From a virus: 29,849 nt of DNA. Shown here one piece after another: positions 1 through 29,849 of the stretch. The translations under genes and the position numbers were made by a program. Each line of letters begins with the position of its first letter. Positions within the stretch are counted from its first letter, which is position 1. The stretch lies in IMG/VR virus record IMGVR_UViG_3300030106_006402, positions 1 through 29,849 of that record; one strand, written 5' to 3'. The notes under the pieces are model-generated. The model was not told where the DNA came from. It ran no database searches and worked only from the letters and a program-made list of their open reading frames with translations.

Positions 1-1
1 T

Positions 2-106
2 TCTGCAAACGGTACACAGAAGGAACATATGGATATTGCTTTGGGTGCAAAAGAAATTTTTGTTGAACAGTTTCCTGCCGTTGCTGAAGCAATGGAATGG
101 ATTTAA
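2..106 (+). CDS. C-terminal fragment of an unknown protein (start outside window)
   Basis: An open frame enters from the left edge and ends at TAA 104-106, giving the last 34 residues, which finish with AEAMEWI. It lies on the same strand as the next gene, 27 nt upstream, so it is probably the previous gene of the same operon. No domain can be recognised in so short a piece and I assign no function. The composition is ordinary for a soluble protein. Coding status rests only on the frame being open to the edge and on the tight packing of the region. Confidence 0.5.
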   Translation, partial: SANGTQKEHMDIALGAKEIFVEQFPAVAEAMEWI

Positions 107-112
107 TAAATA
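105..112 (+). promoter_or_regulatory. possible T4-type late promoter octamer (AATAAATA)
   Basis: AATAAATA matches the relaxed late promoter motif NATAAATA used for T4-like cyanophages. It overlaps the upstream stop codon and lies 21 nt before the ATG at 134. In DNA this AT-rich the motif is expected many times by chance, and copies also occur inside genes here, so only its position gives it weight. Confidence 0.2.
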
Positions 113-133
113 TTAGAAAAGGATTGAACGTTT

Positions 134-382
134 ATGCCAACGTACCCTGTTATTAATTTGAAAAATAAAGAGACTAAAGAACTCCGGATGACAATGAAGG
201 AGTATGATGAATGGAAGAAAGAGAATCCAGATTGGGATAGAGATTGGTCACAAGGATGTGCAGGTCAGTCCACTGAATTTAAGTGGACTGGTGAGGCCAA
301 ATCCAATGGATGGAATGAGGTCTTAGATCGTGCGTCTAAACAACCAGGTGCAAATGTCAGTAAAAACCGCTACTACGGTTAG
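134..382 (+). CDS. small conserved cyanophage protein, FmdB-like N-terminus
   Basis: This 82-aa protein begins MPTYPVIN and has the segment EYDEWKKENPDW near residues 24-35. I recognise it as a type of small protein usually found just before phoH in T4-like cyanophages, sometimes annotated as an FmdB-family putative regulator. Genuine FmdB zinc ribbons have two CxxC pairs. Only one cysteine is present here (in GCAG, about residue 42), so no zinc ribbon can form, and the family link rests on the N-terminal resemblance alone. It is followed after 20 nt by phoH and is probably cotranscribed with it. The function is unknown. Confidence 0.75.
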   Translation: MPTYPVINLKNKETKELRMTMKEYDEWKKENPDWDRDWSQGCAGQSTEFKWTGEAKSNGWNEVLDRASKQPGANVSKNRYYG

Positions 383-402
383 TCCTTTTATTCCCATAGC
401 GT

Positions 403-1158
403 ATGCCCTCAAAAAGAAAGTCTCAGTCCCCTATCGTTCCGTTTGGAATGAGTAATAAGCATATGAAAAGAAAGAAACCATTAAACTCAGACTTGATGAA
501 ACCCATCGAGCCTCTGACACAAAATCAAGAAGAACTTTTTCGATGCTACAAGAATGATCAAAATCTTGTTGCATACGGATGTGCTGGTACGGGAAAGACC
601 TTCATAACGCTCTACAATGCCATCAGAGATGTCTTTGATATGAAGACACCTTATGAGAAGATTTACATCGTCAGGTCTCTTGTAGCAACCAGAGAGATTG
701 GTTTCCTACCTGGAGACCATGAGGATAAATCCTCTCTCTATCAAATTCCATATAAGAATATGGTGAAGTTCATGTTTGAACTTCCGACAGAAGGAGACTT
801 TGAGATGCTATATGGTAATCTTAAAAACCAAGGCACTATTTCTTTCTGGTCCACATCTTTTATTCGTGGTACTACTCTTGATAATGCGATTGTTATTGTT
901 GATGAGTTTCAAAACTTGAATTATCATGAACTTGATAGTATAATCACAAGAGTGGGTGAAAATAGTAAAATCATGTTCTGTGGTGATGCTACTCAAACTG
1001 ACCTTATTAAAGACAGAGAGAAAAATGGAATTGCAGATTTTATGAAAATCTTGCGTGTCATGCCATCAGTTGATATCATTGAATTTGGAGTAGATGATAT
1101 TGTACGCTCTGGTCTTGTCAAAGAATATCTACTCGCTAAACTGGAAATGAATCTCTAA
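403..1158 (+). CDS. phoH: PhoH-like P-loop ATPase
   Basis: This 251-aa protein is a PhoH-family P-loop NTPase. Walker A is GCAGTGKT at residues 59-66. The PhoH signature FIRGTTLDNA leads into Walker B (VIVDEFQ, about residues 164-170), and GDATQTD at 194-200 matches the conserved sensor-type GD-x-x-Q segment. The family shares its core with the N-terminal half of superfamily 1 helicases but lacks the second half. PhoH is in the phosphate-starvation regulon of E. coli, and phoH is very common in marine phages, where its role is unsettled (RNA metabolism or nucleotide handling). I see no convincing Pho box upstream. The first ATG is used; another in-frame ATG is at 448. The stop overlaps the next start in TAATG. 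Confidence 0.93.
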   Translation: MPSKRKSQSPIVPFGMSNKHMKRKKPLNSDLMKPIEPLTQNQEELFRCYKNDQNLVAYGCAGTGKTFITLYNAIRDVFDMKTPYEKIYIVRSLVATREIGFLPGDHEDKSSLYQIPYKNMVKFMFELPTEGDFEMLYGNLKNQGTISFWSTSFIRGTTLDNAIVIVDEFQNLNYHELDSIITRVGENSKIMFCGDATQTDLIKDREKNGIADFMKILRVMPSVDIIEFGVDDIVRSGLVKEYLLAKLEMNL

Positions 1159-1841
1159 TGAATTTTATTCATCATAATTATCTCGGTGATCTTGAATTAA
1201 ACAAAAAAGAAACAAGCGGTATTCGTCTCTACAATCTTCCAAATGGAGAGTGGGTGCCGTCTATTACTTCTGTAACTTCATTCTACAATAGAGAAATCTT
1301 TGTTAAGTGGAGGAAGAGAGTTGGTATTGAGGAAGCCAATCGTATTACGAAGAAAGCAACTGCCCGTGGAACAGACTTTCATGAAGCAGTTGAAGTGTAT
1401 ATGAGAAACAAAGAACTCAACTGGGAAGAATTTCGACCCTTAACACAGTTTATGTTTCATCATGCAAAACCATATCTGGACAAGATAAATAATATACACG
1501 CTATAGAAAGGACTCTGTATTCAGAGTATCTTGGATTAGCAGGTAGAGTTGACTGTATCGGAGAGTATGAAGGAGAACTTGCAGTCATCGATTTTAAAAC
1601 ATCCGAAAAGATTAAACCAGAAGAGTGGCTAGAGAACTATTTTGTTCAGGAAACTTTCTATGCTGCTGCTTACTATGAGTTGACTGGTATCCCCGTTAAA
1701 AAACTGATCACTATTATGGTTACGCCTGGTGGTGAAGTTGAAATATTTGACAAAAGAAACAAAGGGGATTATATTAAGTTATTAGTTCGATATATTAAAA
1801 AATTTGTATCTCACAATCTTAGGTCAGAGAATGGAGAATGA
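1158..1841 (+). CDS. PD-(D/E)XK exonuclease, RecB/Cas4/MGME1-like
   Basis: This 227-aa protein has the order of motifs expected of a RecB-type PD-(D/E)XK nuclease: GTDFHE at 71-76 (metal-binding His/Glu region), then GRVD at 129-132, the catalytic D145-x-K147 in VIDFKT, and QETFYAAAY at 164-172 (the family's Q-x-x-x-Y motif). In MGME1 and Cas4 relatives this fold degrades single-stranded DNA ends using Mg2+. It sits between phoH and the gp33-gp59-gp32 genes and overlaps both neighbours (TAATG in front, 11 nt behind), so it is translated within the replication/recombination operon. DNA-end processing during replication or recombination is likely but inferred. The fold is clear; the polarity of digestion cannot be read from sequence. 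Confidence 0.88.
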   Translation: MNFIHHNYLGDLELNKKETSGIRLYNLPNGEWVPSITSVTSFYNREIFVKWRKRVGIEEANRITKKATARGTDFHEAVEVYMRNKELNWEEFRPLTQFMFHHAKPYLDKINNIHAIERTLYSEYLGLAGRVDCIGEYEGELAVIDFKTSEKIKPEEWLENYFVQETFYAAAYYELTGIPVKKLITIMVTPGGEVEIFDKRNKGDYIKLLVRYIKKFVSHNLRSENGE

Positions 1842-2088
1842 ACTAGAAAAGGTATTAGAGAGTAAGTTCTTTTGTCCATCTCGTTTTGCTCAAGAGATTG
1901 AATCTCTTGTTCAACTTAATGCGGACATGAATTATATTGATGCCATTGTTCACTTTTGTGATCAACAAAGTATTGATGTAGAATCTGTACCCAAACTTAT
2001 TTCTAAACCTCTTAAAGACAAACTAAAAGCAGAAGCCATGGAACTCAACTTCTTGAAGAGAAGTTCTAGAGCAAAACTACCTTTGTAA
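1831..2088 (+). CDS. 33: late promoter transcription co-activator gp33
   Basis: This 85-aa protein resembles T4 gp33, which bridges host RNA polymerase (beta-flap) and the gp45 sliding clamp to activate late promoters. The match is in the central helices: MNYIDAIVHFC (33-43) against T4 MSYLEATTAF, followed by ESVPKLISKPLKDKL and EAMELNFLKR. I chose ATG 1831 over an upstream in-frame TTG at 1804 because it gives the family's N-terminus and has AGGTCAGAGA just before it. It overlaps the exonuclease gene by 11 nt. T4 gp33 ends in a hydrophobic clamp-binding tail (LDFLL), whereas this protein ends RSSRAKLPL, with no obvious acidic/hydrophobic clamp-binding tail. The length is near the family norm (T4: 112 aa). 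Confidence 0.8.
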   Translation: MENELEKVLESKFFCPSRFAQEIESLVQLNADMNYIDAIVHFCDQQSIDVESVPKLISKPLKDKLKAEAMELNFLKRSSRAKLPL

Positions 2089-2104
2089 TTTTTATATCTT
2101 CGTG

Positions 2105-2695
2105 ATGCCTTTTGATGCCTATAAGCAATACCTCTCTTTAAAAAATCATTTTACCAAAGAGAAGTATGATTACCACAAGTATTGTGGAAAGAGTCGTGCG
2201 ACTGTGCAATCTTTCTACAAGAGGAAAGACCGTTTTTGGTTTGAAAAACTAGCAAGAAATAAAAACGATAAAGAAGTCATTGAATTTTTTGTATCTAACT
2301 TTATCACCTGCACTGATCCAAGTAAACTTTGGATCGGAGAAATGATACGAGAAGGTGAGGGTAGATATACCTCATGGAAGAAAAGAACTCAGTCTCTTTC
2401 TTATGTTTTTAAAGAAGAGATGGAAAAAATTCTTGTGAATACTGATTTAGATACTGTATTCACAAGTTCCAATGGACATCCACCAGTATTAAAAAAGTAT
2501 CTGAGTGGCCAAATTTCAATAGAGACCTTAGTAATATGCGATAAAATTCTTGGATATCGAACTGACTATGATAAAAAACTGTTAGACCCAGTGTGGGAAA
2601 CCGTTAGTATGAGAATGAAAAAGTATTCTCCTTTCCTAAATATTGATGTATTCCGTTACAAAAAAATTCTAAAAGAGGTTGCACTGAAAAAATGA
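2105..2695 (+). CDS. 59: replicative helicase loader gp59
   Basis: This 196-aa protein is a gp59-type helicase assembly factor (T4 gp59 is 217 aa). It loads the gp41 helicase onto gp32-coated forked DNA. The N-terminal half is basic and aromatic, as in gp59, with YHKYCGKSRATVQSFYKRKDR near residues 23-43 and FFVSNF about 20 residues later. The family's C-terminal half includes a conserved LKKYLSGQIS-type segment. The next genes, DUF1825 and gp32, keep the T4 gp33-gp59-gp32 order, which supports the call. GTG 2102 and ATG 2105 are both possible starts and I prefer ATG. The TGA stop overlaps the next start (ATGA), suggesting translational coupling. Confidence 0.88.
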   Translation: MPFDAYKQYLSLKNHFTKEKYDYHKYCGKSRATVQSFYKRKDRFWFEKLARNKNDKEVIEFFVSNFITCTDPSKLWIGEMIREGEGRYTSWKKRTQSLSYVFKEEMEKILVNTDLDTVFTSSNGHPPVLKKYLSGQISIETLVICDKILGYRTDYDKKLLDPVWETVSMRMKKYSPFLNIDVFRYKKILKEVALKK

Positions 2696-3036
2696 GTTTC
2701 TTTGAATCCGAAGTTGTCCGTGCAGAGATGACTGAAATCAGTGAATTACAAGAAGATGTTTATCGTAATGTTTTTAATTTTCCTACTATGAATAGGGAAG
2801 AGAAACTCTTTCATGTTGGACTTCTGGAAAAATTAATAGAGAAACAAAAAATTCTTTATGCTCGTTTGAGTTTATCTGATGATCCAGAAGCAAAACTTAT
2901 GAAGAAAAACATTGTTGACTCTGCACAAATGATGGGTCTCTCATCTGAAGTTGATATGAATGTTGTCTTCTCTAATATGTCAAAAATGCTTGACGTAATG
3001 AGAAGTCAGATTGACAAAGACGACAACACCCTTTAG
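2692..3036 (+). CDS. DUF1825 family protein
   Basis: This 114-aa, mostly helical protein belongs to DUF1825, a small family of unknown function found in cyanobacterial chromosomes and T4-like cyanophages. Typical segments are MSFFESEVVRAEM at the start, ISELQEDVYRNVF, LLEKLIEKQKILYARLSLSDDPEA in the middle, and MMGLSSEVDMN further on. Length and conservation cover the whole family, so it is not a fragment. It overlaps gp59 by 4 nt (ATGA) and precedes gp32 by 48 nt. Its constant place between gp59 and gp32 suggests a part in replication or recombination, but that is inference from neighbours. The cyanobacterial homologues suggest exchange between phage and host. Confidence 0.88.
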   Translation: MSFFESEVVRAEMTEISELQEDVYRNVFNFPTMNREEKLFHVGLLEKLIEKQKILYARLSLSDDPEAKLMKKNIVDSAQMMGLSSEVDMNVVFSNMSKMLDVMRSQIDKDDNTL

Positions 3037-3084
3037 AATATACGGGTACACAAAAGCCAAATACAAAAAAATCTAACAAATCCT
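3037..3084 (+). promoter_or_regulatory. A-rich leader of gp32, possible autoregulatory operator
   Basis: The 48 nt between the DUF1825 stop and the gp32 ATG are poor in U and G and contain an A7 run and repeated CAAAT/CAAA elements. No Shine-Dalgarno sequence is visible. T4 gp32 represses its own translation by binding cooperatively to an unstructured leader next to its start. This leader has the right character for that, but I see no pseudoknot, so the role is inferred. Confidence 0.3.
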
Positions 3085-4014
3085 ATGTCTTTCGCAAATC
3101 TTAAAAAGCAATCTTCTCTTGGTTCTCTGACCTCTAAACTGGTCAAGGAAGTTGAGAAGATGAATAATACTGGTGGCGGTGGAGATGACCGTCTCTGGAA
3201 ACCTGAAATGGACAAGACTGGCAACGGTTATGCAGTCATCCGTTTTCTACCTGCCCCTAACGACGAAGAACTTCCTTGGGCAAAGATGTACTCCCATGCC
3301 TTTCAAGGGCCTGGTGGTTGGTACATTGAGAACTCACTGACTACTATTGGTCAGAAGGATCCTCTTGGAGAGTATAATCGTGAACTTTGGAACAGTGGCA
3401 GTGATGCCGATAAGGATACTGTCCGTAAGCAGAAGCGCAAACTGTCCTACTATGCCAACATCTATGTGGTACAGGACAAAGCAAATCCACAGAACGAAGG
3501 TAAAGTCTTCCTGTATAAGTTTGGCAAGAAGATCTTTGATAAGATCATGGAAGCAATGCAACCTGAGTTTGAGGATGAGACTCCGATCAATCCTTTTGAC
3601 TTCTGGCAGGGTGCTAACTTCAAACTGAAGATTAAAAAAGTTCAAGGTTATTGGAATTATGACTCGTCAGAATTTGATCGCACTGCACCACTCTTGGATG
3701 ATGACGATGCTCTTGAAGCCATCTGGAAGAAAGAGTATTCGTTGACTGCCTTGACTGCTGCTGATCAATTCAAATCCTATGAGCAACTACAAACACGTTT
3801 GAAGATGGTCTTAGGACAGAAGTCTTCCCGCCCTCGTTTTGATGAGGATCTTGAAGATGAAAGTGAAGGTCGTGGATCTTTTACTCCCGACTTTAAGTCA
3901 AAGGCACCTGAATCTGCTGCTAATTTCAATGCACCAGACATCACTCCTACCAAGTCTGCTGACTCAGATGAAGATGATGCTCTGTCTTACTTCCAGAAAC
4001 TTGCTGAAGAATAG
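3085..4014 (+). CDS. 32: single-stranded DNA-binding protein gp32
   Basis: This 309-aa protein is the T4-type SSB, coating single-stranded DNA in replication, recombination and repair. The order matches T4 gp32: a short basic N-terminal cooperativity segment (about 5-20), the OB core with WYIEN (79-83), LSYYANIYVV (120-129), NEGKVFLYKFGKK (137-149) and the GANFKLK-type strand, then an acidic tail ending in DSDEDDALSYFQKLAEE, the region that in T4 recruits partner proteins. T4 gp32 holds zinc with one His and three Cys in a loop after WYIE. Here that loop reads TIGQKDPLGEYN and the whole protein contains no cysteine, so the zinc site is lost although His71 remains. Its stop abuts the stop of the convergent gp53. 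Confidence 0.95.
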   Translation: MSFANLKKQSSLGSLTSKLVKEVEKMNNTGGGGDDRLWKPEMDKTGNGYAVIRFLPAPNDEELPWAKMYSHAFQGPGGWYIENSLTTIGQKDPLGEYNRELWNSGSDADKDTVRKQKRKLSYYANIYVVQDKANPQNEGKVFLYKFGKKIFDKIMEAMQPEFEDETPINPFDFWQGANFKLKIKKVQGYWNYDSSEFDRTAPLLDDDDALEAIWKKEYSLTALTAADQFKSYEQLQTRLKMVLGQKSSRPRFDEDLEDESEGRGSFTPDFKSKAPESAANFNAPDITPTKSADSDEDDALSYFQKLAEE

Positions 4015-4683
4015 TTAGCTATAAATTCTGATATTATCAGCAACCTTAAGGGTTTCACTCTCATATTGGGTGGAACCCTTTCTATATGTCATCATTTCTT
4101 CAAGGTCATCACGAACAACACTTAGATATCGTGGTTTGAGTAAGAATATATTTCTTTTTGCATCTTCAATTTCAACTTCATAGTTATAGTTTGTAACTGA
4201 AATTGATATATTAGTTAAATCAACCTGAGCATCACTCTTTGTGTCTGTGTACTTGAAAGCAAAAGTTTCATCAGTTCTGAGACCTGCTTTCATCATTATA
4301 ACACCATTACTATCTTTGACTTCAGTTGTTTCATAGTGATGAACTCCGTTAAAGAGATTGTCATAAGTATCATATTTTTCTAACATATACCTATCAAAAT
4401 CTGCCTGTCTTAGTGGCCACTCTGTATGCACATTGATAACATTATTACAAGTAAGAACTAACCAATCTAATCTTGAATCATCATAGAATTCAAATGCAAC
4501 ATTATCTGGTCTTTTATCTCCTGTAATTTTATACTTTGTAAAGAAGGAAAGATCCTGAAAGATATCTTCTCTTAATGCTCCTTTTTTAAATAAATTTTTA
4601 ACTCTAATGTAATCAGAGATTTTCGCATCAGGAAGTCTGCTGACGTAATCAAAATCTGGAAGTTGTCTGAAGTAATTTGACAT
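4015..4683 (-). CDS. 53: baseplate wedge protein gp53
   Basis: This 222-aa protein matches gp53, the wedge subunit that joins neighbouring baseplate wedges around the hub (T4: 196 aa). The recognisable core is SDYIRVKNLFKKGAL (about 23-37), then KYKITGDKRPDNVAFEFYDD and LDWLVLTCNNVINVHTEWPL (about 72-91), which corresponds to the T4 stretch with YWVLLMCN. The C-terminal half is more divergent. It is the last gene of the minus-strand operon and starts 1 nt after the gp48 stop, as in coupled tail genes. Its stop codon directly touches the gp32 stop from the other strand. Confidence 0.85.
   Translation of the reverse strand: MSNYFRQLPDFDYVSRLPDAKISDYIRVKNLFKKGALREDIFQDLSFFTKYKITGDKRPDNVAFEFYDDSRLDWLVLTCNNVINVHTEWPLRQADFDRYMLEKYDTYDNLFNGVHHYETTEVKDSNGVIMMKAGLRTDETFAFKYTDTKSDAQVDLTNISISVTNYNYEVEIEDAKRNIFLLKPRYLSVVRDDLEEMMTYRKGSTQYESETLKVADNIRIYS
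4048..4080 (+). terminator. strong hairpin 33 nt after gp32, probable transcription terminator
   Basis: AAGGGTTTCAC (4048-4058) and GTGGAACCCTT (4070-4080) form an 11-bp stem with one G-U wobble and an 11-nt loop, followed by TCTATAT. It lies downstream of gp32 on the plus strand but inside the coding region of gp53 on the minus strand. The U-tract is weak, so it may terminate only partly or protect the mRNA end. Confidence 0.5.
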
Positions 4684-4684
4684 T

Positions 4685-6139
4685 TTAGAATCCTATTGAA
4701 GCATCGTTATCATTTTGATATTCGTCATTAAATACTGGTTCAAGTTCATTGAAGTTCAGTGTCAATTCGTATGATGTCATTGCACCATCTGGAAAAGTAG
4801 AATAGTTATTTTGTGGCGTATAATTTACACTAACTCCAGTGCAGGCACATTCTTTTATTTTATTCATAAATGGATTATTATTTTCATCTCCTGGACCACG
4901 GTACAAGTATTGTATCCTAAATGTATGGGGAGATTTTAAGAATAAATTTGATGCAGTTCTTTGAACTGCAGACCCTTGTTTAAAGAATCTTAGAATTCGT
5001 ACAATTTCTTGACTTTCTGCTGCTTCTCTTGGAGTAAGCATAAATCTAAAAGAAAATTGTCTAAGTAATGGACCACCAAATAATAACTCTAAATTTGGAT
5101 TAATAACTGCTCCTGTTGTTCTCGTTAATAATTGAGCACCTACTCCCGATGCTGCACCAGCAAAGGCAGCAGCTGTAGCACTTATAACATCACCTTTATT
5201 TCCTGTTATTGTCTTTGCAACATCTGTGATAGATTGCGTAAGACCTTCACCCCCACTTTGAATTGTTCTTAATGCAATGTCTGCCATTGCTGCTTCTGCC
5301 GCATTCATACTTTGAGAATTCCAATTCACATTATTACTATCTTGAATGCCGCCAGGGATAGGTAAGATTACGGTTCCGAGTATATCTCTTTCCCCTTGAT
5401 TTCTAGTCTCATTATTAATACCAAATACACCATCAGATTGAATATCTGATGGAACATATTTCAACATTGAAAATTTAAGAACATCTTGTCCCGTAACACC
5501 AAGATCTAATGGGTATATAAAGTCTCCAAAATCAGATCTCGTTCCTTCTCTTTCAGGTGTTTCTATTGATAGTGTATTGGATGGTTCATTTGCATCAGTT
5601 GATTGAGTATCTACACTTCCATCTTGAACTGATTCTTCTGCTTCTGTAATGGCATCATTCACTCCTGATGCGATTAAGGTGTCTCTATCTGATGGTAAAA
5701 CATCTGGTCTTTTGTCTATTTGCTTTTTAATTGCATCATCAATATCCTTTTCAATTTGACTTCTTTCATTAGTATTGGATAAATCTTTGATTAAATCTTG
5801 TGAAGCAACATTTTCCATTGTGGGAAATCTGTCACTTGAAAACTGATAAGTCTCTCCTCCATCTAATGATATAGCAGCAGGCTCCCATTGCTGACCTCCG
5901 CCGGGTTTTTTTCCTAAGGTGTATATAACTCTCTCTGATCCTGTTATTCTGCCACTGCTATCTCTTTTTGAATAGACAACTGCTCTATGTCGAAGTGTAT
6001 TCCCCGTGCTACCACCTTGCCCTGTTCCTTTTCCTACTTTAGTAGGAGTGAGTTCTGTAAATATGGCACCAGTTTCATATTGAGCGGCACCAGAAGCTAC
6101 CTCTGCTCTCGTTCCTGATTTAAACTCTGGTGGTGCCAT
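4685..6139 (-). CDS. 48: baseplate tail tube cap gp48
   Basis: At 484 aa this is longer than T4 gp48 (364 aa). The protein caps the baseplate hub and begins the tail tube. The C-terminal third is the conserved part: LELLFGGPLLRQFSFRFML, a REAAES helix, SPHTFRIQYLYRG, then CACTGVSVNYTPQNNYSTF and SYELTLNFNELEPV, a pattern typical of the tail-tube fold that gp48 shares with gp19 and gp54. YPLDLG near residue 210 marks the conserved middle. The first 200 residues are a hydrophilic, low-complexity extension rich in S, T, D and E, which explains the extra length. A short Ala/Gly helix precedes the conserved C-terminus. It is cotranscribed with gp4 and gp53. Confidence 0.82.
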   Translation of the reverse strand: MAPPEFKSGTRAEVASGAAQYETGAIFTELTPTKVGKGTGQGGSTGNTLRHRAVVYSKRDSSGRITGSERVIYTLGKKPGGGQQWEPAAISLDGGETYQFSSDRFPTMENVASQDLIKDLSNTNERSQIEKDIDDAIKKQIDKRPDVLPSDRDTLIASGVNDAITEAEESVQDGSVDTQSTDANEPSNTLSIETPEREGTRSDFGDFIYPLDLGVTGQDVLKFSMLKYVPSDIQSDGVFGINNETRNQGERDILGTVILPIPGGIQDSNNVNWNSQSMNAAEAAMADIALRTIQSGGEGLTQSITDVAKTITGNKGDVISATAAAFAGAASGVGAQLLTRTTGAVINPNLELLFGGPLLRQFSFRFMLTPREAAESQEIVRILRFFKQGSAVQRTASNLFLKSPHTFRIQYLYRGPGDENNNPFMNKIKECACTGVSVNYTPQNNYSTFPDGAMTSYELTLNFNELEPVFNDEYQNDNDASIGF

Positions 6140-6151
6140 TTAAAATACTTT

Positions 6152-6502
6152 TTATTTATTTAGTACTATTTTTTCATAATCTAACGATAATAAATCATCA
6201 AGTTCATCTTGCTGAACGATGTAAACTTGAGTACCTAATTCTTCCCAGGTATATTGTCTATAATCTCTAAGGTGAAAATTAATTCCACGAAATCCCCATC
6301 TGAAAAGTCCTTCCACTCGCACTAGAGGATGTTGATCATATTTTAACTTAGGAGTTTTTGCATAATATCTGAAAGTGCAAATGGTTCCTTCTTCAGGTAT
6401 AGGTGTTACGGTATCATTCAGGGCATACATTATTAATTCCATTCTATCATCAAGGTTTTTTTCGGAGTGAATGTCTTGCCTTACTGGTTCGATACGGTTC
6501 AT
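6152..6502 (-). CDS. conserved phage protein of unknown function between gp4 and gp48
   Basis: This 116-aa protein overlaps gp4 by 4 nt (ATGA) and is followed after 12 nt by gp48, so it belongs to a head/tail assembly operon. Its core reads GTICTFRYYAKTPKLKYDQ, then HPLVRV and GFRGINFHLRDY. A similar aromatic pattern of a Phe/Tyr-rich strand, YD-x-x-PL and G(F)xGxNxH is, as I recall, present in small proteins of other T4-like marine phages near structural genes. The role is not known to me. A small baseplate or head-neck component or an assembly factor would fit the context, but this is inference. No signal peptide or membrane segment is visible. Confidence 0.75.
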   Translation of the reverse strand: MNRIEPVRQDIHSEKNLDDRMELIMYALNDTVTPIPEEGTICTFRYYAKTPKLKYDQHPLVRVEGLFRWGFRGINFHLRDYRQYTWEELGTQVYIVQQDELDDLLSLDYEKIVLNK

Positions 6503-6942
6503 TTGATACCTAATTCGTCTTCTGTGATGATTTTAAATTCAATTCTTCTATCAGCACAAAATTCAGTAGCAGCTTTCCACTTTGCTTTATTGATTTCCCA
6601 AGTAGTGCATTCATAGATATATGATTTAGTCACTCTCTTTCTTTTTGCTGGAGGTTTTGTCTGCTTTTTGGGTTTCACCTCAATCACATAAGTCTTAATT
6701 TGACCTGTGCTTTCTCTTACTTTAATAATAAAGTCAGGATAATACTTATGAACACGATTATCTTTTGGTGAGACATATGGGATATGAAATTCCTCACTTC
6801 CCCATTGAATAATGTTCTCATTTAAATCACACCACCTGCAGAACTTGCGTTCCCAACTACTTCGACATATAATATTATTATAATCACCTTTATATTTGCT
6901 AGGATATGACGGTCTGTATTTACTCTTGATACTTTCTGCCAT
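6499..6942 (-). CDS. 4: head completion protein gp4 (PD-(D/E)XK-like fold)
   Basis: This 147-aa protein matches T4 gp4 (also called gp50), needed to finish DNA-filled heads before tails attach. Family segments are YRPSYPSKYKGD (9-20), SSWERKFCRWCD (28-39), IIQWGSEE, and HKYYPDFIIK followed by TYVIEVKPKK. The arrangement E31, P-D70 and E88-x-K90 matches the PD-(D/E)XK nuclease fold proposed for this family (TnsA-like). All three acidic/lysine positions are intact, so catalytic activity is possible. It is the first gene of the minus-strand operon and lies just downstream of a TATAAATA late promoter. Confidence 0.88.
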   Translation of the reverse strand: MAESIKSKYRPSYPSKYKGDYNNIICRSSWERKFCRWCDLNENIIQWGSEEFHIPYVSPKDNRVHKYYPDFIIKVRESTGQIKTYVIEVKPKKQTKPPAKRKRVTKSYIYECTTWEINKAKWKAATEFCADRRIEFKIITEDELGIK

Positions 6943-6964
6943 ACATAATATATAAGGTAAAAAC

Positions 6965-6972
6965 TATTTATA
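6965..6972 (-). promoter_or_regulatory. T4-type late promoter TATAAATA for the gp4-gp48-gp53 operon
   Basis: Read on the minus strand, 6972-6965 is TATAAATA, the exact T4 late consensus recognised by gp55. It is 22 nt upstream of the gp4 ATG in a 31-bp divergent intergenic region, leaving an untranslated leader of roughly 15 nt. It is the only full TATAAATA I noticed in an intergenic position. Confidence 0.55.
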
Positions 6973-6973
6973 G

Positions 6974-7810
6974 ATGGCACTCACCGATAGACTTGGTAAA
7001 TCTAAAACAATTGCCGAGATTAAATCAGCATTACTAAATCCTGCTCTAACATCACATTTTGATGTTGAAATTCCTTTCCCCTCTGAACTGAGGTCACTTC
7101 TTGGTGTTGAGCAGAGATCTTTTAATCTATCATGTAGTGAGGCAAGTCTTCCTGGTTCTCAGTTAGCAACTCTTGAGAATAATAATGATCGTACAGGTGT
7201 GACTGAGAAGCACGCATACAGAAGACAGTTTGATGATAGAATTGACCTAACATTTTATGTTGATGCAGATAAATATATGTCGATTCGTTTCTTTGAGAGA
7301 TGGATATCATTTATTATGAATGAAGATCAAGGTGGTCTTCAAGGTGGAGGACCATTAGTAGAGCAAGAACCAAACATTGCGTCAAGACATTATCACTATA
7401 GGGCGAGATATCCAAATGATTATATTATGGATCAGGGATTAAAAATTACAAAATTTGAAAGAAACTATCAAAACTCACTAGTTTACAATTTTGTAAGGGC
7501 TTTCCCTATTGCTGTTAATTCTATGCCCCTTTCTTATGATGCATCTTCATTATTGAAAGTGACTGTATCTATGAGTTATATTAGATACTATCTTAATAGA
7601 GTGATTAATCCTACTACACCATCCTCACCACCTACAGTTCCAGAGCAAGCACAACAAAATAGTTTAAACTTTTTTGATTCTAATGAAATTCTAAACACTG
7701 CTGGTCCTGGCACTCGATTTGCACCAACCGACTCTGCAACTGGATTTAGAGCTGTGGATGATGGTCCTCTATTAACAACAAGACAAGCATTGGGACTTGA
7801 TCCGATTTGA
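6974..7810 (+). CDS. 54: tail-tube-fold protein, probable baseplate tail tube initiator gp54
   Basis: This 278-aa protein has the tail-tube type of organisation: FDVEIPFPSEL near the N-terminus, SCSEASLPGSQLAT (the loop entered after the first strands), RQFDDRIDLTFYVDADKYMSIRFFERWISFI (a beta strand and helix typical of gp19/gp54), and a C-terminal FVRAFPIAVNSMPLSYDASSLLKVTVSMSYIRY strand pair. The last 60 residues are a Pro/Ser-rich tail. T4 gp54 (320 aa) sits on gp48 and starts tube polymerisation, and gp48 is encoded just across the divergent gap. The main alternative is a gp19-like tube protein. The fold is well supported, the exact gene name less so. It diverges from gp4 with only 31 bp between starts. 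Confidence 0.65.
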   Translation: MALTDRLGKSKTIAEIKSALLNPALTSHFDVEIPFPSELRSLLGVEQRSFNLSCSEASLPGSQLATLENNNDRTGVTEKHAYRRQFDDRIDLTFYVDADKYMSIRFFERWISFIMNEDQGGLQGGGPLVEQEPNIASRHYHYRARYPNDYIMDQGLKITKFERNYQNSLVYNFVRAFPIAVNSMPLSYDASSLLKVTVSMSYIRYYLNRVINPTTPSSPPTVPEQAQQNSLNFFDSNEILNTAGPGTRFAPTDSATGFRAVDDGPLLTTRQALGLDPI

Positions 7811-7861
7811 ATTGTTATAAACCCTCTAAATAATCACACTGAAATACATCTATAGGTCATT

Positions 7862-8581
7862 ATGCCTTTACCAAAGATTGCCACACCGGTATATGAACTT
7901 GAATTGCCATCTACAGGTGAGACAATTCAGTACAGACCTTTTCTTGTAAAAGAGGAGAAGGTTCTTGTGATTGCTTTAGAGAGCGAAGATACAAAGCAAA
8001 TCACAACGGCCATTAAGAATGTAATTAAGAATTGCATTCAAAGTAAGGGTATCAAAGTGGAAACTCTTCCAACTTTTGATATTGAATATTTGTTTTTGAA
8101 TATTCGTGGTAAGTCTGTTGGTGAAGAGATTGAAGTTAATGTAACATGTCCTGATGATGGAGTAACTCAAGTTCCTATTACAATCAATCTAGACGATATT
8201 CAAGTTCAGAAAAATGAGGAGCACACGAACAGGATTAAGTTAGATGATACCATCATGATGGAGATGAGGTATCCTTCTCTTGAACAATTTATTAAAAATA
8301 ATTTTAATTTTGAAGATGGTAATGCAATGGAACAATCTTTTGATTTGATTGCAACTTGTATTGATAAAATCTTTACTGAAGATGAAGTTTGGGCAGTAGA
8401 AGATTGCACTAAGAAAGAAATTGTAGAATTTCTTGAGCAAATGAACTCTTCTCAGTTTAAAGAGATTGAGAAGTTCTTTGAGACAATGCCTAAGTTGTCA
8501 CATTCAATTACGGTAAAAAACCCTAAGACAAAGAAAGAAAACGCGGTCGTAATTGAGGGATTAGCAGGTTTTTTCGCATAG
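7862..8581 (+). CDS. 26: baseplate hub assembly protein gp26 (tail assembly chaperone, short form)
   Basis: This 239-aa protein belongs to the T4 gp26-type baseplate family (T4: 208 aa). It opens MPLPKIATPVYELELPS with QYRPFLVKEEKVL close behind, then has LPTFDIEYLFLNIRGKSVGE (about 67-86), a cysteine in the CPDDG turn, and ends IEGLAGFFA, the family's hydrophobic C-terminus. T4 gp26 is needed for hub assembly. Its place immediately before the tape measure is that of the lambda G or Mu gp41 tail chaperones. The final codons GGT TTT TTC GCA TAG carry a canonical -1 slippery heptamer, described separately, so about 300 residues may be made in a minority of translation events by reading into the next frame. 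Confidence 0.85.
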   Translation: MPLPKIATPVYELELPSTGETIQYRPFLVKEEKVLVIALESEDTKQITTAIKNVIKNCIQSKGIKVETLPTFDIEYLFLNIRGKSVGEEIEVNVTCPDDGVTQVPITINLDDIQVQKNEEHTNRIKLDDTIMMEMRYPSLEQFIKNNFNFEDGNAMEQSFDLIATCIDKIFTEDEVWAVEDCTKKEIVEFLEQMNSSQFKEIEKFFETMPKLSHSITVKNPKTKKENAVVIEGLAGFFA

Positions 8582-8602
8582 CCCTGATCCATATGGATCT
8601 GG
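8556..8602 (+). promoter_or_regulatory. programmed -1 ribosomal frameshift signal (T TTT TTC plus stem-loop)
   Basis: Four elements lie in order. An SD-like AGGGA is at 8556-8560. The heptamer T TTT TTC is at 8569-8575, in phase with the gp26 codons TTT TTC. A 7-nt spacer containing the gp26 stop follows. Then comes a stem-loop at 8583-8602 (CC-T-GATCC, loop ATAT, GGATC-T-GG: seven pairs and one T-T mismatch). The -1 frame is open from the slip site through 8760. The ATG of the downstream frame lies in the hairpin and has no SD sequence. Confidence 0.7.
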
Positions 8603-8763
8603 AGAACTATTATAAACTTAACTTCGCCTTGATACAGTATCATAAATATTCATTAACTGAGATTGAAAACTTGATGCCTTGGGAACGAGACATCTATGTT
8701 GCACTACTACAACAGCATCTTGAGGAAGAAGAGTTAAAGCAAAAGCAAAGGAATGGCATCTAG
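8593..8763 (+). CDS. 51: gp51-like small frame; probably the C-terminal part of a gp26 frameshift fusion
   Basis: This 56-aa frame reads MDLENYYKLNFALIQYHKYSL, then TEIENLMPWERDIYVALLQQHLEEEE and ends RNGI. It lies in the -1 frame relative to gp26. It resembles short proteins annotated as baseplate hub assembly catalyst gp51 in cyanophages, and its W/Y-rich helix pair recalls the T domain of GT-type tail chaperones. T4 gp51 is 249 aa, so this is a small counterpart at most. Read from the slip site, translation from 7862 continues through RIALIH into this frame, giving 300 residues and stopping at 8761-8763. It overlaps the tape measure start (8753) by 11 nt. Independent initiation at 8593 looks weak. 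Confidence 0.72.
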   Translation: MDLENYYKLNFALIQYHKYSLTEIENLMPWERDIYVALLQQHLEEEELKQKQRNGI

Positions 8764-10852
8764 TAAATTCGGTTCTAAGTTTTTAGGTGAAGAAAGATAC
8801 CAGCAGTATGTTGATGAACTTACTGCTGAAGGGACCATTGATGGCGAGCCATTATCTTCTACTGAAAGAAAAGAAGGATTTAAGAAGAGAAACGATAAGA
8901 TAAACTTTCAAAATTTTATAGAAAAAGTTCTTGAAAGAAAAGAAAAAGCATCCGTATCTGGTGCTGGTGCTGGTGCTGGTGCTTTAGTAAAAAGACCATC
9001 TTCAGCAATACAAGTAAGTAAAATTGTTCCTGAGACTACCCCTGATGGTGGTATACTTGAAGAGATATTGAAAATTGTCACGTCTATTCGTGATACCTTG
9101 ATAGATAAGAATAAATTTGATGTAGCACAATCTAAAAAAGATAGACAGTTTGCTGAAAGAAAAAGAAGAGGAGAAAAAGAAAATAAATTAGAATCTAATA
9201 CCTTTGCTGGATTAACAAAAGGAGTAAATAAAGTTCTCGCACCAGTCAAAGGATTGTTTGAAAAAGTATTCGACTTCATTAAGACAGTTGTACTGGGAAG
9301 AGTTGTTGTAACTTTGATTAAATGGTTTACTGATGACGAAAATAAAGAAAAGGTAGAAGCAATTGGCACGTTCTTAAAGAAAACATGGCCAGCATTACTT
9401 GCTGCGTATCTACTGTTTGGTAATAGTCTTGGTAGATTTGTAACCAAGATAGTTTTCATGATTGGTAAATTTACTACCAAACTTATATCTAAAGGAATAC
9501 CAAAACTTCTTAAGTTGATAGCAGCAAATCCTCTTGCATCAGCAGCACTTGCCATTGTTACTGCTGCTACCATCGGTGGCATCAGACAATCTCAAACTCC
9601 ATCAAATGATCCAGAAGCAGAACCAGGACAAACTCAATTAGATGACACTCAAGATTTTGGTGGAATAACTGGTGCTCCAATCAGTGCGGACATGCTTGGA
9701 TTTAGTGGTGGTGGCATGACACCAATGGGAACAGATACAGTTCCTGCTATGCTTACTCCGGGTGAGTTTGTTATGAGTCGTGGTGCTGTCAATACTTTTG
9801 GTTCTGATTTCATGGAGACGATTAATGCTGCAGGTGGTGGAACAAATCAACCAAAAGGTGGATACTATTCTTCTGGTGGTAGTGTGTCTGATAAAGAAGA
9901 ACCTGGAGGAAGAAATAAAACAGGAACAGAAAAACCTAAACCTAATAGAAACATCCTTACTTCTTTATTTGGTGGCAGATCTAGAAATAATAAAGATGAA
10001 GTTGCAAGTAGTTGGAAATCAGTGCTAGATTTAATTGCAAAATATGAAGCAGTTAATGGTTCATATGACTCAATATACCCATCTAGTACAAAACCAGGTT
10101 TATCTCAAATGACAATAGAAGAGGCTGATAATTGGCAGTCATCAACAGCATCTTCTAGAGGATCTGCTGCTGCGGGTCGCTATCAATTCATGTATATAAA
10201 AAATCAAGCAGCAGCTGCTGGGATCGCACCAGATGAAAAGTTTAGTCCAGAAAATCAGGACAAGATGGCTATTCACCTTATTGAAGGTAAGAGAGGTATT
10301 ACTTATGATATGATGAAGAATAATCCAAATGAGGCAATGATTCGTCTTGGAATGGAATGGGCGTCTCTTCCAATGCCGATAGGAATGCAAGGACATAGAG
10401 GATATGTTCAAGCAGGGCAATCATATTATGCTGGAGATGGTAGAAATGCGGCACACGCATCTATACAAGAAGTTCGTGATGCCATGAGAGGTATTTCACC
10501 TGCTGTAGGTGAAGGTTCATCCTCTGGTACTATTGCTAAGGCCACTAGTAGTGGTAGTGTTTCCTCATCTACAGGATCTACTGCTACTGCTACAACTACA
10601 AAAACTCAAACGGCTCCATTACCGAAATTTAATTATGAACAACTAAGAAAAGATTTGGGTGTAAGAACAGCGTCTGTTTCTAAATCATCACGACCGTCGT
10701 CTACTTCTGCATATTCTCAAATGCAAGGTGATACCTCACAGGCAGCACAAATACAGAATTCAAATAATGATGCTTCAGGTGATGTTCCTTCATTTGATGC
10801 GGCTGCAATGTCTTCTCCAAAGAAGATAAAAACTTTAGGAATAACGGTGTAA
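8753..10852 (+). CDS. tape-measure-like tail protein with lysozyme/transglycosylase domain
   Basis: This 699-aa protein follows the tail chaperone genes, where a tape measure is expected. Residues 1-160 are charged and helical with a GAGAGAGA run at 70-77. Hydrophobic segments are at about 212-238 and 257-276. DTVPAMLTPGEFVMSRGAV at 328-346 is a motif common in tape measures and tail tip proteins. Residues about 423-585 look like a small muramidase or lytic transglycosylase: LIAKYE with E432 as candidate catalytic acid, AAGRYQF (473-479), FSPENQDKMAIHLI (497-510). A Ser/Thr-rich linker and tail follow. At the usual ~1.5 angstrom per residue, 699 residues would measure about 105 nm, close to a T4-like tail. 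The role as gp29 equivalent is inferred from position and domains; cell-wall cutting during infection would explain the enzyme domain. Confidence 0.75.
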   Translation: MASSKFGSKFLGEERYQQYVDELTAEGTIDGEPLSSTERKEGFKKRNDKINFQNFIEKVLERKEKASVSGAGAGAGALVKRPSSAIQVSKIVPETTPDGGILEEILKIVTSIRDTLIDKNKFDVAQSKKDRQFAERKRRGEKENKLESNTFAGLTKGVNKVLAPVKGLFEKVFDFIKTVVLGRVVVTLIKWFTDDENKEKVEAIGTFLKKTWPALLAAYLLFGNSLGRFVTKIVFMIGKFTTKLISKGIPKLLKLIAANPLASAALAIVTAATIGGIRQSQTPSNDPEAEPGQTQLDDTQDFGGITGAPISADMLGFSGGGMTPMGTDTVPAMLTPGEFVMSRGAVNTFGSDFMETINAAGGGTNQPKGGYYSSGGSVSDKEEPGGRNKTGTEKPKPNRNILTSLFGGRSRNNKDEVASSWKSVLDLIAKYEAVNGSYDSIYPSSTKPGLSQMTIEEADNWQSSTASSRGSAAAGRYQFMYIKNQAAAAGIAPDEKFSPENQDKMAIHLIEGKRGITYDMMKNNPNEAMIRLGMEWASLPMPIGMQGHRGYVQAGQSYYAGDGRNAAHASIQEVRDAMRGISPAVGEGSSSGTIAKATSSGSVSSSTGSTATATTTKTQTAPLPKFNYEQLRKDLGVRTASVSKSSRPSSTSAYSQMQGDTSQAAQIQNSNNDASGDVPSFDAAAMSSPKKIKTLGITV

Positions 10853-10855
10853 TCT

Positions 10856-12799
10856 ATGGCAATCACCGCTCAGAAGTTATTTCCTCAAAGTAAAAGTGGA
10901 GCAACAACTCCAACTCCAATAAGGAAAAATGCTATTACAAGAATTACACCAATAGCAACAAAGAAACCTGCCGCAGATGAGGGAGAAGATAAAGATACTC
11001 TTGTAGTCATAAAAGAAAGATGTATTGAAATAGATACTCTTTTGAAAGGTTCTCTTACACTTGATAAAATTAGAGCAGAGGAAGCAAGAAAGAAAAAGCA
11101 AACTCAAAGACGTGCTGCAAATGAAGCACGATTGGAATCTAAAGATAAAGGTAAAGAAGAAAGAGGATTTGGATTGAAACTTCCCAGGATGGGATTCTTT
11201 GATCGTATAAAGGAGTTTATCAAGAATGTTCTTCTTGGTTTTATTTTAACAAGACTAATTAAATTTGCACCATTACTTCAGAGGATAGTTCCTTTTCTTT
11301 CAGGTGCTATTGATTTTATGACTGACTTTGTAACAGGTTTAGTCGATGGACTTGGTACATTTTTAAAGTGGGGATTTGATGCTTATGAAAAAACAGAGGA
11401 ATTTATAGACAATATTGGTGGTGAAGATGCGGTGGGAGCATTTAATAAATTTACCGGTGCTTTAGAAAAGTTTCTTAGTCTTGCATTGATTGCAGGTCTT
11501 GCAACTGGTGCATTAGAGGTAGAAAAAAATAAAGGTGGTAGAGGCGGACGTGGTGGTAGAGGTGGACTTGGTGGTAGAGGTGGTAGACCAGGGGCAATAA
11601 GAAGATTTACTAAAAAGTATGGTAGAGATGCTGCGATTAAAAGATTTGGAAAAGAAGCAGTAAGAAAATTTGGTGGAAGTGCTGGTAGATCTGCTGCTAC
11701 AAATCTTGCAAGACGAGGACTGGTTGGTGCCCTTGGAAAAGGTGGAACAAGAGCTGGACTTAGGTTTGTCAAGAAATTCATCAGTCCTATTGTAAAGAGA
11801 ATACCTATTCTTGGGGGTCTCATTGATTTTGCACTAAACTATTTTGTATTCAAAGAACCAATTGGTAGAGCTGCATTTGCTGCGATTGGTGCTACAATCC
11901 TTGGTGTAATTGGAACTGGATTTGGTGGACCTCTTGGTGCGATAATTGGTGGATTCGTTGGCGATGCTGCTGGTAAAAAACTTTATGATATTTTCTTCTC
12001 TGGCAAGAAACCTGTTGAAATTGAAGATGATCAGAAGGATCAGAAGCAGGATAAATCAGTAAAATCTACTACATCATATTCTCAAGGAAAGCAAGGTAAA
12101 TTTGATATAAAAAGTAGTAATAATATCGTAAACATTGGTAAGAATCTTGTTAGTAAAGGATTCTCTGTTGCAGAACACCCAGACTTTACTAAGACTCCAA
12201 CAGCATCTGGTGGAACATATACTCCTGGTGAGGGATCAGTATCTAATGTGCATAGTGGTGATGGTCACTATGAATCTAGAGCAATTGATGTTACTGATTG
12301 GAGAGGAACACTTGAAGACTCTAAGGCAAGGTATCGTTCTGTCTTAGATTCGATTTATAACAATGGTAATATGGCAAACGATATGTTACTTATTCATGAT
12401 AGTTGGGGTGTTGCTGATAAGAGTGGGAAAAATCCACCAGGGAGACATGGACACCCAACTCACATGCACATTGAGGTGAAGGATAAGGGTGGATTCATTG
12501 GTAAAGGACTATTCCAAAACAAAGGTGGTATGGAGTTTGTTCTTGATCATGACACCACAAAAGCAGTCGAGGAAACATTCCCTGGATTCTTGAATACGTT
12601 TAACAAGGCAGAAGGTAAAGATGCTGTTGATGTTCTCAAACAATATGCATCTTATGATATGCCAGAGATGATCCCAGTTCCTATTCCAGTGCCAATCCAA
12701 AATGCAACTGGTAATATGTATGAAAAAGGAAAATCAGCAACTGTTAATATCGTCGTTAAGGGAAAGGAATCATTCAATGATATCCTTTATATGCGTTAA
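10856..12799 (+). CDS. second tape-measure-like tail protein with M15-type peptidase domain
   Basis: This 647-aa protein starts 3 nt after the previous gene and has a parallel design: a charged N-terminus (to about 110), hydrophobic helices (about 123-175, 203-220), an arginine/glycine tract at 226-246, and a glycine-zipper-like membrane segment (about 336-372, with IGTGFGG and AIIGGFVG). Residues about 424-545 resemble a zinc D,D- or L,D-peptidase of the M15 type: H471-x6-D478 in HYESRAIDV, and HMHIE with H536/H538/E540, plus conserved W and D positions between. After that come GGFIGKGLFQNKGG and a helical tail. The likely role is puncture of the cell envelope, cutting peptide cross-links while the sister protein cuts glycan. 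The peptidase call rests on motif spacing only. Confidence 0.7.
   Translation: MAITAQKLFPQSKSGATTPTPIRKNAITRITPIATKKPAADEGEDKDTLVVIKERCIEIDTLLKGSLTLDKIRAEEARKKKQTQRRAANEARLESKDKGKEERGFGLKLPRMGFFDRIKEFIKNVLLGFILTRLIKFAPLLQRIVPFLSGAIDFMTDFVTGLVDGLGTFLKWGFDAYEKTEEFIDNIGGEDAVGAFNKFTGALEKFLSLALIAGLATGALEVEKNKGGRGGRGGRGGLGGRGGRPGAIRRFTKKYGRDAAIKRFGKEAVRKFGGSAGRSAATNLARRGLVGALGKGGTRAGLRFVKKFISPIVKRIPILGGLIDFALNYFVFKEPIGRAAFAAIGATILGVIGTGFGGPLGAIIGGFVGDAAGKKLYDIFFSGKKPVEIEDDQKDQKQDKSVKSTTSYSQGKQGKFDIKSSNNIVNIGKNLVSKGFSVAEHPDFTKTPTASGGTYTPGEGSVSNVHSGDGHYESRAIDVTDWRGTLEDSKARYRSVLDSIYNNGNMANDMLLIHDSWGVADKSGKNPPGRHGHPTHMHIEVKDKGGFIGKGLFQNKGGMEFVLDHDTTKAVEETFPGFLNTFNKAEGKDAVDVLKQYASYDMPEMIPVPIPVPIQNATGNMYEKGKSATVNIVVKGKESFNDILYMR
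11531..11593 (+). repeat. GGR/RGG low-complexity tract inside the second tape-measure-like gene
   Basis: About 21 codons encode repeated Gly-Gly-Arg units (GGRGGRGGRGG, then GGRGGR). The DNA is a degenerate run of GGTGGTAGA-type 9-mers, so it can expand or contract by slippage. RGG boxes bind nucleic acid or membranes in other proteins; here the role is unknown. Confidence 0.8.
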
Positions 12800-12821
12800 A
12801 TAGAAGTAAGAGGTAATAAAC

Positions 12822-14252
12822 ATGTCAGAGACTAAAGTAACAGGTGCTCAGTCTACTCCTGCTTTTATTGAGAGGTTGGATGTCTTCTCAAATAAGGATC
12901 AAAGTAAGACTGTATCCATCGTAAATGGAACAATGCAGTTGATGTATTATGAGAGCCTTCTTCAGGACTCCGTGATGGCAACTGTTACTTTTGCTGATTC
13001 AGGAAACTCAATTGATGAAAAGAGTGCCTTGGAAGGTCTTCCTATCGTAGGAACTGAGAAAGTAGAATTTAAAATTAAAGATAATAATGAGGAGGAGATA
13101 AATTTTACTTTCTATGTAAATAAAGTAACACCAGTGGAAGATGAAACAACCAAAGGGATAGTTAATTTACATTTGGTATCAAAGGAATATATTCTTAATG
13201 ATGAAGTCAGAATTAACAAAAGATTTGATGGTAGAGTATCAGAAACAGTCAAAGAAATTTTAACTAACTTTTTAGAGAGTGATAAAAATATTACTGATAT
13301 TGAAAGCACAACTGAACTGAATGAAATTGCTGGACAATGGAAACCATTTTACACTCTGAATTGGTTATCTAAAAAGTGTGCCCCATCTTCTGTAACACCT
13401 GGTAAGACTGCGGGATTTTTCTTCTATGAAACTTCTGAGGGATATCATTTTAGATCAATTGATTCTTTACTGGGACAGGAAAAGAAAAAATCTATTATCT
13501 ATAATGAGACACCAGATAATAGAGGTCAAAATATTCCAGAGGGATATAATATAAAGGCATTAACATTTTCTAAAGACAACCGTATTGATGTTCAAGAAAA
13601 AATGCAGGCAGGATTTCAATCAACACGAATAGTTGTATTTGATCCATACACCTGTAAGTATGAGGTCTTGAATCCCAAAGCAACTGGAGGTGATGGAACA
13701 GAAGAATTTCTCACAAAAGCAGGTAAAGAACTTCCAGTTCTTAATCCAGAGTTTAATCGTCAGGGAGAAAACAAACAGTTCTCAAGAACAACGTATGTTG
13801 TCAAAGATACTGGAACACTACCATCAGGGAATACTCAGGAACAACTTAGTAAGTCAAAGGACCCAAACTTTAGACCTGAACGGATTACTAATCAGGCAAT
13901 TATGCGTTATAATCAGTTGTATGCTTCTGAGATTGAAGTTACTATACCAGGAGATTTTTCATTACATGTAGGTGAAGCAATTTATTTTGATGCCCCATCT
14001 GCACAAAAGGACACAAAAAATGATGATGTTGACCGTCAAATTGGTGGTCTATATATTATATCGGCATTATGTCATTTAGTTAACGCAAAAGGAACCTATA
14101 CTAAATTAAACTTAGTAAGAGATTCGTTTGGTAGAACAGGTAAGGAACCACAAAGTGGTAAACCAGCTACCGAAACAAGAATCCCTGGCACACAACCTTC
14201 ATATCAAAGAACAGTATCAACTGCATCATACGATACGACAACCACTTTCTAA
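12822..14252 (+). CDS. 27: baseplate central hub protein, gp27-like
   Basis: This 476-aa protein lies between the tape measures and the gp5-type hub, where T4 gp27 belongs (T4: 391 aa). Its N-terminal part has the paired beta-barrel look of the gp27/Mu gp44 family: GTMQLMYYESLLQDSVMATV (about 37-56), then VEFKIK and INFTFYVNKVTPV, then YILNDEVRINKRFDGRVSETVKEIL (about 129-153), a segment typical of gp27. WKPFYTLNWLSKKCAP near residue 170 is also in character. The C-terminal part includes YNQLYASEIEVTIPGDFSLHVGEAI and ends in a hydrophilic, proline/threonine-rich tail. It should form a trimer joining tube and spike. There is no enzymatic motif. The call rests on position and local patterns. 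Confidence 0.72.
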   Translation: MSETKVTGAQSTPAFIERLDVFSNKDQSKTVSIVNGTMQLMYYESLLQDSVMATVTFADSGNSIDEKSALEGLPIVGTEKVEFKIKDNNEEEINFTFYVNKVTPVEDETTKGIVNLHLVSKEYILNDEVRINKRFDGRVSETVKEILTNFLESDKNITDIESTTELNEIAGQWKPFYTLNWLSKKCAPSSVTPGKTAGFFFYETSEGYHFRSIDSLLGQEKKKSIIYNETPDNRGQNIPEGYNIKALTFSKDNRIDVQEKMQAGFQSTRIVVFDPYTCKYEVLNPKATGGDGTEEFLTKAGKELPVLNPEFNRQGENKQFSRTTYVVKDTGTLPSGNTQEQLSKSKDPNFRPERITNQAIMRYNQLYASEIEVTIPGDFSLHVGEAIYFDAPSAQKDTKNDDVDRQIGGLYIISALCHLVNAKGTYTKLNLVRDSFGRTGKEPQSGKPATETRIPGTQPSYQRTVSTASYDTTTTF

Positions 14253-14261
14253 AGACAAACT

Positions 14262-14492
14262 ATGGAAAAGAATATCGAAACTCATATTGAAAAGGATAAA
14301 AAGATCCTTGAAGATCCAACCATTTCTCCCCAGATGCGTCGGCACACTGCCGATGAACTAGAGCATCTTGAGCGTTATGCTAAAGAACATGCAAAAGAGA
14401 TTGAAGCAGGAGATCATCATGACCCTAGCGCATTTGAAATGTATTGTGATGAGAATCCAGAGGCAGATGAGTGTAGGATTTACGAAGATTAA
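14262..14492 (+). CDS. CP12-like small protein
   Basis: This 76-aa acidic protein ends MYCDENPEADECRIYED, which matches the C-terminal GAPDH-binding motif of CP12. Cys62 and Cys71 are 8 residues apart, as in the redox loop of CP12. CP12 ties up GAPDH and phosphoribulokinase in the dark and inhibits the Calvin cycle, and phage CP12 is thought to redirect carbon to the pentose phosphate pathway. The N-terminal cysteine pair of plant-type CP12 is absent, and residues 1-45 form a charged helix (with SPQMRRHTADELEHLERY). It lies 9 nt after the gp27-like gene and overlaps gp5 in TAATG, so it is cotranscribed with tail genes, an unexpected place for a metabolic gene. It could instead be a tail assembly factor that merely shares the motif. 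Confidence 0.65.
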   Translation: MEKNIETHIEKDKKILEDPTISPQMRRHTADELEHLERYAKEHAKEIEAGDHHDPSAFEMYCDENPEADECRIYED

Positions 14493-16276
14493 TGGAAACA
14501 TCGGCACTATTTAATCCTGGTTTTTTAGGCACACAATTCATTTGGTGGATCGGCCAAGTTGCCGATGATTCTGAATGGAGAGATAACATCCTGCCTGGAA
14601 AATTTGAGGATGCAAATAGTATTCCTGGATGGGGTAGACGATACAAAGTTCGCATCATGGGTGTCCATGATAAAGAAGAAGAGTCTATCCCATCAGATCA
14701 ATTACCTTGGGCAAGTGTCATGTATCCCATCACCGCTGGTGGTGGACAAGCATCGGCATATCAAACCCCCATGATCCGTCAGGGTAACTTTGTCTTTGGA
14801 TTCTTTATGGACGGACAGGACCAACAGGTCCCCATTATCATGGGAGTTATGGGCAACAATGCTCAGACTCAAATGGCCACCAACATTGGTAATACTGCTT
14901 CTAATTTTAGTGCTACTAGTGGACATTCTCAGGGAAAAATTCCAGCAGGTGCGGCAGCTCCAACAGCTCCAGACGAGGGTTTAGTTACAAAAAAACCTAG
15001 TAATAGTGAAACAGCAAGTTTACTAGCACAACCTCCTCCTGGAGTTAAGACTAACAGATTTGGACTAAGACCAGATGTCCCTCTTTCAAAAGTCCCTGGT
15101 GGATTAGAGGTTGCGAATAATGCTAGAGAGTCTGTAAGAAATGCAGCACAAGCAGAGGGAAGAACTGCTAGTCGTCAAGAGGTAGAAAATGCTGCACAGC
15201 AGGCAGTAGCAGACCACATCAAAAAATTAAGAAGATTACAAGATTCTCCATCAACACCAAGTCAAGGTAATCCAACAAAGGAAAACCCTGATGCGATACA
15301 TCAACTATCAGTTGCTGATGTAAAACGTGAGACTAAGATTAGAGAATGTAATGTAATAATGAAACCAGACCCTAAGCAATTTGTAACATCAGCAATATCA
15401 GCAATTCAAACAGTTATTAATAAATTAACAGAAAAGTTAAATTCATATCTTGCAGCGATATCAAGTTATATTGATGCAGTATCAAGCACAGTTGATAACA
15501 TACAAAAATTAATTGCTGATGCTGCTTGTGAAATTGCGAAGTATGTTAAGATTATTTTTGATAAGATAATGGAATATGTTTTGAAACAAATGAATAAGGC
15601 AATGACATTGGCAGTAGCAGCATTACCCACTCATATGAGAGCAATGTTTGCCGATATAAAGGAGGAAATTGTTGAATTAATTTTATGCTTATATGGAAAG
15701 TTAACTGGAAATGTTTGTGGTCAAATTGAATCTGTTTTGGCAGATGCTCTGGATATGGGGGATGCTGAGGAAAAAGCAAGAGAAAATTATGAAAACACAG
15801 ATGAGGCAGATGATATCAATAGACAACCAAGAGTTCCAATGTGTTATGCTGAAGATGTAGTCGCAACTCTAATTTCTTCAAATCAAACGGAAATTAATGA
15901 TGCCAACAACAATCTCTTAACTAATGTGAATGAATTTGTAAAAGATATACAAAGTGAACTGGCTGGTGTAAGTGGTAGTATCTCAGATATTCTAAGTCAA
16001 GTTTCAGATATTGCTGGAAGTATTAGTGGTGCTCTTTCATTTACTAATATTAGTCTCAATATATTTGGATGTGAACTAGAACCTAATTTAGCAGTATCGG
16101 ATAAGTATTGTATGGCAAATGGTGGATCTGCTCAACCAGATACTAACTTCCCAAGTTTTGATAATATTGCAACATCAATATCTAATAAAATTGATAGTGC
16201 CCCTTCTCTTCCGGAAGTACCATTTGCAGCACCTACTGGGGGGACTGCCGATATTAATCTTTTGACGGATAACTAA
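14492..16276 (+). CDS. 5: baseplate hub protein with gp5-type OB domain, no lysozyme
   Basis: This 594-aa protein has the N-terminal OB-fold of T4 gp5 in residues 1-130: FIWWIGQVADDSEW (16-29), GRRYKVRIMGVHDKEEESIPSDQLPWASVMYPI (49-81) and FGFFMDGQDQQVPIIMGVMG. T4 gp5 continues with a lysozyme domain and a triple-stranded beta-helix. Neither is present here. Instead there is a long Ala/Pro/Ser-rich linker, then a helical region (about 290-420) with repeated Ile/Leu/Val heptads suited to a coiled coil, and a Ser/Asn-rich C-terminus. Cleavage of cell wall is therefore likely done by other tail proteins, such as the two tape-measure-like ones. It starts on the TAATG overlap with the CP12-like gene. 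Confidence 0.8.
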   Translation: METSALFNPGFLGTQFIWWIGQVADDSEWRDNILPGKFEDANSIPGWGRRYKVRIMGVHDKEEESIPSDQLPWASVMYPITAGGGQASAYQTPMIRQGNFVFGFFMDGQDQQVPIIMGVMGNNAQTQMATNIGNTASNFSATSGHSQGKIPAGAAAPTAPDEGLVTKKPSNSETASLLAQPPPGVKTNRFGLRPDVPLSKVPGGLEVANNARESVRNAAQAEGRTASRQEVENAAQQAVADHIKKLRRLQDSPSTPSQGNPTKENPDAIHQLSVADVKRETKIRECNVIMKPDPKQFVTSAISAIQTVINKLTEKLNSYLAAISSYIDAVSSTVDNIQKLIADAACEIAKYVKIIFDKIMEYVLKQMNKAMTLAVAALPTHMRAMFADIKEEIVELILCLYGKLTGNVCGQIESVLADALDMGDAEEKARENYENTDEADDINRQPRVPMCYAEDVVATLISSNQTEINDANNNLLTNVNEFVKDIQSELAGVSGSISDILSQVSDIAGSISGALSFTNISLNIFGCELEPNLAVSDKYCMANGGSAQPDTNFPSFDNIATSISNKIDSAPSLPEVPFAAPTGGTADINLLTDN

Positions 16277-16315
16277 ATATCTTTACGACAAGTAATAGAC
16301 AGTTGATAAATCAGT

Positions 16316-19300
16316 ATGTCGTTTAACCTCTTCGGGCCAGCAACTAAATGTGATATCAGGGTTGGATATATTTCAACCACAAGAGGTTATGTGGATGGTA
16401 TTAGCCGTCTTGAAGCAAACAAGTACGCAAAATTAAATCCAGGAACTCAATTTATTCTCAGAAGAAGAGATAAAATTAAGTTCATGAATATTAATGAGGT
16501 TAATAAACTTGAACCAAAGGATTTTATTCCGGCAAATTCTGCCTCAGGTAAAGATGAGTGTGCGGGAATAACAGGTCTTGATATCTACGAGGAAGATGGT
16601 TCAATAAGACCAGAGGTATTTGATAATAAAAACCCAGTTGTTGTTTTTTCTGGTGGTGGTGGCATAGGAGCAAAAGCAAATCCAGTAATCGGAAAGGACG
16701 GAAGTCTTCTTGCAGTTGATCTTATTGAGGGTGGATGGGGATACGTATATTCACCAATTACTCAATTGATTGATGGAGATGGTATTGGTGCCGGAGCAGT
16801 TATTCGATCTATTATGGTTGGAGATCCGGAATATCCAAACTGTAAATTCATTGAGTCTGTACAAACTTTTGAGAATGAAGAGGACTTTGAGGAATATGAT
16901 CTAGCTACTTGTGCCCCATCACAAATAGTCACCTTTGGTAGCACATTTGATGCAAATGGAAATGAGGTTGGTGAATGGAATCCAAGAGCTTATGCAACCC
17001 TTAAAGGAAATCCTATAGAACTTGAGATTAAAAGGTATCAAGACTTTTTAGCATCTTTAAGAGGTGGATCTAGAATTAATCTTCGGGATAACATTATTCG
17101 TAATTGGTGGACAACAAGGAAAGAAAAACCATTAAAAGTTACTGCTCTTAACAAAAAATCTAGAACCGTTCATAAAGTAGTTCATCCTGCTTGGGATGAT
17201 AGTGATGAGAATAATAGACCAAGAAAGGATGAAAATTATATTGATGTTGTCTTCAAAGTTTTTAGTGCGGGTGCTAACAAAAGAAACTTAAGATTTATTT
17301 TTGCTTCTGAAGATGGAAAAGAAAAGTTTACTATCAAAGCAGATGATTTTAAAGATAGAAGAGAGTTTGAAGTAACAAAAAAAATAAAGAAAAACTTAAA
17401 GTATAATGTTTCCTCAAGTGGTGATATTAAAGACACTGGCAAGGAGGGCAGAGGGGTAGAGCAAGGTTTAGTCGGTTATCTTGGAAAGAGTCCAGGAGAA
17501 AGAAATAATAAAAAAAGTGGTAAAGTTATATTTTGCGACTTCAGAAATACTGTAAATGATAATGATGATTTGCAGGTAGAATGTAAACAAGGTAAGTTCA
17601 CAGCATCAGACAAAGATAAAAGTTTAGGGAGAAGCACCTTTACGCTGACTTATGAATTTGAAGATATTAGAACATATAAAGATTTGAAAGACTCTGCAAA
17701 AAAGAGTTTTATGAATCGCAATGCGATTTCTCCTGTACCACCATCAAATGTTCCTGGTAGCGATTTTGCTGGTATTGAGCATACTTTAGAATGGGAGGAA
17801 GATTTTCCGTATGATGGGGATTATGTTTTTAGATACCTTGCAGATAATGTTGCTGATGTTTACTTAGATAATGAGTTAATTGGTAGAACAAAGTCATTTA
17901 GAGGTTCTCCGGATAAATTAAAAAGATTCGTCACTGCTGGAGTTCATAGAATTCGAGTTGACTTAGAAAATATTCCCCAATTTAAGACGATCTCTAAACA
18001 GAGGAAAGAGAAAGAATATATTGAAACAGAGTTTGAAGTTTATGGGCAAGGTTCTCAGAAACATCGTGCGATTAAATTTTCTTTCACGTCTGAGGGTGGA
18101 GATCACTCTTTTGTTTTAGATAATTCCCAGAATAATCGAAAAACATATAAGAAAACTATAAAAGTTCTTAGGAACACGGATTACAAAGTTGTTGCTATAG
18201 CCGATTCTGCTCCAGAAAAAGTATCTAACAGAAGAGCATATGGGATTGAGTATGAGGGTCTTAATAGTAGAAACAATCCTCTTGGAAAAAGATTGCATGA
18301 TAATAATAAGACTTTAAAATTACTTGATGGTGACGGTAATGACACTAACTCATCTTTTAGAATTGTGTCTACTTCACCCGGATTGAAGGCACAGTTTTCT
18401 GATGACGCATCAAGATTAATTGTCACTGGACAGTCAAAAGGAGACGTTACTCTTAAATTAAGTTGGGATGATGATCCAAATTTTGCCGGAGTAGCAGTTA
18501 AGAAAATTAAAATAGGTGATACTCAATGGATTCAAAGTGGTGAAAAAAATAATGTCTCAAGAACGATAAACATCAATAAAATTGTAAATACCGTATCTAA
18601 TTCGGGAATTGTAGAACAAGGCACCATGCAGACCTTTGCTGTCAGAGAAAAAGAAAGAGGTAATAAACCAAGTAAAATTATTTTTGCCGATTACGTTGGA
18701 TCTGTCAATGATAATGATGATATGCAGATCAGAGTAAATCGAGGCATCTTTACTCCTACGAATAAAAAAAGAATATCCGGAGTTGGACCACAAGGAAATC
18801 AAACTAGAGGCACGTTTGATCTATCTTTTAGGGTCAATATCAAACCAGAACAAAGAGGATCAAACTCTTCCAACTCTGGATTTGAAATGGAAGAAATTTT
18901 TAACAGCAAAGAGTTTATCAAGAAAGCAGATAGAAAACTTTGGAGATTAAATCCAAAAGCAGGTAAGGATGGTGATTTCTTGTCGCGTTATGGTGTTCTT
19001 CCATTCAATCCAGAGACTAAAAAAGCAACAACAGATGATTTTGATGGCACTCATATTATCAGATGGGAGACTGTAGATTTTCCTATTACTGGTAATTATA
19101 ATTTTGAGATTATGGCTGATGATTCAGCCACAATCTTTATTGGTAATCGTGCTGGAGGTGGTCAAAAAGCAATTGGAAACAGACTTCGTGAAATTAGTAG
19201 TGGCGGTGATGAGGTTATCATTAAAAAACAGGGATTTAGTGCTCCAGGAAGAAGCACTGGAAAAAGTTTTGAAACAGAATTCTTTGAGAAAGGAAAATAT

Positions 19301-21898
19301 AGAATTCGTGTAGAACTCAAACAAGTTAGAGGTAAACCTCTTGCAGAGGGTAATCCCATGGCATTTGCTATGAGGATAAGAACTACCTTTAAAGAAAAAA
19401 GAGTTGTATCTTCAAGATCCTGGAATCAAAATCCAATGGGTATTGCTTTAACAATTGATGCTCCATTACCACCTGTTCCACAAGAACCTAAACCAGAGCA
19501 AGAAGGTAGGTGTCCTAATAATCCTTTGTGGACAACAAGATTCCCAGGATCTGAGGATAAATGGTTCCCTGTGACTCATCCGGCATGGAGTGCATTTACC
19601 AATCGCTATGGTATGTCGCCAGTGCTACCATTAAGCACACCAGATTCTGATAATGGTGGTGAACTTTTTAGAACTTCTTGGGTTATTGAAGCTCCATATG
19701 ATGGATTCTATGGAATGAAAGGAACTGTTGATAATGGTGGAAGAATTCTTGTTGATGATAGAGTAATTTTAGAGGGTGGAACTAGTTTTAGTGGAAGATC
19801 TTTAAAAGGATTTAAAGAAGATTTTCCTGATACTGTTAAATTTCCATTGGAGGAAGGAAAACATACCATTACGGTTGAAGTTATCAATCAAAATACTGAA
19901 ACTTTTAAAACGGTCAAAAATAAAATATTCAGTACAAAAGATTGGTTGACTGATGTTAAAACAAACGATAAAGAAGGAGAACACCCAATCACCTACATTG
20001 GTTTGAACTCTGCGAATAAAAACGTAACCGTAAAGGACACTTCTAGAGAGTTTGGTATAACATATAAAACTGATGCTGATGATTTTGGACTAAAAGTGAA
20101 GTCAAGTAAAAGAATTATCTTTGATGATAATGAAAACGATGGTTTTGATACTAACTCCTCTTTTGAAATAAAATCAACATCACCAGGTATTAATGCCAAA
20201 TTTAATAATGATGGATCAAAGTTAATCGTTACTGGAAAAAAAGAGGGAAATGTAACTCTTAAATTATCTTATAATGATGATCCAGAAGATGATGGAACTG
20301 CTATAAAAGAAATTAAACTTGCTGGTAAAACTTGGAGATCCACTAGTGAAAAGGGAGAGACAACTCTTACAGTAGATGTTAGTGGTAGTGGAACCTCATC
20401 TCAAAGTGGTGGTAAAATACAAGTATCATCTAATGGAAAGAAAATATCTCTAAGAGATAGTGATGGTAAAGATACAAATACTTCTTTTACTATTATTTCT
20501 GGAGATGGTAGATTTTCCAAAGATGGTAGAAAAATTGAAGGTAAAGGTGAAGTTTCAATTAAATTAAATTGGGATGATGATCCTAATGAATTTGGTGTAG
20601 CAGTAGAGCAGATTAAAATCAGAGATGTAACTTGGACTCAATCTGGAGAGGAGGGTTCACAAAATAGAACTGTCACTCTTGGGTCATCTAAGTCAAAAGG
20701 ATTAAAATCTGGTAAAAAAGATGGTGTTAAGTATGTTGGCCCTACTGAACTAGCAACATATAGAAAGGGATTGTTATCACCACTTTTTCAGGACATTAAT
20801 AATCCAACGGAGGAAATACAAGGTAAAACTTTTATCATGCGTTGGGAGAAAGTTGACTTTCCTGTTGATGGAAGATATGATATCAAAGTAGAGTGTGATG
20901 ATGTTGCTGAGGTTTTTGTTGAAGGTGAGAGAGTAGCGAGAGCAAGACTTGGAACTGTGAGAGAAAACGGTGAACTCAATACTTATAGAAAATTTAATGC
21001 AACTAAAGGTAAAAAAACTGTTGAGATAAGACTTACTAATGCTCGTATTCCAAATACAAGTTTTCAACAAAATCCAACGTATGTTAAGGTTGATATTACA
21101 ACAAATACTGAAGTTTCGACTGGAAGGAGTAGACCTTGGACAACTAATCCCATTGGAATTTCTGCTGTATTAATTCCACCTCCTTGTCCATTAAAAATCG
21201 TTGGAAAAGGTAAGATTTGTCAGGTTTTTGTGGATGATCCGGGAGGTGGATATCCAATTCCCCCGATTGTGAGAGAAGGAGGTTCTGAATATCCAGTTAC
21301 TCTTGAATTGATTGGCGTTACAATTATAGAAGAGGGTATCAATTATAATTGTGGTGTTGATCAACTTGTAATTGAACCAAATAATGGTGTTAGACTTGAA
21401 TATGAGTGTGATACCTTTGGTAGAATCACTAAAGTTAATGTCTTACCAGAAACACCCACATCAGGAATAGGAACAATCCCCCCAACATCTCCCCAACTTC
21501 CATTTGGAAGAGGATATGATCGAACACCACAAATCAGAATGATTACCGATACTGGAATTAATTTCCAAGCAGTTCCAGTATTTAATGTAGTCAGAGATCC
21601 AGTTGATCCTGACATTTTACCAGAGCAAATTTTACAAGTCACAGATCTGGTTGGACTGAAACAAACTGGATATATAAACGGAAGACCATACTATGGTCAG
21701 GTCTTCTACAAGAATGGTATTCGTTATGCAGGTGTATATGAAACACCTGGACAACTCATACAGGTTTATGATACACTGAAGGAGAGTATTGATGCTGAGG
21801 TTACCACACCTCCATCTGCAATTCTCAGACAGGGTACTGATATTTCTAGCAATGATCCAAGACTTAATATTCCTGGAACCCCTGATAGTTTGTCTTAA
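16316..21898 (+). CDS. 1860-aa modular virion structural protein (baseplate/spike associated)
   Basis: This protein is built from repeated modules. After an N-terminal domain (about 1-250) containing GGWGYVYSP come several unit types. Type A is about 90 residues (starts at 308 and 568; YIDVVFKV / YIETEFEV). Type B has a VNDNDD motif (starts about 404 and 788). Type C has D-x-D-x-x-D-T-N-x-SF (three copies, listed separately). Type D resembles PA14-like sugar-binding domains, in four divergent copies near nt 17707, 18975, 19585 and 20750, with the theme FPYDGDYVF...DN-V-x-V-x-DN. The C-terminus repeats the GGGYP-type module. Aspartate clusters suggest calcium binding. A receptor-binding or tail-surface role is inferred; proteins of this size and style are common in marine myoviruses. 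The start ATG at 16316 has no strong SD, and the gene stands 39 nt after gp5. Confidence 0.82.
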   Translation: MSFNLFGPATKCDIRVGYISTTRGYVDGISRLEANKYAKLNPGTQFILRRRDKIKFMNINEVNKLEPKDFIPANSASGKDECAGITGLDIYEEDGSIRPEVFDNKNPVVVFSGGGGIGAKANPVIGKDGSLLAVDLIEGGWGYVYSPITQLIDGDGIGAGAVIRSIMVGDPEYPNCKFIESVQTFENEEDFEEYDLATCAPSQIVTFGSTFDANGNEVGEWNPRAYATLKGNPIELEIKRYQDFLASLRGGSRINLRDNIIRNWWTTRKEKPLKVTALNKKSRTVHKVVHPAWDDSDENNRPRKDENYIDVVFKVFSAGANKRNLRFIFASEDGKEKFTIKADDFKDRREFEVTKKIKKNLKYNVSSSGDIKDTGKEGRGVEQGLVGYLGKSPGERNNKKSGKVIFCDFRNTVNDNDDLQVECKQGKFTASDKDKSLGRSTFTLTYEFEDIRTYKDLKDSAKKSFMNRNAISPVPPSNVPGSDFAGIEHTLEWEEDFPYDGDYVFRYLADNVADVYLDNELIGRTKSFRGSPDKLKRFVTAGVHRIRVDLENIPQFKTISKQRKEKEYIETEFEVYGQGSQKHRAIKFSFTSEGGDHSFVLDNSQNNRKTYKKTIKVLRNTDYKVVAIADSAPEKVSNRRAYGIEYEGLNSRNNPLGKRLHDNNKTLKLLDGDGNDTNSSFRIVSTSPGLKAQFSDDASRLIVTGQSKGDVTLKLSWDDDPNFAGVAVKKIKIGDTQWIQSGEKNNVSRTININKIVNTVSNSGIVEQGTMQTFAVREKERGNKPSKIIFADYVGSVNDNDDMQIRVNRGIFTPTNKKRISGVGPQGNQTRGTFDLSFRVNIKPEQRGSNSSNSGFEMEEIFNSKEFIKKADRKLWRLNPKAGKDGDFLSRYGVLPFNPETKKATTDDFDGTHIIRWETVDFPITGNYNFEIMADDSATIFIGNRAGGGQKAIGNRLREISSGGDEVIIKKQGFSAPGRSTGKSFETEFFEKGKYRIRVELKQVRGKPLAEGNPMAFAMRIRTTFKEKRVVSSRSWNQNPMGIALTIDAPLPPVPQEPKPEQEGRCPNNPLWTTRFPGSEDKWFPVTHPAWSAFTNRYGMSPVLPLSTPDSDNGGELFRTSWVIEAPYDGFYGMKGTVDNGGRILVDDRVILEGGTSFSGRSLKGFKEDFPDTVKFPLEEGKHTITVEVINQNTETFKTVKNKIFSTKDWLTDVKTNDKEGEHPITYIGLNSANKNVTVKDTSREFGITYKTDADDFGLKVKSSKRIIFDDNENDGFDTNSSFEIKSTSPGINAKFNNDGSKLIVTGKKEGNVTLKLSYNDDPEDDGTAIKEIKLAGKTWRSTSEKGETTLTVDVSGSGTSSQSGGKIQVSSNGKKISLRDSDGKDTNTSFTIISGDGRFSKDGRKIEGKGEVSIKLNWDDDPNEFGVAVEQIKIRDVTWTQSGEEGSQNRTVTLGSSKSKGLKSGKKDGVKYVGPTELATYRKGLLSPLFQDINNPTEEIQGKTFIMRWEKVDFPVDGRYDIKVECDDVAEVFVEGERVARARLGTVRENGELNTYRKFNATKGKKTVEIRLTNARIPNTSFQQNPTYVKVDITTNTEVSTGRSRPWTTNPIGISAVLIPPPCPLKIVGKGKICQVFVDDPGGGYPIPPIVREGGSEYPVTLELIGVTIIEEGINYNCGVDQLVIEPNNGVRLEYECDTFGRITKVNVLPETPTSGIGTIPPTSPQLPFGRGYDRTPQIRMITDTGINFQAVPVFNVVRDPVDPDILPEQILQVTDLVGLKQTGYINGRPYYGQVFYKNGIRYAGVYETPGQLIQVYDTLKESIDAEVTTPPSAILRQGTDISSNDPRLNIPGTPDSLS
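18320..18538 (+). repeat. type C repeat, copy 1 (D-rich module)
   Basis: Residues 669-741 of the large protein: LLDGDGNDTNSSF, then STSPGLKAQF, LIVTGQSKGDVTLKLSW, DDDP and TQWIQSGE. The motif D-x-D-x-x-D-T-N-[ST]-S-F recurs in copies 2 and 3 and looks like a calcium-binding loop. Confidence 0.85.
20114..20356 (+). repeat. type C repeat, copy 2
   Basis: Residues 1267-1347: FDDNENDGFDTNSSF, STSPGINAKF, LIVTGKKEGNVTLKLSY, NDDP, then TWRSTSEKG. It is clearly homologous to copy 1 along its full length. Confidence 0.85.
20438..20657 (+). repeat. type C repeat, copy 3 (shortened)
   Basis: Residues 1375-1447: LRDSDGKDTNTSF, GDGRFSKDGRKIEGKGEVSI, NWDDDP, then TWTQSGEEGS. It is slightly shorter in the middle than copies 1 and 2, and follows copy 2 after a Ser/Gly-rich link of about 27 residues. 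Confidence 0.85.
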
Positions 21899-21924
21899 AT
21901 AGTATTATCACATAGGAAATTTAA

Positions 21925-22623
21925 ATGGGATTACCCACCTCACAGAATAAGGTAAATGATAGAATAGGTCGCAATGTTGATGCCAATAATGATGGTGTTA
22001 TAACAGAGCAGGAAGCCCAATCCTTCAGTAATCAGGCAAACCCGACAGATACTGTTAAGAATAACTATACTGGAATTCGTTATGGAAATGATCATGGATC
22101 CATATCATGTGGGCATATCCATAAACCAGGTGATGTAACTGCTGGAGTTTTGCTTCAGGCAAAGGATGGCAGGCATACTTTTTTTATGGATAATGATGGT
22201 CAACGAAAGGGTTGGACATCAACAGTTGCTCCTGGAAGTTATCAGGTTAGTTGTGGTGAAGATAATGAAGAAGCACAAGATTCGATGTTCCTTCATGCCT
22301 CAAACGGCAATGTGGTTATCCTTGCTACAAACGGTAAACTGAGATTGCAAGCAACTGATATTGAATTAGTTGCTGTCGGTGAGGGTGGATCAAAAGGTAA
22401 CATTAAAATGGTTGCTACCGAGAACATTAGTATTGATTGTAAAAAATTTTTGGTAAATACAAAAAATTTATATAAAATGGTATCTTCTGGATCCGCAGAA
22501 CTAATCGCAAACTCACAGATGAAAATATATTCTTCTATTATTCGTGGAGTTAGTGATGGTTGTGCCCTTAAAGATTCAAAAAATAGTTTACAAAGAATTC
22601 AAAGAGAAAATCAGGAGCTATAA
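21925..22623 (+). CDS. spike-like baseplate protein with one EF-hand loop
   Basis: This 232-aa protein has two parts. Residues 19-30 (DANNDGVITEQE) fit a canonical EF-hand loop, with D19, N21, D23, G24, I26 and E30 in the right positions. From about residue 75 the sequence has short alternating strands (HTFFMDNDG, SMFLHASNGNVVILATNGKLRLQATDIELVAV, NIKMVATENISID), the pattern of a narrow beta-helix or beta-prism like the gp5 C-terminal needle. Because the gp5-type protein in this window lacks that needle, this may supply it as a separate chain. It ends in a basic helix rich in Q, R and E and is followed after 2 nt by the next structural gene. This is inference from pattern and position; no enzymatic motif is seen. 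Confidence 0.62.
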   Translation: MGLPTSQNKVNDRIGRNVDANNDGVITEQEAQSFSNQANPTDTVKNNYTGIRYGNDHGSISCGHIHKPGDVTAGVLLQAKDGRHTFFMDNDGQRKGWTSTVAPGSYQVSCGEDNEEAQDSMFLHASNGNVVILATNGKLRLQATDIELVAVGEGGSKGNIKMVATENISIDCKKFLVNTKNLYKMVSSGSAELIANSQMKIYSSIIRGVSDGCALKDSKNSLQRIQRENQEL

Positions 22624-22625
22624 TA

Positions 22626-23387
22626 ATGTCATTTAATTTAGACGATGCCGTAGTAGGAGGACAACTCAAAGTAGGGAGTGGTATTGCCCCTGCTACTGGT
22701 GAAGGACCTTTAAAAATTAATGGCTCTGCAATGCTTGAGGGTCCGGTTGTTAGTGGACAACCAACTCATTTCCCAACCCCTTATGCGACACTCAATATTG
22801 GACCCCTTACAAACTCAGATTCCCCTCCCGCATTTGCTCCCGGTGCTTTACCACTTGGATTGAGTAATCCATACTCTGCTATAGTTTCTCCAAACTTAGG
22901 TGTGATGGGCAACCTCGATGTAAACTTCAGGATTCAAGCAGGAGGAACAGTTTCTGGATTATCTGTATTTGATTACAAAGGTAATGTTTTAGCAGCAAAA
23001 AAAGACTTTGATATTCCTCACCCAACTAAAGACGGTTGGAGACTGAGACATGTTGCACCTGAGGCACCATCAGCAGATGTATATGTTAGAGGTAGAGTAA
23101 CAAATAAAAAAGAAATTGATCTTCCTAATTATTGGAAAGGTCTAGTTGATTGGACTACAATTACCGTCAATCTAACTCCGGTAGGATCTCATCAAGATAT
23201 AATCGTAAAAAGATTTGATGAAGAAAAGATTTACCTTCAATCAAATGGAGGGCTTCCAGTTGATTGCTTCTATCACATCTATGCTGAAAGAAAAGATTGT
23301 GAGAGGAACATATCAGAATACGAAGGCGCATCTCCGGAAGATTATCCCGGAGATAATAGTCAATATTTACAATCAGGAAAAGTTTAA
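22626..23387 (+). CDS. structural protein with FDIPHP domain, paralogue 1
   Basis: This 253-aa protein starts MSFNLDDAVVGGQLKVG and has a beta-rich, Gly/Pro-rich N-terminal half (to about 115). Its C-terminal domain (about 121-240) opens with FDIPHPTKDGWRLRH, continues DVYVRGR, LPNYWKGLVDWTTITVNLTPVG and ends EYEGASPEDYPGDN. I recognise this as a domain shared by many marine phage tail or fibre proteins, but I know of no proven function. A good Shine-Dalgarno sequence (caggag) lies 9 nt before the ATG. The next gene encodes a clear paralogue, so a duplicated appendage or trimmer protein is likely. The gene is in the late structural run. Confidence 0.78.
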   Translation: MSFNLDDAVVGGQLKVGSGIAPATGEGPLKINGSAMLEGPVVSGQPTHFPTPYATLNIGPLTNSDSPPAFAPGALPLGLSNPYSAIVSPNLGVMGNLDVNFRIQAGGTVSGLSVFDYKGNVLAAKKDFDIPHPTKDGWRLRHVAPEAPSADVYVRGRVTNKKEIDLPNYWKGLVDWTTITVNLTPVGSHQDIIVKRFDEEKIYLQSNGGLPVDCFYHIYAERKDCERNISEYEGASPEDYPGDNSQYLQSGKV

Positions 23388-23399
23388 GGAGATTAAATT

Positions 23400-24047
23400 A
23401 TGACAAACACACCAGGACAACCGGAAGATTTTGAATTTCCAGGAGAATTTGTTCCGTCACCAAGAAGTAAAGATTGTGACAAACATGCCGGTGGTTGGGG
23501 AAAACCAATGACTGACTTTGAATATATTTGGTATGGTAATAAAAGTGAAGATGATTATCCAGATGATGCATGTGATCCGTATTATCATAAGTCTGCACAA
23601 ATTGATAACCTTCAAGTAAATGCTACATGTGGAAAGGCATCTGTTACTAATTTTGTGGGAGCAACGGTTACTATAAGTGGATTATGCGCTGCAGGATCTT
23701 TTAGTTCGCAATCAAAATTATTCGATATTCCTCACCCATCTAAAAAAGATAAAAGACTTCGCCATGGATGTTTAGAAGGTCCAGAGTTAGGTGTATATGT
23801 TCGTGGACATTTAAAGGATACTAATGTGATTGAACTGCCAGATTATTGGTCAGATCTCGTTGATCCAGAAAGTATTACCGTTTCACTTACACAAATTGGA
23901 TCCTCACAAGATTTGATTGTGGATAGCATTGACTGGGGTAGACAGGTTAAAGTGAGGTCGGGGAACGGAACCAATATTAACTGTTACTATATTGTCAATG
24001 CCATGCGTAAAGACATACCAGTGTTGGAAGTGGAAGTAGATGCTTGA
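23400..24047 (+). CDS. structural protein with FDIPHP domain, paralogue 2
   Basis: This 215-aa protein is the tandem partner of the preceding gene. Its N-terminus differs: Pro/Asp/Tyr-rich, with DYPDDACDPYYHKSAQIDNL near 52-71 and several cysteines. Residues about 108-205 repeat the same domain: FDIPHPSKKDKRLRH, GVYVRGH, LPDYWSDLVDPESITVSL and CYYIVNAMRKD. It lacks the C-terminal EYEGxxPEDYPG extension of its neighbour. The Shine-Dalgarno sequence aaggag lies 9 nt before ATG 23400, after a 12-nt gap. Its TGA stop lies inside the -35 box of the next promoter. It is the last gene of this plus-strand structural run. Confidence 0.78.
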   Translation: MTNTPGQPEDFEFPGEFVPSPRSKDCDKHAGGWGKPMTDFEYIWYGNKSEDDYPDDACDPYYHKSAQIDNLQVNATCGKASVTNFVGATVTISGLCAAGSFSSQSKLFDIPHPSKKDKRLRHGCLEGPELGVYVRGHLKDTNVIELPDYWSDLVDPESITVSLTQIGSSQDLIVDSIDWGRQVKVRSGNGTNINCYYIVNAMRKDIPVLEVEVDA

Positions 24048-24072
24048 CAAGGACGCCTGACCGTCCTATAAT
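24044..24072 (+). promoter_or_regulatory. perfect sigma-70 promoter (TTGACA-17-TATAAT)
   Basis: TTGACA is at 24044-24049 and TATAAT at 24067-24072 with an exact 17-bp spacer. This is the full consensus for the host housekeeping polymerase, and the typical form of a T4-like early promoter. The upstream gene's stop codon (TGA 24045-24047) is embedded in the -35 box. The start point would be near 24079, about 18 nt before the ATG at 24097. Confidence 0.9.
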
Positions 24073-24096
24073 AAGCAGGTAATCAAACGAACCCCC

Positions 24097-24279
24097 ATGC
24101 AAGACGAGTACCTAACCCGATGCGTTGTTGACCCCGTTGCCCGTAAGTTTTTCTTGTATTCTAATGAGGGTGAAGAGCGTGTCGTGGATTGTGAAACCGT
24201 AGACCAATTTATGTCAGTCCTTGAACTGGTTCGTGATAAGTGTGATGAGGATACACTTGCGTATGCAAACCCACTCTGA
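24097..24279 (+). CDS. small unknown protein, first gene after the sigma-70 promoter
   Basis: This 60-aa acidic protein starts MQDEYLTRCVVDP and has VARKFFLYSNEGEERVVDC then ETVDQFMSVLELVRDKCDED, a strand-then-helix pattern. It is the first ORF behind the perfect promoter and is probably expressed early. I do not recognise a family. Small, acidic, early proteins in T4-like phages often act on host enzymes, but there is no evidence for that here. Coding is supported by promoter position and by the absence of any alternative ORF in the same interval on either strand that looks better. Confidence 0.65.
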   Translation: MQDEYLTRCVVDPVARKFFLYSNEGEERVVDCETVDQFMSVLELVRDKCDEDTLAYANPL

Positions 24280-24398
24280 CCAAAATTAGCTTTTAATTCC
24301 AAAAAAGGCGGGAAAAAAATTCCGGCAAAAAATCACCCTATTACCTTTTTTCATGATAATTCACCCACAATCACTTTATAAAGAAATCTTAGAATGCC
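24280..24398 (+). other. intergenic region with an imperfect hairpin (24308-24326)
   Basis: These 119 nt hold no gene. GCGGGAA (24308-24314) and TTCCGGC (24320-24326) pair around an A5 loop with one G-G mismatch. The hairpin is followed by A6 on this strand and preceded by A6, which reads as T6 on the other strand, so a minus-strand terminator shape is possible. Further on, TTATAAAG at 24376-24383 resembles a -10 or late box, without a matching -35. Confidence 0.4.
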
Positions 24399-24599
24399 AT
24401 GAGTATGAGACCAGAAACCCGACAATCTATGGAAATGCTATTCGCGGCAAGATGGAACATTCCGAAAGCAGCCGAAAATTGTGGACTGACCAAAAAAGAG
24501 ATGAAGATAACATTTAACGAGTATTGTCGCTTGAATCCACCCACATGGAAAGAAGAAAAACGCTCTATCTCGTTGACATCGGAAACGGAAGATGTATAA
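24399..24599 (+). CDS. small conserved cyanophage protein, possible helix-turn-helix
   Basis: This 66-aa protein begins MSMRPETRQSMEML and continues FAARWNIPKAAENCG, LTKKEMKITFNEYCRLNPP. The NIPKAAENCGLTKKEMKITF stretch has the length and spacing of a helix-turn-helix (helix, G-L turn, helix), as in small DNA-binding proteins. I recall near-identical small proteins in other T4-like cyanophages, without a known role. It may be a transcription regulator, but that is inference. It belongs to the cassette behind the sigma-70 promoter and overlaps the next ORF by 55 nt in a different frame. Confidence 0.7.
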   Translation: MSMRPETRQSMEMLFAARWNIPKAAENCGLTKKEMKITFNEYCRLNPPTWKEEKRSISLTSETEDV

Positions 24600-24796
24600 C
24601 TCATGATGGATATATTCAATTAGGGATTATGAGTCATTCTGTTAAAAGACATATTGAACTCAATCCTACAATTGACTGGGTTGAGACATATTGGCTACCT
24701 GATGTTTTTATGAACAGATATAAGAGAGCAACATTCCAAGCACATGAGAGAGTATCTGAGGGTAAAATGGGATGTGAGCAATTAGAAGATAAGTGA
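24545..24796 (+). CDS. small unknown protein overlapping the previous gene
   Basis: This 83-aa protein starts MERRKTLYLVDIGNGRCITHDGY, followed by MSHSVKRHIELNPTIDWVETYWLPD and a C-terminal FQAHERVSEGKMGCEQLEDK. ATG 24545 is the first ATG; an in-frame TTG at 24524 would add seven residues. It starts 55 nt inside the previous gene in another frame and probably depends on translational coupling, because no clear SD is present. It ends 5 nt before the tRNA. No family is recognised. The coding call rests on length, normal composition and its place in the cassette. Confidence 0.55.
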   Translation: MERRKTLYLVDIGNGRCITHDGYIQLGIMSHSVKRHIELNPTIDWVETYWLPDVFMNRYKRATFQAHERVSEGKMGCEQLEDK

Positions 24797-24801
24797 TTTA
24801 T

Positions 24802-24886
24802 GGGAGTGTGGTGGAATCGGTAGACACACCAGACTTAAAATCTGTTGAGCATTGTGCTCGTGGGGGTTCAAGTCCCCCCACTCCTA
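24802..24886 (+). tRNA. tRNA-Leu (anticodon UAA)
   Basis: The 85-nt sequence folds as a class II tRNA. The acceptor is GGGAGTG with CACTCCT (the first pair is a G-U). The D-arm is GTGGAATCGGTAGACAC. The anticodon stem is CAGA/TCTG around loop CTTAAAA (anticodon TAA). A long variable arm (GAGCATTGTGCTC) is typical of Leu. The T-arm is GGGGG-TTCAAGT-CCCCC and the discriminator is A. CCA is not encoded. It reads UUA (and UUG by wobble), codons frequent in AT-rich phage genes but rarer in many marine Synechococcus hosts. Confidence 0.95.
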
Positions 24887-24888
24887 TT

Positions 24889-24906
24889 CCCTAAATAAAA
24901 TTAGGG
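24889..24906 (+). other. small hairpin just after tRNA-Leu
   Basis: CCCTAA (24889-24894) and TTAGGG (24901-24906) pair around loop ATAAAA, 2 nt after the tRNA discriminator. There is no U-tract, so it is not a classic terminator; it may help 3' processing of the tRNA or shield the downstream message. Confidence 0.4.
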
Positions 24907-24920
24907 TAAAGCACGGACCC

Positions 24921-25196
24921 ATGAAATACCACATAGATACAAAATATGCTTGGTATGATCATCAAGAAGGAAGTGTACTAATATTACTATATTTCATTCA
25001 AAATGTTCCTTTCACTTTCGATGAACTTCCAGAAATTGCCAAGTCACATCCAGAGGTTGTAAACTTAGCTGACGATGAAAAAAGGTGGACTCCTGAAGGT
25101 CTTTATCGAGCATCTTCATATCTTATGTTAGAGGAGTGTCATCCTATGCTATATGAATTAGAATTAGAAAATCCTGAACTAATGCCGGTGGACTAA
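24921..25196 (+). CDS. small unknown protein after tRNA-Leu
   Basis: This 91-aa acidic protein starts MKYHIDTKYAWYDHQEGSVL, followed by ILLYFIQNVPFTFDELPEIAKSHPE. Its C-terminal half (TPEGLYRASSYLMLEECHP, ending ELMPVD) is helical and acidic. I chose ATG 24921 because an in-frame upstream start at 24852 would lie inside the tRNA. No Shine-Dalgarno is evident. No family is recognised, although similar small ORFs exist near tRNA genes in related phages. The frame is open for 276 nt with plausible composition, and it sits between the tRNA and another small ORF. Confidence 0.65.
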   Translation: MKYHIDTKYAWYDHQEGSVLILLYFIQNVPFTFDELPEIAKSHPEVVNLADDEKRWTPEGLYRASSYLMLEECHPMLYELELENPELMPVD

Positions 25197-25219
25197 TTAA
25201 AAGGAGATATTATAAGTAT

Positions 25220-25390
25220 ATGGTCATTAATCTATGGTATAATCAAAAAATGGAAGAGTGGCGTTGGTCACTTACTGAAACTAGTTTAATGTCACAACAT
25301 TCTGGGGGTCAAAAAGAACTTCGTGATGCCATGAACGATGTTGCAAAAACAGTTGAATATATACTTGACAACGAGTTAGAGGAAGAGTAA
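25220..25390 (+). CDS. 56-aa unknown protein, last gene of the cassette
   Basis: This ORF is short: MVINLWYNQKMEEWRWSLTE, then helical sequence ending DNELEEE. AAGGAG at 25201-25206 is a consensus Shine-Dalgarno but stands about 13 nt before ATG 25220. The inner ATG at 25250 (MEEWRW) is an alternative start giving 46 aa. It is followed by a terminator after 29 nt. Many T4-like cyanophages carry short acidic MEEW-type proteins, as I recall, but no role is known. Confidence is moderate because of the length. Confidence 0.5.
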   Translation: MVINLWYNQKMEEWRWSLTETSLMSQHSGGQKELRDAMNDVAKTVEYILDNELEEE

Positions 25391-25419
25391 TATATAAAGG
25401 TGTGAAGGAAGTGCGATAA

Positions 25420-25448
25420 GGGTGACCTCTATGAGGTTGCCCTTTTTT
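25420..25448 (+). terminator. rho-independent terminator closing the small-gene cassette
   Basis: GGGTGACCTC (25420-25429) pairs along its full length with GAGGTTGCCC (25433-25442), including two G-U wobbles, around loop TAT, and is followed by T6 (25443-25448). This is a textbook intrinsic terminator. It stops early transcription before the late fibre gene. Confidence 0.93.
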
Positions 25449-25453
25449 CTTAT

Positions 25454-25461
25454 GATAAATA
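25454..25461 (+). promoter_or_regulatory. probable late promoter (GATAAATA) of the fibre gene
   Basis: GATAAATA fits the relaxed late motif NATAAATA. It lies between a strong terminator and the fibre ATG (25492), where a promoter is needed. The start point would fall near 25468, giving a leader of about 24 nt. Confidence 0.55.
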
Positions 25462-25491
25462 ATCCATAACAGAACTTATAGTGCTAATAAG

Positions 25492-28400
25492 ATGGGTCTT
25501 TCCAGATTAGATAATTTTCTTAAGTCTTCCAGAGGAACGATTCTTTATGTGAATCCTAATGATTTGGATGCGACTGATAGTATAGAAAATCAGGGCAATT
25601 CGCTGACACGCCCATTCAAAACTATTCAGCGAGCTCTTCTTGAAGCGTCAAGATTTTCGTATCAAAGAGGGTTGAATAATGATAGATTTGGAAAAACCAC
25701 AATCTTATTATATCCAGGTGATCATGTTGTAGATAATAGACCAGGATACATTCCGGATGGATTAAATCTTTATAGAACAAGATCAGGTTCAATTACTAAT
25801 GATCTTCCTCCATATGATCTTACCTCCAATTTAAGTTTAGAATCTCCAGAAAACGAATTATATAAACTTAATAGTATTCATGGTGGTGTAATTGTCCCTC
25901 GTGGTACTTCTCTTGTTGGATTAGACCTTCGTAAAACTAAAATTAGACCCAAATACGTTCCGGATCCACAGAACGACAATATTGAAAGATCTGCTCTGTT
26001 TAGAATTACTGGTGCCTGCTATTTTTGGCAATTTAGCATGTTTGATGCAGATCCAAATGGTGTTTGCTATAAGGATTATACAAAGAATGAATTTGTTCCT
26101 AACTTCTCTCACCACAAACTGACGTGTTTTGAGTATGCAGATGGTACAAATAATGTAAGCATTAGTGATACTTTTCAGACGTACTCTACAAACCGTACTG
26201 ATCTGGACATGTATTATGAAAAAGTTGGTTTAGTTTACGGACAATCTTCTGGTCGTGCAATTTCACCAGATTATCCAAGTTCGGGACTTGACATTCAACC
26301 AAAAATTGATGAGCACCGTATTGTTGGATCAACTGGTGCATCTGTTGGTATTACAAGTATTAAAGCAGGTGATGGCACTACATCATCAACCACAATTACG
26401 GTAACCACCTCTACTGCTGTTGATGGATTGGACGTTGATACACCATTCCGTATTACTGGAATCACTGCTAGTGGATATAGTGGACAATTTGTTGTAGCTG
26501 AAAAAGTAGATAGCACGAACATTAAATATCAAGTTCAAAATGAACCGGTAAATGCACTTCCATCAGTTACAGGTTCATCTCTGATATTACAATCTGATAC
26601 TGTTACATCCGCATCTCCATATATCTTTAATATATCATTAAGATCCGTCTTTGGTGTGTGTGGTTTACACGCTGATGGAAACAAGGCGACTGGATTTAAA
26701 TCCATGGTTGTGGCACAATTCACGGGTATTGGACTTCAGAAAGATGACAATGCATTTGTAAAATATAATTCCACGACAGGTAATTATGAAGATAATACTG
26801 TAGCTGGTAATGAAACTCTAAGTACAGATTCAAGAGCAATTTATAAACCAAGTTATAAAAACTACCATATCAAGTGTTCTAATAATTCTGTCATTCAGGC
26901 AGTTTCTATTTTTGCTATCGGTTTCTCTGAGCACTTTGTATCTGAGAGTGGTGGTGACCAATCAATTACCAACTCCAACTCCAACTTTGGTGCAAAATCT
27001 CTAATTGCAGATGGATTTAGATCGACTGCATTTTCTCAAGATGATGTTGGTTATATCACACATATTATTCCACCAAAAGAAATACCTCTAACCGAAACTT
27101 CGATTGAATTTGATTCTATTGATGTTCATAAGACAGGTAGAGTTCCAACCACTGGTATTGGATCTACTGGTAATCTATATCTATATGACAGAACTAACAA
27201 GGATGCGCCACCAGAAAACGTAATTGATGGTTTTAGGCTTGGCGCAAGGACAAATGACACTTTGAAAGTTCTCGTATCCTCTGCTGGATCCGTAACTGAG
27301 TATGGGGCACGTATTGTGATGCCCAACTCCCAGTCAAGTTCTGAGAAAACATTCCTTGTAAACAGAAGTGCAGCTGGTATTAATAGTATTGGTGTGTTTA
27401 GTGATGGTGGGACAACGAATGTTATTACTTTAACTGCAAATCATACTTTCCTAACTGGTGAGACTGTTCGTGTTATTAGTGACACTGGACAATTACCTGA
27501 TGGTCTTGATCCAAATACAGTTTATCACGCGATTGTAACTGATCTTGGTGCTACTAATCTGAAACTTGCAAAAACATTTAATGATGCTGTAAGTGGAAAT
27601 GCGATAACCATTAATGAAAAAGGTGGTATTTTAAAAGTTAGTAGTAGAGTTAGTGATAAAAATGCTGGTGATATCGGACACCCAATTCAGTATGATGATA
27701 CTAATAGTCAATGGTATGTTAAGGTATCAACAGCAACGACTGATAATACAATTTTCCCAATCGTAGTTGGATTTGGATCAACTGGTTTTGGTGTATCGAC
27801 TCCAAGAACATTCTTTAATAGAAGAAATGATAGTAGAAATTCTGATGATACTCTTTATAGAATGCGATATGTCATTCCTGCATCTTCTGGTGGAACTGTA
27901 GCAAGACCTCCCGTCGAAGGATTTGTACTTCAGGAATCAAATACATCTATAGGATCAACAAACGCCGAAGTCACAACATATTTTGGTTCTGGATCTATCT
28001 CTAATATCAATCAACAGAGAAACTTTAGATTGATTGCCTCTGGATCATATGATAGTTCGTCTAATTCCGCGAGTTTCGTTACTGAACTTCCGCATGACTT
28101 AACTGTTGGATCTCAAGTGCAAATTGTAAATGTAACTAGTGCAAATAATACTACTGGTGCAGGAAATTCTGGATTTAACCATACTTCATCTGTTACTGGA
28201 ATTTCTAGCTCTAAGATGTTTACTGTCGGTCTTGGAACCGATCCTGGTGCATTTAGTAATGATACCTCCACAAGAAACACTTCACTTCCATTCTTTAGAA
28301 AGAAAGAGTATGATGACACTCTATATGTTTACAAAGTTGAGGAAGCACAGAAGTATATAAGTGGTGATCAAGATGGTGTTTACTATCTGACTGTTGTAAC

Positions 28401-29849
28401 AGCAAATGAAAAACCAACTGTTGCTCCATTTACAGACGAAAAATATTCTCAACCAGTTAAGTCACTCTTCCCACAAACTCAAAGAGATGATCCTGAATCA
28501 GACCCAATGGAGTCTCGTGTTTTTGCAACACCATCTTTGATTGGTGATGTTGTAATTAATGACCCAAGAAAGAGTATTACAAAAGAATCAACAAATAGAT
28601 ATTTTAAAACCAATGAAGTTGGATTTGGTATCACTAATATCACTTCATTCAGTGCAGAATCACATGTTGTTGAGACTGTACTTGATCATGGTTTGAATAA
28701 AGTTGTTACTCTTGGTATCACAAGTGCTGGTGCTAGTTATGGTGCTGCTGACTCTACTTTCTATAATGCTACTTTAGTCAGTACAGGTCATACCACAACT
28801 GATACAGGTAAACATGCTACTGCCAAGATTACCACTGGTTCAAGTGGTGAAATTACCGCAATCACCGTCATGGATGGTGGTAGTGCATATGGTATTGGTA
28901 ATTCCATGTTCGTTACTGGTGTTTCCACATATGCTGGATTTAGTTCTGCCATTGTTACTGTTACCAATATCTACAATAATATTGGGGATACTCTGAGAAT
29001 TAGTGGAGTTAGCTCTGAAGGGTTTGTTGATTATAATCAACTTTATAGAATTGCTGACGTTGTTGTTGGTGCTGCGACCACACTTCTAGTTGCCCCTGCT
29101 AAATCTGTTGGTGGATTTACAACCACTGGTATTGGTGCAACTGCTGCTACTGGATCTTTTGGTCAATTAACTGGAGAGGCAGTATCAGTTAACACTCTAG
29201 TATACAATAATGATGTTGGAATTGCGACTTTGGCCACTGCTGGTCAGAAGCACGTATTTGCTACTGGACAAAGAGTAAAGGTTACTGGAGCAACAAATGC
29301 TCGATACAATGGATCATTTGTTGTATCTAAAGTTAATTCATTAACAGAGTTTGAGGTAAAGGTTGGTGTTGCGACTGATATACTTACTGAGAGCTCCTCA
29401 TCAATATTCGCATTTCATGAAGGATTGTCTGCTAATGATGGAGTTATCACTACAGACAGTGAAAATATAAATGGTAGAATGATTCCTACTTATGCTGGAA
29501 TCACCACTACTCTATCTTCAGCAGTCATTAACTCTACGACTGATGAGTTAAGCATAACTCAAATTAGTACACTTGATGTTAAGATTGGTGATTTCCTTTT
29601 AGTTGATGATGAAATTGTTAGAGTTAAAACAACTGTATCTGGAAATCCAATCAATGTTTTCCGTGGTGTTCTTGGAACAAGACCAACTACGCACGTTATC
29701 AACAGTGTAATCAGAAGAATTGAAGTTAATCCAATTGAACTTAGAAGACATTCTATCAACAGAGCATCTGGACATACATTTGAATATGTTGGATATGGTC
29801 CTGGTAACTACTCTACTGCTCTTCCAGATAGACAAGATCGCACCATTTC
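25492..29849 (+). CDS. large tail fibre/spike-like structural protein (runs off window)
   Basis: The frame is open from ATG 25492 to the end, 1452 codons without a stop. It begins MGLSRLDNFLKSSRGTILYV, then SLTRPFKTIQRALLEA (about 37-52) and TTILLYPGDHVV (69-80), the pattern that starts a right-handed parallel beta-helix in pectate-lyase-like tailspikes, followed by GGVIVPRGTSLVGLDL. I recognise this as the very large virion protein next to baseplate genes in many T4-like cyanophages. Further along are divergent Ig-like or fibre repeats near nt 26338, 27427, 28075 and 29236, each with the theme G-x-x-V-x-[VI] ... G-x-F-V-V. A GGSAYG-type module near 28860 resembles one in the 1860-aa protein. 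A host-recognition or tail-appendage role is likely. The true C-terminus is unknown. Confidence 0.85.
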   Translation, partial: MGLSRLDNFLKSSRGTILYVNPNDLDATDSIENQGNSLTRPFKTIQRALLEASRFSYQRGLNNDRFGKTTILLYPGDHVVDNRPGYIPDGLNLYRTRSGSITNDLPPYDLTSNLSLESPENELYKLNSIHGGVIVPRGTSLVGLDLRKTKIRPKYVPDPQNDNIERSALFRITGACYFWQFSMFDADPNGVCYKDYTKNEFVPNFSHHKLTCFEYADGTNNVSISDTFQTYSTNRTDLDMYYEKVGLVYGQSSGRAISPDYPSSGLDIQPKIDEHRIVGSTGASVGITSIKAGDGTTSSTTITVTTSTAVDGLDVDTPFRITGITASGYSGQFVVAEKVDSTNIKYQVQNEPVNALPSVTGSSLILQSDTVTSASPYIFNISLRSVFGVCGLHADGNKATGFKSMVVAQFTGIGLQKDDNAFVKYNSTTGNYEDNTVAGNETLSTDSRAIYKPSYKNYHIKCSNNSVIQAVSIFAIGFSEHFVSESGGDQSITNSNSNFGAKSLIADGFRSTAFSQDDVGYITHIIPPKEIPLTETSIEFDSIDVHKTGRVPTTGIGSTGNLYLYDRTNKDAPPENVIDGFRLGARTNDTLKVLVSSAGSVTEYGARIVMPNSQSSSEKTFLVNRSAAGINSIGVFSDGGTTNVITLTANHTFLTGETVRVISDTGQLPDGLDPNTVYHAIVTDLGATNLKLAKTFNDAVSGNAITINEKGGILKVSSRVSDKNAGDIGHPIQYDDTNSQWYVKVSTATTDNTIFPIVVGFGSTGFGVSTPRTFFNRRNDSRNSDDTLYRMRYVIPASSGGTVARPPVEGFVLQESNTSIGSTNAEVTTYFGSGSISNINQQRNFRLIASGSYDSSSNSASFVTELPHDLTVGSQVQIVNVTSANNTTGAGNSGFNHTSSVTGISSSKMFTVGLGTDPGAFSNDTSTRNTSLPFFRKKEYDDTLYVYKVEEAQKYISGDQDGVYYLTVVTANEKPTVAPFTDEKYSQPVKSLFPQTQRDDPESDPMESRVFATPSLIGDVVINDPRKSITKESTNRYFKTNEVGFGITNITSFSAESHVVETVLDHGLNKVVTLGITSAGASYGAADSTFYNATLVSTGHTTTDTGKHATAKITTGSSGEITAITVMDGGSAYGIGNSMFVTGVSTYAGFSSAIVTVTNIYNNIGDTLRISGVSSEGFVDYNQLYRIADVVVGAATTLLVAPAKSVGGFTTTGIGATAATGSFGQLTGEAVSVNTLVYNNDVGIATLATAGQKHVFATGQRVKVTGATNARYNGSFVVSKVNSLTEFEVKVGVATDILTESSSSIFAFHEGLSANDGVITTDSENINGRMIPTYAGITTTLSSAVINSTTDELSITQISTLDVKIGDFLLVDDEIVRVKTTVSGNPINVFRGVLGTRPTTHVINSVIRRIEVNPIELRRHSINRASGHTFEYVGYGPGNYSTALPDRQDRTI

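Follow-up and report, generated by a model that had tools for sequence, protein, structure and literature searches.

The window analyzed here, a stretch of 29,849 nucleotides that forms part of a 32.8-kb IMG/VR virus record, belongs to a T4-like cyanophage, and its nearest annotated phage in the gp26 region is Synechococcus phage S-SM2. The genes flanking gp26, gp26 itself and the elements at its 3' end are on the plus strand. The gene for the tail tube protein (6974–7810; phrog_45 tail tube, 1e-35; Pfam PF23849) is located directly upstream of gp26 (7862–8581), which encodes a protein of 239 aa. Directly downstream of the chaperone frames lies an ORF of 699 aa (8753–10852) that matches phrog_35029, phrog_90 and weak tape-measure PHROGs, and whose product is probably a tape measure or tail lysin protein and the presumed client of the chaperone. 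The upstream neighbor of gp26 is thus clear, and the downstream one is assigned to the tape measure by weak matches. The two successive large ORFs at 8753–10852 and 10856–12799 both weakly resemble tape measure or tail lysin PHROGs.

The gp26 protein matches PF12322 over the full domain (positions 2–219 of 219, E 1.3e-77) and phrog_150 (6e-83), identifying it as the short tail assembly chaperone (TAC-N). Its AlphaFold2 model (pLDDT 85) is in line with this: the best VIA matches of residues 1–92 are 3fgx (Z 8.0), the HK97 tail assembly chaperone 2ob9 (Z 7.8) and YqbN (3klu, Z 7.4), followed by 5ir0 (Z 5.2) and a next entry at 2.8. We take 3fgx and 3klu to be chaperones of the tail assembly type as well. 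Foldseek alone gave weak results for this model (E near 1), with 3fgx and 2ob9 as the only matches having a probability above 0.5. A Z-score of about 8 can reflect a common arrangement; still, it is telling that, for the predicted structure, phage chaperone-type proteins head the list. In the case of the HK97 chaperone, residues 1–86 of the model align over 84 residues with an rmsd of 3.3, whereas the identity is only 8% and the solved chain of 107 residues has no counterpart of the C-terminal half of gp26.

Direct reading of the sequence shows that the last codons of gp26 are GGT TTT TTC GCA TAG. The heptamer T TTT TTC (8569–8575) is therefore in phase with the gp26 codons, such that a -1 slip would re-pair TTT/TTC on TTT/TTT. 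The Shine-Dalgarno (SD)-like sequence AGGGA (8556–8560), a probable stimulator, ends 8 nt before the heptamer, and a stem-loop (8583–8602), probably also a stimulator, begins 7 nt after it, exactly where RNAfold places it. The -1 frame (8575–8763) starts with CGC at 8575 and remains open for 62 codons until the stop at 8761–8763; the fusion would be 300 aa long, and the extension, which matches phrog_634 and the tail of phrog_150, would constitute the C-terminal domain of the long chaperone (TAC-NC). The ATG at 8593, the start of a 56-aa gp51 as annotated in relatives, sits inside the hairpin. The sequence-only reading had proposed this whole arrangement, namely an in-phase heptamer in the last codons of gp26, flanked at these spacings by an SD-like element and a stem-loop, and an open -1 frame with its ATG in the hairpin, and every element of it was borne out.

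We next consider close relatives, which were collected by an IMG/VR search with the gp26 protein alone and yielded 80 loci with 68–91% identity; the counts out of 80 given here refer to the 79 loci that reach the junction plus the window. In all 80, the heptamer is T TTT TTC and a single codon separates it from the stop; although these loci are related and the counts do not represent independent events, other synonymous sites of gp26 do vary. TTC is the minor Phe codon in these loci (21% of Phe), and other Phe-Phe pairs in the same loci are encoded as TTT TTC in 14 of 284 cases. The gp26 gene has 99 conserved positions with degenerate codons, and the codon is invariant at only four of them: slip codons 237 and 238, and two others that are both TTT; eight other conserved Phe positions switch between TTT and TTC. 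Similarly, AGGG is kept in 80/80 loci, compared with 136 of the 318 Glu-Gly pairs elsewhere (43%), because the Glu-Gly pair upstream of the slip site is always encoded by GAG GGN or GAA GGG.

The stem-loop has 5 bp and, beyond a T-T mismatch, 2 further bp, with the loop ATAT, and folds with -9.5 kcal/mol (RNAfold, 48-nt window). When the 28 nt after the spacer were compared in the 80 loci with synonymous recodings that keep the -1 peptide, the native sequences were more stable in most loci (median percentile 0.018, mean z -2.6), with a percentile of 0.1 or lower in 74% of them. The individual stem pairs are kept in 78–97% of the close loci, which is little above independence except at two of the five positions. 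Since pair-by-pair covariation is thus weak, the case for the hairpin is based on its folding relative to the recodings and on hairpins of unrelated sequence at the same place, which are found in P-SSM2, P-HM2, S-CAM4, MA01 and Cr30. Folding of the junctions of distant phages revealed no strong hairpin close by in RHph_I1_9, Asswx_1 and Syn30. Together, these results suggest that the hairpin is probably a stimulator in this clade and not a universal part of the system. With respect to other structures, the gp26 gene holds two 11-bp inverted repeats (8448–8473 and 7935–7963), and in 30 relatives unusually stable folding was seen for a 28-nt segment that lies some 120 nt before the slip site (mean z -2.8).

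The survey was widened to the T4 superfamily by three further IMG/VR scans with the gp26 proteins of P-HM2, S-RIM12 and Melnitz-3, and by reading the junctions of named phages individually; loci were chosen by gp26 similarity and not by their junction. An in-phase T TTT TTN is present at the end of gp26 in all 334 usable loci, and in all but two of them it starts 7 or 10 nt upstream of the stop. All 324 complete -1 frames are open, with 58–70 codons encoding 254 distinct peptides, and AGGG is found in 248 of the 334 loci and another SD-like tetramer in 81. These loci come from Prochlorococcus and Synechococcus phages, Methylophilales phage Melnitz-3, Caulobacter phage Cr30, Sinorhizobium phage phiM19, Rhizobium phages, Delftia phage PhiW-14, a CC2-like Aeromonas phage and a large Vibrio phage. 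The alignment of the junction across T4-like phages that the sequence-only reading had proposed was hence carried out, and heptamer, phase and -1 relation all turned out to be conserved; judged from the sequences, this conservation is far beyond chance. Outside the wide set, Vibrio phage D508 (L091 2130–2180) keeps the -1 overlap and has lost the heptamer, with CTT TTC in its place and TAATG at the stop, and may use coupling or another slip site. A search for related loci with a Vibrio gp26 as query found none. In Rhizobium phage RHph_I1_18 (L086 2195–2215), the sequence T TTT TTA AAC contains two overlapping in-phase slippery heptamers and sits about 11 codons upstream of the gp26 stop.

These data bear on how the -1 frame is expressed. 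It could be a gene of its own, in which case the 56-aa gp51 would be translated from the ATG at 8593 by translational coupling or by re-initiation once the gp26 stop has been reached, and no fusion would be made. This would agree with the fact that databases annotate gp51 as a separate gene, and with the presence of an ATG at -1 codon 8, within the hairpin, in 76 of the 80 close loci. However, 144 of the 324 complete -1 frames have no ATG, GTG or TTG in their first 15 codons, and 179 have no ATG there. Furthermore, the peptide encoded right after the slip site is conserved (FFR.AL.H..L..YY..NF), also in the residues upstream of the ATG, and in many loci it precedes any possible start; in the 144 loci without a start codon, separate initiation cannot produce this segment. 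Of the arguments against separate initiation, this one is the strongest. In addition, TTTTTTC is invariant in the close loci, the ATG is buried in the hairpin, and gp51 is missing altogether from the annotations of S-CAM4 and Syn30. We consequently regard expression as two separate genes as very improbable. A combination, in which frameshifting generates the long form and phages with the hairpin ATG also make a free 56-aa C-terminal domain, is unlikely as well, although most close relatives keep this ATG and some separate small product may accordingly be made in this phage. The ATG is missing in some close relatives (L039, L051 and L072) and in many distant ones, which indicates that a free C-terminal form is not a conserved need.

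It should be noted that bacteria are known to show transcriptional slippage on homopolymer runs, and that the junction contains a run of six T residues on which RNA polymerase might add or lose a U, so that the long form would be translated from a shifted mRNA. We give this explanation hardly any credence: the commonest form of the site has only six T residues and longer runs are not favored, the site obeys the strict codon phase T TTT TTN, and the SD-like element and the hairpin are placed at ribosomal spacing. The proposal of a -1 programmed frameshift that generates a gp26-gp51-like fusion by a lambda-type strategy is, by contrast, supported by the 334/334 loci and the open -1 frames.

The gene 51 product of T4 relatives has about 249 aa, and the gene is divergent from gene 26. 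PF12322 is matched both by T4-type gp26 (E 2e-63) and by residues 1–200 of T4-type gp51 (E 4e-54). The profile of the cyanophage gp26 proteins aligns to residues 8–199 of T4 gp51 (E 7e-6) and that of the -1 peptides to residues 200–247 (E 6e-9), and the two alignments abut where the slip joins the two frames. T4 gp51 is thus collinear with the whole fusion, which implies that T4 encodes a short form (26) and a long form (51) as two genes. This corrects one point of the sequence-only reading. The small ORF, the gp51-like part of the proposed fusion, matches the C-terminal domain (residues 200–247) and is not the counterpart of the whole T4 gp51. T4 does have separate genes for gp26 and gp51, as had been stated; gp51 is itself the long form encoded in a single frame, combining a gp26-like domain with the small-ORF domain. 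When the small frame was compared with T4 gp51, BLASTP gave no alignment, and the relationship showed up in profile comparison alone. In a tree of 26 PF12322 domains, which has long branches and a midpoint root and does not fix the order of the 26/51 split relative to the frameshift lineages, T4-type gp26 and T4-type gp51 form two separate groups (100/99 each), as would be expected from sequences of genes that split long ago. For the model of T4-type gp51, Foldseek found nothing significant in the PDB and VIA-align gave Z below 5 throughout; a sequence-profile search of solved structures found no relative. According to PMC3004832, T4 gp51 is required although it is not part of the particle; the hub assembly chaperones listed there include gp26 and gp51.

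Based on all these data, we conclude with high confidence that gene 26 is a chaperone gene of the lambda G/GT type that yields a short and a long form by -1 frameshifting. Most ribosomes would terminate at 8579 and produce the short chaperone of 239 aa, and we infer that a minority shift into the -1 frame on T TTT TTC, where tRNA-Phe would move from pairing with TTT/TTC to pairing with TTT/TTT. The slip would be assisted by AGGGA upstream and by the hairpin downstream of it, and translation of 62 more codons would result in a long form of 300 aa. If the analogy with lambda G/GT holds, the tape measure protein would be covered by many short and few long copies, which would recruit subunits of the tail tube; the shared domain would coat the tape measure, and the additional helical domain would contact the tube subunit, like the T part of lambda GT.

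The claim that the frameshift is not normally annotated in cyanomyoviruses holds for the cyanophage records examined, which show two genes, a truncated gp51 or none. In public records, gp51 either appears as a truncated ORF that begins at an internal ATG (30 aa in P-HM2) or is omitted (S-CAM4, Syn30), and this hides the conserved junction peptide (L083 2289–2381, L098 2262–2399, L084 2214–2393 and L097 1513–1694). In cyanophages and their marine relatives, it is likely that the cassette of AGGG, T TTT TTN and a hairpin conserved in place and not in sequence is constrained beyond the coding of both frames, that there is no separate gp51, and that the annotations of 30–60 aa as "baseplate hub assembly catalyst" are fragments of the frameshift product. 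The small cyanophage "gp51" is thus very probably the frameshift-encoded end of the long tail chaperone and not a gene of its own, which sets right an annotation error that persists in many cyanophage genomes. T4, known from textbooks as the exception to the rule of frameshifting, would carry in genes 26 and 51, as two copies, what its relatives produce from a single gene. These two points either follow a published study or extend it.

That study reportedly found frameshifting conserved in several T4-like groups, with T4 using genes 26 and 51. It was published by Vladimirov, Gautam and Davidson (2022, Virology 566:9-15). The PRFect paper states that, in place of a frameshift, some T4-like phages have a short gene plus a longer fusion gene (PMC10885494, citing Vladimirov et al. 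2022), and PMC12846349 cites the same study for TAC-N genes of T4-like phages that have poly-T slippery sequences. Contrary to what the sequence-only reading had implied, the arrangement is therefore not new for a T4-like lineage; judging from these citing texts it was described in 2022, and the present locus is a further instance of a known case. A frameshift reported for cyanophages by name was not found in the literature searched, which covers Vladimirov et al. through the papers citing it. The present analysis contributes the wide survey, the start-codon argument, and the evidence that the SD-like element and the hairpin are constrained.

Among known systems, the slip site of the E/E+E' genes of phage P2 is T TTT TTG, and lambda slips on a different heptamer. 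P2 shares with the present phage a contractile tail, a T TTT TTN heptamer and a chaperone gene upstream of that for the tape measure, the latter being a probable assignment in the present phage. In lambda G/GT, according to PMC5009743, the ratio of short to long form is about 30:1 and neither product is found in virions, and the frameshift rate of P2 is 2–3 fold above that of lambda; the low level of the long form is what lambda gpG/gpGT would have in common with the system proposed here. A close likeness, as conveyed by the papers citing Vladimirov et al., is to TAC-N/TAC-NC of T4-like phages, which belong to the same gp26/gp51 family, have a poly-T -1 slip site ending the short form, and give short and long products matching those of this phage, whereas T4 itself uses two genes, the short 26 and the divergent long 51, without a slip.
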